Of a stretch of 64,000 nucleotides of DNA, positions 1 to 64,000 are shown in pieces. The notes under the pieces were generated by a model. The model was not told the DNA's origin. It ran no database searches and saw only the letters and a list, made by a program, of their open reading frames with translations. Made by a program: the position numbers and the translations under genes. Position 1 is the first letter of the stretch; the number at the start of each line of letters is the position of its first letter. The DNA comes from Antrihabitans auranticaus (GTDB taxonomy: Bacteria; Actinomycetota; Actinomycetes; Mycobacteriales; Mycobacteriaceae): positions 186,001-250,000 of the forward strand of contig NZ_JAEMNW010000001.1 in assembly GCF_016481275.1 (NCBI RefSeq), written 5' to 3'.

Positions 1-483
1 CGCTTCGTGCTCGACGACCGACGCTTTCCACTCCTCGATCGGGTAGTGCCGCGTCGACGCGCTGAAGTAGACGGTGCCATCGCGCGCGACGACCACGTTG
101 CTCGCGAAATTCAGGGGTACGTCGTCGACCTCGCCGACCAGAACGTCCGCGCTTCCGGTTTCGGGATTCACCGTCAGCAAGCCGCGTACGGAGTCGCAGA
201 CGAGCAGGGAGCCGTCGGGGCGGACCTTCATTCCCAACGGGCGGCCGCCCGTGTTCGCCAGTTCCTCGATCGTGTCGGCTGCCGGGTCGAGTCGGAAGAT
301 GCGGCCGTCCGCGGTCCCGGTCAGCACGCGACCTTCGGCGTCGAAGGTCACGTCCTCCGGCCCCGCGGCGGGCAACTCGATTCGCCGGATCGGCGGCATC
401 GGCGGCCTGCTGCTCGTCTCGCGTGCTCGCGGGGTCGCGGCCGGTGGCTGCCAGACGACCGGGTTCATCTTTCGCGTACTCAC
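1..483 (-). CDS. SMP-30/gluconolactonase/strictosidine synthase-like protein (C-terminus cut by window edge)
   Basis: The first 161 codons of a gene that runs off the left edge. The translation has beta-propeller blade signatures typical of the SMP-30/LRE and strictosidine-synthase-like families: GPEDVTFDAEGRVLTG, then DGRIFRLDP, GRPLGMKVRPDGSLLVCD and FASNVVVARDGTVYFS. These families hydrolyse lactones or esters around a bound metal; the substrate cannot be told here. The GTG start at 483 has a GAGG ribosome site about 8 bp upstream and overlaps the stop of rarD by 4 bp (GTGA), so the two are probably translationally coupled. An ATG five codons in (468) is the alternative start. Function is by family only. 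Confidence 0.75.
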   Translation of the reverse strand, partial: MSTRKMNPVVWQPPAATPRARETSSRPPMPPIRRIELPAAGPEDVTFDAEGRVLTGTADGRIFRLDPAADTIEELANTGGRPLGMKVRPDGSLLVCDSVRGLLTVNPETGSADVLVGEVDDVPLNFASNVVVARDGTVYFSASTRHYPIEEWKASVVEHEA

Positions 484-1400
484 CTTGCTACCTCGCCTTT
501 CGCTGCACTGCCGCTGCGTCGCCGAACTCTGCGGACCATATCCGTTGTGAAGACCGCCAGCGCAAACCAGATCAAGACGAACCCGATCCAGCGCGACGCC
601 GGCATGTCCTCGTGCACGATCGCGACGCCCCACGCCATCTGCAACGCCGGCGTCAAATACTGGATGATGCCCATCGTGACCAGCGGAAGTCGTTGCGCGG
701 CAGCACCGAACAACAAAAGCGGGAGCGTCGTGATCGGTCCGCAGGCCAGCAGCAGCAGCGTCCGGCCCGTGCCGTCGGCCACGAACGAACCATCGCCCGT
801 TGCGCCGATCGCCGCCAGGTAGACGAGCGCCACCGGCACCGCAACCAGTCCCTCGGCCGTCAAACTGCGCAGCGGGTCGAGCGGGACGACCTTCTTGACC
901 AGACCGTACGTCGCGAACGAACACGCCAGCGTGAGTGCGATCCACGGCGGCCTGCCGTAGTCGACCGTCAGGACCACGACCGCGGTGACCGCGAGCCCGA
1001 TTGCGGCGAACTGCGCCCTGTTCAGGCGTTCCCGGAAGATCACCACGCCGAGAAGCACGCTCACCAGCGGATTGATGAAGTAACCGAGCGCGCATTGCAC
1101 GACCTGATCGGTCGTGACGCCGTAGACGTAGACACCCCAGTTGATCGAGATCGCGGCCGACGCCGCGGCGACCAGCAGCCAGGTGCGCAAGCCCATTCCG
1201 CGTAGTCCGCGTAGCCGCCCGGCGACGGACATCACGACCAACATGACTGCCAACGTCCACACCACCCGATGCGCGAGCACCTCGAGCGGACCGGCGAAGT
1301 CGAGCAATCCGAAGAATGCGGGAAACAGCCCCCACAGCAGAAAGGCGCCCGCGCCGAACCCGAGGCCGGCAGGAGCCGGTGCCCGCTCGGTCTGGTTCAC
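480..1400 (-). CDS. rarD: RarD/EamA-family transporter
   Basis: About 306 residues with some ten hydrophobic helices, the two-repeat EamA (DMT superfamily) arrangement. The N-terminal [17 protein letters not shown] is characteristic of the RarD branch (named for chloramphenicol sensitivity), as are [10 protein letters not shown] and the [15 protein letters not shown] segment. RarD-type proteins are inner-membrane permeases whose substrates are mostly unknown. The start is uncertain: GTG at 1400 gives VNQTERAP..., and another GTG lies ten codons upstream at 1430; neither has a convincing ribosome site. The gene is divergent from the P-type ATPase and overlaps the next minus-strand gene by 4 bp. 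Confidence 0.85.
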
Positions 1401-1463
1401 GGGTCGACAGTAGCGATCCGGTCCCGGCACCTTTTGTCAGCGGTTGCGCCTACGCTCTGGAGC

Positions 1464-3878
1464 ATGTCGATCGACACCCACCCGCGCGTCACCGGGCTCA
1501 CTGCTGCAGAGGTCGACCAGCGACGAAAGGACGGACTGACCAACGACGTCCCGGATCGGGCGAGTCGTTCGGTCAAGGACATCGTTCGCGCCAACGTGCT
1601 CACGCGTATCAACGCGATCCTGGGTGTGCTGTTCGTTCTCGTGCTGCTGACCGGCTCGATCGTCGACGGCATGTTCGGACTGCTCATCGTCGCGAACAGT
1701 GGCATCGGCATGATCCAGGAGATCCGCGCGAAGCGAACGCTCGACAAGCTGGCAATCGTGAGCCAGGCGAAGCCGGTGGTGCGGCGGGACGGCGTGGCGA
1801 ACGCGGTCGCACCGAAGGAGGTCGTGCTCGACGACGTGATCGAACTCGGCCCGGGTGACCAGATCGTCGTCGACGGCGGCGTCATCGAGTCGGCCAACCT
1901 CGAGGTCGACGAGTCGCTGCTGACCGGCGAGGCCGACGCGGTGCTGAAAGAGCCTGGTGCCGAAGTCCTTTCCGGCAGCTACGTGGTTGCGGGCAGCGGT
2001 GCGTACCGGGCGACGAAGGTCGGCGCGGATGCCTACGCGGCCAAGTTGGCGCAAGAGGCCAGCAAGTTCACGCTGGTCCACTCGGATCTGCAGAGCGGCA
2101 TCAACAGCATCCTGAAGTTCATCACCTACCTGATGGTTCCGGCCGGTTTGCTGATCGTCTACAACCAGCTGTTCTCGAGCGGGCAGTCGTGGCGGCCCGC
2201 GATCAACGGCATGGTTGCCGCGCTCGTGCCCATGGTCCCCGAGGGCCTCGTGCTGATGACCTCGATCGCTTTTGCGGTCGGCGTGGTCCGCCTGGGCAAA
2301 CGGCAATGCCTGGTGCAGGAACTTCCCGCGATCGAAGGTCTGGCGCGCGTCGACGTCGTCTGCGCCGACAAGACCGGCACGCTCACCGAGAACGGCATGC
2401 GGCTGTCCGAGCTGAAATTGGCCGACCCGGCCACCGATCCGCTCCCCTTGCAGCAGGCGATCGCAGCGATGGCAGCCGACGATCCCAGACCGAATGCGAG
2501 CGTGCAGGCGCTCGGCGAAGCGTTCCCGGAGAGCCCCGGCTGGGAACAGACTGCGGTCGCGCCGTTCTCGTCGGCGAAGAAATGGAGCGGGCTCTCCTAC
2601 GGCGCGAACGGGAACTGGCTCCTCGGTGCACCCGACGTCCTGCTCGACCCGCAATCCGACATCGCGCGTGACGCCGAGGAGATCGGTTCGGCGGGACTTC
2701 GTGTGCTGCTGCTCGGCAGCAGCGACCGGTCCGTCGACGCGCCGGACGCGCCGGGCGTGGTCACTCCGGAGGCGTTGGTCGTCCTCGAACAACGAGTGCG
2801 CCCCGATGCGCGATCGACTCTCGAATACTTTGCCAGCCAGAAGGTTTCGGTAAAGGTCATCTCCGGTGACAACGCAGTCTCGGTCGGCGCGGTCGCAGGG
2901 TCGCTCGGACTGCCGGGCGGCGACCGCCCGATCGATGCACGCAACCTACCGTCCGAACAGGAATTGCTCGCCGACGTCCTGGACGGCTCGACGACGTTCG
3001 GCCGTGTTCGTCCCGATCAGAAGCGCGAGATGGTCGGCGCGTTGCAATCGCGCGGGCATACGGTCGCGATGACCGGCGACGGCGTCAACGACGTCCTCGC
3101 ACTCAAGGACGCGGACATCGGCGTCTCGATGGGTAGCGGCAGTCCCGCAACCCGCGCCGTTGCTCAGATCGTGTTGCTGGACAACAAATTCGCGACGCTG
3201 CCGTACGTGGTCGGCGAGGGCCGCCGCGTCATCGGCAACATCGAACGGGTCTCCAACCTGTTCCTCACGAAAACCGTCTACTCGGTGCTGCTCGCATTCT
3301 TGATCGGTATCGCCGGCGTGCTTTCGCAGGTGTTCGGATTCGACCCGATTCCCTATCCGTTCCTGCCGCGCCACGTCACCATCGCGGCCTGGTTCACCAT
3401 CGGCATTCCCGCGTTCATTCTGTCGCTCGCACCGAACAACGAGCGCGCCCGGACCGGGTTCGTGCCCCGGGTGATGCGCCTCGCGATCCCCTCGGGTCTC
3501 GTCATCGGCATCGCGACGTTCGTGTCGTACCTCATTGCCTACGCGGGTCCGAATGCGACTGACGAACAGGTCATCCAGGCCGGCACCGCCGCATTGATCA
3601 CGCTGATCATGATCGCCGTCTGGGTGCTGGCAATCGTCGCCCGCCCGTACGTCTGGTGGAAGGTGCTGCTCGTCGCCGGCTCGGTCGTCGGGTACCTGGT
3701 GCTCTTCGGCCTGCCGGTCACGCGCGAGTTCTTCCGGCTCGATCCGACGAACGTCGACGTCACCGTCGCGGCGATCATCTGCGGTGCGATCGGCATCGTG
3801 CTGGTGGAGATCGCCTGGTGGGTCGGAGCGCGCGTCAGCAATGCGAAAGAGGAAGACGAGATAGCGGCGGCTGCTTAG
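1464..3878 (+). CDS. ctpE: Cation-transporting P-type ATPase, CtpE type
   Basis: An 804-residue P-type ATPase. The actuator TGE lies at residues 154-156, the phosphorylated aspartate of DKTGTLT at D302, and the hinge [17 protein letters not shown] begins near 537. Helix pairs precede and follow the actuator domain, and six helices close the C-terminus. There is no N-terminal heavy-metal domain and no CPC motif, which argues against a copper/zinc P1B pump. Length and sequence style match mycobacterial CtpE, reported to take part in calcium uptake. ATG 1464 was chosen because upstream in-frame codons overlap divergent rarD and are poor protein. The calcium assignment is inferred from the family. 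Confidence 0.85.
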
Positions 3879-3881
3879 CGA

Positions 3882-5222
3882 CTACCGGGGCGGCATAGTC
3901 GGCCACACTCCGGTCCGCTCCGCGACGTCGTAGCGGCGCAACATGTTCATCTCGGAATCGTGCTCCCGCTTGACCTCTGGCGACATGGCCGTGGCCGCCT
4001 GCCATTCACGGAAGACCATGTTCACGAAGAACAGGCACATGACCACGCTCGTCACCGTCGAACGAGCGAAGACCTCCAACGTCGTCTGCAGTATCTGCAG
4101 ATACGTGAACAATGCCGTGCCTGCGTTCGTGTCACCACTGCTGCCGATGACGGCGACACCGTCGACCTCGCCGGTGAACACGAACACGAAGACGAAGACG
4201 ATGCCCAGCGCCGTGGCCGCGCCGCCGATCCACGCTGCGCGGGCAAGCTTGCCCTGCGCGTCGCGTACCGACAGTGGTCGCGTGAATGTCTTTCTGAAGT
4301 AGACGAAGACCCACGGTGCCGCGGCAAGACATGCGACGCCGACGAGTAGCACGCCGTTACCGATGATCTGCTCGAACAACACGAAGACAATGATGGTGAT
4401 CATCGAATAGAACGGCGCGACCGTCACGAGGAACCAACCCGGTAGCGAAGCCGACGGGAAGAGACTCTTCGCGCGCACGGCACCCTTCAGAACACCGCCC
4501 GCGACCGAGATCAGTACCGGTAGCAGCGTGACCGCGTACTGCACCGCGTAGACGACCCGAAGCCCGAACAGCTCTGTCGAAATCTCCTCGGGGGTAAAGC
4601 CGGCCGCTTCCATTCGATCCCGCAGGACGACGAGATCGATGACCCAGTCGATCGGAATCAGAGCCGCAAGCAGTGGAATCGCGATGGATCCGAACCAGCA
4701 GACCACGAGTGTCTTCGACGGCCGACGCACGTCTGTCCACTGCAACAGGACGATCAGCATCCCGATCGGAATGAACATGAGCCCGATCGTCGGGAGCCAT
4801 TGGAAGAAGATGCCGAAGCCGGTGTACAGCGACCCACCGCCCGGACCGTCGACGCGCGCATTCGAAATCCTGCGTGCCGCATCGACTATCGACAAAACGA
4901 CGCTGAGGGTGAGAATCGGCAGCACGACCAGCAACGTGCTGCGCCGCCAGGCGAGCAGGCCTTGCAATCGTCCTTCCAGGACGCCCGCGCCGTTCAGTTG
5001 CTGTTGCTCGCGCGGCGAAACCTCGACGCCGCGCACGTCCCAGTCGAACGCGCGCTTCACGTGGTTGACCAAGCCCGGACCGGGTGGCTGCACAGGTTGC
5101 ACTGGCGGCGGTAGGTACTGACCCTGCCACGGTTGCTGCCCGTACGGGGGTTGCTGCCCGTACGGTGGCTGCTGCCCGAACGGGGGTCCCTGCCCGTAAG
5201 GCGGCTGCTGCGGCGGCGCCAT
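3882..5222 (-). CDS. Membrane protein with Pro/Gln/Tyr-rich N-terminus
   Basis: 446 residues. The first ~45 are a low-complexity tail of PPYGQQ-type units followed by PPPVQPVQPPGPG; the rest has about six to seven hydrophobic helices (for example STLLVVLPILTLSVVLSIV and LVVCWFGSIAIPLLAALI). ATG 5222 is preceded by GAGGAGG at good spacing, so codons further upstream are rejected. A Pro/Gln-rich cytosolic tail on a polytopic protein is common in mycolata (DUF4328-like proteins have this style), but I do not recognise the family with certainty. It ends 4 bp from the convergent ctpE stop and follows another membrane protein gene. Confidence 0.75.
   Translation of the reverse strand: MAPPQQPPYGQGPPFGQQPPYGQQPPYGQQPWQGQYLPPPVQPVQPPGPGLVNHVKRAFDWDVRGVEVSPREQQQLNGAGVLEGRLQGLLAWRRSTLLVVLPILTLSVVLSIVDAARRISNARVDGPGGGSLYTGFGIFFQWLPTIGLMFIPIGMLIVLLQWTDVRRPSKTLVVCWFGSIAIPLLAALIPIDWVIDLVVLRDRMEAAGFTPEEISTELFGLRVVYAVQYAVTLLPVLISVAGGVLKGAVRAKSLFPSASLPGWFLVTVAPFYSMITIIVFVLFEQIIGNGVLLVGVACLAAAPWVFVYFRKTFTRPLSVRDAQGKLARAAWIGGAATALGIVFVFVFVFTGEVDGVAVIGSSGDTNAGTALFTYLQILQTTLEVFARSTVTSVVMCLFFVNMVFREWQAATAMSPEVKREHDSEMNMLRRYDVAERTGVWPTMPPR
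5130..5213 (-). repeat. In-frame 18-bp tandem repeats coding PPYGQQ
   Basis: Four to five imperfect 18-bp units, visible on the plus strand as tgctgcccgtacgggggt-like blocks, encode the Pro-Tyr-Gly-Gln-Gln tail of the membrane protein. They keep the reading frame, so copy-number change would lengthen or shorten the tail without breaking the gene. Confidence 0.7.
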
Positions 5223-5259
5223 GTCTGCCTCCTCGAAAGCAGCCAGTATTTCACGCGAA

Positions 5260-5931
5260 CTACGCCGCTGGTACGGCTCCGTCGTCAGGCAGCGGCAAGA
5301 CCACCTCCGTCTGCTCGGGCAACAGCGGTACCAGCGCATATGCACCGGCTATCGCATCGGCAGGCAACGCCTCGACAGCCCGGACACCTTCGCGCGCAGC
5401 GATTTCCGTGAGCTTCGACGGTGTCGCCCGAACGGTGACCCCTACGACGCAGGCGCAGCCCGCGGCCAGACGCTGCGCCGAGACGTCGTCGACGCGCTGC
5501 TGGCGCTCCGGCCCGCTGCGACCCGCGAATCGGTTGAGTTCTGCCGCAGCAATTTCCGACGAATCGAGCACAGCCTCTCGGCTGTCGCCCACCTGGATCA
5601 CGACGAGCCTCGTCGCGACGTCCGGAATCGGGACCTGGAAGAGCACCTCCCCGATCCTTACCCCGCCGAGCATGTCGTAGGCCTGTGCCGGCGCGACCTC
5701 GGTGTCGAAGGAGACCAGCGCGATACGCGACTGCTCACTGCCGGTCAACGACGCCTGAGCCCGCTCGAGATAGGTCGATACACGCTCGCCCTGCTCAGGA
5801 CCGAGACGGTCCGTGCTCACACGCGACTTGCCGGGCGTATCGATGAGGCCCGCAAACACGACGAGCAGAACGACGCCGACCACACCCAGGAACAGCAGCA
5901 GCTGACGCCGAAAACTCGCGCCCTCGTCCAC
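5260..5931 (-). CDS. Single-pass membrane-anchored protein of unknown function
   Basis: 223 residues: a short basic N-terminus, one transmembrane segment (LLLFLGVVGVVLLVVFAGLI), then an extracytoplasmic domain of ~190 residues without a motif I recognise. The GTG start at 5931 overlaps the stop of the pseudouridine synthase gene by 1 bp (TAGTG), so translation is probably coupled to rluD. It sits in the lspA-rluD run, suggesting membrane-proximal housekeeping, but no function can be assigned. Confidence 0.75.
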   Translation of the reverse strand: MDEGASFRRQLLLFLGVVGVVLLVVFAGLIDTPGKSRVSTDRLGPEQGERVSTYLERAQASLTGSEQSRIALVSFDTEVAPAQAYDMLGGVRIGEVLFQVPIPDVATRLVVIQVGDSREAVLDSSEIAAAELNRFAGRSGPERQQRVDDVSAQRLAAGCACVVGVTVRATPSKLTEIAAREGVRAVEALPADAIAGAYALVPLLPEQTEVVLPLPDDGAVPAA

Positions 5932-6857
5932 TAGACGTTCCGGAGCACGTCGAGAGCGTGTTGCAGATCAGCGGGGTAGTCGCTCGTGATCTCCATCCAG
6001 CGCCCATCGGCGGGATGCGCGAAGCCGAGCGAACGCGCATGCAGCCATTGCCTTTCCAGCCCGAGGCGCTGCGCAAGCCGTGGATCGGCGCCATAGGTGA
6101 GGTCGCCGCAGCATGGATGCCGGATCGCCGAGAAATGCACTCTGATCTGGTGTGTGCGACCCGTTTCCAGATGAATGTCGAGCAGGCTCGCGGCCTGGAA
6201 CGCCTCGACGGTGTCGTAGTGCGTCACGCTCGGTTTGCCGTCCGACGTGACCGTGAACTTCCAGTCGTTGCCGCGACTCCGGCCGATCGGCGCGTCGATC
6301 GTGCCGCTGCTCGGATCCGGATGTCCCTGCACCAACGCGTGGTATCGCTTGTCGATCGTTCGTTCCTTGAAGGCCCGCTTCAACACCGTGTACGCGCGCT
6401 CCGACACGGCGACCACCATCACACCGGACGTACCGACGTCGAGGCGTTGCACGATCCCCTGCCGCTCGTGGGCACCGGACGTGGAAATCCGGAACCCGGC
6501 TGCGACGAGCCCGCCGATGACCGTCGGACCGGTCCAGCCGACACCGGTGTGCGCCGCGACGCCGACCGGCTTGTTGACGGCGACGACATCCTCGTCTGCG
6601 TAGAGGATCTCGAGCCCCTCCACCGGCTCGGCTTCGATCGTCAACTCTCGTTTCGGCGCGGGCAACTCGACCTCGAGCCACGTTCCGCCGCCCAGCTTGT
6701 CCGACTTGTGCACCGCGACGCCGTCGACGAGTACAGCGCCCTCCTCGGTGAGCGTCGCGACCGTCGTCCGTGACAATCCGAGCAGGCGGGCGAGACCGGC
6801 GTCGACACGCATCCCGTCCAGGCCGTCCGGCACGGGCATGGACCGACTTTCCCTCAC
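5931..6857 (-). CDS. rluD: RluD-family 23S rRNA pseudouridine synthase
   Basis: 308 residues. An N-terminal S4 RNA-binding domain ([18 protein letters not shown]... ~16-75) precedes the RsuA/RluD catalytic domain. The catalytic-loop aspartate lies in [28 protein letters not shown] and [11 protein letters not shown] are further family signatures. RluD enzymes convert uridines in helix 69 of 23S rRNA to pseudouridine. GTG 6857 overlaps the lspA stop by 4 bp; an ATG six codons in is possible, but mycobacterial homologues as I recall them also carry the short extension before MPVPDG. The lspA-rluD order is widely conserved. Confidence 0.92.
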
Positions 6858-7435
6858 TTTTCGGAATCCCCCGTCTTCCGGGTGCCGTCAGGCTCGAACC
6901 CGAACAGGGTCAGAACGACGAGCAGAATCGCGCCGCACACGATGTTCGAGTCGGCGACGTTGAACGTCGGCCACCAACCCACGGAAACGAAATCGACGAC
7001 CATGCCGCGCATCGGGCCGGGCTCGCGGAAGAAACGGTCGATCAGGTTGCCGAGCGCGCCACCGAGGACCATGCCGAGACCGATCGCCCACCAGAGCGAG
7101 CGCAGGGTGCTGCCGATCCGGATCACACCGATGACGACGCAGACCGCCACGATCGTCAGCAACCACGTCATGCCCGTCGCCATGGAAAACGCCGCGCCGG
7201 GGTTGCGAACGAGTGAGAGTGTGACCACATCGCCGATGACCTCGACGGGATTGCCTTCATCGACATATGCGACGACCAGCACCTTCGTGATCACGTCGAA
7301 CACCAGCACAACCGCAGCTATCGACAGTAGGGTCCACAACCGAAGTGGGCGGTCGGCGAGGTCCGCCGCGGCAGTTTCGGGGTCGTCCGGGCTTGCGGTC
7401 GGAACATCTTCGCCTGTGTGTCGATCGTCTTTCAC
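6854..7435 (-). CDS. lspA: Lipoprotein signal peptidase (signal peptidase II)
   Basis: About 193 residues: a hydrophilic N-terminal extension of ~50, then four membrane helices. The two catalytic aspartates are visible in GNLIDRFF and FNVADSNIV, and [10 protein letters not shown] is the other conserved block. LspA cleaves prolipoproteins in front of the lipid-modified cysteine. GTG 7435 was chosen for the GAGGGA sequence ~10 bp upstream; GTG 7453 is the alternative, and both are close to the divergent lipoprotein gene at 7470. It overlaps rluD by 4 bp. Confidence 0.92.
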
Positions 7436-7469
7436 CAGGCCATCATCCCTCACGCCGTAACCTGGGTGC

Positions 7470-8399
7470 GTGACGGTGTTGTCGTTCCAGGTCCGGTCGA
7501 GTGCATGCCTACTCGCTGCGACTCTCAGCTTTTCCGCTCTGACGTCTGGTTGCGCAGATAACGCAGAGCAAAGTGCCACTGCTCCGGAGACGGTCGAAAC
7601 GACCAATTCCGACGTGACGGTCCCGATTTCGCCGGTGACCGTCACTGTCGACAACCCCGGCGACGAACCGCGGGAGGTGCTCGCACCGCATCCCGTGCCT
7701 GGGTTGACTCAGCAGGTGCTGTTGCGGACGACGAACCAGATCACCCAGACGATCAACCAGCAGGCCGACCAGGACTTCTCGGCTCCGGCGTTGTCGATTC
7801 CGCTCACAGCGGCGGCGACAGATTCCGGTATCGACCTGACGATCGGCAAGATGACGACGACGGACACCACGCTTGCGGCAGATGTCGGTCCGGCCGAGGG
7901 TTCGCACGCAGGCCTGCTGACCAACGACTCCGGTGCCATCACCGCGCTGCGGCTCAGCCCCGCCCCAGAGGCGGCTGACGCGGTCCGCGCGGCGATCGAG
8001 CAGGCTTTCTACCAAGCCGTGTACTCGGCAGTCTCGTTTCCTGTCGAACCGATAGGCGTCGGCGCGATGTGGACACTGCACCGGCAGGTGCCCGGCGGCG
8101 TGCCGCTGGACCAGGTCGTGAATGCCACCCTGCTCGAGCGCGACGGAGACCGGCTCGTGATAGCGATCGTCGTCCATCAGACGCCGAAATCGGCGGAATG
8201 GGACCTGCCGAACAATGCGGGAATGCTCAATATCGACGGCTATGTGATGCAGGGGTCCGGCACGCTCACGATCGACCTCGGGCTCCCGCTGCCCGTCGCG
8301 GGCACGATCGTGATCGGCGGCGACCAGACCTACACCGATCCGCACAGCGAAACGACGCTGAAGCAGTCGACCGGCAACATCGTCCAGTGGGGTGGCTAG
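7470..8399 (+). CDS. Putative lipoprotein, unknown function
   Basis: 309 residues from a GTG start. The N-terminus is a lipoprotein signal: a hydrophobic stretch ([13 protein letters not shown]) ending in LTSGC with the modified cysteine at 28. The mature part is Thr/Val/Pro-rich at first and then a folded domain of ~250 residues ending in a beta-rich segment ([19 protein letters not shown]). I do not recognise the family. It is transcribed divergently from lspA, its probable processing enzyme, with only 34 bp between starts, so the promoters must overlap. Confidence 0.75.
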
Positions 8400-8431
8400 C
8401 CCTCACACACACAGGCGTGAAACGCACCGCG

Positions 8432-8456
8432 CCGGCGACCTGATCGGTCGCCGGCA
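8432..8456. terminator. Bidirectional hairpin terminator between convergent genes
   Basis: Perfect 10-bp inverted repeat gccggcgacc / ggtcgccggc with a 5-nt loop, placed between the stops of the lipoprotein gene (plus strand) and the MTB12-like gene (minus strand). There is no strong U-tract, as is usual in high-GC actinobacteria. Confidence 0.7.
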
Positions 8457-8479
8457 CGGGCTTTACTGCGAAGTGTTGC

Positions 8480-9016
8480 TTACTGTGTGCAGGACGGTGC
8501 CTGCTTGCCGAGGGCGTTGGCGAGGATGTCGCAGGCCCACTGCTTCTGGACCTTCCAGGCACCGTTCTCGGGCACGAAGTAGACGGTCGCCTCACCCGGT
8601 GCCTGGCCGGGAACAACGATGTTTCCGGTCGCGTTCAGAACCGGGCCGTCCGGGCCGTACGGCTGGCTCGGCGCGCAGACGCCGGTGATCTCGACGGTGA
8701 TGTTCGAGCTGCGTGCGCTGCTGGCGAGCTCCTGGATCACAGCGATGTCTTCGGGGCCACCACCCTGAATCATCGACGCGACTTCCTCCGGCGGAGTGGC
8801 CGGATCGAGCGCCTTCGACAGCTGAGTGTTGAGGTCGGCCGGCGTCGGAATCGGCGGGAGCGCCGGGTCGTTGTTCGTGCAAGGCGCCGCGACCGCGGAC
8901 GATGTCGTGGTCGATTCGGAGCCGCCCTCGTCCGAACCACATGCGGTCAACGTGAGGGCGGCCGCAGAAATCGCCATACCTGCGACAACAGCCCTGGTGG
9001 TGTTGAGAAGCTTCAA
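8480..9016 (-). CDS. MTB12-like low-molecular-weight antigen lipoprotein
   Basis: 178 residues. Signal peptide with lipobox LTLTAC, cysteine 26 being the lipid attachment site, followed by a Ser/Thr-rich linker. The mature domain resembles the C-terminal domain of the mycobacterial low-molecular-weight antigen MTB12 family: PTPADLNTQLSKALDP near the start, then a beta-rich segment with paired cysteines (ITGVCAPSQ; KQWACDILANALG). These are secreted or surface proteins of unknown biochemical role. ATG start; the next gene upstream (dinB) is 96 bp away on the same strand. Confidence 0.8.
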   Translation of the reverse strand: MKLLNTTRAVVAGMAISAAALTLTACGSDEGGSESTTTSSAVAAPCTNNDPALPPIPTPADLNTQLSKALDPATPPEEVASMIQGGGPEDIAVIQELASSARSSNITVEITGVCAPSQPYGPDGPVLNATGNIVVPGQAPGEATVYFVPENGAWKVQKQWACDILANALGKQAPSCTQ

Positions 9017-9112
9017 GTGCTCGTCCTTTGCGTTCGAGTTCGTGTGCGTTTCAGTCCACTATTACAGCTTCCGGCGATGTGAGCCGCGCTGCTCGAGCCA
9101 CCAAGGCTACCG

Positions 9113-10459
9113 TCACTCGAGGCTCTCGAGGGGATCGGCCCTGGCCAGTCGCGATTCGTCGGCAGGAAAGGTTCGTGCCGGACCCGGACCGGTCGACCGC
9201 GTCTCGAACCTGACCGTGACAACCCCGTGACCCCCGCCTTGGACCCAGCCGTGGCCGAACTCGGGGTGGTGAACGTCCGTACCGGGCCGCCACTCTGGGA
9301 GCTCGAATTCCGGCTGCTCGACGACCGACTCCGCGGCAATCTCGGGGTGTGACTCGTCGTGTTCCAACTCGGGAAACAGCGATCCCTGGCTGACCATGGT
9401 CAGGCCACCGAAACCGACACCGACCAGGCGGATCGCACCGATTTCGACGGGATCGGCCACCGACCGTTGCGCAGCATTCACCAGCGCCGCACGATCCGTC
9501 GTCGCATAGGGCAACGTCACCGACCGCGTGATGACCGACATATCCGACTTCTTCAGCTTCAGCACAACAGTGCGTGAGGCGCGCCCGTCCTTCACGAGTC
9601 GGTCGTACGCCGCCCCCGCTATGGAGTCGACAGCTCCCCGCAGCTCGACGAGCGTCCCGATGTCGGCCGCGTACGTGGTCTCCGCGCTGATCTGCTTCGC
9701 TTCCGCGCGCTCGGCGATCGGGCGGTCGTCGTGACCGCGTGCGAGCCGGTGCAACGCGGGACCGACCGTGTTGCCGAGGAGCGACGCGACCTCCGATTCC
9801 GGCATGGCGGCGAAATCGCCGATCGTCTCGACACCGAGCTTGCGCAGCTTGGCCTCCGCGACCGGTCCGATCCCCCACAGTTTCCGAACCGGCAGCGCCG
9901 CGAGCAGGTCGTTCTGTTCGACCGGCGAAACGACGCGGACACCGTCCGGCTTGGCCAGCCCAGACGCGATCTTGGCGACCTGCTTGCCGCTGCCCGCCCC
10001 GATCGACGCAACAAGTCCCGTCTCGGCCTTCACCAGCGTCCGCAGGTCTTCGCAGAACTGCCAGACCTCGGCCGCCGACGCTCCCGCGAGTTCGATCGGC
10101 TCGCCGAATGCCTCGTCCATCGACAGCTGCTCGATGACCGGCATGCGGTGGCGAAGTGCCTCGAAGACACGTTTGCTCACCGCCGAATACACCTGGCCAC
10201 GCGGCGGTAGTACGACGGCCGACCCGCCGACCAGCCGGCGCGCCTGATGCATCGGCATCGCCGATCGCGCCCCGAAGACTCGCGCTTCGTAACTGGCACC
10301 GGCGACCACACCGCGGCCACCCGTACCGCCGACCAGGACCGGCCGGCCACGCAGAGTAGGCCGCGTCAACTGCTCCACGGACGCGAAGAACGCGTCCATG
10401 TCCAGGTGCAGCACCCACCGGCGGGAGCGGGTCGGGTCGGGTTCGAGCTGGTCGGTCAA
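9113..10459 (-). CDS. dinB: DNA polymerase IV (Y-family, DinB)
   Basis: About 448 residues. The Y-family palm starts at [15 protein letters not shown] (metal-binding Asp residues); the steric-gate region, GARSAMPM and SMDEAFGEP (catalytic Asp-Glu) follow. A helix-hairpin-helix segment ([20 protein letters not shown]) and the little-finger domain come next. The beta-clamp motif QGSLFPE lies towards the C-terminus. It performs translesion synthesis. The best-placed start is TTG 10459, overlapping nothing and 8 bp past the TfoX-like stop; GTG 10414 (VLHLDMD) would remove the residues before the palm. In Mtb the corresponding gene also lies beside ileS. Confidence 0.93.
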
Positions 10460-10466
10460 CTTCCGG

Positions 10467-10802
10467 TCATCCGCGTTTCTTCTTCGGCGGCTTGGGCTTC
10501 GGCGCGGGTAGAACATCGGCGGTCTTCTGGACGAACCCCTGCAGCCAATTCGTATCGGCGAGTTTGTCTTTCGGCACGCTGTAGTAGTCCTTGGACCCCG
10601 GGTAACAAGGTGCGAGGTGTTCCGCGCTGGAGAATTCCTCGGCAATATCGGTCGGCTTCAGGAACAGGGTGTCGTCGCATACGAAAGCCACGACCTTGTC
10701 GTCACAGTAGAGGCCGTACTCCCCGAACATCGGCCGTGACCGCACGTCGAGCGGTTCCAGCTGTTCGAGAATGTATGCAATCGTCTCCTTGCTGGTGCTC
10801 AT
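10467..10802 (-). CDS. TfoX/Sxy N-terminal-domain protein
   Basis: 111 residues matching the TfoX N-terminal domain: [26 protein letters not shown] and [11 protein letters not shown] are typical blocks. The tail is strongly basic ([11 protein letters not shown]). In gamma-proteobacteria TfoX/Sxy controls competence, but stand-alone single-domain versions in actinobacteria have no known role, so no competence function is claimed. It lies directly upstream of dinB and is probably co-transcribed with it. Confidence 0.85.
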
Positions 10803-10865
10803 TCCTGCACGCTAGCAGTGCGGTCCGACAAGTCCGGCCGCGTCGACGGGAGAAGGGTAGGCAAC

Positions 10866-11759
10866 GTGGATATCGGTTTCGCACTGCCGGTTTCGGGTAG
10901 CTGGGCAACACCGGACAACGTCAGCGCCGTCGCGCGAAAGGCCGAGGAACTCGGCTACTCCACGCTGTGGACGTTTCAGCGCTTGCTGTATCCCGACGGC
11001 ACGCGGCTCGGACCGACCTATGCCAGCGTTCTCGACCCCGTGACGGTCGTCGGATTTGCCGCGGGCGTCACCGAACGAATCCGGCTCGGGACGGCGATCG
11101 TCAACGTGCCGTTCCAGCCACCCGTCCTACTGGGCAAGCAACTCGCGACGCTCGACGTACTCTCCCGTGGCAGGCTGGACGCCGGCCTCGGGTTGGGTTG
11201 GGCGCGTGAAGAATTCGAAGCAGCGGGTGCGCCGTACGAACGCCGCGGCAAACGAGCAGAGGACTACATCTCGTGCCTACGTGCGCTGTGGGGTCCGGAT
11301 CCCGTCGAATACGCCGGCGAGTTCTATCGCGTGCCGAAGTCGACGGTGCTGCCGAAACCGATCCAGCCCGGCGGTCCACCGTTGTTGCTCGGCGGCGCCG
11401 CGCCCGCAGCGCTCGCCCGGATCGGGCGGCTCGCGGACGGGTGGATCAGCAGCAGCGGCGCCGACCTGACGGCGCTCGCGTCCTCGGTTGCTGCGGTACA
11501 GGAGGCCGCGACGGCCGCCGGACGCTCCCAGCCGTTGCGGTTCGTGTGCCGCGGGGTGCTCCGCGGAGCGCAGCGGTCGGGTCCGTTGACGGGTTCCCTC
11601 GACGAGGTTCGAACCGACCTGGCGGGACTGGCGGCGCAGGGCATGACCGAGACCTTCATCGACCTCAACTTCGACCCTGCCATCGGCAACCCCGAGGGCG
11701 ACGCCGCCGCCTCGATGCGACGGGCACACGAGGTACTCGAGGCGCTCGCGCCGGGGTGA
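10866..11759 (+). CDS. LLM-class F420-dependent oxidoreductase
   Basis: 297 residues with a luciferase-like TIM-barrel fold: N-terminal DIGFALPVSGSW, then VTERIRLGTAIVNVPF, the glycine-rich GRLDAGLGLGWAREEFEA and PPLLLGGAAPAALARIGRLADGW, all typical of actinobacterial F420-dependent LLM proteins. It would transfer hydride between reduced F420 or FMN and an unknown substrate. GTG 10866 has GAAGG upstream. The gene stands alone between divergent and convergent neighbours, giving no pathway clue. Confidence 0.85.
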   Translation: MDIGFALPVSGSWATPDNVSAVARKAEELGYSTLWTFQRLLYPDGTRLGPTYASVLDPVTVVGFAAGVTERIRLGTAIVNVPFQPPVLLGKQLATLDVLSRGRLDAGLGLGWAREEFEAAGAPYERRGKRAEDYISCLRALWGPDPVEYAGEFYRVPKSTVLPKPIQPGGPPLLLGGAAPAALARIGRLADGWISSSGADLTALASSVAAVQEAATAAGRSQPLRFVCRGVLRGAQRSGPLTGSLDEVRTDLAGLAAQGMTETFIDLNFDPAIGNPEGDAAASMRRAHEVLEALAPG

Positions 11760-11776
11760 CACGGCGGGAATCGCGA

Positions 11777-11833
11777 CGAGAAGGTGGTTGCCGTGACGCC
11801 TACTCGGCGGATACTCAGCCCACCGCCCCCTCG
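11777..11833 (+). repeat. Degenerate copy of the mraZ-upstream palindromic repeat
   Basis: Aligned by hand without gaps, 43 of 56 bases match the reverse complement of the type-A repeat at 36147-36202. It starts with the same cgagaaggtggtt and keeps ctcagcc and accgcc. It sits between convergent stops (oxidoreductase and ileS). The hairpin arms are decayed, so it looks like an old copy. Confidence 0.6.
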
Positions 11834-11868
11834 CCGCGACAAAGCCCGGCGGACGGGAGCCTGCGCCC

Positions 11869-14800
11869 TCAGCGCTTGACGATCGAGACCCGCACGCCTT
11901 CGAGGACATCGACGGCGTCGGTGCCCGGCTCGCCCAACTCGATCTGCGTGGCCAGTACTTCGCCCGCGATGAAGTCCAGGTGCGTCTGCGCCCAATCGCG
12001 GTACTGGTCGGGCACGGACAGGACGACACCGATCCGGTCCGAGACGTCGAGGCCCTGTGCCTTGCGCGCATCCTGAAGTTCGCGGATCAGGTCGCGCGCC
12101 CAGCCCTCGGCTTCCAACTCTGCGGTGACAACCGAGTTGAGCACCACCAGGCCCGCGTTGCCGGGCAGAGCAGCCGTCGACTCGGGTTCGGCGGCCACGA
12201 GTCGCTGCGTGTACTCCTCGGGCAGCAACTCGATTCCGGCAGCAGTGACCACGCCGTTCGCATCTTCGGACCAATCCCCGGCCTTGACCGCCTTGATCAC
12301 CGTCTGCACCTCCTTGCCCAGCCTCGGACCTGCGGCGCGTGCGTTGACGACGAGTTCGAATCGGCCGTGGACGTCGACGTCGGTTGTGAGATCGACCTTC
12401 TTGACGTTGACCTCGTCGGCGATGATGTCCTTGAACGGCTCCAGGCGCTCGGCATCGGAGGCTGCCACAGTGACCTCAGGCAGCGGCAACCGCACCCGAA
12501 GATTCTGTGCCTTCCGCAGACTCGAGACCGTCGAGCAGACCACCCGGACCTCGTCCATCGCAGCGACCAACTCGGCGTCGGCGGGCAGCAGACCGGCTGC
12601 CGGCCAGTCAGCCAGATGCACCGAGCGCCCCCCGGTGAGCCCGCGCCAGATCACTTCGCTGATCAACGGCAAAAGCGGTGCAGCCAAACGGCATACGACT
12701 TCGAGGACCGTGTGCAACGTGTCGATCGCATCGCGGTCCTCGTCCCAGAACCGTTGGCGGGACCGGCGCACGTACCAGTTGGTGAGGGCGTCGCAGAACC
12801 AGCGCAACTCGTCGCAGGCACCGGCGATGTCGTACTTCTCCAGCGCCTCGGTCATCGCGTCGCGGGTCGCGGCGAGCTTCGCGAGGACGTACCGATCCAG
12901 CACGTGCGGCGAATCGGTGCGCCACTCCCCCGGCTTCGACGCGTACAACTGCAGGAACGTCCACGCATTCCACAGCGGCCGCAATGCCTGCCCGGCACCC
13001 TCGCGAATTCCGCGCTCGGTGACGACCAGGTTGCCGCCGCGAAGGATCGGCGACGCCATCAGGAACCAGCGCATCGCGTCGGATCCGTCGCGGTCGAAGA
13101 CCTCGTTGACGTTCGGGTAGTTGCCCTTCGACTTGCTCATCTTCAAGCCGTCGTCGCCGAGCACGATGCCGTGCGCCGCAACAGTTTTGAACGCCGGCCG
13201 ATCGAACAGAGCCGTAGCGAGGACGTGCAAGTTGTAGAACCACCCGCGCGTCTGACCGTTGTACTCGACGATGAAGTCGCCCGGGAAGTGACCTTCCGCG
13301 TCGGCGGTACCTTCGAACCACTCCCGATTCTCGAACGGATAGTGCACCTGCGCGTACGGCATGGACCCCGACTCGAACCAGCAGTCGAGCACTTCCGGCA
13401 CACGGCGCATGGTCGACCGACCCGTCGGATCGTCCGGGTTCGGACGCGTCAACTCGTCCACCATCGGCCGGTGCAGGTCGGTCGGGCGCACGCCGAAATC
13501 GCGCTCGAGCTCATCGAGCGAGCCGTAGACGTCGGTCCGCGGGTAGGTTGGATCATCCGACACCCACACTGGAATCGGGCTGCCCCAGTATCGATTTCGC
13601 GAGATGTTCCAGTCCCGGGCACCTTCGAGCCACTTACCGAACTGGCCGTCACGGATGTGCTCGGGTACCCACGTGATCTGCTGGTTCAGCTCGACCATGC
13701 GGTCGCGGAACTGTGTCACAGCGACAAACCACGACGGCACAGCCATATAGATCAAGGGCTGACCGGAACGCCAGCTGTGCGGGTAGGAGTGCTCGATCGT
13801 CTCGTGCCGCAGGATCTTGCCGACGGCCTTGAGGTCCTTGATGATGTTCGGATTCGCGTCGAACACCATCTGACCCTCGTAGGGCGGAACCAGCGACGTG
13901 AACTTGCCACCCGCGTCGAGCGGCTGCACCAGTTCGATGTCGTTCGCCGTGGCGACGTCCATGTCCTCCTCACCGAACGCCGGTGCAAGGTGGACGATGC
14001 CCGTACCGGAGTCGGTCGTGACGTAGTCGGCCCCAAGGACACGATGCGCGTTCGGGTGACCGGCGAAGAAATCGAACGGCGGCGCGTACGCGACACCCAC
14101 CAGGTCCGCGCCGACCAACTCGCCCAGCACCTCGGGTTCGGCGCCCAATTCGCGCGCGTAATGCGCGACGCGCTCCTTGGCGAGCACGTACCGCTTGCCG
14201 TCCGCACCGGCGACCTGAACGTAGGAGATCTCCGGATGCACCGCGATCGCGAGGTTCGACGGCAGCGTCCACGGCGTCGTGGTCCAGATCAGCGCGTTCG
14301 CGCCATCCAGCGGTGATCCGGGCGCGTGCAACGGCATGTCGACCGTGACGGCAGGGTCCTGACGCATCTTGTACGCGTCGTCGAGCTTCGACTCCTGATT
14401 CGACAGGGGCGTTTGTTCGTACCAGCTGTAGGGAAGCACCCGGAAGCCCTGATAGATCAGGCCTTTGTCCCAGAGTTGCTTGAAGGCCCACATGACCGAC
14501 TCCATGAAGTCGATGTCGAGGGTCTTGTAGTCGTTGTCGAAGTCGACCCAGCGCGCCTGCCGCGTGACGTACTCGCGCCACTCGTCGGTGTAGCGCAACA
14601 CCGATTGCTTGCAGAACTCGTTGAACTTCGCGATACCCATGCCGGAGATATCACCGGTCTTGATGCCCAGCTGCTTTTCGGCCTCGAGTTCGGCGGGCAG
14701 ACCGTGCGTATCCCACCCGAAACGCCGCTCGACCTTCTTGCCGCGCATCGTCTGGTAGCGCGGGATCAGGTCCTTGACGTAACCCGTGAGCAAATGTCCG

Positions 14801-15000
14801 TAGTGTGGCAAACCATTGGCGAACGGCGGTCCGTCATAGAAAACGAACTCCGAATCGGCGCTGCGGTTCGCCACGCTCGCCCGAAATGTGCCGTCCGATT
14901 CCCATTCGGCGAGCACCCGCTTCTCGAGCGCGGGGAAATCGACGCCAGGGGAAGTCTTGCCGCCGCCGAGATCGACGCGGGGGTACGAATCTTGTGACAT
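11869..15000 (-). CDS. ileS: Isoleucyl-tRNA synthetase
   Basis: 1043 residues, the long (eukaryote-like) IleRS type. Class I signatures: the HIGH-equivalent [15 protein letters not shown] and the KMSKS loop in [14 protein letters not shown]. The CP1 editing domain spans the middle, and the C-terminus carries the anticodon-binding and long tail domains. It charges tRNA-Ile. ATG 15000 has GAGGAG 6-11 bp upstream. Expression is very likely controlled by the T-box leader immediately upstream, which exposes or hides that ribosome site. It belongs to the wag31-ileS-dinB neighbourhood on the minus strand. Confidence 0.97.
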
Positions 15001-15004
15001 GCAG

Positions 15005-15210
15005 GGCTCCTCGTGCCGTGTACTGGCACGGGGACGACGACCACGCACCATGCGCTGCCACCGCGGTACCACCCCGCTTGCCCCGGGCGCACGTGCTCGG
15101 AGCCACTCCTCGTGAGCTGTGACGGGCTCTCCCGTTCGGTTCTACTTAGCCGGCCCGCCGACTGTTCTTCCGAATGCTCCCCGGTGATGGCCGGATCATC
15201 GCGTAGTTAC
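15005..15210 (-). promoter_or_regulatory. T-box riboswitch (ultrashort stem I, translational type) for ileS
   Basis: Read on the minus strand, the leader contains a short stem with the isoleucine specifier ATC in CCGGCCATCACCGG (plus-strand 15181-15194, specifier 15186-15188). Then come several small stems and the near-invariant T-box sequence GGTGGTACCGCGG (15061-15073), which pairs with uncharged tRNA acceptor ends. A hairpin CGTGCC/GGCACG follows just before the GAGGAG of ileS, with no terminator U-tract. This is the arrangement known for actinobacterial ileS leaders: uncharged tRNA-Ile frees the ribosome site. Confidence 0.88.
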
Positions 15211-15266
15211 GTCTTTGTTCTGTCCTGTCGATACTGCCGCAGAGCGGACCGCTTTGTCGATCCGAT

Positions 15267-15521
15267 TCAGCCGTGTGCGGGCTTTTCGTGCCGCCCACGC
15301 TTTCGCGGTTCCGGTTTCGGTTTCGGCGCATCCGCCTCGTCCACATTCGGCGCGACACCGTCGGACCGCGTTCGCCCTGTCAGAGCACTACCCAGCAGGA
15401 CACACGCTCCGATCGCGCAAGCGAGGATGCAACCCCACGCCCAGACGACCGAGCCGGTCATCAGGGCTATCACCAGGAGCGCAAAGCCGACGGCGGCGAG
15501 CGCGAGCGTCAACACCAGCAC
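15267..15521 (-). CDS. Small two-helix membrane protein
   Basis: 84 residues: two hydrophobic helices (LALAAVGFALLVIALMTG and AWGCILACAIGACVLLGSAL) and a charged, Lys/Arg/Pro-rich cytosolic tail (PKPKPEPRKRGRHEK). It lies between wag31 and ileS on the same strand. The placement next to a polar-growth scaffold is suggestive but no family or function is recognised. Start GTG 15521. Confidence 0.65.
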   Translation of the reverse strand: MLVLTLALAAVGFALLVIALMTGSVVWAWGCILACAIGACVLLGSALTGRTRSDGVAPNVDEADAPKPKPEPRKRGRHEKPAHG

Positions 15522-15573
15522 GAGGCGCCCTTACTCGATTGGAGGCCACCGATGTGCAGCACGACCAAGCCTG

Positions 15574-16422
15574 TTACTTGGTTCCCTTCGCGAAGGACGC
15601 GCTGCTGTGGTTGCTGGATGCGTCCTGGGCGAATGCGTCGCCACCGTCCGCCGGAATGGCCGAACCACGGTTGTCGAGCTCTTCGAGCTGCGACTCCAGA
15701 TAGGACTTCAGGCGAACGCGGTATTCGCGCTCGAACGTCTTCAACTGCTCGATGCGGCCTTCGAGAACCGTGCGCTGCTGGTTGATCGTCGCCATGATCT
15801 CGGTGTGCTTGCGCTCGGCGTCGGACTGGAGGGCGTCTGCCTTCTCCTTCGCCTGGCGTAGCTGCGTCTCGGAGCGAGTCTGTGCATCGGCGAGCAGCGC
15901 TTCCGACTTCTGGCGTGCGTCCGCGATCATTGCCTCCGACCGCGAGCGGGCGTCGGTGACGAGGCGTTCGGAGTTGGTCCGAGCGTTGCTGAGCAGCTGC
16001 TCGGACTCCGACTTCGCGTCGTTCGTCAAGCGGTCGGCCATTTCCTGCGCGAGGCCGAGGACCTTGGCGGCCTGCAGGCTGGCGTCACCGGACGACGGCG
16101 CCGAAGGTGCGGCAGAGGCGATCGGTGCCGGCGCGGTGGGCGGCGGCGCCTTGGCGGTTTCGACCCGCTGCGGTGCCGGAGCAGGCTTCGACGGTGCCGG
16201 TGCCGCGGCGGCAACGCCACCACGGCCCTTCTTGGCGTCGGACAGCTCGGCGTCGAGCTCGCCTACGCGCTGACGCAGGTCGGCATTCTCCTCGATCAGA
16301 CGCGCGAGTTCCTGCTCGACCAGGTCGAGGAACGCATCGACTTCGTCTTCGTTGTAGCCGCGCTTACCGATTGGCGGCTTGCTGAAAGCAACGTTGTGCA
16401 CATCAGCTGGAGTCAGCGGCAT
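15574..16422 (-). CDS. wag31: Wag31/DivIVA cell-pole and septum scaffold
   Basis: 282 residues. The N-terminal DivIVA lipid-binding domain ([18 protein letters not shown], then [18 protein letters not shown]) is followed by an Ala/Pro-rich linker (~80-115). A long coiled coil with repeating alanine-serine-glutamate heptads ([19 protein letters not shown] style) ends near residue 250. Wag31 binds curved membrane at poles and directs apical wall synthesis in mycolata. ATG with GAAGGGATC upstream. About 145 bp separate it from yggT; a TATAAC element lies upstream on the minus strand, but no matching -35 was clear. Confidence 0.96.
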
Positions 16423-16568
16423 GGAAGGATCCCTTCACGCGTCATTTGGCGGTCTAGCAAGCATTCAGTTATAGCGCACTCAACTTGCGAATTACCCATC
16501 ACACTGTAACTAGGGCCCATTCTGTCACACCTGACCCGCAGGTAGCGCCGGTCTAGCGACATACGACA

Positions 16569-16853
16569 TCAGACCGACCTCTCTACGACTGTCATCAGGA
16601 TGAACACGATGAATAGCAAGACCATTATGGAGAGGTCCAGCCGGATTCCGCCAAGCGAGATGGGCGGAATCAGACGGCGGAGCAGCTTCACAGGGGGGTC
16701 CGTGATCGTGAAGATGGCCTCCAGAATCACGACGACGAAGCCGGTCGGATGCCAGTCACGTGCGAACGAACGGATGAATTCGATGATGATTCGGCCGATC
16801 AGCAACAACCAGAAGACGAACAGCGCGAAGTAGATCACCGCAAACAGGGCCAC
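16569..16853 (-). CDS. YggT-family membrane protein
   Basis: 94 residues with two helical regions and the YggT signature block TDPPVKLLRRLIPPISLGG between them. YggT proteins accompany sepF in most Gram-positive division clusters and are thought to support membrane or division functions, without a defined activity. Probable GTG start at 16853, 91 bp downstream of sepF and before wag31, the order seen in mycobacteria. Confidence 0.9.
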   Translation of the reverse strand: MALFAVIYFALFVFWLLLIGRIIIEFIRSFARDWHPTGFVVVILEAIFTITDPPVKLLRRLIPPISLGGIRLDLSIMVLLFIVFILMTVVERSV

Positions 16854-16943
16854 GCCATCACTCTGCCTGACAACACGCAGCCGATCAAAGCGACCCCCCG
16901 GGAACTGGCCGCCACGATCGAAGAATCGCGGCGGTCGAAACGT

Positions 16944-17585
16944 TTACTGCTGGTTGTAAAAGCCTGTTTCGGCGATGCGACGTCGCTCTTCGGCGGACAC
17001 ATCGATGTCCGCGGGTGAGAGCAGAAACACCTTCGTCGCGACTTTGTCGAATGAGCCACGGAGTGCAAAAGCCAAGCCGGCTGCGAAGTCGACCAGGCGC
17101 TTTGCATCGGCGTTGCTCATCTCGACAAGGTCCATGATGACAGGGCTGCCATCGCGGAACCGCTCGCCGATCGTGCGTGCCTCGCTGTAATCGCGCGGGC
17201 GCAGCGTCGTGATCTTCGACAGCGGACCGCCGTCGTCGAACAACGGCGTGCGGCGAGTCTCGAGGCGCGGTTCCGGCGCGGTGTCCATCGCGAGCGCACC
17301 GCGCGTGGCGGGCGCGCTTCGCGAAATGGACGGCGTGGAGCGAGACGGGAGTGGTTCGAGACGCGGTGCGCGCCGAGGTGCCTCGTACGCCGCTACCTCG
17401 TCGTCGAACTCCTCGCGTCGTGCATACGAGGGTCGCGCAGGGTGGTCGGCGTATTCGAGTTCGCCATACGAATCGCGAACTCGGGCGGGCCTACGCGCGA
17501 CACCTGGCTCATCTAGGTAATCGTCTTCGTAGTCCTCGAGCGGCACCATACCGAAGTAAGCCTTGAACTTGTGCAGAGTGCTCAT
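16944..17585 (-). CDS. sepF: Cell division protein SepF
   Basis: 213 residues. The first 15 ([14 protein letters not shown]) form the amphipathic membrane-binding helix; a charged, Arg-rich disordered linker follows. The C-terminal SepF domain includes [37 protein letters not shown] and [15 protein letters not shown]. SepF tethers FtsZ filaments to the membrane and, in actinobacteria that lack FtsA and ZipA, is the main anchor. ATG has AAGGAAGG upstream. Its neighbours are yggS and yggT. Confidence 0.95.
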
Positions 17586-17643
17586 GGATCGACCTTCCTT
17601 GGCACAGCGAGCCTTTGGATGTTTCAGTTGTGACTGATGGGGT

Positions 17644-18354
17644 TCAATTTATCGGCCTCGTGCCTAACAGCGCGGTTCCGACACGCACGCAGGTAGATCC
17701 GTATTTCACGGCAATTTCAAGATCGCCCGACATTCCGGCGGACAGTGCCGTGGCGCCAGGATGCGTGCGGAGCAACCGACTGTGCAGGTCCGCAAGGTTT
17801 TCGTACGCCCGTGCCGGATCCGCTCCGAGCGGCGGAATCGCCATGAGTCCGTCGAGCACCAGAGATTCTGTACCGGAGACCAATTCGGCCAATGCGGAAA
17901 GATCAGCCGCCGAGACGCCACCCCGCTCCGGGTCGCCGTCGAGACTCACCTGCAGCAACACATGCAAAGGCTCGGCACGGGTTCCTGCCGCCAACGCGTC
18001 CGTCGTTGCCGAGTCCAGAGCGCGCACCAGACGCGCGCTGTCGACCGAATGCACGACATGCGCCCAACCTGCGACGGCGCGAGCCTTGTTTCGCTGCAGC
18101 CGTCCGATCATGTGCCAACGGACCGGTTCGGGGGTGGTGACTGCGGCAATCTTTGCTGCCGCCTCTTGTTCCCGCGACTCGCCGAACTCACGCCTGCCCA
18201 GGGAATACAGAATGTCGACGTCGGAGGCGGGGAAGAACTTGGTCACCGGCAGCAGCTGCACCGATTCCAGCGGTCGACCGGCGCTGCGGCAGGCTGCGGC
18301 TACGCGGCCGAGCAACCGGTCGAGCGATTCCGCCAGCTCGGCCGTCCTGCTCAT
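17644..18354 (-). CDS. YggS-family PLP-binding protein
   Basis: 236 residues of the YggS/PROSC (PLPBP) family. The pyridoxal-phosphate lysine lies in [34 protein letters not shown] and the C-terminal [23 protein letters not shown] are classic motifs. These proteins have no enzyme activity and buffer PLP. Start ATG 18354, 30 bp after pgeF in the ftsZ-pgeF-yggS-sepF order conserved across actinobacteria. Confidence 0.93.
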
Positions 18355-18384
18355 GTCGCAGCCCTGCTCATCGATCCCTTTGGC

Positions 18385-19095
18385 TCATGAGTCCGATTGG
18401 ATCCAGATCACGCCCGCAATTCTGCCAGTGGGCGCACCGCGCCTATGACTGAAGAGCGACTTGTCCTCGATCGTGCACCGGGGATCCTGTGCGACGCCCG
18501 CGATGCCGGCGTCGAGCAGCTGGCGACGCAAACCTGCGCGCAGGTCCAGACCCGGCGTGCCCTTCAGAGTCTTCGTCGCGCTACCGGGCAGATGCTTCTC
18601 GACGTCGGCGCGCATGTGCGCAGGCACTTCGTACTGCCGACCGCTCGCTGCCGGACCGAAGAACGCACCGATCCGGGAAAGCTCGGCACCTTGTTCGACC
18701 ATCACGTCGAGAACCCGCGGAACGATGCCGATCCGTGCCCCGACCCGGCCCGCATGCACGGCGGCGATGACCCCGGCTTCTTCGTCGGAGAGCAGGATCG
18801 GCACGCAATCAGCAGTCAAGACGACGAGACCGAGATCGCGAACCTTCGTCACCGTCGCATCGGTCGCCGGAATCGGCTCGGTTGTGGGTCCGTCCACGAC
18901 CGCAATGCTGCGGCCGTGGATCTGCTCCATCCACACCAACCGGTCCGGCGTCAGGCCGATCTCGCGCGCGAGTCGCTCGCGGTTGCGAGCAACCGCGGCC
19001 GGATCGTCACCGACGTGGTCGCCGAGATTGAACGAGTCGTAAGGCGGGGCCGAGAATCCCCCGGCCCGACTTGTTACTACGCGCCGAACCCTCAA
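18385..19095 (-). CDS. pgeF: Peptidoglycan editing factor PgeF (laccase-domain, YfiH family)
   Basis: 236 residues. Family signatures: the N-terminal [24 protein letters not shown] (split here for length only), [13 protein letters not shown] and [13 protein letters not shown] with the metal-binding Cys, then [18 protein letters not shown]. In E. coli the homologue prevents misincorporation of serine in muropeptides. The TTG start at 19095 overlaps the ftsZ stop by 4 bp (TTGA), the only in-frame start near the junction, so it is likely coupled to ftsZ. Confidence 0.88.
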
Positions 19096-20261
19096 CGCCG
19101 CATGAAGGAAGGCACGTCGACGTCGTCTTCGGCATCACTCGCCGGTGCCGCATTGCGGGCGGGCGCGGTGCTTGCCCGAACCGGCTCACGGTCGTTTCGG
19201 TAGTGCGCTCCGTTGCCGTTCTGCGACTGACCGATCTCACCGGCACGCCCCGATCCGATGGACGACGCGCGGCTGGCGGCGGGTGCGGCGGCTTCGACGG
19301 GCCGCCGCGGTGGCGAACCTGCTTCGAACCCGGCAGCGATCACCGTGACGCGGACTTCGTCGCCGAGCGAATCGTCGATGACCGTCCCGAAGATGATGTT
19401 GGCTTCGATGTGCGCGGCTTCCTGGACGAGCGAGGCGGCCTCGTTGATCTCGAACAATCCGAGATCCGATCCGCCTGCGATCGACAGCAGCACGCCCTGC
19501 GCGCCTTCCATCGATGCTTCCAGCAGCGGCGAATTGATCGCGGCCTCAGCAGCTTTCACCGCGCGACCGTCACCGCGAGCCGACCCGATGCCCATCAGTG
19601 CGCTACCGGCGCCGGACATGACGCTCTTGACGTCGGCGAAGTCGACGTTGATCAAACCGGGCGTCGTGATGAGGTCGGTGATGCCCTGCACGCCGTTCAG
19701 CAGAACTTCGTCGGCAGAGCGGAAGGCGTCCATCAGGCTCACGGCCGCGTCGCCGAGCTGCAGCAGGCGGTCGTTCGGAATGACGATGAGCGTGTCGCAC
19801 GACTCGCGCAGGGCGCCGATCCCGTTCTCGGCCTGCCCGCCGCGGCGCTTGCCCTCGAACGAGAACGGTCGTGTCACAACGCCGATCGTCAGAGCGCCGA
19901 GCTTGCGCGCGATGCTGGCGACGACGGGCGCGCCACCGGTACCGGTGCCACCGCCTTCGCCCGCGGTGACGAAGACCATGTCGGCGCCCTTGAGCACCTC
20001 TTCGATCTCGTCCTTGTGGTCTTCTGCAGCCTTGCGGCCGACTTCGGGGTCGGCGCCGGCGCCGAGACCCCTGGTGAGCTCACGGCCGACGTCGAGTTTG
20101 ACGTCGGCGTCGCTCATCAGCAGTGCTTGCGCGTCGGTGTTGACGGCAATGAACTCAACTCCCTTGAGTCCTTGCTCGATCATTCGGTTGACGGCATTGA
20201 CACCGCCGCCACCGATACCGACGACCTTGATTACGGCGAGGTAGTTATGCGGGGGCGTCAT
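19092..20261 (-). CDS. ftsZ: Cell division GTPase FtsZ
   Basis: 389 residues. The N-terminal [17 protein letters not shown] nucleotide motif, the tubulin signature [16 protein letters not shown] and the T7-loop region [11 protein letters not shown] are intact. A ~60-residue variable linker leads to the C-terminal conserved peptide ([10 protein letters not shown]) that docks SepF/FtsW-type partners. It polymerises at the division site. ATG 20261, preceded by a 220-bp intergenic region containing a probable promoter of its own. Confidence 0.98.
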
Positions 20262-20341
20262 GGGCTCTCGCCTTCCTTCGATTGCAAAGCTTGTGTTCGC
20301 CTCGTTCGGCGTGGCCTACTTCTGTCGAGTTCCCGAAACTC

Positions 20342-20374
20342 TAAACCTCAACCATAGGTTTAACGTTATGTCAA
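20342..20374 (-). promoter_or_regulatory. Probable ftsZ promoter -35 with overlapping inverted repeat
   Basis: On the minus strand a consensus -35 TTGACA (20369-20374) faces ftsZ about 110 bp upstream. Within the expected spacer/-10 region lies a perfect inverted repeat, taaacct-N7-aggttta (20342-20362). No clean TANNNT sits at 17 bp, so the -10 is uncertain. A 7-bp dyad covering the core promoter suggests an operator for an unknown regulator. The rest of the 20262-20481 gap shows nothing else recognisable. Confidence 0.5.
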
Positions 20375-20481
20375 GTGCCCGACTAGACCCAAACGCTATT
20401 CACCAGCAAAGCGATCCGCACGCAGGCGCGCCGTGCGGGGCGGGAGATTATTTTGAGTGATCCGCGATACGTTGCGCTGCA

Positions 20482-21303
20482 TCAGCGAACGGACACGAGA
20501 CCGGGACTCGACACGATATACACCCGGCCCGGCTGAGTCAGCAGCGGTAGTGCGACAGCTGCCTTTCGCTCGGAATCGGCACTCGTTCCCCAGATGATCT
20601 GTCGATCGTCGAACAGGGTCAGCGAAATATCCGAGATAGATTCGGCTGCAACCTCTTTGACCTGCACACGAAGGGGCTCAGGAAGGGCCGTGACGACGGC
20701 AAGGGCAGCCATCGTCGACTCGTCGGCGGCACCCGGACTCTTGGTGTTCAGGCGCGGCACGCCGGGCGGCGGCGGCTCCACAGCGAAGTCGACGCCTTCG
20801 GCGTCGAGCAGGTGTGTGCCTTGTTCGGAGTCGATGAAGACGGCCGCCATGCGCTCGGTCACAGTGACGCGAACCGTCGACGGATAGACGCGCTGCACAC
20901 GCACTTTCGCCACCCGCGGAATCGCGGCAACACGTGCTGCGGCGCCGTTCGTGTCCAATCGCAGCAGCGGCGTGCCGTCCTCGACCTCGAGTGCGGCGCG
21001 AACCTGCTCCTCGGGCACCGCGCCCAGTCCCTCGATGGCAATCTTGCGCACCGAGAGAACCGGCGTGAACCATGCGGCGACGATCATGCCGACGATCAAC
21101 ACGATGCCGATCGCTATCCAGAGCACCGGCCGGCGGCCGAACGTCGTCCGCGGCTCGGTCCGGCGCACCCGCGCATTACGTGCCGAGCGCGGCGGCCGCG
21201 TCCGGTCCGCCATCGCTCTCGACCGTGAATCTGCAACGCGCCCATCGTCTTCGGGCTCGCCGGTTGCTGTCGGTTCGGCATTTGCCGCGCGCGACCGGGT
21301 CAT
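20482..21303 (-). CDS. ftsQ: Cell division protein FtsQ
   Basis: 273 residues: a ~75-residue Arg/Pro-rich cytosolic N-terminus, one transmembrane helix (VLWIAIGIVLIVGMIVAAWF), the POTRA domain (VRKIAIEGLGAVPEEQVRAA) and the FtsQ beta domain (RVQRVYPSTVRVTVTERMAAVFI). It recruits FtsL/FtsB and regulates septal synthesis. ATG 21303 has AGGGG 9 bp upstream; an in-frame start at 21339 would overlap murC further and is less likely. It lies downstream of murC. Confidence 0.93.
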   Translation of the reverse strand: MTRSRAANAEPTATGEPEDDGRVADSRSRAMADRTRPPRSARNARVRRTEPRTTFGRRPVLWIAIGIVLIVGMIVAAWFTPVLSVRKIAIEGLGAVPEEQVRAALEVEDGTPLLRLDTNGAAARVAAIPRVAKVRVQRVYPSTVRVTVTERMAAVFIDSEQGTHLLDAEGVDFAVEPPPPGVPRLNTKSPGAADESTMAALAVVTALPEPLRVQVKEVAAESISDISLTLFDDRQIIWGTSADSERKAAVALPLLTQPGRVYIVSSPGLVSVR

Positions 21304-21319
21304 AGGCACTGACCCCTGG

Positions 21320-22840
21320 TCATGACCGCGGGCCGACATGCAGGGGCCGGGACCGCAGACCGTCCAGGATCTGGCTGCCCAGCATCGTCACATCACCCGC
21401 GCCCATGGTGATCACGATGTCGCCGGGCTGCGTCAGGTTGGCGACCTGCCGACCCACCCGCGACATATCCGGCTGATAGTGCACGGGCTTCGTCACACCC
21501 TTCGCGACGAGCGCGCCGTTGACGCCGGGCAGCGGCTTTTCCCGCGCGCCGTACACGTCGAGCACCATGACCTCGTCCGCCAGGTCGAGCGCTGTCGCGA
21601 ACTCCGTCGCGAAAGCCGCTGTCCGACTGTACAAATGGGGCTGAAAAACGACGAACACGCGTCCCCGGCGCGACCGCGCGCCGTCCTTGGCTTCCTGCTC
21701 GACCAACTCCGCAGCCGCGCCGAGCACTGCGCGGACCTCGGTCGGGTGATGTGCATAGTCGTCGAATACGCGTACGCCCTGCTCGCGGCCGGTGAACTGG
21801 AACCGGCGATGCACGCCGCCGAATCCGGCGAGGCCCTCGAGGATCTCATCGACGTCGGCACCGGCCTCACGCGACGCGACCAGGGCGGCCAGCGCATTCA
21901 GTGCCATGTGCTTGCCCGGGACGGAAAGCCGCAGGGTCCGTGGACTCGACTCCCCCACCAGCTGGAACTGTGCAACACCGCCGACGTCGCGCGGCTCCCA
22001 ACCATGCAGCCACACACCGACTTCCACGCCTTCGTGCACGGCCACCGGCTCGGCGCCGGGAGCAAGCGAGCCGTACCCGATCACGCGAAGGCCCGGGATC
22101 TTGCGCTCGACGACGCGCTTGCCGAGTGCCGCCGAACCGGCATCGTCGACGCAGACCACGAGTGCGCCGCCCGGCACGATTCGCTCGGCGAAGTCGTCGA
22201 ACACCTGCACATAGGCCTCGGTGGTGCCGAAATAGTCCAAGTGATCGGACTCGATGTTGGTCACGACCGCGACGTTCGGCGAATACTGCAGCAGCGAGCC
22301 ATCGCTCTCGTCGGCCTCGGCAACGAAGATGTCACCGGTACCGTGATGCGCGTTCGTGCCGGCCTCGTTGAGTTCGCCGCCGACCGCGAACGAAGGGTCG
22401 AAACCGCAGTGCTGCAACGCAACAACGAGCATCGACGTCGTCGACGTCTTACCGTGGGTGCCAGAGACCAGCAACGAGCGGTGCCCGCTCATCAGCGATG
22501 CCAGCACGGCGGGCCGAAGGATGACCGGAATTCCGCGCTTCGCGGCCTCGACGAGTTCGGGGTTGTCCTTCGGGATCGCCGCGTGCGTCGTGACGACGAC
22601 GGTCGGGCCGCCGGGCAGGAGGTCGAGCGCGCTGCCGTCGTGACCGATCCGGACGACCGCCCCGCGGGCACGCAACGCCAGGACGCCACGGCTCTCCTTT
22701 GCGTCGGACCCGGAGATCTGCCCGCCGCGGGCAAGCAGAATGCGCGCGATGCCGGACATGCCCGCCCCGCCGATGCCGACCATGTGGACCCGCCGCAGTT
22801 CCTCCGGCAGGTCGGTCGGCTCGGGTACCTGGTTGGTCAT
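21320..22840 (-). CDS. murC: UDP-N-acetylmuramate--L-alanine ligase
   Basis: 506 residues, Mur ligase fold. The N-terminal Rossmann motif [18 protein letters not shown] binds UDP-MurNAc; the ATP loop is [20 protein letters not shown] and DDYAHHPTE are further ligase motifs. It adds L-alanine to UDP-MurNAc, the first step of the stem peptide. The start overlaps the murG stop by 4 bp (ATGA). Confidence 0.97.
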
Positions 22841-23979
22841 GCTCTGGCCACCTCCAACACGATGCGCGCAACTTCGAGAGCCGCACCACGGTGTCCGGCG
22901 TCGGCCGCGGCTCGGCCCATCTGTGCCAACCGCTCCCGGTCGCGTGCCATCGGGATCACCTCGTTGACGATGTAGTCGGGCGTGAGTTCCGCGTCCGAGA
23001 CGATTCTCCCACCTCCCTGTGCAACCACCGGCGCGGCGTTGAGTTCCTGTTCACCGTTACCGTGCGGAAGCGGGACGTAGATCGCGGGCAGCCCTACCGC
23101 CGACACCTCGGCAACCGTCATCGCACCCGACCTGCAGATCGCGAGATCGGCTGCGGCATATGCCAATTCCATACGCGACAGATACGGCACCGCGACGTAG
23201 GGCGCCGAGTCCGTCGGCGCTGGGAGGTCGATTGTGTTCTTCGGGCCGTGCGCGTGCAGCACTGCGACGCCTGCGGCGGCCAGCTGTGCCGCCGCACCCG
23301 ACACCGCGAGGTTCAGCGTCCGCGCGCCCTGCGAACCGCCGAATACCAGGACGACCGGGACATCGGACGGCAACCCGAAATGCGCGCGTGCACCCGCGCG
23401 AAACGCGGCCCGGTCGAGCCCCGTGATCGCAGACCGGACCGGGATTCCGATGATCTCGGCGTCCGGCATGCCGCGTGCGTGCAGGCCCGACCCTGCGACG
23501 GCGGCAAGCACACGGGTCGCGCGGCGCGCACCGACCTTGTTGGCAAGCCCGGCCTTCGCGTTCGCTTCGTGAATGACGATCGGAACCTTGCGGCGCCGTC
23601 GCGTGAGCCCGCTACCCGCAGCGAGATACGCGGGTAGCGCGACGTAGCCACCGAATCCGACGATGACGTCGGCCTCGACGTGGTCGATGACGCGGCGCGT
23701 TTGCTGGACGGACGCTCGCACGCGTTGCGGCAGCCGGAAGAGGTCCATCGTTGGCTTGCGCGGAAGCGGCACGGGCGGTATCAGTTCCAGCGGATATCCG
23801 CGCTCGGGCACAAGCTTGGTTTCGAGACCGCGAGCCGTCCCGAGGGCCGTGACGCGAACCGACGGGTCCAGCCGCCGCAAAGCATCGGCCACCGCGAGGG
23901 CGGGTTCGATGTGCCCGGCGGTGCCACCGCCGGCAACGATCACCGAAAGTCCCGACCTGTCGACCGAATCGTCGCTCAC
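22837..23979 (-). CDS. murG: UDP-GlcNAc--lipid I transferase MurG
   Basis: 380 residues of the GT28 family. The glycine-rich loop [19 protein letters not shown] opens the acceptor domain, [11 protein letters not shown] is the membrane-association region, and the donor site shows [12 protein letters not shown] and [19 protein letters not shown]. It transfers GlcNAc to lipid I, making lipid II on the inner membrane face. The GTG start overlaps the ftsW stop by 1 bp. Confidence 0.97.
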
Positions 23980-25451
23980 TAAGAATATCCTCGCTCTTCA
24001 CGTCGACGGCCCGGCTGTGGACGCGGTGTGCGTACCTCGGCGACACGTCGACGGCCTGCTGGCTGTTGCCGGGGTGGCACGCCGCCACGCCCGCGTTGTG
24101 CATCTGCGCGCGCGGCCCGCTGCCGGGCAGCGCGGGCGGCGGCTCGACGAGCCGCTTCACTGCGCGCGGCCGCGGCCTTCGCAGGCGAATACGCTTCTGG
24201 TTTCGGCAGTCTCAGCAACTTGCTGAAGCGGCCGTCCTGTCCCGCATGCAGCGCCGCGATAGCTTCCGGCTCGTGCCGGGCGGCGTTGGCGACGATGCCG
24301 AACATCAGCAACGTGATCGCAAGCGATGAACCACCCGCCGAAACGAGCGGGAGCTGCAGGCCGGTGACCGGAAGCAGCCCGACCACGTAGCCGATGTTGA
24401 TGAAGGCCTGCGCCACGATCCACGACGTTGCGGCCGCCGTCAGCAACCGCAGGAACGGGTCGGCGGAGCGTAAAGCGATCCGGAGCCCGGCGTAGACGAA
24501 CAGGGCGAAGAGCCCGATCACGACGCAGCAGCCGATGAAGCCGAGTTCCTCGCCGATGATGGCGAAGATGAAGTCGTTGTGGGAGTTCGGCAGGTAGCTC
24601 CACTTCGCACGGCTCTGCCCGAGGCCGCGGCCGAGGACGCCGCCGTCGGCGAGCGAATACATCGCCTGCCGGGCCTGATAGCCCTTGCCCTGCGGGTCCG
24701 CGCCACGGTCGAGGAACGCGGTGATGCGCGCGGACCGGTAGCCGGCCGACAACGCCAGAATGATTGCGGTGCCGATACCGAAGGTCAGGATGGTCACGAA
24801 CACCCGAACCGGCAAGCCACCGAACCACAGCAGTGCCGCGAGGATGATGCCGAGCGCGATGGTGGTACTGAGGTTTGGCTGCAGCACGACCAGGAAACAG
24901 ACGACGGCGCCGGCTGGGACCAGTGGAATGACGATGTCCTTCAGGCTCGCGTTCTCGGCTCGCCGCGACGCGAGCAGATGGGCACCCCACAGCGCGAGCG
25001 CCACCTTCGCGAACTCCGACGGCTGCACCGAGATCGGGCCGATCATGAACCAGCGCCGCGCGCCCTGCGCCTCCACACCGATGCCCGGGATCAGCACGAG
25101 GAAGAGCGCGACCACCGACAGCAGGAACAGCGGGAACGACAGTTTCCGCAGCGTGCGGATCGGCATTCGCAGCGCGAAGTAGAACAGGACGGCACCCAGT
25201 GCCGCATACATCGCCTGCTGCGAGAACAGCGTGTACGCCGAACCGCCACCTGCGTAGGCCTCGACGCTCGATGCGGAGAGCACCATCACCAGACCGAGCA
25301 GCGTCAACAACGTGGCAATCGTGACGACCAGATGAAAAGACGCCAGCGGTCGCTGCAGCCAGGTACCGAACCTGGTGCGGGGTGGTTGCTTCTTGTCAGT
25401 GCTACGCGGTCTCGTCTCCTTGCGCTGCTCGACCGTCTCGCTGACGCTCAT
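23979..25451 (-). CDS. ftsW: Septal peptidoglycan glycosyltransferase FtsW
   Basis: 490 residues of the SEDS family with about ten membrane helices. Diagnostic segments: [27 protein letters not shown], the extracellular [20 protein letters not shown] loop, and the C-terminal [16 protein letters not shown]. The cytosolic C-tail is long and Arg/Ala-rich (~75 residues). FtsW polymerises lipid II with its partner FtsI. The start overlaps the murD stop by 4 bp. Confidence 0.96.
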
Positions 25452-26890
25452 GACCGCTGCCGAACGCCGATATCACTCGCGTGCAAGGCACGGACGGCGG
25501 TCGCGAAGCTGTCTCCGCGGTGACCGTAGCTCGTGAACATGTCCAGCGAGGCGGCCGCGGGAGCGAGCAGAACAGCGTCGCCCGGGCGCGCCATGCCGGC
25601 AGCGATTCGGGTCGCGGTAGCCATGATCGAGTCCGGATCGGCGGCTGCGGGAAGTTCGCTCACTCCAGCATCGTCCCGCGAGGGCACGCACTCGACCGGC
25701 ACATCGGGCGCGTGTCGCGCCAAAGCCTGGGCGATCTCGTCACGATCGCGGCCGATCAGGACAGCGCCGACGAGTCGCGGACCGATCTCGGCGACCAGTT
25801 CGTCGACCGACGCGCCCTTCAGCAGCCCGCCTGCCAACCACACCACGCTGGCGTGCGCGAGAATCGACGACCGCGCAGCATGCGGGTTGGTCGCCTTCGA
25901 ATCGTCGACGAACAGCACGTCGGCGACCTCGCCGACCGGCGCCGCACGATGTGGTCCGACGCTGAAGTCACGCAGTCCGCTCCGCACCGCGGCCGGGCTC
26001 ACGCCGATCGATCGAGCCAGGCCCGCGGCGGCGAGTGCGTCGAGGACTCCGGCCGGACCGGCCGGCGTGATTTCGGCGACGGGAGCGAGCACGTCCTCGG
26101 CGCCGAAGGCACGATCGAGAAGTTGGCCGTCCCGCACGCCGAGTTCGTTCGCTTCGGGTTCGCCGAGCCGGAAGCCGACCGTGCGATTCGCACCTCGCAG
26201 GCTGGCGGCGACCGGGTCGTCGAGACCCACGATCCCGACCTTGCCGCGCAGCGCACCTGCCTTCGCGTCGACGTAGGGCCGCATGCCGCCGTGCCAGTCC
26301 AGGTGATCCTCGGCGATGTTCAGCACGACCCCGGCTTCGGGGCTGACCGATGGCGCCCAATGCAGTTGGAACGACGACAACTCGACGGCAAGCACGTCGA
26401 CCCGCGGTTCCATCCGCAGCGCGTCGAACACCGTGAGGCCGATATTGCCGCAGGCGATGGTCGAAATTCCGCCCGCGCGCAGTACCGATTCGAGCATCGA
26501 CGTGGTCGTCGTCTTGCCGTTCGTTCCGGTGACTACGAGCCAGCGCCGCACCGGACCGTAGATCTCGGCCTGGTCCATCCGCCACGACAGTTCGACATCG
26601 CCCCAGATAGGAATGCCCGCCTCGGCGGCGGCGGAGAGTACGGGCGCGTCCGGCTTCCAGCCAGGACTGGTGACCACAAGGGCGAACTTCTCGAGTGCAC
26701 CGGGTTCGGCGAGGTCGTCGGCGGTCGCGACGCCAAGCCCATGGGCCGCGGCATCGTCGAGGCCCGCACTGCTCGTCACCGTGATCACGGCGCCGAGATC
26801 GCGCAAGGGCTCGACAAGAGCCTTGCCCGAGATACCCCAGCCGGTGACGAGAACGTCCTTGCCACGTAGGTCCGTCAGGTCGTACGACAC
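25448..26890 (-). CDS. murD: UDP-MurNAc-L-Ala--D-glutamate ligase
   Basis: 480 residues. The N-terminal Rossmann-like part ([19 protein letters not shown]) is followed by the ATP loop [15 protein letters not shown] and [13 protein letters not shown]. The C-terminal domain includes [17 protein letters not shown], which holds the D-Glu binding region. It adds D-glutamate to the growing precursor. GTG start 26890, 5 bp after the mraY stop. Confidence 0.97.
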
Positions 26891-26895
26891 GAGAT

Positions 26896-28029
26896 TCAGT
26901 TCCCGACCTTCGACAGGTACTCGCTGTAGAAGAGGAACAGTCCGATCGCGGCTGCTATCGCCGATAGCAACCAGAATCGGATGATTACCGTGGTTTCTGC
27001 CCAGCCTGCAAGTTCGAAGTGATGATGGAAGGGCGCCATTCGGAAGACTCTTCGTCTCGTCGATCTGAACACCGCAACCTGGATGACGACCGAGGCCGCC
27101 TCAGCCACGAACAACGCACCGATGACGACCATCAGCAGCTCGGTCCGCGTTGTGATCGACAGGCCCGCGAGCAGGCCACCCAAGGCGAGCGAGCCGGTAT
27201 CGCCCATGAAGATCTTCGCCGGAGCGGCGTTCCACCACAGGAACCCCACACACGCGCCGGCCCCCGCGCCGCAGATCAGGGCGAGGTCGAGAGGGTCGCG
27301 GACGTCGTAGCAGCCACGGAACTCGATCGCCCGGGCGGCGTCGGGATTCGTGGTCGCGAGGCGATCCTGCGTGGACAGCAACGCCTGGCACGAGTAGCGG
27401 TACTGCCAGAAGGTGATGATCACGTAGGAGCCCAGAACCAGGCCCATCGAACCCGCGGCGAGACCGTCGAGGCCGTCGGTCAGGTTGACGGCGTTCGAGA
27501 ACGCGCTGATCAGGAAGTAGCACCAGAGAATGAAGACGAGCGCGCCCATCGACACCGTTGTGACATCACGGGCATACGACAGATGAGTGCTGCCGGGTGT
27601 CGAGCCGCTGGCACCGCGGAACTGCAGCGCAAGAATGCCGAAGAGGATTGCCGCGACGAACTGCCCGATCAACTTTGCGGTTTTGTTCAGGCCGAGGTTG
27701 CGCTGCTTGCGGATCTTGATGAAGTCGTCGAGGAAGCCGACGCCGCCCAGTGCCGTCGCCAAACCCAGCACCAGCAGACCCGACGCGGTCGGCCCTTCGG
27801 CGTCATAACCGATGCCGATGAGGTGCGAACCCCAGTACCCCGCCCAGAGGGCCGCGATGATCGCGACGCCGCCCATGGTCGGTGTGCCCCGCTTCGACTG
27901 ATGACTGGCCGGGCCCTCGACGCGAATCTCCTGGCCGAAGCCTTGCCGGGAGAATGTCTTGATCAGCAGGGGCGTCAGCAGGATCGCAACGGCAAGCGCG
28001 ATGCCTCCTGCGAAGAGGATCTGTCTCAA
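26896..28029 (-). CDS. mraY: Phospho-N-acetylmuramoyl-pentapeptide transferase
   Basis: 377 residues with ~10 membrane helices. Key motifs: [28 protein letters not shown] with catalytic Asp pair, [15 protein letters not shown] and the His-rich [15 protein letters not shown] loop. It makes lipid I from UDP-MurNAc-pentapeptide and polyprenyl phosphate. The start is TTG 28029, directly abutting the murF TAA stop, and matches the N-terminus MRQILFAGG seen in related species. Confidence 0.97.
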
Positions 28030-29568
28030 TTAGGTCGCCTCCGTGCTGTCTGCATGGCCTCGCTCAGTTGTACTGGTGTCCGAGTTGCTCTCTGTCGGCG
28101 CCCCGGACAATAGATGATCGGCCACCGCCCACATCCCGATCGACTGCGACGCCTTCACCAGGACGAGGTCGCCCGGCTCGAGTTCGCGTTCGAGGAGCGC
28201 GATCGCCGCGGGAATGTCGGGCACAAGAATCGATTCGTTGCCCCACGAGCCTTCCATCACGGCGCCCTGGTGCATGGCGTGCGACGGCCGGCCGGTGCCG
28301 ACGACGATCAAGCGGCTCACCGCAAGTCGCACCGCGAGCCGACCGATCGCGTCGTGCTCGACCACGGAATCCGGCCCGAGCTCACCCATCTCCCCCAGCA
28401 CACCCCACGTTCTGCGTGGATTGGCCGGGTCGGAGCGGGCCATGGAGACGAGGGCCTTGAGCGCGGCGCGCATCGAGTCCGGGTTCGCGTTGTAGGAGTC
28501 GTTGACGACGGTGACGCCGTCGGCTCGCGTCTGCACATCCATGCGCCGGACAGATGCCGCCTTCGCGCCGCCCAGGGCTGCCGCAATCGTCTCGAGGTCG
28601 GCGCCGCATTCGATCGCGACCGCGGCCGCGGAAAGCGCGTTGCCGACCTGATGTTCACCGTGCACCGCCAACGTCACGGGCACCGAACCGGTCGCCGTTT
28701 CGAGTGTGAACGACGCTCGGGCCTCGTCGTCGAGTCTGATGTCGACGGCACGGACGTCTGCCTGCGAATCTTGCCCGACGAGTACGACCTTCGCCCCGGT
28801 GCGAGTTGCCATCGCCGCCACGAGCTGATCATCGGCGTTGAGCACGGCGACACCGGCGTCCGAAAGCGCCTCGACGAGTTCACCTTTCGCCTGGGCGATC
28901 ACTTCGCGTGAGCCGAATTCACCCAGGTGCGCGGTGCCGACGTTCAGTACGACCCCGATGTTCGGTGGTGCTGTCTCGGCGAGCGCGGCGACGTGGCCAG
29001 GTCCGCGGGCGGACAGTTCGAGTACCAGGAACCTGGTGCCTTCATCGGCGCGCAGGACGGTCCAGGGGTGGCCGAGTTCGTTGTTGAACGATCCCGGCGG
29101 CGCGATGACCGGCCCGAGTGGTGCGAGCACGGCAGCCAAGAGATCTTTGGTCGACGTCTTGCCCGACGAACCCGTCACACCGACAACCCGCAGGCCGTTT
29201 GCCGCGAGTCGGTCGACGACTCCGCGCGCAAGCTTGCCGAGCGCGGCGAGCACACCGGCGCCCGAACCGTCCTCGTCGTGCTCCAGAGCCATTGCGTTGG
29301 TGTCGATTTCGGCCAGCGGGGCAACGACGATCGCGGGAACACCGACCGGACGCGCTGCGAGTACCGCGACGGCACCCGCAGCGATGGCAGCCGCGGCATG
29401 GTCGTGACCGTCGACCCGTGCGCCGGGCAGCGCCAGGAAGAGGCCGCCGGCAGTGACCTTGCGCGAGTCGAATTCCACTGTGCCCGTGATCCGCACGTCC
29501 GGATCGGCGACATCGTGCAGTTCCCCGCCGACGATCTCTGCGACCTCGGCCAACGTCAGCGCGATCAT
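28030..29568 (-). CDS. murF: UDP-MurNAc-tripeptide--D-alanyl-D-alanine ligase
   Basis: 512 residues. The ATP loop is VVGVTGSSGKTSTKDLL; NVGTAHLGEFGSRE and NDSYNANPDSMRAALKAL are classic MurF motifs, and the N-terminal substrate domain contains DSRKVTAGGLFLALPG. It adds D-Ala-D-Ala to give the UDP-MurNAc-pentapeptide. The start overlaps the murE stop (ATGA). Confidence 0.97.
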   Translation of the reverse strand: MIALTLAEVAEIVGGELHDVADPDVRITGTVEFDSRKVTAGGLFLALPGARVDGHDHAAAAIAAGAVAVLAARPVGVPAIVVAPLAEIDTNAMALEHDEDGSGAGVLAALGKLARGVVDRLAANGLRVVGVTGSSGKTSTKDLLAAVLAPLGPVIAPPGSFNNELGHPWTVLRADEGTRFLVLELSARGPGHVAALAETAPPNIGVVLNVGTAHLGEFGSREVIAQAKGELVEALSDAGVAVLNADDQLVAAMATRTGAKVVLVGQDSQADVRAVDIRLDDEARASFTLETATGSVPVTLAVHGEHQVGNALSAAAVAIECGADLETIAAALGGAKAASVRRMDVQTRADGVTVVNDSYNANPDSMRAALKALVSMARSDPANPRRTWGVLGEMGELGPDSVVEHDAIGRLAVRLAVSRLIVVGTGRPSHAMHQGAVMEGSWGNESILVPDIPAAIALLERELEPGDLVLVKASQSIGMWAVADHLLSGAPTESNSDTSTTERGHADSTEAT

Positions 29569-31100
29569 CCGCGCACCCGGCGGTCGATAGCGCTCGCGAG
29601 CACCTCACGATCGTCGAATGGATGCTTCACGCCGTTGATCTCCTGACCTGTTTCATGTCCCTTGCCCGCGACGAGCACAACATCTCCGGCGCGCGCCCAG
29701 GCTACCGCGTCCGCAATCGCCGCTGCGCGATCACCGATCTCCCGAATCTCGGCGGACCCGGCCTCGGCACGGGCACCCGCGAGCACTGCCGCACGAATCG
29801 TCGCAGCTACTTCCGAACGCGGGTTGTCGTCGGTGACGACGAGCAGATCGGCCAATCGAGCACCGACCGCGCCCATGATCGGCCGCTTCTCCGCGTCACG
29901 GTCGCCGCCGGCGCCGATCACGACGGCGATGCGCCCAGACGTGTCCTCGCGCAGCGTCGAAATGACCTTCTCGAGCGCGTCGGGCTTGTGGGCATAGTCG
30001 ACGACCGCCAGAAAGTCCTGACCACGCTCCACCTTCTCGACGCGCCCCGGAACATCGACGGTCGCGATGCCCTGGGCGGCCAGTACCGGCGACACTCCAC
30101 TCGTCGCGCACGCGGCAAGCGCAAGAAGGGCATTCGCGACGTTGTAGCGGCCTGGTAGGCGAACTTCCGCGCGCAGCACGCCGGTCGGTCCGACGATGTC
30201 GAAGGTCTGCGAGCCGTCGTCGGCGGTCACGATCTCGCGGACGGTCCAATCGGCGCTGCCGGTCGTCGACACGGTCACCGCGGAGTCCCCGGCGACGCCC
30301 GCCATCTGGCGGCCCCAATCGTCGTCGATGCACACGACTGCCTGCTGTGCCCGAACTGCGGAATCGCGGCCGAACAGGCGCGCTTTAGCGGCGAAGTACT
30401 CGTCGAACGTCTTGTGGAAGTCCAAATGGTCCTGCGAGAGATTCGTGAACGCACCGACCCCGAACCGCGTTCCGTCCACACGGCCCAGCGACAGCGCGTG
30501 GCTCGACACCTCCATCACGACACAATCGATGCCCTGCTCGAGCATCACGGCGAACAGCGCGTGCAGCTGCGGCGCCTCAGGCGTCGTCAGGGCGCTCGGT
30601 ACGCGGTGGCCATCGATGCGGGTTTCGATCGTGCCGATCAGGCCAGGCTTGCGTCCGGCCGCCTTCAGACCGGCTTCGACGAGATACGCGGTCGTCGTCT
30701 TGCCGGACGTTCCCGTGATCCCGATGACCGTCATCCGTTCGGACGGGTTGCCGTAGATGCGCGCGGAAACCGCACCGAGGATGGCTCGTGGTTGCGAATG
30801 GACCAGCAGCGGGACGGCGCAGTCTGCACCGAGGTAGGCGGCGCCCGCGAGGTCGGTCAGCACGGCAACGGCGCCGCGGTCGATAGCGGTCTGCGCAAAC
30901 TCGGCTCCGTGCGCCTTCGCCCCCGGCAGGGCAGCGAACAGATCGCCGGGAAGCACAGCCTGAGCGCGCAGTTCCACGCCCGTCACGGACACATCGCTGC
31001 CGATCAGGCGCGCGTCCAGGGTGTCCGCGAGAGCTGCGATGGACGTCGACGGCGGCGCCGACGGCCGGAGAGGTCGCTGCGACGGCGGTTGCACGGGCAC
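29565..31100 (-). CDS. murE: UDP-MurNAc-L-Ala-D-Glu--2,6-diaminopimelate ligase
   Basis: 511 residues. The ATP loop is VIGITGTSGKTTTAYLV; LSQDHLDFHKTFDEYFAAK and DYAHKPDALEKV follow. The specificity loop DDNPRSE is the signature of meso-DAP-adding enzymes, fitting an actinobacterium with DAP wall. GTG 31100 was chosen because GGAG sits 5 bp upstream; the frame is open further upstream but codes nothing family-like. It follows ftsI after ~110 bp, one of the few real gaps in the cluster. Confidence 0.96.
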   Translation of the reverse strand: MPVQPPSQRPLRPSAPPSTSIAALADTLDARLIGSDVSVTGVELRAQAVLPGDLFAALPGAKAHGAEFAQTAIDRGAVAVLTDLAGAAYLGADCAVPLLVHSQPRAILGAVSARIYGNPSERMTVIGITGTSGKTTTAYLVEAGLKAAGRKPGLIGTIETRIDGHRVPSALTTPEAPQLHALFAVMLEQGIDCVVMEVSSHALSLGRVDGTRFGVGAFTNLSQDHLDFHKTFDEYFAAKARLFGRDSAVRAQQAVVCIDDDWGRQMAGVAGDSAVTVSTTGSADWTVREIVTADDGSQTFDIVGPTGVLRAEVRLPGRYNVANALLALAACATSGVSPVLAAQGIATVDVPGRVEKVERGQDFLAVVDYAHKPDALEKVISTLREDTSGRIAVVIGAGGDRDAEKRPIMGAVGARLADLLVVTDDNPRSEVAATIRAAVLAGARAEAGSAEIREIGDRAAAIADAVAWARAGDVVLVAGKGHETGQEINGVKHPFDDREVLASAIDRRVRG

Positions 31101-31212
31101 CTGGCTCCTCTCGGGGACGGACGGAACGGAACGGACGAAGACTCCGACTGGTCGACTGGTCAGGTTACCGCCGCGCGCGCTCGTGCGTGACCGGTAGCGA
31201 CCTGTTGGGCGT

Positions 31213-33138
31213 TCAGCTGGCCTGGAGAACCAGGGGGCTTCCGGGATCCGGAGAAAGCGGCACACCGTCGCGCTGCAGCATCCAGGACGCGATGTTGTGG
31301 AACAACGGTGCCGCAGACTGTCCCGCACCGCCGTCGACGCCGCGCATCGGAGCGTCCAACATGATTCCCACCACATACCGGGGACTGTCGGCCGGAGCGA
31401 TGCCGGCGAACGTGATCCAGTACTTGTCGTTCGAGTAGCAGCCGCACGCCGGATCCACCTGCTGCGCCGTTCCGGTCTTGCCCGCGATCTGGTAGCCCTC
31501 GACCGATGCCGACGGTCCCGTGCCCTGCTGGTAGCCCATCGGGTCGCGCTGAGTCACCGACCGGAACATGTTCCGCAACGTGCCGGCCGTCTGTGCGCTG
31601 ATGACCTGAATGCCTTCCGGCTGCTCGGACTCCTCACGATTGCCGCCCGGCTCGACCTGTGCACGAACGATTCGCGGAGCAACCCGAACGCCGTCGTTCG
31701 CGACCGCCTGGTACATGCTCGTCATTTGCAGCAGGGTCATCGAAAGACCTTGTCCGATCGGCAAGTTGGCGAACGTGCCGCCCGACCACTGGTCGTGGCT
31801 CGGAACCTGGCCCGCGCTCTCGCCGGGCAGTCCGACATCGGTCCGCTGCCCGAGGCCGAAGCGCTGCAACATGTCTGCGTAGCGATCCTCGCCGACGCGC
31901 TGCGCCAGCATCAGAGTGCCGACGTTGGAAGACTTTCCGAAGACACCGGTCGTCGTGTATGGCGCGACGCCGTGTTCCCACGCATCACTCACGGTGACAC
32001 CCGCCATGCGGATGCTGCCCGGAACCTGCAGAACCTCATCGGGATTCGTGACGCCGTACTCGATCGCGGCCGCCGCCGTGACGATCTTGTTCACCGAGCC
32101 CGGCTCGAAAGGCGCACTCACCGAGAGGTTTCCGAGCTCCTTGTTCCTGTTGCTTCCGACGCCTATCGCGGGGTTGAACGTGTTGTCGTTCGACATCGCG
32201 AGCACCTCACCGGTCCGCGCGTCCAACACGACCGCCGATGCATTCTTCGCCCCGGACAGGTCTTTCGCCTGCTGCACCTGCTGCTGCACGTAGTACTGGA
32301 GGTCGGCGTCGAGCGTCAGTTCGACCGCCGAGCCGTCGACGGCAGGCTGCTTGTCGCGCCAGCTGCCGGGGATCACAGCGCCATCCGAACCGCGGTCGTA
32401 CGTCTCGGAACCGTTGGTGCCGGCCAAGACCGAGTCCAGCGATGATTCCAGCCCGATCAAACCGTGGCCGTCCCAGCCGGTCGCGCCCACCATGTTCGCC
32501 GCAAGCGACCCACCCGGGTACTGCCGAATGTCCTGGCGTTCCAGACCGACCTCGGGGAATTTCTCTGTGATCTGCTGCGCAACAGCAGGATCGATACCGC
32601 GCGCGAGGTAGACGAAGGTCTCGTTGCCCGCGAGCTTGGTCAGGAGGTCGCGCTCGTCGACAGCGGCGCCGAGCTTGCCGGCGATGCCCTTCGCAATCGC
32701 CTTCAGGCGGTCCACGGGTTCGGGTGCGGTCGAGTCCTTCTTCTTGGCCTCGTCGAGTTCCTTACGGACCTTCGTCGGCTGGAAGGTCAGTGCCTTCGCC
32801 TCCATCGTGAAGGCGATCGGCTTGCCGTTGCGATCGGTGATCGAACCACGCGTGGCCGGATCGATCAGCGTGGTCGTCCGCTGGCTCGCCGCCTGCGCCG
32901 ATAACTCGGCCGCGGAAAAGCCTTGGATCCAGATCAATTGGAGAACAGCGATCCCGAGCGCCGCAAACATGAGCGTACGGCCGACGCGGAAACGCCCCGG
33001 CATTCCGTCCTTCGCCTTACGCGTTTTCGGCCGTGCCGGACTGGCCTTGCGAGGCACACGCCGATCCGTCGGCTGCCGCCGGTCGGGAACGTGTCGGTCC
33101 AAAGCGGAACGTGGGGCACGACGTGGCGACCTACTCAT
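31213..33138 (-). CDS. ftsI: Septal transpeptidase FtsI (PBP3/PbpB)
   Basis: 641 residues, class B penicillin-binding protein. A ~55-residue basic cytosolic tail precedes one transmembrane helix and the PBP dimerisation domain (SITDRNGKPIAFT). The transpeptidase motifs are complete: SVNK with catalytic S348, KSSN (S403-N405) and KTGT from K554. It cross-links septal peptidoglycan together with FtsW. A C-terminal loop carries ACGCYSNDKYW with a Cys pair. ATG overlaps the preceding stop by 4 bp. Confidence 0.96.
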   Translation of the reverse strand: MSRSPRRAPRSALDRHVPDRRQPTDRRVPRKASPARPKTRKAKDGMPGRFRVGRTLMFAALGIAVLQLIWIQGFSAAELSAQAASQRTTTLIDPATRGSITDRNGKPIAFTMEAKALTFQPTKVRKELDEAKKKDSTAPEPVDRLKAIAKGIAGKLGAAVDERDLLTKLAGNETFVYLARGIDPAVAQQITEKFPEVGLERQDIRQYPGGSLAANMVGATGWDGHGLIGLESSLDSVLAGTNGSETYDRGSDGAVIPGSWRDKQPAVDGSAVELTLDADLQYYVQQQVQQAKDLSGAKNASAVVLDARTGEVLAMSNDNTFNPAIGVGSNRNKELGNLSVSAPFEPGSVNKIVTAAAAIEYGVTNPDEVLQVPGSIRMAGVTVSDAWEHGVAPYTTTGVFGKSSNVGTLMLAQRVGEDRYADMLQRFGLGQRTDVGLPGESAGQVPSHDQWSGGTFANLPIGQGLSMTLLQMTSMYQAVANDGVRVAPRIVRAQVEPGGNREESEQPEGIQVISAQTAGTLRNMFRSVTQRDPMGYQQGTGPSASVEGYQIAGKTGTAQQVDPACGCYSNDKYWITFAGIAPADSPRYVVGIMLDAPMRGVDGGAGQSAAPLFHNIASWMLQRDGVPLSPDPGSPLVLQAS

Positions 33139-34133
33139 TGCGGCACGCCACTAACGTTTTCGGCCGGGCCCGTCACAGGAACCAATTGTTCACCCTGCGC
33201 CTGCACCTGAGGCCCATTCGGGTCTTGCGGCGTGGCGTTGGTTTCGGCAGGCGGGGCAGGCAGGACCGGCGGCTGCTCGGGCAGTACCGGCTGTACCGGG
33301 GGCGGCTGCACCGCGGGCGGCTGAGCCGCCAGTTGCGCGGGTGGTTGTTGCGCGGGTGGCTGTTGTGCGGGTGGCTGCTGTGCGGGCGGCTGCTGTGCGG
33401 GTGCCTGGGTCGTCGGTCGTGCCGCCGGAGTACGGCCCTGCACAGGCACTTCCGAACTCGGACGCAAAGTCTGGTTCAGGAGCGGCGCGGGAGCGCCTTC
33501 GGCAGGTACCGGATTGCCGATGACCGCGACACCGCCGTCCAGTGCCACGACCAACCGGGCCGGATCCTTCGCCGGGATCATCCCGAGCTCACGTGCCTTG
33601 GCGGCGAGTTCCGGCGCCGAGTCGGCCAATTGGACGTCACGTTCCATGGCCGCACGTTCCTGGGCGAGGCGCTGGTTCTGCTCGCGGGCCGCACTGAGTT
33701 GGTAACTGTCTTCCGCCGCGCGCGTGGTGAGCAACAACGTCAACGCCAGGCCCAACGACAGCAGACCGATGATGGTGGCGACGAACGGGATTCGCGCAGC
33801 AAGCGAGGTCGCGCGCTTCGGCATCGCTGTCGAGGAGGCATCCTCACCGAGGATCGCGACAGCACGCTGCTGCCGACGTTCGTATGCCTTCTTCGCGGCG
33901 CTCGATCGACTACCAGCGGCCTCCGGGGCCGAGACCTTGGCCAGCGCTTTGCTTTTCGGCTTGGCGCCCTTGGCTGCCTTCGTCGCCTTGGCTTCTTTCG
34001 CCGCTTTGGCCTCGCGCGCTTTCGTCCCGCGGGAGGACTTCTTGGCGCCGCCCTCCACACGTTCCCGACGCTGTGCCGAATCTCGTTCCGTGGACCGGTC
34101 CGCTCTGGTTCTGGTCGCTGTTCGAACGCTCAT
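33135..34133 (-). CDS. FtsL-like division protein with long Pro/Gln-rich C-terminal tail
   Basis: 332 residues. A ~105-residue Ala/Lys-rich basic cytosolic N-terminus leads to one transmembrane helix ([21 protein letters not shown]) and a short coiled coil ([22 protein letters not shown]) with a following [10 protein letters not shown] block, as in FtsL/DivIC proteins. The last ~120 residues are Pro/Gln/Ala-rich with four QQPPA units. Position between rsmH and ftsI is where ftsL lies in most bacteria and where Mtb has the membrane protein Rv2164c. FtsL identity rests on position and topology, as this family diverges strongly. Confidence 0.8.
33335..33404 (-). repeat. 15-bp in-frame tandem repeats coding QQPPA
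   Basis: About four near-identical 15-bp units (plus-strand form tgcgggtggctgctg) encode QQPPA in the tail of the FtsL-like protein. Frame is preserved, so unit number can vary freely. Confidence 0.75.
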
Positions 34134-35146
34134 GCCGCTGACCTCCTCGCGATCCGTTCCGCTGCCCGCATGCGCACCGGAGCCGATCTGGGGTTGTCTT
34201 CGATTTCCTGTTCCGTGGCTTTTTCCGCGCCACGGGTGAGCAGTCGAAACTCGGGACCCATGCCCGGCAGCTCCACCGGTAGGCCGACCGGAGTCCGCGA
34301 TACGACACGAGGTGCCAACTCCTGCTTCACAACTCGGTCTTCCAGTGACTGATACGACATGAACACCACGCGTCCCCCGATCGTGAGTGCATCCAGGGCC
34401 GCCGGAATCGCCGCGCGCAGCGAATCGAGTTCGCCGTTCACCTCCACGCGCAATGCCTGGAAGGTCCGCTTCGCCGGATGTCCTCCCGTCCGCCTCGTAG
34501 CTGCCGGAATCGCGTCGTAGATCAATTCGACGAGCCTCGCACTCGTCGTGAACGGATCCTGCTGGCGACGCTTCACGACTTCCGACGCGATCCGTCCCGC
34601 GAACCGCTCTTCGCCGTAGTTCTTGAGAATCCGCGCGAGGTCGCCGTGGTTGTACGTGTTGAGAATGTCGGCGGCCGTCTGACCGGTCGTCGGGTCCATA
34701 CGCATGTCCAACGGCGCGTCGACGCGATATGCGAAGCCACGCTCGGCCTCGTCGAGCTGCATCGACGACACGCCGAGGTCGAACAGGATCGCGCGAACGG
34801 AGTCGGTCGGCGCCAAGCCGGCGCTCTCGAGCGCAGCAGGGATGCCGTCGTAACGGCTGTGCACCAAAGTGATTCGATCCGCATACGGCGCGAGCCGCGC
34901 ACCGGCCAACGCCAGCGCCTCAGGGTCGCGGTCGAGGCCGACGAGTCGGAGGTTCGGATAGGTACGAAGGAAGTGCTCGGAATGTCCGCCGAGTCCGAGC
35001 GTTGCGTCGATGAACACGGGGTCGGCTACGTCGTCGCCGAACGCCGGACCGAGAAGGTCGTCCGCGCGATGTAGCAGAACCGGGATGTGTGCGGGAGTGT
35101 CGTGCGCATCGTCAGCACTGTCAGCCCCTCCCACGTCGCGGTCCAC
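34130..35146 (-). CDS. rsmH: 16S rRNA (cytosine1402-N4)-methyltransferase RsmH
   Basis: 338 residues. SAM-binding [29 protein letters not shown], the family block [20 protein letters not shown] and [12 protein letters not shown] are all present. It methylates C1402 of 16S rRNA; the gene was formerly mraW and is always at the head of the dcw cluster. GTG start 35146. It follows mraZ after ~150 bp with no recognisable element between them. Confidence 0.96.
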
Positions 35147-35297
35147 CTTGTCCTCCGGGTCCTACCCACTAGCTGTTGGCCGCTGATCCGTGGTGCGAAT
35201 ACCGCGGGGTCCCTGTCCGAATGGCACCTGGCGCTGGGGAAGTGCGTCAGGGTCCGCCTCGGGCAGAGACCTCGCGGTACTCGCCGAGTAACCGGGG

Positions 35298-35729
35298 TTA
35301 CAAGATGTCGCCTAGCACCTCGTCCACGCCGAGCGAGTAGCTCTCTTCGTTTTCGGCGGAGTAGGCGTCCCACGCCGCCTTGTCCCAGATCTCGATGAAC
35401 TTGCCCGACCCCGACACGATGCATTCCTTGCTGAGGTTCGCGTAGGTGCGGTGGTCGATCGAGATAGTGATGCGGCCCTGGCCGTCGGGATGCTGCTCGT
35501 CTGCCGCGGCAAAGAAGTTACGAACGAACGCGCGTCGCTGGGGATTGCCACGGGATGCCGCATTCGCCTTCTCAGCCACTTCCAAGAACGCGTCGCGCGG
35601 ATAGACGGCAAGGCTGTGATCTTGGCCTTTCGTAACCATCAACCCTCCCGCCAGTAGTTCCCGGAACCGTGCGGGCAACGTAAGTCGCCCCTTGTCGTCG
35701 AGTTTGGGCGTGTAAGTGCCGAGAAACAC
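35298..35729 (-). CDS. mraZ: Transcriptional regulator MraZ
   Basis: 143 residues: two AbrB-like SpoVT halves. The N-terminal [22 protein letters not shown] and the second-copy DGQGRITI segment are the signature of this family. MraZ binds direct repeats upstream of its own gene and represses the dcw cluster in other bacteria. GTG 35729 has GGGAGG ~6 bp upstream, and its operator is visible 40-65 bp upstream of the start. Confidence 0.96.
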
Positions 35730-35769
35730 TCGACACCTCCCACAGGATCACCCTGGCTCTCCGCTGAGC

Positions 35770-35800
35770 ACCACATTACCCCACTTTCCCCCACTTGCAA
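35770..35800 (-). promoter_or_regulatory. mraZ promoter with three MraZ boxes
   Basis: On the minus strand: a -35-like TTGCAA (35795-35800), 16-bp spacer, and -10 TAATGT (35773-35778). Three direct repeats GTGGG, GTGGG, GTGGT spaced exactly 10 bp (35790-35794, 35780-35784, 35770-35774) fill the spacer and -10. Spaced TGGG direct repeats are the established MraZ recognition pattern, so the layout predicts autorepression of the dcw cluster. Confidence 0.8.
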
Positions 35801-35977
35801 TTACCGAACACGGATTGTTGCGGGCGTTTCGCCGATAACCGCAGGTAGCCGTGGTGGGCCGTGCTGGTTTCGTTATCGAACGCGCCGCGACGCCAATTCG
35901 TGCGGAGGTGAATGCAGCGTAGTTACCCGCACCGACGGGGTCGGTGACGTGCGGATTTCCGCGTGTCGACACGCCCC

Positions 35978-36022
35978 GTGGGGGTTGGTGGGGGAATTTC
36001 CGGATCCGTGGGGCCTGGTGGG
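35978..36022 (+). promoter_or_regulatory. Phased GTGGG box array (possible second MraZ site)
   Basis: Four GTGGG pentamers on the plus strand at 35978, 35988, 36008 and 36018: two pairs at 10-bp spacing, offset by 20 bp, leaving one phase position (35998) empty. The spacing equals that of the MraZ operator 200 bp away, in opposite orientation. Binding by MraZ is an inference. Confidence 0.45.
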
Positions 36023-36078
36023 GGGAGATTCCCTGGCGGGGCGGCCCGCCCCCGCCCAAGTGGGGCCGGAAGCCCGCT

Positions 36079-36134
36079 GAGCAGGCGGTTGGCTGAGCAT
36101 CGTCCGAGAAGGCCGCCAGGTAACCACCTTCTCG
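36079..36134. repeat. Palindromic repeat, type A, copy 1
   Basis: 56 bp: gagcaggcggttggctgagc, then atcg and a hairpin with arms cgagaagg (36105-36112) and ccttctcg (36127-36134) around a ggtaacc core. Internal base 36113 region reads ggccgcc where copy 2 has ggacgcc. Confidence 0.85.
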
Positions 36135-36146
36135 CGCCATACCGCC

Positions 36147-36202
36147 GAGCAGGCGGTTGGCTGAGCATCGCCCGAGAAGGACGCCAGGTAACCACCTTCT
36201 CG
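36147..36202. repeat. Palindromic repeat, type A, copy 2
   Basis: 56 bp, almost identical to copy 1, with hairpin arms 36173-36180 and 36195-36202. It is followed by a ~68-bp spacer (36203-36270) that recurs after copy 4. Confidence 0.85.
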
Positions 36203-36270
36203 GCGAGCCAGTTCGTCGAACGGACGTACGCGGCGGCGACTCCCGCCAACCCCACCGCCCACGGCCCGCC

Positions 36271-36325
36271 GAGCAGGCGGTTGGCTGAGCATCGCTCAAG
36301 TAGCCACCACGAAAGCCGCCTGCTC
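36271..36325. repeat. Palindromic repeat, type B, copy 3
   Basis: 55 bp. It shares the first ~24 bases with type A but ends in ccaccacgaaag plus ccgcctgctc, an exact 10-bp reverse complement of its first ten bases gagcaggcgg. It therefore forms one long stem-loop instead of the internal type-A hairpin. Confidence 0.85.
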
Positions 36326-36353
36326 AGCAGACCGAGCCACGGACATCACCGCC

Positions 36354-36409
36354 GAGCAGGCGGTTGGCTGAACATCGCCCGAGAAGGGCGCCAGGTAACC
36401 ACCTTCTCG
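36354..36409. repeat. Palindromic repeat, type A, copy 4
   Basis: 56 bp with hairpin arms 36380-36387 and 36402-36409. Carries a single change (ctgaacatcg for ctgagcatcg) shared with copy 5, showing that copies 4-5 belong together. Confidence 0.85.
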
Positions 36410-36476
36410 GCGAGCCAGTTCGTCGAACGGACGTACGCGGCGGCGACTCCGCCAACCCCACCGCCCACGGCCCGCC

Positions 36477-36531
36477 GACCAGGCGGTTGGCTGAACATCG
36501 TCTAAGAAGCCACCACGAAAGCCGCCTGGTC
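36477..36531. repeat. Palindromic repeat, type B, copy 5
   Basis: 55 bp. Its arms are gaccaggcgg and ccgcctggtc: both arms differ from copy 3 at the same pair of positions, so complementarity is kept. This compensatory change supports selection for, or copying through, the paired structure. Confidence 0.85.
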
Positions 36532-36558
36532 GACGGCCACGCACGCTCAGACACGACA

Positions 36559-36585
36559 AACGGCGCCGCAGAGTGCGGCGCCGTT
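36559..36585 (-). terminator. Hairpin terminator after the DUF3040 gene
   Basis: Perfect 12-bp inverted repeat aacggcgccgca / tgcggcgccgtt with a 3-nt loop, 17 bp past the stop of the DUF3040 gene on the minus strand. Only a short T-rich stretch follows. It would also insulate the repeat array from read-through. Confidence 0.75.
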
Positions 36586-36601
36586 AGGTCTGTGCGACTA
36601 G

Positions 36602-37039
36602 CTAGTCCTGTTCGAACCTGCGGCGGAAACGTTCTTCCATACGGGCGGTGAACCCGCCGCTGCCTTTCTTGGGCCCGCGTTGCCGGCCGAGCCCTGAGGG
36701 GCGCGACCCGCTGCTGCTGCCACTACCCGTCGATCCGCTTCCGGACGCGGCTTGGCCCTTCACGGACCCGCCGAGTAGCAGCAGAACGCCGGCACCGAAC
36801 ATCACGAGGAAGCCGACGAGGCTGATGACTGGGAAGTCACCCGGCTTGAACGGCAACGCGACGCCTGCGATCAGCAAAACGAGACCAAGAACGAAGAGTG
36901 CCGCAGCTTGCAGACGGCGTCGACTCGACGCCGCGCGCACGCGACCAGCCTTCACCGTCGAGGCGAACTTGGGATCCTCAGCATAGAGCGCGCTCTCGAT
37001 CTGATCGAGCATGCGCTGCTCGTGCTCGGAGAGTGGCAC
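36602..37039 (-). CDS. DUF3040 domain membrane protein
   Basis: 145 residues. The N-terminal MPLSEHEQRMLDQIESALY with AEDPKFAST is diagnostic of DUF3040; two membrane helices follow (AAALFVLGLVLLIAGVALPF and VISLVGFLVMFGAGVLLLLGG). The tail is rich in Gly/Ser then Arg/Lys. The family is nearly always upstream of mraZ in mycolata and has no known function; linkage hints at an envelope or division role. Confidence 0.9.
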   Translation of the reverse strand: MPLSEHEQRMLDQIESALYAEDPKFASTVKAGRVRAASSRRRLQAAALFVLGLVLLIAGVALPFKPGDFPVISLVGFLVMFGAGVLLLLGGSVKGQAASGSGSTGSGSSSGSRPSGLGRQRGPKKGSGGFTARMEERFRRRFEQD

Positions 37040-37093
37040 GGTACCTCCCCCGGCACTAGGGACATGATCGGCGTCTTTGTGCGAAGACGACGA

Positions 37094-37114
37094 GTAGCCG
37101 AACTTCTCGGCTAC
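37094..37114. terminator. Hairpin between the HEPN and DUF3040 genes
   Basis: Perfect 8-bp inverted repeat gtagccga / tcggctac with a 5-nt loop. It lies downstream of the HEPN gene stop and upstream of the DUF3040 start, both on the minus strand, so it may be a terminator or an attenuating structure. No U-tract is present. Confidence 0.4.
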
Positions 37115-37227
37115 CTGAACACCATGATACGAGGTGATTGTTCAGCGGACCACCCACTCCGCCTATGACTTGCCATCATTCCCAGGACCAGACCGGCAGG
37201 TATCCAGAATTTCGCTGATTCGAACTC

Positions 37228-37674
37228 TCACGCAGAGACTTCGCTCCCCCATCCAGGCTCCGGCCGAAGCCTGGCGCCGTCGCCCAGCAGATCTTCGACG
37301 TCGTGGAGAAACGCACCGACCCGATCGAAGAAATCGTCGGCCTGGCGGTCGGAGATCTCGCGGGACAAACCGGCCTCGAGCGCAGCTCGCGTCGCCGAAT
37401 GTTCCGCGAAGTAGTCCGCCCACATCACGAACTCCGGCGCCGACCGCGCCATCAGCACCCACGCGCTGCGCGATTTCTCGCGCCCGGTCCGGCTCGCGGC
37501 GTGCGCACCGAGGACCGCCGCGGCTCCCCGCAATGCCGCCAGATAGGCGACCTGGAAGCGCTCGCGCGGATCGTCTTCGCCGACCGCGTCCATCAGCAAC
37601 CGATCGGCGCGTGCGAGTAGTTCACGCGGTCCGCGCGCAGTCCGCGCCGGAAATCGGCTCGGTTGAGCAGCCAT
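37228..37674 (-). CDS. SAV_6107-type HEPN domain protein
   Basis: 148 residues, all-helical. RGPRELLARADRLLMDAV and RFQVAYLAALRGAAAVLG, followed by SRSAWVLMARSAPEFVMWADYF, match the actinobacterial SAV_6107 family, a HEPN-fold group. No RxxxxH ribonuclease motif is obvious, so toxin activity is not claimed. ATG 37674 has GAGGAGG 8 bp upstream; sequence beyond it is poor protein. Divergent from the GNAT gene. Confidence 0.8.
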   Translation of the reverse strand: MAAQPSRFPARTARGPRELLARADRLLMDAVGEDDPRERFQVAYLAALRGAAAVLGAHAASRTGREKSRSAWVLMARSAPEFVMWADYFAEHSATRAALEAGLSREISDRQADDFFDRVGAFLHDVEDLLGDGARLRPEPGWGSEVSA

Positions 37675-37853
37675 TTTCGTTGCCTCCTCACACGCACCGC
37701 ACAGGCGCAGGATGATCGTTGTGCAGGGCTCGGAATCCGGCGAAACCCGCTTCCCTCGGGTCATCGCCGGATCACCGACATCGAACATTCATTCGACGGA
37801 TTCAATATAGATCGACCCACCGACAAGTTCTCCGACAGAAAGAGGTGAGGGCA

Positions 37854-38519
37854 GTGGACCACCGAGCGAAACGCGACGTGCCGCAGAACGGGCAACACAA
37901 CGCTGCCCACGCGCCGACCGTCGTGGAACTGTCGGCACAGGACCTCCGTAGGCGCCTCAACGAAGCGCTGTCCATCTACGTCGCGGCGATGGACTACCCC
38001 CGCGGGACCGAGCACCACCGCGCGCCGATGTGGGCCGAACACATCTCCAGACCGGGCTGGCGCGCGGTGGGCGCCTTCCTCAACGATCCGCTCACGTTCC
38101 CCGATTCGCGAGACAATCCCCTCGTTGCGATCGGGTATGGCTACCGCGGGGCGCCGCACCAGTGGTGGCACCAACAGGTCTACAGCGGGATGCGTAGCGC
38201 AGGCTGGCCCGAGGAGGCCACCCACGAAACTCTGTCCAACTACTTCGAGCTGACCGAACTCCACGTGCATCCCGGCGCGCAGGGGCACCGCCTCGGCGAG
38301 ACCATCCTGCGTCGGCTCATGCACGACCGTCCGGAACGGTCGATCCTGCTCTCGACGCCCGAGGTCTACGGCGAGGACAACCGGGCCTGGCGGCTCTACC
38401 GTCGGCTGGGTTTCCGCGACGTCGTACGCCAGTTCACGTTCACCGGCGACAGTCGGCCGTTCGCCGTGCTCGGCCGCTCCCTGCCACTGCCCTCCACCGT
38501 CCGCGCTCCCGCGTCGTAG
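37854..38519 (+). CDS. GNAT-family N-acetyltransferase
   Basis: 221 residues. An N-terminal ~100-residue extension precedes the GNAT core: ELTELHVHPGAQGHRLGETILRRL is the acetyl-CoA P-loop region and NRAWRLYRRLGFRDVVRQF the C-terminal beta-bulge. In gene order it corresponds to Mtb Rv2170. Start GTG 37854 with GAGG ~9 bp upstream; GTG 37845 is the alternative. Only 14 bp separate it from crtO, so it may lead the carotenoid operon. Acceptor substrate unknown. Confidence 0.85.
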   Translation: MDHRAKRDVPQNGQHNAAHAPTVVELSAQDLRRRLNEALSIYVAAMDYPRGTEHHRAPMWAEHISRPGWRAVGAFLNDPLTFPDSRDNPLVAIGYGYRGAPHQWWHQQVYSGMRSAGWPEEATHETLSNYFELTELHVHPGAQGHRLGETILRRLMHDRPERSILLSTPEVYGEDNRAWRLYRRLGFRDVVRQFTFTGDSRPFAVLGRSLPLPSTVRAPAS

Positions 38520-38533
38520 CGACACGCCGCCAC

Positions 38534-40099
38534 ATGATCGACGCAGCTGTCATCGGCTCCGGCCACAACGCGATGGTCGCCGCCTGCTATCTGGCCAGGG
38601 CGGGCTGGTCCGTCGAGGTGCTCGAACGCGACACGGTGCTGGGCGGCGCTGTGTCGACCGTCGAGCGGTTCCCGGGTCACCGCGTGGACCGTGGCTCGTC
38701 GGCGCACATCATGATCCGGCACACGGGCATCATCGAAGATCTGGAACTCGCGAGGTTCGGACTCCGCTACATCGATTGCGATCCTTGGGGATTCGCCCCG
38801 GCACCCCCCGGTTCCGGCGCTGCGCCGATCGTCTTTCACCGTGACCTCGACAAGACATGCGAATCGATCCGCGCAGCGTGCGGTCACGCAGACGCCGACT
38901 CCTACCGGCGCTTCGTCACCGAGTGGGGCCCGCGCAGCGCCCGGGTCATGCGCTCGTTCACCGTGCCGCCCACCGGATTTCGCCTCCTCAAGTCGTTCTG
39001 GGGGCTCGATCTTCCCGACGGCGGTGCCGGCGAGCTGTCCCGGCAGTTCCTCACCACCGGAGATGCACTGCTGGACCGTACCTTTCGCAGTGAGCGCCTC
39101 AAAGCGGCGCTGGCGTGGTTCGGTGCGCAGTCGGGTCCGCCGATGTCCGAGCCGGGGACTGCCCCGATGGTCGGCTTCGCCGCGCTGCTGCACACGTTGC
39201 CGCCCGGTCGAGCGGTCGGCGGCAGCGGTGCTCTCACCGACGCCCTCGTCGCACGATTCGAGTCCGACGGCGGCAGCCTGCGAGCAGGCGACCCCGCCGT
39301 CGAAATCCGGCACACAGCAGACCACTGGACCGTCCACACGGCCGATGGCCGGACCGTCAAGGCGCGCAAGGTCGTAGCCGGTTGCCATCTCCGAACCACT
39401 CTCGACCTCCTCGAACGCGGTGGCTTCGACGGTCCGACGCTGGACGATTGGCGGCGGCGAACGCGCGTCGGCCCAGGCATCGGCATGGTCGTCAGGATCG
39501 CGTCCAGCGACCTGCCCCGCTACAGCGGCGCCGATACAGCCGACTCCGCAACCGGATTGCAGTTGCTGGTACACGACCGCCGGCACCTGCGCCGCGCACA
39601 CGGATCCGCCATGGCGGGCGACCTCCCCACGCGGCCGGCAGTTCTCGCGATGAGCTTCAGTGCGCTCGACCCTTCGATCGCACCTGCCGGTCAACATCAG
39701 CTTTCGCTGTGGTCGCAGTGGCATCCCTACGAACTCGCCGATGGCCGGCAGTGGAATGCGATCGCCGAGCGGGCAGCCGACGACATCGTCGCCGAAGTCG
39801 AAGCGGTCGCCCCGGGATTCGCCGATTCCGTTGTTGCGCGGCACATCCAGACCCCTGCCGACCTCGAAAGCGAACTCGGATTGATCGGCGGAAACGTCAT
39901 GCACCTCGAGATGTCGCTCGACCAGATGTTCATGTGGCGGCCGCTCCCGGAGCTCTCGGGCCATCGTGTTCCCGGCGCAACGGGCCTATACCTGACTGGC
40001 GCTTCAACGCACCCCGGCGGCGGCGTTTCCGGCGCAAGCGGACGAAATGCAGCCCGGATGATGCTCGCCGACCAGCGCTTTCGCCGGTGGCGGCGATGA
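38534..40099 (+). CDS. crtO: Carotenoid 4-ketolase, CrtO type
   Basis: 521 residues, an FAD-dependent phytoene-desaturase-like oxidoreductase. The dinucleotide site DAAVIGSGHNAMVAACYLA opens the protein; EVLERDTVLGGAVSTVERF, GFAALLHTLPPGRAVGG, GNVMHLEMSLDQMFMWRP and TGASTHPGGGVSGASGR match my memory of Rhodococcus CrtO closely. CrtO adds a keto group at C4 of the beta-ring, making 4-keto-gamma-carotene in rhodococci. The TGA stop overlaps the cruF-like start (ATGA). This is not a CrtI, which is separately encoded at 46220. Confidence 0.9.
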   Translation: MIDAAVIGSGHNAMVAACYLARAGWSVEVLERDTVLGGAVSTVERFPGHRVDRGSSAHIMIRHTGIIEDLELARFGLRYIDCDPWGFAPAPPGSGAAPIVFHRDLDKTCESIRAACGHADADSYRRFVTEWGPRSARVMRSFTVPPTGFRLLKSFWGLDLPDGGAGELSRQFLTTGDALLDRTFRSERLKAALAWFGAQSGPPMSEPGTAPMVGFAALLHTLPPGRAVGGSGALTDALVARFESDGGSLRAGDPAVEIRHTADHWTVHTADGRTVKARKVVAGCHLRTTLDLLERGGFDGPTLDDWRRRTRVGPGIGMVVRIASSDLPRYSGADTADSATGLQLLVHDRRHLRRAHGSAMAGDLPTRPAVLAMSFSALDPSIAPAGQHQLSLWSQWHPYELADGRQWNAIAERAADDIVAEVEAVAPGFADSVVARHIQTPADLESELGLIGGNVMHLEMSLDQMFMWRPLPELSGHRVPGATGLYLTGASTHPGGGVSGASGRNAARMMLADQRFRRWRR

Positions 40100-40878
40100 G
40101 CGCGTATCGCGCGGCGGCGTTGCTCGCCGGTGCCACCGTCCTTGCACAGATCACATACCCGCTGACCAACGGCGGCGTTCGCGATGTCGTCACCGTGCTC
40201 GTCGTCGGACTTTTCGCAGCAGCCTGCATCACACACGCGGTCGCTGCGTACGGGTCGCGGTGGGCTGCCGGATTCGTCGTCAGCACCGCAGGCATCGGCT
40301 TCGTCGTCGAAACTATCGGTACCGCAACAGGTTTCCCGTTCGGTTGCTACGGCTACGACGTCGGACGGCTCGGACCGTCCGTCGCAGATGTTCCGCTGGT
40401 AGTACCTTTCGCGTGGACGGCCGGCATCTACTGCGTCTGGACGGTCGCGTCGATTCTGTTCCAGCGCACACCGGTTCGCGTTGCGGCCGTGCCACTGGGC
40501 GCACTCGGGTGGGATCTGTATCTCGATCCGCAGATGGTTGCCGACGGCCAATGGACATGGTGTGTCACAGATTCCGGTCTGCCCGGTATCCCCGACATCC
40601 CGTACACCAACTATCTCGGTTGGCTTGCCGTCGCGCTGGTCATGGCGGTCGCCATCGAACTGCTGCCCAGGCAGGCCACTACACCGCGATCGTTTGCCGT
40701 TCCGGTCGCGCTGTTCTACTGGACGTGGCTCGGATCATCGTTGGCCCACGCAGTCTTCCTGGACGGTCCGCACCTGAAGTACTCGGCGATCTACGGCCTC
40801 GTCGTCATGGGCCTACTCGGCGTGCCCTTGACGCGCCGATTGTTCGCACGACTGCGCGGCGGAACTGTTTCGGTGTAA
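40096..40878 (+). CDS. cruF: CruF-like carotenoid 1',2'-hydratase (DUF422 membrane protein)
   Basis: 260 residues with seven or so membrane helices. The motifs CYGYDVGRLGPSVADVPLV, VPLGALGWDLYLDPQMV and WCVTDSGLPGIPDIPYTNY, with YLGWLAVALVM, are typical of carotenoid-biosynthesis DUF422 proteins, which include CruF (hydration of the psi end of gamma-carotene) and bacterioruberin hydratases. It starts inside the crtO stop codon, so the two enzymes are probably made together. CruF versus another hydratase cannot be decided from sequence alone. Confidence 0.8.
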   Translation: MSAYRAAALLAGATVLAQITYPLTNGGVRDVVTVLVVGLFAAACITHAVAAYGSRWAAGFVVSTAGIGFVVETIGTATGFPFGCYGYDVGRLGPSVADVPLVVPFAWTAGIYCVWTVASILFQRTPVRVAAVPLGALGWDLYLDPQMVADGQWTWCVTDSGLPGIPDIPYTNYLGWLAVALVMAVAIELLPRQATTPRSFAVPVALFYWTWLGSSLAHAVFLDGPHLKYSAIYGLVVMGLLGVPLTRRLFARLRGGTVSV

Positions 40879-40922
40879 AAATCGCAGGCAGCGCACGACA
40901 GACGCGGGACGACGGGAGCGCG

Positions 40923-42174
40923 ATGGCAGAGAGCACGTCGGTGCCGAGCGGCTGGTACCCGACTGCCCCGCCCGGCCCGCCGCCGCGTCCTCCGAGCCGT
41001 CGAACGCCGTGGGTGATCGCCGGGGTCGTTGCGCTCCTCGTCGTGGTGGCAATCGGCGTTGCACTGGCAGTGAAACTTACCGGGAATGACGCACAGCACC
41101 GGCCCGACGGTCTGCTGCCGATGCCCTTTCCCACTGAGCCGCAACGCGAATGGACGCTGCAGGCTTCCGACATCGCGCCTGGCGCGGCGTTCGGACCGAT
41201 CGGGCTGTATTCGCCGGAGTTCCGAAACTACGACGGAACCCTGCTCGTCACCGTCGTCGACGAGGGCGCGGGCCAACCGATGAGCCTCGCCGCGTTGGAC
41301 GCCGCCGACGGCACCGTCCTGTGGACCGTCCCAGAAGTTCCGTTCAGCGTCCGCAGCTGCGCAACTGCCGCGATCGACGGGCTGGTGCCGTGCATCGCGG
41401 CCGACGCCGGCGAGTTGCGGTACTACCGAATCTCCGACGGCGAGGTCGAGCACACCGAGGACCTCCCCGGCGCCGCATACGTCGAGGTCTACCGCGGCTC
41501 GGTGTACACGGCGGGCCGCGACGCGGACTTCCAGGTGGGCTGGATGGCGCGCGGGACGGTCGGCGATGCGACCTCGTCGTGGCGGGAAGAGTTCGACTTC
41601 GGGCAATGTCCAGGCGGCGACGGGTCCCGATTCACCGTCTCGGAAGGCATCGTCACCTGGATCGCAGGTCTACATGCCCTGGCGGTGACGACCGATGGCG
41701 TACCGCTCACGCCGGAATCCAGGTACGACGGTGGCATTGCCGGGCAAAGGCGCCGCGGCGATCGAATGCCAGGGTCCGGACGGGCTCGACGGCGCTTCGT
41801 CGCAAACCTGGACGATCGCCGACTCCGCCGGTGCCACCCTGCGTGAACACGTCGGCGACGGCCGCGTCGCGTCGACGCTGGTCGTCGGGAATCGCGCGAA
41901 CGACCTCTACTTCGTGGGCAACACCGCCTACGACGTCGCGTCCGGTGACCTGCTGTGGACCGCGCCCATCCCCGAATTCTTTCTGCCGCTGTTGTTCGAC
42001 GGCGAGCGCGTCATCGGCTTCACACCGGAGGGCTATATCGCCATCAACACCCACACCGGCGAGCGCGACTGGGAGACCGGACCACTCGACGGCGCTGGCG
42101 GCCTCGGACCTGCAGGCGCTGGCCTTGCCGCTATCAGCCCGACCGAGCTCGTCTTTTTCCGGCCCGGCCGATAG
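40923..42174 (+). pseudogene. Frameshifted membrane-anchored PQQ-type beta-propeller protein
   Basis: The first part (ATG 40923) reads a Pro-rich tail, one helix (WVIAGVVALLVVVAIGVALAV) and blades with AALDAADGTVLWTVPEV and GIVTWIAGLHALAV. Near 41720-41745 this frame degenerates, while the +1 frame continues the propeller (VALPGKGAAAIECQGPDG, LYFVGNTAYDVASGDLLWT, INTHTGERDWETGPL) to a stop at 42174. Joining the frames gives a normal ~416-residue protein, so a 1-base insertion or 2-base deletion has broken it, or the base call is wrong. Function unknown; PQQ-like repeats are probably only structural. Confidence 0.75.
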
Positions 42175-42234
42175 GTCGCCGTGCACCCGCTCGTCGTGCA
42201 CAAGGTTCGCGACCGCCGTGGCAGGATGTTCGAT

Positions 42235-42957
42235 GTGCCGACGACCTCGAGCCCGCAGCGCAGCCGCCGCCGTACCTACGCCGCGATTGCCATGCTGCTC
42301 CTCATTCTCCCTGTCATCGCAGGCTGCCAGCAGGTCCGCATCAGCGTTGCGATGGGTGTGTCGGCCGACGACAAGGTGTCCGGCCAGATCGTGGCCGCAA
42401 CCGACGCGCAGAGTCCCGAAGACAAGGGCCCACAGCTGACCGTTCCCGATTCGCTGGCCGGCAAGGTCCGCGTGCAGGAATACAAGGCCGACAACTTCGT
42501 CGGCAGCCAGGCGTTCTTCAGCGAGTTGTCGTTCGGTGACCTCCAGCAGCTCGGGCAGATGTCGGATCAGAGCGCGGGTTCGTTCCAGATCCAGTTGCAG
42601 CGGTCCGGTGACCTCGTGTCGCTGACCGGCAAGGTCGATCTGTCGAAGGCTCCGGCCGACGGCACGGACGTCCAGTTCAAGGTCGCGTTCCCAGCACGCG
42701 TGACCTCCACCAACGGCGTTCGCGAGAACGACAAGGTCGTTTCCTGGAAGCTGCAGCCGGGCGACATCACGGCGCTGCGTGCGGAGGTTCGCTACGCAGA
42801 CCCGAATACCCGCAGCTTCGCCGGTTGGGCCGGCATCGTCGGCGGTGTCTGCCTCGGCGTCTCTGCGATCATCGGCGCTTTGGCCTACGTCAGTCGTAAT
42901 GCTCGCCCGCGGCGCCCGGCGACGGCGCCACCGGAGAAGGAACTCGCGGACGCGTAG
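42235..42957 (+). CDS. lppM: LppM-family lipoprotein
   Basis: 240 residues. A lipoprotein signal (LLLILPVIAGC, Cys31) is followed by a beta-rich domain and, unusually for a lipoprotein, a C-terminal membrane helix (WAGIVGGVCLGVSAIIGALA) with a basic tail. This topology and the segments VSADDKVSGQIVAATD and QLGQMSDQSAGSFQIQLQR match mycobacterial LppM (Rv2171), a surface protein implicated in macrophage interaction. GTG 42235 has AGGA 8 bp upstream. Its TAG stop overlaps the glycosyltransferase GTG by 1 bp. Confidence 0.88.
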   Translation: MPTTSSPQRSRRRTYAAIAMLLLILPVIAGCQQVRISVAMGVSADDKVSGQIVAATDAQSPEDKGPQLTVPDSLAGKVRVQEYKADNFVGSQAFFSELSFGDLQQLGQMSDQSAGSFQIQLQRSGDLVSLTGKVDLSKAPADGTDVQFKVAFPARVTSTNGVRENDKVVSWKLQPGDITALRAEVRYADPNTRSFAGWAGIVGGVCLGVSAIIGALAYVSRNARPRRPATAPPEKELADA

Positions 42958-44093
42958 TGCTCGTTCGCACAGGCGCTGCGATATCCGCTGCGGGCGCCGC
43001 AATCGCACTGTTCAACCGACTGACCGTCAGCCGCCTGCGCGATGCGCCGCCGACGGTCGAGCAGCTCACCGTGTGCATCCCCGCACGCAATGAACGCGAC
43101 TGCCTGCCGCACCTCGTCGCCGACCTCCGTGTGCAACGCGGTGTGCCCAATCTGCGAGTTCTGATTCTCGATGACGATTCCTCCGATGACACCGGTCCCG
43201 TTGCCGAGCAAGCTTTTTCAAGCGACACTCGCTTCGAGCTGCACCGCCGATCCGGTCCACCGCGGGCGGGCTGGACGGGAAAATCCGCGGCCTGCCGGCA
43301 GCTGAGCGAACTCGCGCGCACCGAGTCCGGTGTGCTGATCTTTCTGGACGCCGATGTTCGTCTCGCACCTGACGCACTTGCCGCCGCCGTCGCGCACCTG
43401 CGCCGGAAGGACGCGGCTCTCGTTGCGCCGTGGCCGTTCCAAGCGGCCGTGACGAGCATCGAACGTCTCGTGCAGCCACTGCTGTGCTGGTCGTGGGCAG
43501 CGTCGTTGCCGATCGTTGTCGCCAATCGCGAACTGCGCCCGACGATGGTCGTCGCATGCGGCCAGTTTCTGGTTTTCGACGCCGACGCGTACCGGTCCGT
43601 CGGCGGCCACAGTGCTGTCGCGGCGAGCGTCACCGAAGACCTCGACATCGCACGAGCGCTGCGCCGCGCCGGTCGGCACACCGTTCTTGTCAGCGCCGCA
43701 GGGCTCGCGAGCTGCCGCATGTACAGCAACAGCGACGACATCGAGCAGGGGTACACGCGGTGGCTGTGGTCAGCGCACGGGTCGGCGGCAGGCAGCGTCG
43801 CAGCGTCGGCGGTGGCACTGCTCGCCTGGGTCGGTCCCCCGCTGGGCATGCTCTCGCGTCGCACACGAAGGTGGGGCTTCGCAGGTTATGCCGCGGCGGT
43901 AGCGTCTCGACTGCTCGCCCGCTCGCTGGAGTCTCCTGAAAGACTTTGTGCAGCAGATGCGTTCGATGCCGCACTGCATCCGTTGTCGACCTTGACCTAC
44001 GTGGGACTGACCGCGCGCTCGCATCGCGCACACCGCACCGGACGGTTGTCGTGGAAGGGCCGCACGCTAGACGCGAGTCGCGGCCAAACCTAG
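42957..44093 (+). CDS. cruG: GT2 glycosyltransferase, CruG-like (carotenoid glycosylation)
   Basis: 378 residues. A membrane-proximal N-terminus is followed by the GT2 domain: QLTVCIPARNERDCLPHLV, VLILDDDSSDDT, LIFLDADVRL (DxD), and the acceptor-region motif ASVTEDLDIARALRRAG (ED) with RWLWSAHGS in place of QxxRW. C-terminal helices anchor it. CruG in cyanobacteria glycosylates hydroxylated carotenoids next to CruF. Here it is separated from cruF by the broken propeller and lppM, but overlaps lppM and precedes the carotenoid genes. A role in another envelope glycan is possible. Confidence 0.7.
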   Translation: MLVRTGAAISAAGAAIALFNRLTVSRLRDAPPTVEQLTVCIPARNERDCLPHLVADLRVQRGVPNLRVLILDDDSSDDTGPVAEQAFSSDTRFELHRRSGPPRAGWTGKSAACRQLSELARTESGVLIFLDADVRLAPDALAAAVAHLRRKDAALVAPWPFQAAVTSIERLVQPLLCWSWAASLPIVVANRELRPTMVVACGQFLVFDADAYRSVGGHSAVAASVTEDLDIARALRRAGRHTVLVSAAGLASCRMYSNSDDIEQGYTRWLWSAHGSAAGSVAASAVALLAWVGPPLGMLSRRTRRWGFAGYAAAVASRLLARSLESPERLCAADAFDAALHPLSTLTYVGLTARSHRAHRTGRLSWKGRTLDASRGQT

Positions 44094-45035
44094 ATTCGCG
44101 AGCACTTCGCTCGTCGCGCGCGCGAAGTTCAGCGTGATGAAGTGCAGACCCGGTGCCCCTTCGGCGATGAGCCGCTCACCCATGCGCGTGGCGACCTCGA
44201 TCCCGACCGCGCGTACCGCGGCTCGATTCTCGTCAGGCCCGTCGCCTGCGGCATCCGCCAGGCGCGCCTCGAGTTCCGCGGGGAGCACAGAGCCGGACAG
44301 CTCCACCATCTTGCGCACCGACCGCAACGACGTGATCGGCATGATTTCCGGAATAATCGGCTTGACGCCCTGCTCGGGATCGCACGCGGCGACGCGATCG
44401 CGCAGACGCAGGTAGTGCTCGACGTCGAAGAACATCTGGGTGATCGAGTATTCGGCACCCGCGCGCAGCTTGTTGACCAGGAACTTCGTGTCGTGATCGA
44501 GATCCGGCGAGCGGTGGTGCCCCTCGGGGAACGAAGCGACGCCGACGTGGAAGTCACCGAGGTTGCGAATCAGCCGGACCAGTTCGTCCGCGTATTCGAC
44601 GCCGTGCGGGTGCTTCTGCCACTCACCGAGTGGGTCGCCCGGCGGATCGCCACGAAGGACCAGGATGTTGCGGATCCCCCGGTCGGCGTATGCGCCCACC
44701 AGCGAACGCAGTTCGTCGACGCTGTGCCCGACGGCCGTGAGATGGGCGACCGGCAGCAACGTCGTCTCTTCGGCCAACTGACCGGTCACACGAACCGTGC
44801 GGTCGCGGGTCGAGCCGCCGGCGCCGTAGGTCATCGAGACGAAGGCCGGTCCCATCCGTTCGAATTCCCGGACGGCTCGCCACAACCGGGCCTCGGCAGC
44901 GGCGTCGCGCGGCGGCGAGAACTCCACGGAAAACGGCACTCGACCGGAGTCCGCGGTGCGCAGCCGATCGACGATCGAAGGCGTGCGGGAAACCCAGCCG
45001 GCGCTTGCGCGGCCCCGTACGGAATCGAATGTCAC
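44067..45035 (-). CDS. Methylenetetrahydrofolate reductase-like protein
   Basis: 322 residues of the MetF TIM-barrel family: FSVEFSPPRDAAAEARLW, FVSMTYGAGGSTRDRTVRV, HLTAVGHSVDELRS, ILVLRGDPPGD and ITQMFFDVEHYLRLRD are the family motifs. It would reduce 5,10-methylene-THF for methionine synthesis. It corresponds by order to Mtb Rv2172c, a divergent member of the family. GTG 45035 was preferred to GTG 45056; neither has a strong ribosome site. Its end overlaps cruG by 27 bp convergently, and it is divergent from idsA. Confidence 0.88.
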   Translation of the reverse strand: MTFDSVRGRASAGWVSRTPSIVDRLRTADSGRVPFSVEFSPPRDAAAEARLWRAVREFERMGPAFVSMTYGAGGSTRDRTVRVTGQLAEETTLLPVAHLTAVGHSVDELRSLVGAYADRGIRNILVLRGDPPGDPLGEWQKHPHGVEYADELVRLIRNLGDFHVGVASFPEGHHRSPDLDHDTKFLVNKLRAGAEYSITQMFFDVEHYLRLRDRVAACDPEQGVKPIIPEIMPITSLRSVRKMVELSGSVLPAELEARLADAAGDGPDENRAAVRAVGIEVATRMGERLIAEGAPGLHFITLNFARATSEVLANLGLAATRV

Positions 45036-45119
45036 CGACTCAGCATACGGAGGCACCGCTGCACTGCTCTATTGTGGAGGTGCCCCGCCGCTCGTTCTCG
45101 CCCGATCCTGGAGGTTGAA

Positions 45120-46220
45120 CTGTCCACTGGACTCGTCCCGACCTCGACAGAGCCCAGGGAACTCACGGCGGCCTTCGAGCAGACGCTGCGTGTGTTCTTC
45201 GCGTCCCGCCGAGCGGTCGTCGATTCGATCGGCGGAGACTTCGCGCCCGCCGTCGACCAGCTGGAACAGTTCGTGCTCCGCGGCGGAAAACGCGTCCGGC
45301 CCGCCTTTGCCTGGACCGGCTGGCTCGGCGCCGGAGGCGATCCCGCCGAACCGCACTCGGCCGCCGTACTGCAGACCTGCGCGGCGTTGGAGCTCGTCCA
45401 GGCCTGTGCGCTGATTCACGACGACATCATCGACTCCTCCCGCACCCGACGCGGATTCCCAACCGTGCACGTCGCGTTCACCGACCGGCACAGGTCGCGT
45501 GGCTGGTCAGGTGAGTCCGCGCAGTTCGGCGATGCGGTCGCGATCCTGCTCGGTGACCTTGCGATGGCCTGGGCCGACGACATGGTCCGCGAATCCGGAC
45601 TGACGCCCGATGCTGCGCTGCGGTTGGGTCCGGTGTGGTCGGCGATGCGAACCGAGGTGCTGGGCGGACAGTTTCTGGATATCACCGGCGAGGCCAGCGG
45701 CGACGAGACCGTGGCCGGCGCGCTCCGAATCAATCGCTACAAGACCGCTGCCTACACGATCGAGCGCCCGCTGCACATCGGTGCCTGCCTCGCTGGTTCC
45801 CCCGACGACCTCATCAGCGCGTACCGCAGCTTCGGTACCGATGTCGGCATCGCGTTCCAGCTTCGCGACGACCTCCTCGGCGTCTTCGGGGACCCCGCTG
45901 TGACGGGTAAGCCGTCCGGCGACGACCTGCGCGAAGGCAAACGAACGGTCCTGTTCGCCGTCGCGCTGACTCGCGCCGACGCGACCTCGCCGGCGACCGC
46001 GAAACTGCTGCGAACCAGCATCGGAACTGATCTGTCGGCTGCCGAGCTCGAACAGATCCGCGGCCTCTTGACCGACCTCGGAGCTGTTGCCGAGGTAGAA
46101 CGACAGATCACCCAGTTGACCGAGCGCGCACTCCATGCGCTCGACGGATGCACGGCGACCACGCAGGCAAAGGAGCGTTTACGCGCAATGGCGGTTTCGG
46201 CGACTTCGAGGGCGAGCTAG
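45120..46220 (+). CDS. idsA: Polyprenyl (geranylgeranyl) diphosphate synthase, IdsA/CrtE
   Basis: About 366 residues. The first Asp-rich motif is LIHDDIIDSSRTRRG, the second FQLRDDLLGVFGD; FVLRGGKRVRPAF binds IPP, and EGKRTVLFAVAL follows. Short-chain prenyl synthases of this type give C15-C20 products; with crtI overlapping its stop it very likely supplies GGPP, so it acts as CrtE. The start is odd: no ATG/GTG/TTG with a ribosome site exists, while CTG 45120 has GGAGG 5 bp upstream. TTG 45072 lacks a site. Corresponds in order to Mtb idsA2. Confidence 0.9.
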   Translation: MSTGLVPTSTEPRELTAAFEQTLRVFFASRRAVVDSIGGDFAPAVDQLEQFVLRGGKRVRPAFAWTGWLGAGGDPAEPHSAAVLQTCAALELVQACALIHDDIIDSSRTRRGFPTVHVAFTDRHRSRGWSGESAQFGDAVAILLGDLAMAWADDMVRESGLTPDAALRLGPVWSAMRTEVLGGQFLDITGEASGDETVAGALRINRYKTAAYTIERPLHIGACLAGSPDDLISAYRSFGTDVGIAFQLRDDLLGVFGDPAVTGKPSGDDLREGKRTVLFAVALTRADATSPATAKLLRTSIGTDLSAAELEQIRGLLTDLGAVAEVERQITQLTERALHALDGCTATTQAKERLRAMAVSATSRAS

Positions 46221-47755
46221 TGGTCAAAACTGTTTCTGGGCCGACCGATCGGGTGGTTGTCGTCGGAGCCGGCCTCTCGGGTCTCGCCGCGGGCCTGCAT
46301 CTGCTCGGCTCCGGCCGGGATGTCACGATCCTCGAGCGCAGCGACCGGCCGGGCGGCCGGGTCGGCAGCTTTACCGGTTCCGACTACGTAATCGATACCG
46401 GCGCAACCGTTCTCACGATGCCCGAGCTCATTGCGGATGCGCTTGCCGCCGTCGGTGCAACGTTCGAGACCACTACACCGCCGCTGCGTGTACGGCAACT
46501 CACACCGTCCTATCGCGCGCGGTTCGCGGACGGTTCGACCATCGACGTGCTCGCCGACGCGGACGCGATGGCGGCCGAGGTCGAGCGCACCTGCGGTCCC
46601 GAGGACGCCGAGGGCTATCGCCGCCTGCGGTCGTGGCTCGCCACATTGTTCGACGCCGAATTCGGCACTTTCATGGACGCCAACTTCGATTCGCCGCTGG
46701 ACCTCGCCTCGTCGCGATCGTCGTTTGCTGATCTGCGCAAGTTGCTCGCGCTCGGCGGATTCGGCAAGCTCGGCCCGAAGGTCGAGGGGTTCATTCGTGA
46801 CGAGCGCCTGCGGCGCCTCTTCACCTTCCAGGCGCTGTACGCAGGCGTCGCACCGCGACAGGCATTGGCCGTCTATGGCGCCATCCCCCACATGGATACC
46901 TGTCTCGGCGTCTATTTCACCGACGGCGGCATGCGCTCGATAGCTGCTGCGATGACCGACGCGTTCACCTCCGCCGGTGGCCGGGTGGAACTCGGCGCGG
47001 AGGTGACGGGAATCGAGTTCGACGGCACCCGTGCACGCCGGATTCGATCCGCCGACGGGCGCGAATTCGATTGCGATGCTGTGATTCTCACGACAGATCT
47101 CGGGTCGGTTCGACCGCTTTTCGGCGCCCGGGCACCACGCCGGCGCAAGCTGGTCGCGTCCCCGTCGGCCGTCGTCATGCACGGCACGGTGCCCGCCGAC
47201 ATCGCGTCGAGTTGGCCGGTCCAGGCACATCACACGATCGAGTTCGGCGCAGCGTGGAAGCAGACGTTCGAAGAGATCACCGCGCGCCCCGGCCGCGGAA
47301 AACTGATGACAGATCCGTCGCTACTGCTGACCAGACCGGCGCTGACCGATCCGGAACTGACGATCGACCGCGACGGCCGCGCGTACGAACCGCTGTCGGT
47401 TCTCGCACCGTGCCCCAACCTCGTCAGCGCGCCACTGGAGTGGGACTACCTGACCACGGCCTATGTCGGCGAAATCCTCGCCGAGTTGGAGAGCCGCGGC
47501 TACACGGGAATTGCGACTTACTTCACGGTCGACAAGGTGGACACCCCGCAGACATGGGCCGACCAGGGCATGCTCGACGGCAGTCCGTTCGCCGCCGCCC
47601 ATCTTTTCCGGCAAACGGGACCTTTCCGGACGCGGAACCTCGTAAGAACGACAGCCAACGTCGTTCTTGCCGGCTGTGGAACTACACCCGGCGTCGGGGT
47701 GCCGACCGTCCTGCTGTCGGGAAAGCTCGCGGCCGCCCGGCTCGGCGACCGCTGA
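46220..47755 (+). CDS. crtI: Phytoene desaturase CrtI
   Basis: 511 residues. N-terminal FAD site DRVVVVGAGLSGLAAGLHLL and VTILERSDRPGGRVGSF; middle YAGVAPRQALAVYGAIPHMD and GVYFTDGGMRSIAAAM; C-terminal TANVVLAGCGTTPGVGVPTV with LLSGKLAA, all CrtI-typical. It desaturates phytoene, probably to lycopene. GTG 46220 overlaps the idsA stop by 1 bp (TAGTG) and has GAGGGCGAG upstream, so production is coupled to its precursor synthase. Confidence 0.92.
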   Translation: MVKTVSGPTDRVVVVGAGLSGLAAGLHLLGSGRDVTILERSDRPGGRVGSFTGSDYVIDTGATVLTMPELIADALAAVGATFETTTPPLRVRQLTPSYRARFADGSTIDVLADADAMAAEVERTCGPEDAEGYRRLRSWLATLFDAEFGTFMDANFDSPLDLASSRSSFADLRKLLALGGFGKLGPKVEGFIRDERLRRLFTFQALYAGVAPRQALAVYGAIPHMDTCLGVYFTDGGMRSIAAAMTDAFTSAGGRVELGAEVTGIEFDGTRARRIRSADGREFDCDAVILTTDLGSVRPLFGARAPRRRKLVASPSAVVMHGTVPADIASSWPVQAHHTIEFGAAWKQTFEEITARPGRGKLMTDPSLLLTRPALTDPELTIDRDGRAYEPLSVLAPCPNLVSAPLEWDYLTTAYVGEILAELESRGYTGIATYFTVDKVDTPQTWADQGMLDGSPFAAAHLFRQTGPFRTRNLVRTTANVVLAGCGTTPGVGVPTVLLSGKLAAARLGDR

Positions 47756-47887
47756 ACGCGTGCCGGTGACTACGTCTGCGAGGCAGAAGCAAGGATTACG
47801 CCGCGGGGATACTAAACTGTTGCCTCGACCGGATACTTTTGCGGCCGCTGCCGCTGTCGCGACACTTGGGGAGAGGCACGTGGATTG

Positions 47888-49525
47888 ATGTCTCCCCTCC
47901 GAACAGAACCTCGAGCACCGCGACTGCGCCGGTCTCTCGCGACCGCCGGAGTATTTCTCCGAAGTCCCGAAGGTCACGCGGCCCTGCTCGGCTTCGCCGG
48001 ATCGGTGATGATTCTCGTCGGTGGGCTGGGCGCGGGAAGCGTTCGCCGGCGCGATCCGCTCCTCGAATGGGGTCATCTCTCCTGGTTGCGGTTCGGCCAC
48101 GGCCTGGTGCTTTCCACACTGCTCGTGTGGGTCGGTGTGATCTTGATGATCACCGCCTGGGTTCGCCTCGGCCGGACAACCATCGCCGGCGGCGTCTCGC
48201 TGAACGAACTTCGCGCGATCGTGCCGATGTGGATCGGTCCGCTGCTGTTCTCGGTCCCGATGTTCAGCCGCGACGCCTATTCCTATCTCGCTCAGGGCGC
48301 GTTGCTGCGCGACGGCTTCGATCCCTACGAGGTCGGTCCCGTCGCGAATCCAGGGATTCTGCTCGACAACGTGAGCAACGTGTGGACCACGACGACAGCG
48401 CCGTACGGTCCGATTTTTCTGCTTCTCGGGCGCGGCGTGACGACAATCACCGGCGACAACGTCGTCGCGGGGACCATGCTGCTGCGCATCATCATGCTGC
48501 CCGGCCTGGCGCTGATGATGTGGGCCATTCCGCACATTGCGAGCCACCTGGGTGGCAAGACAGCTGTTGCGCTGTGGCTCGCGGTTCTCAATCCGCTCGT
48601 TCTCATTCACCTCATCGGCGGCGTCCACAACGAGATGCTGATGGTCGGCTTCATGGCCGCGGGTATCGCGCTCGTGCTGGAACGCCATCACGTCGCCGGC
48701 ATCAGCGTCGTGGCAATCGCTGTGGCAATCAAAGCGACTGCGGCAGTTGCGCTGCCGTTCCTCGTGTGGATCTGGATGATGCACGAACGCGAGCGGCTGG
48801 CCGCGCTCGCAGAACAGAACGGTAGTGCGAAGAACGGCCGCTATCACGCCTTCGCAGTGTTCGTACGTACCGCCAGTGCGGGCGTCGCCGTGTTCGCCGC
48901 GGTATTCGCGGCGGCGTCACTGGCTGCGGGTGTCGGAATCGGCTGGCTGACGGCGCTTTCCGGTTCGCAGAAGATCATCAACTGGCTGTCGCTTCCAACG
49001 ATCATGGCGCACCTGATAAGCATCGTCGCGTCGTGGTTCTCCGAGGTCCAGCCAGGCAGTACCCCACCACGCGAAATGCTCGACGTGACCCGTCTGATCT
49101 GCGGAATCGCGCTGGTGCTCATCCTTGCGTGGACCTGGTGGCGCTATCGCCGGACCGAGCGCGAGGCGGTGCTGGGCATCTTGATCGCGTTCGTCGCGAT
49201 CGTCATCCTCTCTCCCGCGGCGTTGCCCTGGTACTACTCCTGGCCGCTGGCACTGGCTGCGGGTTTCGCGTTGTCGACGACGACTCTGATGATCATCGTC
49301 GGCCTTTCCACTTGGTTGATGCTCGTTTTCCAGCCCGACGGCTCGATCGGGCTCTATACCTTTCCGCACGTCGCGGCGGCAATTTTCGTCGCAGTGGTTG
49401 CTGCCCTTTCCCTGCGCACCGTCGACCCGCTGCGATTGCGGTCGACCCCGGAAGAAACACCACTCCCACCCGTCGAACCACGCAAAGCCGTCGACGGCGT
49501 AGTCGAGAATCGAGCTCCACGATGA
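47888..49525 (+). CDS. mptA: Alpha-(1->6)-mannosyltransferase MptA
   Basis: 545 residues, GT-C polytopic protein with ~12 helices. The first periplasmic loop carries the GT-C acidic motif PMFSRDAYSYLAQGALLRDG with PYGPIFLLLGRG downstream, as in mycobacterial MptA (Rv2174), which uses polyprenyl-phospho-mannose to extend the alpha-1,6-mannan core of lipomannan/LAM. ATG 47888 has GGAGAGG upstream. It lies between crtI and crtB and its stop overlaps the crtB start (ATGA). Confidence 0.92.
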   Translation: MSPLRTEPRAPRLRRSLATAGVFLRSPEGHAALLGFAGSVMILVGGLGAGSVRRRDPLLEWGHLSWLRFGHGLVLSTLLVWVGVILMITAWVRLGRTTIAGGVSLNELRAIVPMWIGPLLFSVPMFSRDAYSYLAQGALLRDGFDPYEVGPVANPGILLDNVSNVWTTTTAPYGPIFLLLGRGVTTITGDNVVAGTMLLRIIMLPGLALMMWAIPHIASHLGGKTAVALWLAVLNPLVLIHLIGGVHNEMLMVGFMAAGIALVLERHHVAGISVVAIAVAIKATAAVALPFLVWIWMMHERERLAALAEQNGSAKNGRYHAFAVFVRTASAGVAVFAAVFAAASLAAGVGIGWLTALSGSQKIINWLSLPTIMAHLISIVASWFSEVQPGSTPPREMLDVTRLICGIALVLILAWTWWRYRRTEREAVLGILIAFVAIVILSPAALPWYYSWPLALAAGFALSTTTLMIIVGLSTWLMLVFQPDGSIGLYTFPHVAAAIFVAVVAALSLRTVDPLRLRSTPEETPLPPVEPRKAVDGVVENRAPR

Positions 49526-50490
49526 CTGTCGTACCGATCGCCACCGACGCCGAGTTGCTCGAGGCCTACGACAAGTGCCGCCAGGTCGCCTCCGGCTACG
49601 GGCGGACGTACTACCTGGCGACGAAGCTTCTGCCGCCGGCCAAGCGCCCCGGCTTCCACGCCCTCTATGCCTTCGCGCGGGTGGTCGACGACCTCGTCGA
49701 CGTCGAAGCCGGTTCCAGCCGCACCTGGGCCGAATGCGCGGCCGAGGTGGACCGCGTCGAATTGCAACTGCGTGAACTGCTCGACCATCCCAGCGCACAC
49801 ACAGCCCTCGACCCCGCCTGGCGACCGAACCTCATCGCGTTCGCGGACACGATGAACCATTACGACATCCCGAGAGAGCACGTCTGGGCCTTCCTGCGGG
49901 CAATGCGCATGGACCTGCCCGGCACGCCAGAGTTTCGCGCAAAGTACGACACGATGGAGCAACTGCGGGACTACATGGCCGGTTCCGCCGCGGCGATCGG
50001 TCAGCAACTGTTGCCTATCCTCGGCTCGGTCGTGCCCAGGGAGGTCGCCGCGCCGCGTGCTGCGGCGCTCGGCGAGGCTTTCCAGTTGACCAACTTCATC
50101 AGGGACGTCGGTGAGGACCTCGTCCGTGACCGGCTCTACCTACCCGCTGACGAGCTCGCCGTGTTCGGCGTCGACTACGACCTCCTGAAGTACTGCCAGG
50201 CGCACGAGAAGACAGATCGGCGCGTGCAGAACGCTCTCGCGCACTTCGCGGCGATCAACCGGTCCATCTACCGGCGTGCGCTGCCCGGCCTGGACATGCT
50301 GGATCCGCAGGTGCGACCGTCGATGCGGGCCGCGTACACGCTCTACTCCGACATTCTCGAGGAGATCGAAAAGGCGGAGTATCGCGTCCTCGACCGTCGC
50401 GCGGTCGTCCCCAAACGCCGCAGGTTCGCTGTTGCAGGACCGGAGCTGTTGCGGGCGCTTGCCGTTCGCCGGTCCGCGCGCGCCAACTGA
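49522..50490 (+). CDS. crtB: Phytoene synthase CrtB
   Basis: 322 residues of the squalene/phytoene synthase family. The two Asp-rich motifs are FARVVDDLVDVEAG and NFIRDVGEDLVRDRLYLP; YYLATKLLPPAKRPGFHALY precedes the first. It condenses two GGPP into phytoene. The start lies in the mptA stop (ATGA), tying pigment synthesis to a lipomannan enzyme at the translation level. With idsA and crtI it completes the route to lycopene. Confidence 0.95.
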   Translation: MTVVPIATDAELLEAYDKCRQVASGYGRTYYLATKLLPPAKRPGFHALYAFARVVDDLVDVEAGSSRTWAECAAEVDRVELQLRELLDHPSAHTALDPAWRPNLIAFADTMNHYDIPREHVWAFLRAMRMDLPGTPEFRAKYDTMEQLRDYMAGSAAAIGQQLLPILGSVVPREVAAPRAAALGEAFQLTNFIRDVGEDLVRDRLYLPADELAVFGVDYDLLKYCQAHEKTDRRVQNALAHFAAINRSIYRRALPGLDMLDPQVRPSMRAAYTLYSDILEEIEKAEYRVLDRRAVVPKRRRFAVAGPELLRALAVRRSARAN

Positions 50491-50494
50491 ACGC

Positions 50495-50869
50495 TCAGAA
50501 AGCCATCGCCTGCGCCCGGCGCAGGACTTCACGCGCCAGATGCCCACGCAATGCTGCCGCCGGTGTGCCGGGCAGGCTGTCGTCCTCGGTGAACATCCAC
50601 CGCAGCGACTCCTCTTCCGAGTAGCCGCCGTCCTTCAGGACGATCAAAAGCCCCGACAGTTGCTTGACGACCTTGCCGTCCTTGGTGAAGAAGAGCTCGG
50701 GGACACCGATGACGCCGTCGCGCTTGACGGCCACGAGTTGCCGATCACGCAGCATCTGATGAACGCGCGTCACCGGCAGCCTGAGCGTCTTGGCGACATC
50801 CGGAAGTTGCAGCAACGAAACCGACTCGGGGACGACATCGTCGCAGTAGGGAATTGCACTCACGGGCAC
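50495..50869 (-). CDS. Rv2175c-like DNA-binding protein
   Basis: About 124 residues. The helix-turn-helix segment LQLPDVAKTLRLPVTRVHQML is followed by QLVAVKRDGVIGVPELFF, LPGLLIVLKDGG-like SGLLIVLKDGGYSEEESLRW and the C-terminal HLAREVLRRAQAMAF, matching Mtb Rv2175c. That protein binds DNA and is a substrate of the kinase PknL, which is encoded divergently in both genomes. The start is uncertain (GTG 50869 or 50863; no clear ribosome site). Confidence 0.88.
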   Translation of the reverse strand: MPVSAIPYCDDVVPESVSLLQLPDVAKTLRLPVTRVHQMLRDRQLVAVKRDGVIGVPELFFTKDGKVVKQLSGLLIVLKDGGYSEEESLRWMFTEDDSLPGTPAAALRGHLAREVLRRAQAMAF

Positions 50870-51041
50870 AACGTTAACGGTTCGCGTCCGCGGAGTGCAC
50901 AAGGATCGGCGTCCCAACGGCCGTGTTTCGCTGCAGCCCGTGCGATATCGGCGATGAATGGCTTCGAACAGATTGTGGATACCATCGATGTTTGAGACTG
51001 CGCATGTCGACGCGGTCGACGGTGACCGAGAGGGGGTGTAA

Positions 51042-53144
51042 ATGAGGATCGATGGACATCATTTGATCGGCGAGGTACTCGACCGGCGTTATCGCGTGGA
51101 TGCACGAATCGCACGTGGCGGTATGTCGACGGTGTTCCGCGGGCTCGATCTGCGGCTCGACCGGCCCGTGGCGATCAAGGTTATGGACGCTCAGTTCGCG
51201 GCCGACCCGAAATTCCTCGCTCGTTTCGAATTCGAGGCGCGCGCGGTCGCACGGCTCAAGCACCCAGGCCTCGTCGCGGTGTACGACCAGGGCCACGACG
51301 GCGAGTTGGCGTTCCTTGTCATGGAACTCGTCGAGGGTGGCACGCTTCGCGAGCTCCTTCGCGAACGCGGCCCGATGCCGCCGCACGCGGTGTGCGGCGT
51401 CGCCGAACCGGTGCTGAGCGCGTTGGGCGTCGCCCATGCGGCGGGGCTGGTGCACCGCGACATCAAGCCCGAGAACGTTCTCATTTCCGACAACGGGGAC
51501 GTGAAGCTGGCCGATTTCGGTCTGGTCCGGGCTGTCGCCGCCTCGAACGTGACGTCCAACAGTGTCATCCTCGGCACAGCGGCGTACCTGTCCCCCGAGC
51601 AGGTGTCGAACGGCTATGCCGACGCCCGCAGCGACGTCTACTCGATGGGCGTCCTCGTTTTCGAAATGCTCACGGGCGGAACACCGTTCAACGCGGACAC
51701 GTCACTGTCGGTGGCCTACCAGCGACTCGAGAAGGATGTGCCGAGCCCTAGCGACTTCATCGAGGGCGTGCCGCACGAGTTCGACGAGTTCGTCGCCGAG
51801 GCGACATCACGCGAACCGAGCCACCGTTTCGCCGATGCCGCCGAGATGGCCGGCGCACTTCGCACGATCGGGCGGGCATTGGAACTTCCCGAGTATCGGG
51901 TCCCAGCGCCCGAGCGTTCCGCCGAGCACGCAAGCGCCCGACCCGCACCCGTCAGTCCGCCGTTCGACGATCCCGAGCGAACAGACCCGCACAGGCGCAG
52001 ACCCGACCAGCAGCGACCCGTCGACGTGCGCTCTGCAGGTCCGCATCCGACGACGGCGGAATTCGCGAACTCGGCGACCGCAATCGTGCAGCCCGTCGGA
52101 CCGCACGCGGTCGACCGACCCGTGCAGCACCAACCGGTTCACCACCACACAAAGGTCGTCACGGGACCGACTCCGCGGCGCCCCGACGCCTACCCAGGTC
52201 CATCGGTACCCGACGAACCCGACCAGCGGCAGTATCCCTACCCGGACTTCATCGAGGACCGCAGGCGCTCGCGCCGCACCATGATCGTGTGGTTGCTCAT
52301 CATCGCGCTCCTTGCAGTGGCGGTCGGGGTCGGTGGCTGGTGGCTCGGGTCCGGCCGCTATACGGCGGTACCGGTGATCAGCGGCCTCGACCGCGCCGCA
52401 GCGACCGAGCGGCTCACAGACGCGGGATTGCGGACCGAACTCCGCAACGAACACTCGGACATCGTGCCGGTCGACGCGATCATCGGCACCGATCCCGCAG
52501 CGGGATCACGGGTCGTCCGCGATTCGACGGTCGCCCTGTTGATCTCGCTCGGTAAACCCGTCGTTCCCGACGTCGTTCCCGGCGAGGCCGTCGACGTCGT
52601 CGAGCAGCGCCTGCGAGACGCCGGTCTCCGCCCGATCGATGGCGGAACCGCGTACAGCACGAACGCCGCCGCCGGGTCTGTCGCAACGCTCGATCCCGCC
52701 CCAGGGACCGAAGTTGCGGTCGACTCGGAAGTGAAGGTCGTGCGCAGCAAGGGCTTACCGCCGGTGACCTTGCCCGATCTGAAGGGACAGACCGAAGCCG
52801 AGGCGCGCCGCACACTCGAGACGCAGGGGATCACACTGCGCGCGAGCCAGGTGATCTTCGATTCCAGCGTGGATGGCGGGTCCGTGATCCGGTCCGAGCC
52901 CGCCGCCGGAGCTCAGGTTGCCGGTGGTAGCGAGGTCACGCTCGTGGTGTCCAACGCAGTGAAGGTCCCCGACGTCACCGGCCAGAGCGTCAACTCCGCC
53001 CGCGACGATCTCACAGCTGCCGGTTTGGACGTCGACGTGCGACAGCTCGCGCCGATCAACGCATCTCTCGTGATCGCTCAGAATCCGGCCGGCGGGAAAC
53101 GGGTGCAGCCAGGTAGTTCGGTCACCATCACGTCGTTCCCCTGA
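51042..53144 (+). CDS. pknL: Membrane Ser/Thr protein kinase PknL with four PASTA domains
   Basis: 700 residues. Kinase domain 1-~280 with ATP lysine K46, HRD aspartate D140 (LVHRDIKPENVL) and DFG D158; activation-loop threonines around 171. A Pro/Arg-rich juxtamembrane linker leads to one transmembrane helix (~413-433). Four extracytoplasmic PASTA repeats follow, beginning at VPVISGLDRAAATERL, VPDVVPGEAVDVVEQRL, LPDLKGQTEAEARRTL and VPDVTGQSVNSARDDL. PASTA domains bind wall fragments or lipid II. ATG 51042 with GGGGGTG upstream. Divergent from its likely substrate gene. Confidence 0.93.
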   Translation: MRIDGHHLIGEVLDRRYRVDARIARGGMSTVFRGLDLRLDRPVAIKVMDAQFAADPKFLARFEFEARAVARLKHPGLVAVYDQGHDGELAFLVMELVEGGTLRELLRERGPMPPHAVCGVAEPVLSALGVAHAAGLVHRDIKPENVLISDNGDVKLADFGLVRAVAASNVTSNSVILGTAAYLSPEQVSNGYADARSDVYSMGVLVFEMLTGGTPFNADTSLSVAYQRLEKDVPSPSDFIEGVPHEFDEFVAEATSREPSHRFADAAEMAGALRTIGRALELPEYRVPAPERSAEHASARPAPVSPPFDDPERTDPHRRRPDQQRPVDVRSAGPHPTTAEFANSATAIVQPVGPHAVDRPVQHQPVHHHTKVVTGPTPRRPDAYPGPSVPDEPDQRQYPYPDFIEDRRRSRRTMIVWLLIIALLAVAVGVGGWWLGSGRYTAVPVISGLDRAAATERLTDAGLRTELRNEHSDIVPVDAIIGTDPAAGSRVVRDSTVALLISLGKPVVPDVVPGEAVDVVEQRLRDAGLRPIDGGTAYSTNAAAGSVATLDPAPGTEVAVDSEVKVVRSKGLPPVTLPDLKGQTEAEARRTLETQGITLRASQVIFDSSVDGGSVIRSEPAAGAQVAGGSEVTLVVSNAVKVPDVTGQSVNSARDDLTAAGLDVDVRQLAPINASLVIAQNPAGGKRVQPGSSVTITSFP

Positions 53145-53154
53145 CCGGTCCGGG

Positions 53155-54600
<1,446 letters not shown>

Positions 54601-54768
54601 TTATGGGTCGCGAGCGGGGTCTCACCGCGGCCGCGCGGGGGTCGATGCGGCGTTACCGTATGGGTACGGGGACTGGCATAGTGTGCGGCGACCACCTAAT
54701 TCGTAGAAGTGACAAATCCGTTCCGGCACATACGAATCCGAATGCTCGTCGACGAGGAGAACCAGCGG

Positions 54769-55272
54769 TTGCGCTATTTCTATGATTGCGAGTTCATCGA
54801 AGACGGCGTCACCATCGACCTCGTCTCGATCGGCATCGTCGCCGAGGACGGGCGGGAATACTACGCTGTATCAACCGAATTCAACCCGGACAAGGCCGTG
54901 CCGTGGGTGCGTAAGAACGTGCTGCCGAAGCTGCCGCCCATGTCATCGCCCCTCTACAAGAGCCGGCAAAAGATCCGTGACGACGTTCTCGCGTTCCTGG
55001 TTCCGCGCCCGACCGTCGAGCCGGAACTATGGGCCTGGGTCGCTGCCTACGATCACGTTGCTCTGTGCCAGCTGTGGGGTCCGATGACGGCGCTGCCACG
55101 CGCACTGCCCCGATTCACCCGCGAACTGAAGCAGTACTGGGAGCAGTACGGCTGCCCGCCGATCCCGCCGGCCCCCGTCGATGCCCACGACGCGCTTGCG
55201 GACGCGCGCCACAACATGGCCAAGTTCGACGCCATCGAGGCCTATCGCTCGCGCTCGGTTGCGAGCAATTAG
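54769..55272 (+). CDS. 3'-5' exoribonuclease RNase AS
   Basis: 167 residues of the DEDDh exonuclease fold. Catalytic residues are visible in RYFYDCEFIEDG (Asp, Glu), AAYDHVALCQLWGPM (Asp) and DAHDALADARHN (His, Asp). It corresponds to Mtb Rv2179c, an exonuclease that trims adenosine-containing 3' tails of RNA. TTG 54769 was chosen because GAGGAG lies 9 bp upstream and the product then starts exactly like the Mtb protein (MRYFYD-EFIEDG); upstream GTG 54709 and ATG 54742 are alternatives. Confidence 0.9.
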   Translation: MRYFYDCEFIEDGVTIDLVSIGIVAEDGREYYAVSTEFNPDKAVPWVRKNVLPKLPPMSSPLYKSRQKIRDDVLAFLVPRPTVEPELWAWVAAYDHVALCQLWGPMTALPRALPRFTRELKQYWEQYGCPPIPPAPVDAHDALADARHNMAKFDAIEAYRSRSVASN

Positions 55273-55345
55273 CGCAGGTCGCAAGTGGTGACCCGCGCGC
55301 CGGTTATGCTCTTTGGCGGAACAATTTCGGAAAACAAGGAGAATT

Positions 55346-56623
55346 ATGGCGCGGGGACTACGGACTGCGGCCGGTAAGAATCTGGCGCAGCCACGTTGGA
55401 CCAGCGCGTTTCAGGTCGGGAGCGGCGCGGCCTGGCTCCTGATGCTGATCGGCATTCCGGTACTGCTCGTCGGGCTCGAAGGCAGCGGGATGATCGATCT
55501 CGCGGTCTATCGAACCGGCGGGCGGGCCTGGCTCGAAGACCTCTCCCTGTATGCCAAAGATTTCCCCGGCACTCTGGGCGGACCGCGACTTCCCTTCACC
55601 TATCCCCCGATCGCCGCAGTCATTTTCGGCGGTCTAGCGGTAATGCCGCTCTGGGTGGCGAAGACACTGATCTGCGCAGGCACCTTCCTCGCGCTCTCGG
55701 GTACTTGCTGGGCCGTCACCGCGAAGTTCGACCTGCGAACCGGCATCGCACTCCCGCTGGCCGGTACAGCCGCGGTCCTCGCGGTGCTCTCTCAGCCGTT
55801 CCGCTCCACACTGGACTTCGGCCAGGTCAACGCGTTCCTGATGGTCCTCGTAGCGGTCGATTGCCTCGCTGTCCGCGATCGCCGGTTCCGCGGCATCCTG
55901 GTCGGCCTCGCGGCGGCCATCAAGCTGACGCCGGCAATCTTCGTCCTGTACTTCATCCTGCGTCGCGACTGGCGTGCCGCGATCACGACGTTCGTGTCGT
56001 TCGTCGCCTTCAGCCTGCTCGGATTCGCTCTGGCACCGCGCGACACCATGAACTACTGGTTCGACGCCCTACTCGACCCCAGCAGGGTCGGCGGCCTCGC
56101 GTACGCCTACAACCAGTCGCTGCGCGGCGTGCTGCACCGTTTCGATCCACCCGCGTCCGTCGAGTCGCTGTTGTGGGCAGGTCTCGCTGTTGCGGTGCTC
56201 GTCGTCGCGTGGCAAGCGGGTAAACGCGCTGTCAACGCAGGCAACGATGTGGGTGCACTGGTTGCAATCGCGACTGCCGGTCTCCTGGTTTCGCCTGTGT
56301 CCTGGGCCCACCACTGGGTCTGGATCGCGCCGGCAATGTTGCTCGTCGGCTGGTCGATCTGGCGCGCAAACGCGTGGCGCCTCGTTCCCTTCGCGCTCGC
56401 GGCATGCGCGATCTTCTATATCGGACCGTTCGAATGGTTGCCGCAGGAGAACAATCGTGAGCTCGATTGGTCGGTCTGGGAGATCATCATCGGCAACAGC
56501 TACGCCTGGCTGGGGATCGTGCTGCTCGTCGTGATGGCCTACTTCTGGCGCTACAGCCCGTCCGAAGCAGCGCCCGCCGTGGTCGACGAGGACTCGACGC
56601 CGACCGCGCAGGGTTCGCGCTAG
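55346..56623 (+). CDS. GT87 polyprenyl-phospho-mannose mannosyltransferase, MptC-like
   Basis: 425 residues, about ten membrane helices. The first loop holds the GT-C acidic residue in GSGMIDLAVYRTGGRAWLED and the family block FTYPPIAAVIFGG; STLDFGQVNAFLM and LAAAIKLTPAIFVLYF are typical of GT87. By order it matches Mtb Rv2181, the alpha-1,2-mannosyltransferase that branches lipomannan/LAM. ATG 55346 has AAGGAG at ideal spacing. Its TAG stop shares the tetramer CTAG with the convergent plsC stop. Confidence 0.9.
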   Translation: MARGLRTAAGKNLAQPRWTSAFQVGSGAAWLLMLIGIPVLLVGLEGSGMIDLAVYRTGGRAWLEDLSLYAKDFPGTLGGPRLPFTYPPIAAVIFGGLAVMPLWVAKTLICAGTFLALSGTCWAVTAKFDLRTGIALPLAGTAAVLAVLSQPFRSTLDFGQVNAFLMVLVAVDCLAVRDRRFRGILVGLAAAIKLTPAIFVLYFILRRDWRAAITTFVSFVAFSLLGFALAPRDTMNYWFDALLDPSRVGGLAYAYNQSLRGVLHRFDPPASVESLLWAGLAVAVLVVAWQAGKRAVNAGNDVGALVAIATAGLLVSPVSWAHHWVWIAPAMLLVGWSIWRANAWRLVPFALAACAIFYIGPFEWLPQENNRELDWSVWEIIIGNSYAWLGIVLLVVMAYFWRYSPSEAAPAVVDEDSTPTAQGSR

Positions 56624-57351
56624 CTCGCTCGGGTGTCCGGAATCCGGTCGGCGATCGCCTTCTCGGCGGCGGGCTTGCCGTCCGTCTTCTTCAACGACGA
56701 ACCGTAGATGTCGACATATTCCTGACCGGACAGCTGCATCAGCTCGTACATGACTTCGTCAGCGACGGCGCGCTCGATGAAGCGGTTGCCGCCGAGGCCT
56801 TCGAAGCGCGAGAAATCCATCGGCTTGCCGACCCGTACCGTGACCTTGGCCGGTTTGAACTTCTTCGTTCCGGGCGGCGTGACGAGGTTGGTGCCGATCA
56901 TGGCAACCGGAATCACCGGTACGCCGGTCTCGAGAGCCAGCCGCGCAAGGCCCGTCTTCCCCTTGTAGAGCCTGCCGTCGGGCGACCGTGTGCCCTCGGG
57001 GTACAGACCGACAAGCTTCTCCTTTTCCAGGTACCGCTTGGCGGTGATCAGCGCGGACTCGGCGGCGTCGGCACCGCTGCGGTCGATCGGTACCTGACCG
57101 GTCGCTGTGAAGAACCAGCGCTGCAGCAAGCCGGAGAGACCGGGCGTCGTGAAGTACTCACTCTTGGCGAGGAACGTGATGCGGCGACGCGACATCAGCG
57201 GGAGGAAGAGCCAGTCCTGAATGGAGAGGTGATTGCTGGCCAGGATGGCCGCGCCGTCCTCGGGAATATTTTCCAGACCCTCGATCCGCGGACGGTTGTA
57301 CAGGCGAAGAATTGGTCCTACGAACACAAACTTCAACAGCCAGTACGCCAT
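56620..57351 (-). CDS. plsC: 1-acyl-sn-glycerol-3-phosphate acyltransferase (PlsC family)
   Basis: 243 residues. The acyltransferase motifs are SNHLSIQDWLF (a variant of NHxxxxD), YFTTPGLSGLLQRWFFTATG, LVGLYPEGTRSPDGRLYKG (EGTR) and PVIPVAMIGT. It acylates lysophosphatidate or a related acceptor such as a PIM precursor; Mtb Rv2182c is the positional match. ATG 57351 has GGGAAGGA upstream. Convergent overlap with the mannosyltransferase by 4 bp. Confidence 0.92.
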   Translation of the reverse strand: MAYWLLKFVFVGPILRLYNRPRIEGLENIPEDGAAILASNHLSIQDWLFLPLMSRRRITFLAKSEYFTTPGLSGLLQRWFFTATGQVPIDRSGADAAESALITAKRYLEKEKLVGLYPEGTRSPDGRLYKGKTGLARLALETGVPVIPVAMIGTNLVTPPGTKKFKPAKVTVRVGKPMDFSRFEGLGGNRFIERAVADEVMYELMQLSGQEYVDIYGSSLKKTDGKPAAEKAIADRIPDTRAS

Positions 57352-57445
57352 GGCGTCCTTCCCCGATCCGGGCAGATTTTCCAACAAGACTTCCGACGAG
57401 TAACTCTACCGAGCAATCAGAACCACTTCTACCTGCGCGGGAGGC

Positions 57446-58423
57446 TCAGCCCGACGACTCGGTCAGCACAGCGCGCGCCAGCGCCGCAGCGCCGATCATC
57501 GCGGCTGCTTCACCGAGCTGAGTTGTCCGAATTCGGGCCAGCGGACGGTGACCCGCACCCGTCACGAGCGCCGCATAGTGCTCCCGCGCTTCGTCGAGGT
57601 ACAACGGCGCGGAACTGCTGACACCACCGGCAATCACGATGAGGTCGGGGTCGTAGATATCGCTGACGAAGGCGAACCCGATCCCGAGCCAGTGCGCGAA
57701 ATCCGCGATCGCCTCGAGCGCGACCCGGTCGCCATCCTGCGCTGCGCCCGCAACCCGCCGACCCGTCAGCGAGCCCGGATCACGGACGACCTCGCGCGCC
57801 ATGATCGCCGACTTCGCGGGGTTCGCGGCCAATAGCTCGATAGCCGTGTCTGCCAAGGCCGTTCCGCTGCAATACCGTTCCCAGCAGCCGCGCTTTCCGC
57901 ACGCACACGCCCTACCGTCGGGAACCACCTGAACGTGCCCCAGTTCCGGCGCAACACCGTGGCTGCCCCGGTACAGTTCGCCGTCGATCAGCAGCGCCGC
58001 ACCGATGCCGGTCCCGATCGCAACCATGACGACGTTGCGACCGCCCGCCGCCGAACCGAACTTGTGCTCGGCCCAGACTGCTGCGTTCGCGTCGTGCTCG
58101 AGGATCACGGGCAAGCCGAGCCGCTCACCGAGTTCGCGGCCGACCGGTGCGTTGATCCACGGGAGGTGTGGTGCGAACCGAACCGTCGTGCGGTCGCTCG
58201 TGATGAATCCCGCAACGGCCAATCCGACAGCACCGATGTTGTGGCGCCCCGCCAACTCCCGCACCGCTCGATCGAGACCGTTCTCGAGAGCACGCGCGGA
58301 TTGGGGCGTCGGCGCCTGTGTCATGTCCAGCACCTGGCCGTCCGAGTCGACGACTGCCGCACGGATACTTGTGCCGCCCACGTCTATGCCGACGGTCAGC
58401 GACGCTTTCTTGCCGCGGTTCAC
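57446..58423 (-). CDS. glk: ROK-family glucokinase
   Basis: About 325 residues. Sugar-kinase ATP site TVGIDVGGTSIRAAVVD, catalytic Asp in LEHDANAAVWAEHKFG, GIGTGIGAALLIDGEL-like phosphate motif, and the zinc motif CACGKRGCWERYCSG (CxCGxxGCxE) that defines ROK glucokinases. GTG 58423 overlaps the preceding stop by 4 bp (GTGA); ATG 58438 is the alternative start. Mtb lacks a ROK gene at this place as far as I recall, so it is an insertion in an otherwise conserved row. Confidence 0.9.
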   Translation of the reverse strand: MNRGKKASLTVGIDVGGTSIRAAVVDSDGQVLDMTQAPTPQSARALENGLDRAVRELAGRHNIGAVGLAVAGFITSDRTTVRFAPHLPWINAPVGRELGERLGLPVILEHDANAAVWAEHKFGSAAGGRNVVMVAIGTGIGAALLIDGELYRGSHGVAPELGHVQVVPDGRACACGKRGCWERYCSGTALADTAIELLAANPAKSAIMAREVVRDPGSLTGRRVAGAAQDGDRVALEAIADFAHWLGIGFAFVSDIYDPDLIVIAGGVSSSAPLYLDEAREHYAALVTGAGHRPLARIRTTQLGEAAAMIGAAALARAVLTESSG

Positions 58424-58974
58424 ACCACGGGTGCCCATGAACCGGGATTGTCCCCGTTCGAGTGCAGTTTCGTGCTGGATGTCGGATTGATCGTGATCGG
58501 AATGTTCACGAACTTGACGGCTTCCGGCCTGGCAGTGGTCCGTGGCGCCTCGGAACCGTTCTTTGGGCTGGGCGTGGTCTTCGCCAGATCAGCCGGAATC
58601 CTGGGCTCGACGGGGACGCCGGCGAGCGCTTCCCGAAGAACCACGATCACCGACGTGCCGTGGTCGGCGAGCGTGCCCAGAATGTCGTGGTGCTCCCCGC
58701 GGACCAGCGCGGTCACGGCGCAGACCGGGCACCAGTCGCAGCTCGACCACGCCTCTCTGCTGGCGCCGACAGCAGCGCGGCGCAGCGTCGGTTCGACGCG
58801 CTCGAGAAACGCTTCTGCGAGCAGCCGCAACTCGTCGCCGAAGTGCGGATGGTCATCGTGCGGAATCTCTTTGCCGGCAGCTCCGTCGTTCACGGCGCCG
58901 TTTTGTGCAGCGCCGTTATTTGCAGCGCCGTTGTGTGCAGCGCCGTTATTTGCACTGTCTTTCGCGTCGCTCAT
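58420..58974 (-). CDS. Rv2183c-like protein with repeat-rich N-terminus
   Basis: 184 residues. The first ~33 are five NNGAA/HNGAA-type pentapeptides. The folded part has FGDELRLLAEAFLERVEPTLRRA, then SCDWCPVCAVTALVRGEHHDI, whose CxxCxxC could bind metal or form a disulfide, and a Pro/Thr-rich tail. The ATG overlaps the stop of the ArsA-like gene by 4 bp, and the stop overlaps glk. By order it corresponds to Mtb Rv2183c; function unknown. Confidence 0.75.
   Translation of the reverse strand: MSDAKDSANNGAAHNGAANNGAAQNGAVNDGAAGKEIPHDDHPHFGDELRLLAEAFLERVEPTLRRAAVGASREAWSSCDWCPVCAVTALVRGEHHDILGTLADHGTSVIVVLREALAGVPVEPRIPADLAKTTPSPKNGSEAPRTTARPEAVKFVNIPITINPTSSTKLHSNGDNPGSWAPVV
58898..58965 (-). 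repeat. 15-bp in-frame tandem repeats coding NNGAA
   Basis: Five imperfect 15-bp units (plus-strand form gccgttatttgcagc) near the 5' end of the Rv2183c-like gene. All preserve frame and give Asn-Asn/His/Gln-Asn-Gly-Ala-Ala peptides. Confidence 0.75.
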
Positions 58975-60257
58975 TTGGGCCATACCTTCGCATCCGGACG
59001 GAATCGGACAATCAAGCTGTCACCGGCCAGTTCGGCGGCATCGACAGTGCATCGGCGCAGCACCGACGCCAACCGAATCCGGCGACGGAAACCGTCGGCT
59101 CCGACTATCAAATCGTCCTCCGCTCGCGCTAGGCGCAGGCTCGACTTATCCACGACCGGCAAATGCAGCCGCATCGCGTACACCGAATCCACACCCGTTC
59201 CTGACTCCAGCGACACCGAGACGGTCTGCTCCGCGCCGTTGCGATCGGCGACCGTGTCGGTCATGTCGGCGTTCACCGCGTATGCGAGTGCGCCCAGAGA
59301 CGACAACCCTACCGGCTCGGGACCCGTGTGCTGAGCCATCAGAATCGTCACGCCCAGCATCGACTCTTCGATCGAGGCGACCACGTCGAGTTGCTCGCCG
59401 CGGCGATTTCGGTACCACCGGACGGCGGGGTGGATGTCGTCGGACGGCAAATCACCAGGCGGATCCAGGGGCGGCAGCACCTTGTTGACGACCACGGCGT
59501 CGATCCGCATGCCGAGCAGCGCGAGCGCGGACCTGATTCTGACGGTCTCCGCAGCCGAGATTCGCTCGGGTTCGGTGATCAAACGCACACCGGTGCGGTC
59601 CCGGTCTGCGAGGAGGTCGCGCACGGTCCCGACCTCCGAAACGATCTTCTCCACGGTGGCCGCCAGGACCGCGCGGCGGATGTCGGTGCCGATCGCCGAA
59701 GCGATTCGGCGGTGCTTGGGCCAGATGCGTTCGAGGTAGCCGAGGAACATGTCCGGCCCAGCGAGGGTTCGCAACGTGTCGGCTGTCGGTCCGCAGTCGA
59801 CGACGATGATGTCCCACTGGTCGTCCGAGCCCAGGTCCGCGATCTCGGCCAGGCCGAGGAGTTCCTGAACGCCCGGCAGACCGGTCAGCTCGCCGGCGTC
59901 CAACGTCGTGAATTCGGCGCCGTGATCGTGTCCGCCGCCCTTGCTCAGCAGTCCCGACGCCTCGCGGTACCGGTCTTCGAGCAGTGCCAGGGTGTCGATT
60001 TCGATGACTTCGAGGCCCGGCATCACCTGCTGCACGCCGGCGGTCGTGCCCGGATCGTGCGCGATCTGGATGCCGAACGCGTCTCCCACGGAGTGCGCGG
60101 GGTCGATCGATGCGAGTAGGACGTTCTCGCCCGAGCGGGCGTGTGAGATCGCGGTCGCCGCCGCGAGCGTCGTCTTTCCGACACCGCCCTTGCCGACGAA
60201 GAACTCGATCCGCGCGTTCTTTCGAGCTTGGCGCTCAGCGCCGGCCGAGCCGCTCAG
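58971..60257 (-). CDS. ArsA/GET3-like ATPase with C-terminal HSP20-like domain
   Basis: About 428 residues. The deviant Walker A is FFVGKGGVGKTTLAAATAIS; LLASIDPAHSVGDAFG and IIVVDCGPTADTLR are ArsA/GET3 switch motifs; EPERISAAETVR and VVNKVLPP follow. The last ~75 residues (SVYAMRLHLPVVDKSSLRLA, DDLIVGADGFRRRI, SLIVRFRP) resemble the ArsA HSP20-like domain. No paired arsenite cysteines are seen. Positional match to Mtb Rv2184c. The only start near the junction is CTG 60257, overlapping the SRPBCC stop (CTGA). Confidence 0.85.
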   Translation of the reverse strand: MSGSAGAERQARKNARIEFFVGKGGVGKTTLAAATAISHARSGENVLLASIDPAHSVGDAFGIQIAHDPGTTAGVQQVMPGLEVIEIDTLALLEDRYREASGLLSKGGGHDHGAEFTTLDAGELTGLPGVQELLGLAEIADLGSDDQWDIIVVDCGPTADTLRTLAGPDMFLGYLERIWPKHRRIASAIGTDIRRAVLAATVEKIVSEVGTVRDLLADRDRTGVRLITEPERISAAETVRIRSALALLGMRIDAVVVNKVLPPLDPPGDLPSDDIHPAVRWYRNRRGEQLDVVASIEESMLGVTILMAQHTGPEPVGLSSLGALAYAVNADMTDTVADRNGAEQTVSVSLESGTGVDSVYAMRLHLPVVDKSSLRLARAEDDLIVGADGFRRRIRLASVLRRCTVDAAELAGDSLIVRFRPDAKVWPK

Positions 60258-60691
60258 CCTTCCACTCGTTTCTTCAATTCCTTCAACGCAGTGTCGGTGA
60301 TGACCTTCTCCGCCTTCCTCTTGAAAGCGCCGATCATCGGAATGTTGAGATCGACACTCAGCTCGTAGGTCACCTCGGTGCAACCGTTCGGCTTGTCGAC
60401 GAGCGTGTAGGAACCGTGCTGCGCCTTCTGCAGGTCGCCTCGGACGAGTTCCCAGCTGACCGACTTGCCATCGCCGGCCCAGTCGTAGACGAGATCGTAG
60501 CTTTCTTTGAACACACCCGCATCCAGGACGAAGCGAACCAGCTTTGCCCGGCTGTCACTGCCCGCTTCGACGACCTCGACGGTCTTCGCTGCCGCCACCC
60601 ACGCCGGGTATCGATCGAAATCGGCAATCACGTCCATCACCAGCTTCGATGGTGCGCCGATGACGATCGACCTCACAGTACTGTCGGCCAT
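60254..60691 (-). CDS. SRPBCC (polyketide cyclase/dehydrase-like) protein
   Basis: 145 residues with a START/Bet v1-like fold: IVIGAPSKLVMDVIADFDRYPAWVA (split by family block), KTVEVVEAGSDSRAKLVRF, VSWELVRGDLQKAQHGSYTL and a C-terminal helix AFKRKAEKVITDTALKEL. Such proteins bind hydrophobic ligands in a cavity. It corresponds to Mtb Rv2185c. It is first in a coupled run SRPBCC-ArsA-Rv2183c-glk with 4-bp overlaps throughout. Confidence 0.88.
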   Translation of the reverse strand: MADSTVRSIVIGAPSKLVMDVIADFDRYPAWVAAAKTVEVVEAGSDSRAKLVRFVLDAGVFKESYDLVYDWAGDGKSVSWELVRGDLQKAQHGSYTLVDKPNGCTEVTYELSVDLNIPMIGAFKRKAEKVITDTALKELKKRVEG

Positions 60692-60796
60692 CCGCTACCG
60701 ATTCCTTTCGCGAAATGTTGCATGCGATCCTGACGCCGATCGCGGATCGCGTGACTATCACACACGAAACAGGCCATCCAGGACAATCGGGGGGAT

Positions 60797-61171
60797 TCAG
60801 CCGACCGGCTCACCCGGCTTCCGGCCTGCTTCGAGCTCACCCTTGATCTCGAACGACATCTTTTTGCCCGCAACACGTCGAATTCTGTTCAGCTCCAACA
60901 CCTTGCGACTGTCGAACGCGCCTGTCGGTTCCGCGTGCAAGAAGTAGTGCAGGATCACGCCGTCGAGCGCAGGTTCGAGCCATACCTCCATGGTGCCGGT
61001 CAACGCGCCGCTGACCGCCCAGCGAATCCCCTGCTCCGCCCGGTCCTCGCGGACCTCCAGTGAGAGGTCGGGCCACCACTGCCGCCACCTGTTCGGCGCC
61101 GCAACCGCGGCTCCGACGCGGACCGGCTGCGCCGCCACAAATGTCTGATCTGCGACCTGAATCGTGCTCAT
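60797..61171 (-). CDS. Conserved Rv2186c-like SRPBCC-type protein
   Basis: 124 residues: PVRVGAAVAAPNRWRQWWPDL, TGTMEVWLEPALDGVILHYFL and VLELNRIRRVAGKKMSFEI. The pattern (small, alpha/beta, Trp-rich opening) suggests a second START-like ligand-binding protein, and the position matches Mtb Rv2186c. About 105 bp upstream of the SRPBCC gene on the same strand. No function known. Confidence 0.8.
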   Translation of the reverse strand: MSTIQVADQTFVAAQPVRVGAAVAAPNRWRQWWPDLSLEVREDRAEQGIRWAVSGALTGTMEVWLEPALDGVILHYFLHAEPTGAFDSRKVLELNRIRRVAGKKMSFEIKGELEAGRKPGEPVG

Positions 61172-61242
61172 GGCGTCGAAGCATAGGGGCTTCGCTCCCG
61201 TGCGCGGTTAGCGAGTCCAGGGACTCTGCAACCGCGCACGGG

Positions 61243-62370
61243 TCAGCGCAGCAGTGCTTGCAGGCGCGCGGCGAGGACGTCCCATCGCCAGTTCTCCGCC
61301 ACCCATGTCCGCCCGGCCGCCCCCATGGCGGCGGCGCGGTCTCGGTCCGCCAGCACGTTGACGACTGCTTCGGACACGGCGGCGACCGACCTTCCCTCCA
61401 CGACATGACCGGTTTCGCCTTCGACGACGGTTTCCGGCGCACCGCCCGAATTACCGGCGATGACCGGCACACCCGTCGCCGACGCCTCGAGGAACACGAT
61501 GCCGAGCCCCTCGACGTCGAGGCCGGCGCCACGCGTCCGGCACGGCATCACGAACACGTCGGCGATCGTGTGGTGTGCGGCAAGTTCGGCCGCCGGTACG
61601 CCGCCGGTGAAGACGACATCCTTGGCCACACCGCTGGACTCGGCCAATTGGCGCAGTGTGTCGCCGTACGGTCCGCCGCCGACGATCACCAGAACGACAC
61701 CGTCGATCTGCTTCTTGATCGCGGGCAGTGCCTTGATCAACACGTCCTGTCCCTTGCGGGGTACCAGTCGGGACAGGCACACGATGGTCGGACGTTCGCC
61801 CAGCCCGTACCGGGTCCGCAGTTCGGCGCGGGCCGCCGGATCGGGACGGAACACGTCGGTGTCGACCCCGGGCGGCAGGTGCTCGAGCGCGGCCTCGGCG
61901 CCGAAGGCCGCCGCAAACCGGCCGCGGGTGTAGCGGCTGACATAGGTGACTGCGTCGGTGTGGTCACCGATGACGCGCAGGGCCTGGCGCGCTGCGGGCA
62001 GCATCGACCAGCCGACCTCGTGGCCGTGGGTGCTCGCGACGACACGCTGCGCGCCCGCCCGCCGAACGACCGGTGCCAGCAGTGCCAGCGGCGCGGCCGC
62101 GCCGAACCAGGCACTGTCGCACCCGGTCGACGTCATGAGCTGCGCAGCCCGGCGGGCGACGAACGGGGTCGGGACCATGAGGGTCGTCGGGTGACGGACC
62201 ACCTCGAACGGCTGCTTGGCGTCGAACTTGATGTGGCTGTCGCCTCGCCAGCGCGGCGCGTAGACGACGAGGTCGTCGGCGGGCAGCTTGCCTGCGAGCG
62301 TGTGCAGGTAGGACTGGATGCCTCCGGGACGCGGCGGGAAGTCGTTGGTCACCAGGAGGGTGCGCGGCAT
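61243..62370 (-). CDS. pimB: Phosphatidylinositol mannoside mannosyltransferase PimB
   Basis: 375 residues, GT4 family. LLVTNDFPPRPGGIQSYL opens the acceptor domain; ASTHGHEVGWSMLPAARQAL, the donor site SRLVPRKGQDVLIKAL and GLGIVFLEASATGVPVIAG (E-x7-E motif) are as in mycobacterial PimB'. It adds the second mannose from GDP-Man to PIM1, giving the Ac1PIM2 anchor of LM/LAM on which MptA and MptC later build. A fadD15 homologue, next to pimB in Mtb, is absent here. Confidence 0.93.
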   Translation of the reverse strand: MPRTLLVTNDFPPRPGGIQSYLHTLAGKLPADDLVVYAPRWRGDSHIKFDAKQPFEVVRHPTTLMVPTPFVARRAAQLMTSTGCDSAWFGAAAPLALLAPVVRRAGAQRVVASTHGHEVGWSMLPAARQALRVIGDHTDAVTYVSRYTRGRFAAAFGAEAALEHLPPGVDTDVFRPDPAARAELRTRYGLGERPTIVCLSRLVPRKGQDVLIKALPAIKKQIDGVVLVIVGGGPYGDTLRQLAESSGVAKDVVFTGGVPAAELAAHHTIADVFVMPCRTRGAGLDVEGLGIVFLEASATGVPVIAGNSGGAPETVVEGETGHVVEGRSVAAVSEAVVNVLADRDRAAAMGAAGRTWVAENWRWDVLAARLQALLR

Positions 62371-62379
62371 GGGGTGACC

Positions 62380-63744
62380 TTACCCAGGAGCATTCGACAG
62401 AAGTCGGCTGCTTGTCCATTTACGCCAGCCGTCCAGGAAATCGGCCGTCCCCATGCCGAGAACCGCTCGAAAGGCGGCGTCCACCCCTGCCTCGTCGACC
62501 GGTCCGCGGGCGAGTTGCCGATAGAGGTCGACCAGGGCGCGCTCGCCGAAGTCGGCCGCCAGGTATGCGCACGCGGACCACGCCGTCTCGTACGCGAGCC
62601 CAGCGCTCTCTGGAGCCGCGAAGTCGGCGTCGGTGGGCAACGAGGTGGGCAGCGCGCCGTTCGCGACCTGACGCGCCAACGTCGGGGCTGTGCGCGCAAA
62701 CGCCAGCTCCGAGTCGCGATAGCCCGAATAATCGGCAAAGCCTTCCAGGATCCACATGGGCGATCCGTCGACGGTCGCTGCACGCGCCGCGACGTGCGTC
62801 AACTCGTGCCGCAGCACCGATCGCCGGGTCACAACGGTCAGCCGATCTGCCGATTCGGGGCTGAACACGATCCGCTGGCCGGTCACGGGCGAACCCTGCG
62901 TGACCGCGTCGGATACCGACACAGCCGCGACATCGAGGCCGCTGCGGGGCGCTCCGGCAAGGGCGGCGAACTCTTCCTGGCTCGCCGCCGCAAACACGAG
63001 CGCGGAGCCCACCCACCCCGGCCCCCACAGGGACGACACTGCCGGGACCGCGGTCGCCAGCTCAGCCGCGAGGGCGTCGACGGTCTCGTCGGTGTGGCCG
63101 AGCACGACCGATGTCCGACCATCGGCCGTCGGGACCGAAACAGCGGTGAGCGGCCCGAAGTCCCACGGCCCACGCCAGGTGGTCCTGCCGCCTGCGGGCG
63201 CGTCGGACACCAACTTCCAGCCATCGCCCCGCCGCGCCACCGTCAGAGCGACAGGTTTGCGCGTCGGCATTGTGTCCGGTCCGGCCACTGCGTACCGCAG
63301 ATAGACCGGCGGAGTCCAGACGTCGGCGGCACCGAGTGCGTCGGCAACGGCCGGATCGACGGGTTGCTCGGGTTCGGAACCGATTTCGAAGCCCCAGTCG
63401 GCAAGCGGAACGCCGGCGAGGTTGTGCGCACGTGCAATCTCGCGGTCCAGGAAACCGGGTTCGGCCTGCACATCGAAGAGCGGTAAGAGCGCGTCTGCGT
63501 CATCGGCACGCACAGCCGCTGCCCAGGCGTCGAGGACGGTCTGCAGCCCCTGGCGGCGTTGTTCTTCGTAAGGATTCGACGATGGCGTGCGGGTCGCCGG
63601 ACCCGTGCCGGCCGACTCGGTCGAACCGCGCACAAAGACCATCACCGTGACGGTCAACGCCACAACGAGCCCGAAAAGTGCTGCAATTTCCCAGCGGCGA
63701 ATGCGCCGCTTACCGGAGTTGAACGAATCCGTTTCGGTCGTCAG
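62380..63744 (-). CDS. Membrane-anchored HExxH metallopeptidase-like protein
   Basis: About 454 residues: short cytosolic start (TTETDSFNSGKRRIRRWEI), one transmembrane helix (AALFGLVVALTVTVMVFV), then a large extracytoplasmic domain. A gluzincin-like motif VLRHELTHVAARAA with downstream WILEGFADYSGY (Glu ligand) suggests a zinc peptidase. It corresponds to Mtb Rv2189c by order. The helix requires a start upstream of GTG 63663; the only plausible one is CTG 63744, overlapping the NlpC/P60 stop (CTGA). Confidence 0.75.
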   Translation of the reverse strand: MTTETDSFNSGKRRIRRWEIAALFGLVVALTVTVMVFVRGSTESAGTGPATRTPSSNPYEEQRRQGLQTVLDAWAAAVRADDADALLPLFDVQAEPGFLDREIARAHNLAGVPLADWGFEIGSEPEQPVDPAVADALGAADVWTPPVYLRYAVAGPDTMPTRKPVALTVARRGDGWKLVSDAPAGGRTTWRGPWDFGPLTAVSVPTADGRTSVVLGHTDETVDALAAELATAVPAVSSLWGPGWVGSALVFAAASQEEFAALAGAPRSGLDVAAVSVSDAVTQGSPVTGQRIVFSPESADRLTVVTRRSVLRHELTHVAARAATVDGSPMWILEGFADYSGYRDSELAFARTAPTLARQVANGALPTSLPTDADFAAPESAGLAYETAWSACAYLAADFGERALVDLYRQLARGPVDEAGVDAAFRAVLGMGTADFLDGWRKWTSSRLLSNAPG

Positions 63745-64000
63745 TATCGGCGAGCGCCGTAGTACGGGCCGCCCGCGCTGAGCGGGACGATCGCGACCGG
63801 CACACCGAACGTCGAAGCGTGCAGCAGCATGCCGTTACCTGCGTAGATGCCCACATGCGACGCGTCGGAATAGAACCCGACGACATCACCCGGTTGCAGA
63901 TCCTTCTTGTCGACCGGCGTGCCCCCGGCCATCTGAGCCTGGCTCGAACGCGGCAAGTTCTTGCCGATCTGGCGATACGCCCACACGACGAGTCCGGAGC
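63741..64000 (-). CDS. NlpC/P60 peptidoglycan hydrolase (N-terminus cut by window edge)
   Basis: The last 86 codons of a gene entering from the right edge. The residues SGLVVWAYRQIGKNLPRSS directly follow where the catalytic Cys of DCSGLVVWAY should be (its codon is split by the edge), and the catalytic His is in ASHVGIYAGNGMLLHA. These are D,L-endopeptidases that cut peptidoglycan stems, as RipA-type proteins do. Corresponds to Mtb Rv2190c. Its stop overlaps the next gene's start. Confidence 0.88.
   Translation of the reverse strand, partial: SGLVVWAYRQIGKNLPRSSQAQMAGGTPVDKKDLQPGDVVGFYSDASHVGIYAGNGMLLHASTFGVPVAIVPLSAGGPYYGARRY

What the first reader, a model, noticed from the sequence alone, without database searches (positions are those of the whole stretch)
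36079..36531. Array of five palindromic repeats with compensatory stem changes upstream of mraZ
Five 55-56 bp units share a 24-base head but carry one of two alternative structures: type A with an internal hairpin, type B whose ends pair over 10 bp. The two type-B copies differ at both arms so that pairing is kept (gagcaggcgg/ccgcctgctc versus gaccaggcgg/ccgcctggtc). A 179-bp A-spacer-B unit is duplicated almost exactly. This looks like a small non-autonomous mobile or recombinogenic element family, or a structured RNA/DNA locus, sitting beside the master regulator of division.
Basis: seen in the sequence. Interest (0 to 1): 0.7.

Follow-up and report, generated by a model that had tools for sequence, protein, structure and literature searches.

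The report
Palindromic repeats with homing-endonuclease-like partner
The five palindromic repeats belong to a genome-wide family that, in many related actinobacteria, flanks genes for a homing-endonuclease-like DNA-cutting enzyme, which suggests a so far undescribed kind of small mobile DNA that settles at the ends of genes.

Summary
The array is real and not local: at least 99 related ~57-bp palindromes lie in this genome, and related ones in 84 of 401 family genomes. The outer stem covaries across five genomes. Repeats sit beside stop codons. Of 13 repeat pairs about 1 kb apart, 12 flank a ~285-aa protein: an AbiEi-like N-terminal part plus a Vsr/DUF559 nuclease domain whose best structural match is the EDxHD homing endonuclease I-Bth0305I. 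In 58 of 75 named loci this gene's two flanks share a repeat, against 4 of 142 other genes. Palindrome sequence follows the endonuclease, not the host genome. One orthologous locus shows empty, solo, full, decayed and cassette-swapped states. No RAYT gene was found in this genome. Best reading: non-autonomous members of a palindrome/EDxHD-endonuclease mobile system, probably acting as its landing sites. Cleavage and mobility are inferred, not shown. The mraZ neighbourhood looks incidental: the array is absent there in three congeners.

The parts
36079..36135 (+). palindromic unit 1 (type A; one base shorter at the 3' end)
36147..36203 (+). palindromic unit 2 (type A)
   Evidence: R1 79.6 bits, R2 78.9 bits
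36271..36326 (+). palindromic unit 3 (type B)
   Evidence: R1 77.2 bits, R2 68 bits
36354..36410 (+). palindromic unit 4 (type A)
   Evidence: R1 79.4 bits, R2 77.7 bits
36477..36532 (+). palindromic unit 5 (type B)
   Evidence: R1 76.3 bits, R2 65.6 bits
36147..36326 (+). A-spacer-B block, copied at 36354-36532 (171 of 180 identical): local tandem duplication
11770..11838 (-). sixth unit in the window: a solo palindrome between the ends of two convergent genes (10866-11759 +, 11869-15000 -)
36602..37039 (-). SCO2097-family gene whose stop codon faces the array (67 nt away); neighbour, not part of the element
   Evidence: NCBIfam NF058603, 148.5 bits, cut-off 110
36559..36585 (.). perfect 12-bp GC-rich hairpin between that gene and the array; a similar hairpin is aligned in 2 of 3 congeners; likely the gene's own terminator

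Best explanation
The five units are non-autonomous members of a mobile palindrome system. Its enzyme is a ~285-aa protein with an AbiEi-like N-terminal part and a C-terminal nuclease domain of the Vsr/DUF559/EDxHD homing-endonuclease fold. Its gene stands between two copies of its own ~57-bp palindrome. Proposed mechanism: the protein binds its palindrome as a dimer (inferred), cuts solo copies or similar hairpins behind genes (inferred), and repair copies a palindrome, or palindrome-gene-palindrome, into the break (inferred). Solo copies persist where they sit harmlessly beside stop codons (position shown, selection inferred), arrays grow by tandem duplication (shown in the window by the 95% identical block), and other genes lying between two palindromes can be exchanged as cassettes (two cases shown at one locus). 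The window's array is of the stem type next to the own-genome endonuclease at contig C12:662998.
For: Family and structure. Place: own genome 23 of 35 clusters lie within 60 nt of a facing stop codon and 1 of 35 within 60 nt of a facing start; relatives 22 of 26 and 3 of 26; between tandem genes the stop is nearer in 26 of 29. Link to the gene: 12 of 13 repeat pairs 966-1018 bp apart flank the endonuclease; 58 of 75 loci against 4 of 142 control genes share a flank repeat. Specificity: palindrome likeness against protein identity, Mantel r 0.646, 0 of 2000 permutations as high; mean palindrome likeness 0.19 for two endonucleases of one genome, 0.46 for nearest protein relatives in other genomes, 0.16 for all pairs. 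Independent family: a Nocardia palindrome of other sequence flanks its endonuclease and gives 69, 79, 53, 46 and 5 match rows in five Nocardia genomes. Locus series. Enzyme: model pLDDT 93; I-Bth0305I catalytic domain Z 13.1, DUF559 protein 3hrl 12.0, Vsr 10.6, AbiEi antitoxin 10.3; E185, D218 and H235 in 78 of 79, E229 and D245 in 79 of 79. I-Bth0305I is described as dimerising on a target of nearly 60 bp (passage of PMC3943268). Window units score highest with units of the array next to the C12 endonuclease.
Against: No cleavage, binding or movement was seen. No target-site duplication or exact insertion border could be read. The palindrome directly behind the C12 endonuclease resembles the window units much less (scores 10-19) than the array on its other side (24-35 with unit 3447). 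Some genomes keep palindromes without a close endonuclease (G123, G043), and G004 has a close endonuclease (E 8.7e-91) but no R2 match. Full elements sit at the same place in many species, so the gene is largely inherited vertically there, as a domesticated gene would be. A pair 987 bp apart flanks an SDR-like gene instead. Orientation to the neighbouring gene is mixed.
Confidence: 0.6

Rival explanations
1. True transposition, as proposed for REP/RAYT: the palindrome itself, perhaps as a single-stranded hairpin, is cut out or copied and inserted by this endonuclease or by an unknown enzyme.
For: Stem kept by covariation with a variable centre; dispersed copies in both orientations; enzyme gene flanked by its palindrome, as REPs flank RAYT genes (passages of PMC3733652).
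Against: No Y1 transposase in the own genome; the Vsr/EDxHD fold is not known to me to join DNA (recalled); no duplication or border seen.
Confidence: 0.2
2. The palindromes are host elements, bidirectional terminators or operators of the AbiEi-like protein, spread and made alike by gene conversion; the nuclease gene is only lodged among them.
For: Place beside stop codons; empty sites of the thiolase locus hold a simple hairpin where others hold the palindrome; AbiEi antitoxins bind inverted repeats in their own promoter (start of abstract of PMC7319586 in the listing).
Against: Stem type follows the endonuclease, not the genome; an operator does not explain the downstream copy and the 99 own-genome places; no T-run is conserved behind the stem.
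Confidence: 0.15
3. Only a local tandem duplication without wider meaning.
For: The A-spacer-B block is duplicated.
Against: 99 places in the genome; 84 of 401 family genomes.
Confidence: 0.01

Closest known systems
REP palindromes with RAYT genes (REPtrons)
   Same: Many dispersed extragenic palindromes; a cognate enzyme gene flanked by them; largely vertical inheritance of the enzyme gene here.
   Different: The enzyme has a Vsr/EDxHD-like nuclease fold, not a Y1 HUH transposase; longer palindromes (~57 bp against 20-40 bp in PMC3733652, start of abstract); no GTAG tag in the consensus. PMC3733652 did not contain the words Actinobacteria, Mycobacterium, Rhodococcus or Nocardia.
EDxHD homing endonucleases (I-Bth0305I)
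   Same: Best structural match of the C-terminal domain (Z 13.1); conserved E-D-H-D residues in the same order; long near-60-bp target described.
   Different: Known ones come mostly from phages and group I introns (passages); here the gene lies between cognate palindromes that also occur alone in many copies, and carries an AbiEi-like N-terminal part.
AbiEi antitoxins (type IV toxin-antitoxin)
   Same: N-terminal ~177 residues align with AbiEi 6y8q (Z 10.3, rmsd 6.0); 18 of 79 members match AbiEi_1.
   Different: Fused to a nuclease domain; a partner toxin gene was not looked for.
MITEs and mycobacterial interspersed repeats
   Same: Short, repeated, intergenic, some in tandem arrays.
   Different: No target duplication could be read; sequence was not compared with named mycobacterial repeats.

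Membership tests
REP/RAYT system | many dispersed extragenic palindromes | tested here: met
REP/RAYT system | RAYT (Y1_Tnp, PF01797) gene in the genome | tested here: not met
   own genome 0 matches, 5 of 14 control genomes ring; other genomes not searched
REP/RAYT system | GTAG or CGTC tag at one end | tested here: not met
   consensus of 54 units ends CCGAG...CTCGGC, no such tag conserved (by inspection)
REP/RAYT system | cognate enzyme gene flanked by the palindrome | tested here: met
   met, but with another enzyme:
EDxHD homing endonuclease | Vsr-like catalytic domain fold | tested here: met
   Z 13.1 over 96 residues, rmsd 2.4; Foldseek alone E 6.9e-3
EDxHD homing endonuclease | conserved E, D, H, D | tested here: inconclusive
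   E185, D218, H235 in 78 of 79 and D245 in 79 of 79; residue-by-residue match to I-Bth0305I not made
EDxHD homing endonuclease | cuts a long specific target and homes into it | not testable with these tools
   needs enzyme assay
intrinsic terminator | GC-rich hairpin followed by a T-run | tested here: not met
   no conserved T-run behind the stem in the 54-unit consensus (by inspection)
MITE | target-site duplication | tested here: inconclusive
   species at the orthologous loci too diverged to read a border
Rfam RNA family | match of the unit to a curated family | tested here: inconclusive
   no credible match in the window or in 10 of 12 intended loci; only a chance-level mir-341 hit (E 0.48) overlaps a unit in L016
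AbiE toxin-antitoxin | adjacent AbiEii toxin gene | not tested
   neighbours were not annotated for this

The most novel reading that the evidence does not exclude
A new class of bacterial mobile DNA: palindromes of about 57 bp that serve as dispersed, dimeric recognition and landing sites for cognate EDxHD/Vsr-fold homing endonucleases. The enzyme drives copying of palindrome-flanked DNA between sites behind genes, so that besides its own gene it also shuffles host genes (L-2-hydroxyglutarate oxidase, histidine-utilisation operon) as cassettes, in Mycobacteriales genera such as Rhodococcus, Nocardia, Mycobacterium and Antrihabitans.
Probability: 0.4. Interest if true: 0.92.

Novelty: new variant of a known kind. 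Interest (0 to 1): 0.8.

Why it matters
If true, small repeated palindromes in actinobacteria have their own enzyme, unrelated to the transposases known to serve REP elements. It would give a testable role to a large, mostly uncharacterised protein family (DUF559/MTES_1575 nucleases with an AbiEi-like part), offer many natural enzyme-site pairs for studying how a homing-endonuclease-like protein reads a long palindrome, and explain a route by which genes are gained and swapped at gene ends.

Tried and rejected
Tried and rejected or weak. RAYT partner: no Y1_Tnp in the own genome. Inner hairpin: two registers without support; RNAalifold on A4 kept only 4 outer pairs. Covariation within the own genome alone (A1): not above shuffles. 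Link to tRNA genes: ARAGORN found a tRNA in 5 of 33 own-genome loci and 1 of 20 loci of relatives scanned; taken as shared use of intergenic space. Link to mraZ: not kept in congeners. Mobile carriers: viral contigs gave one 51-residue match at 32% identity; phages 2 records and plasmids 8 records, all under 36% identity. Idea of DUF222/HNH genes between the pairs (note): wrong. Not every pair 1 kb apart holds the endonuclease: L046 holds an SDR-like gene. Of the 30 thiolase loci, the stretch between the genes was printed for 20. The palindrome score has no shuffled control. NCBIfam names none of three endonucleases tested at E <= 1e-5, and Pfam MTES_1575 stays under its own cut-off in the three proteins. 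Dropped before counts: L152 (a stop codon inside), L096 (stop codon) and L098 (out of frame at its end) from the protein alignments; 5 of 80 loci with short flanks; 9 of 85 endonucleases with weak palindromes, among them the own C12 one, from the Mantel test; clusters without genes on both sides. Gene borders come from my own crude caller. Literature: ten searches listed no paper that, by title or start of abstract, links palindromic repeats to DUF559/Vsr-like nucleases; only listings and the passages were seen, and subscription papers are not held.

Full report
What is there. Five ~57-nt palindromic units lie at 36079-36532, all in one orientation, with a 95% identical A-spacer-B block repeated. 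Both unit types form the same outer stem: 12 of 14 outer pairs in units 2-5. A sixth, solo unit lies at 11770-11838.

Family. Plain DNA search gave 33 matches in the own genome. Model R1 (29 own-genome units, 16 pairs) gave 113 rows at E <= 0.01, that is 99 places in 44 clusters; all 20 multi-unit clusters run in one direction. With R2 (54 units from five genomes) the four genomes held of this genus give 129, 32, 20 and 27 rows at E <= 0.01, second-strand duplicates included, and 84 of 401 family genomes, 16 of 31 genera, have a match at E <= 1e-4 (strict filters, at most 12 candidates scored per genome). The genus is Antrihabitans, since contig lengths of two congeners equal those of A. stalagmiti YC3-6 and A. 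cavernicola C1-24 records; other names given to G handles here rest on the same kind of match.

Structure. Across five genomes the 20-pair outer stem has 139 cells changed on both sides against 52.7 in shuffles (0 of 500 as high) and 80.5% cells paired against 70.7%. Within the own genome alone (29 units, 16 pairs) there is no excess. Inner hairpins differ between units and are not supported as one structure.

Place. With my own simple gene caller, 23 of 35 own-genome clusters lie within 60 nt of a facing stop codon and 1 of 35 within 60 nt of a facing start codon; in relatives 22 of 26 and 3 of 26. Between tandem genes the stop is the nearer end in 15 of 17 and 11 of 12; 26 of 29 has a one-sided binomial probability of 8e-6 at even odds. 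The window array obeys this: it lies 67 nt behind the stop of the SCO2097-family gene, with that gene's own hairpin between. Aligned with three congeners the array is missing (stretch between the two genes 877 nt here, 567, 453 and 453 there), while the mraZ start region is conserved.

Partner gene. Among 13 repeat pairs 966-1018 bp apart that I fetched, 12 flank homologous proteins of about 275-290 aa and one an SDR-like gene. The own genome has three close copies: C12:662998, next to an 8-unit array; C21:160320; and C1:372466; plus six weaker relatives. Window units score highest with that 8-unit array (24-35 with unit 3447) and low with the palindromes of the C21 copy (6-10). All 79 aligned named proteins match DUF559 and MTES_1575 at E <= 0.01, 18 match AbiEi_1. 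The model of the A. stalagmiti protein (mean pLDDT 93) has a C-terminal domain closest to the I-Bth0305I homing endonuclease (Z 13.1), then 3hrl (12.0) and Vsr (10.6), and an N-terminal part closest to AbiEi 6y8q (10.3). The acidic and histidine residues expected of such an active site are kept in 77 to 79 of 79 (taking them as catalytic is inference).

General link. The one genome-contig scan kept the best 80 of 495 relatives. In 58 of the 75 loci with full flanks the two sides of the gene share a repeat (local score 20 or more; median 33), against 4 of 142 other genes in the same loci (median 14); cross-locus and shifted controls average 14.5 and 14.8, with maxima 35 and 27. Model R2 itself finds a palindrome on both sides in 25 and on one side in 15 of 80: most clades have their own stem sequence. 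Over 76 endonucleases with a clear palindrome, palindrome likeness rises with protein identity (Mantel r 0.646, 0 of 2000), and endonucleases sharing a genome do not share palindromes (0.19 against 0.16 background; 0.46 for nearest relatives elsewhere). Part of that correlation is plain common descent of orthologous loci; the within-genome contrast is the stronger point. In Nocardia the palindrome of one endonuclease gives 69, 79, 53, 46 and 5 rows in five genomes, both strands counted; in two Mycolicibacterium genomes another palindrome gives 13 and 9 rows, and none in two further genomes.

One locus, many states. Between a thiolase gene and a convergent neighbour (30 loci; 20 printed): a simple hairpin only (L245, L246, L250); one or two palindromes (L238, L240, L241, L247; L244 has a shortened one); palindrome-endonuclease-palindrome (L221, L223, L228, L234, L243, and L224); a remnant of the gene between palindromes (L230). 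L245, L238 and L234 are of one genus (g39). In G123 the palindromes flank an L-2-hydroxyglutarate oxidase gene instead, and in R. spelaei hutU and hutH with two further genes (hutI- and hutG-like by recall) stand between two palindromes beside the element. This fits cassette exchange; it could also come from ordinary recombination between repeats.

Mechanism. Shown: cognate pairing, position, conserved fold and residues, presence and absence at one locus. Inferred: dimer binding, cutting, copying by repair. I-Bth0305I is described as dimerising on a target of nearly 60 bp (passage of PMC3943268), about the length of these palindromes; AbiEi antitoxins bind inverted repeats (start of abstract of PMC7319586). 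I therefore favour homing-like copying between palindromes over RAYT-like transposition, at modest odds.

Known or new. It works like a REPtron but is not one: no RAYT in the own genome, no GTAG tag. It has a homing-endonuclease fold, but homing is untested. Ten paper searches listed no such pairing.

Noticed in passing
window 35187-35288 (-): mraW RNA (RF01746, 67.5 bits) between mraZ and the next gene.
   Followed up: no
window about 35770-35800 and 36006-36025: TGGGG-type boxes about 10 nt apart, conserved in three congeners; they look like MraZ operators (recalled), the second one about 350 nt upstream of mraZ and pointing the other way.
   Followed up: partly
L264:4541-5862: L-2-hydroxyglutarate oxidase gene lies between two palindromes exactly where relatives have the endonuclease.
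   Followed up: partly
L263:3077-8744: hutU, hutH and two further genes between two palindromes beside the endonuclease in R. spelaei.
   Followed up: partly
L256, L257, L258, L259 (own genome): More distant DUF559 relatives also have repeats in their flanks, in inverted orientation and of other sequence (scores 24-48); the palindrome link may hold for a wider family.
   Followed up: no
L227 (G029 thiolase locus): A different repeated hairpin sequence stands between the two genes; possibly a second palindrome family.
   Followed up: no
G000 C12 end and C2 start; G031 C27 and C29 ends: Contigs end within or close to tandem palindrome arrays, so copy numbers from short-read assemblies are likely too low.
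   Followed up: no
endonuclease profile A6, positions about 123-190: The PDB sequence search listed chains of DNA-binding TAL effectors (best E 2e-17, summed over many repeats), while only 1 of 79 members matches the Pfam family (E 0.0011). May be only a shared helical hairpin.
   Followed up: no
L062 and L070: A palindrome beside the tRNA-Arg (ccg) gene seems to stand at the same place in A. cavernicola and in the window's genome: some solo copies are old.
   Followed up: partly
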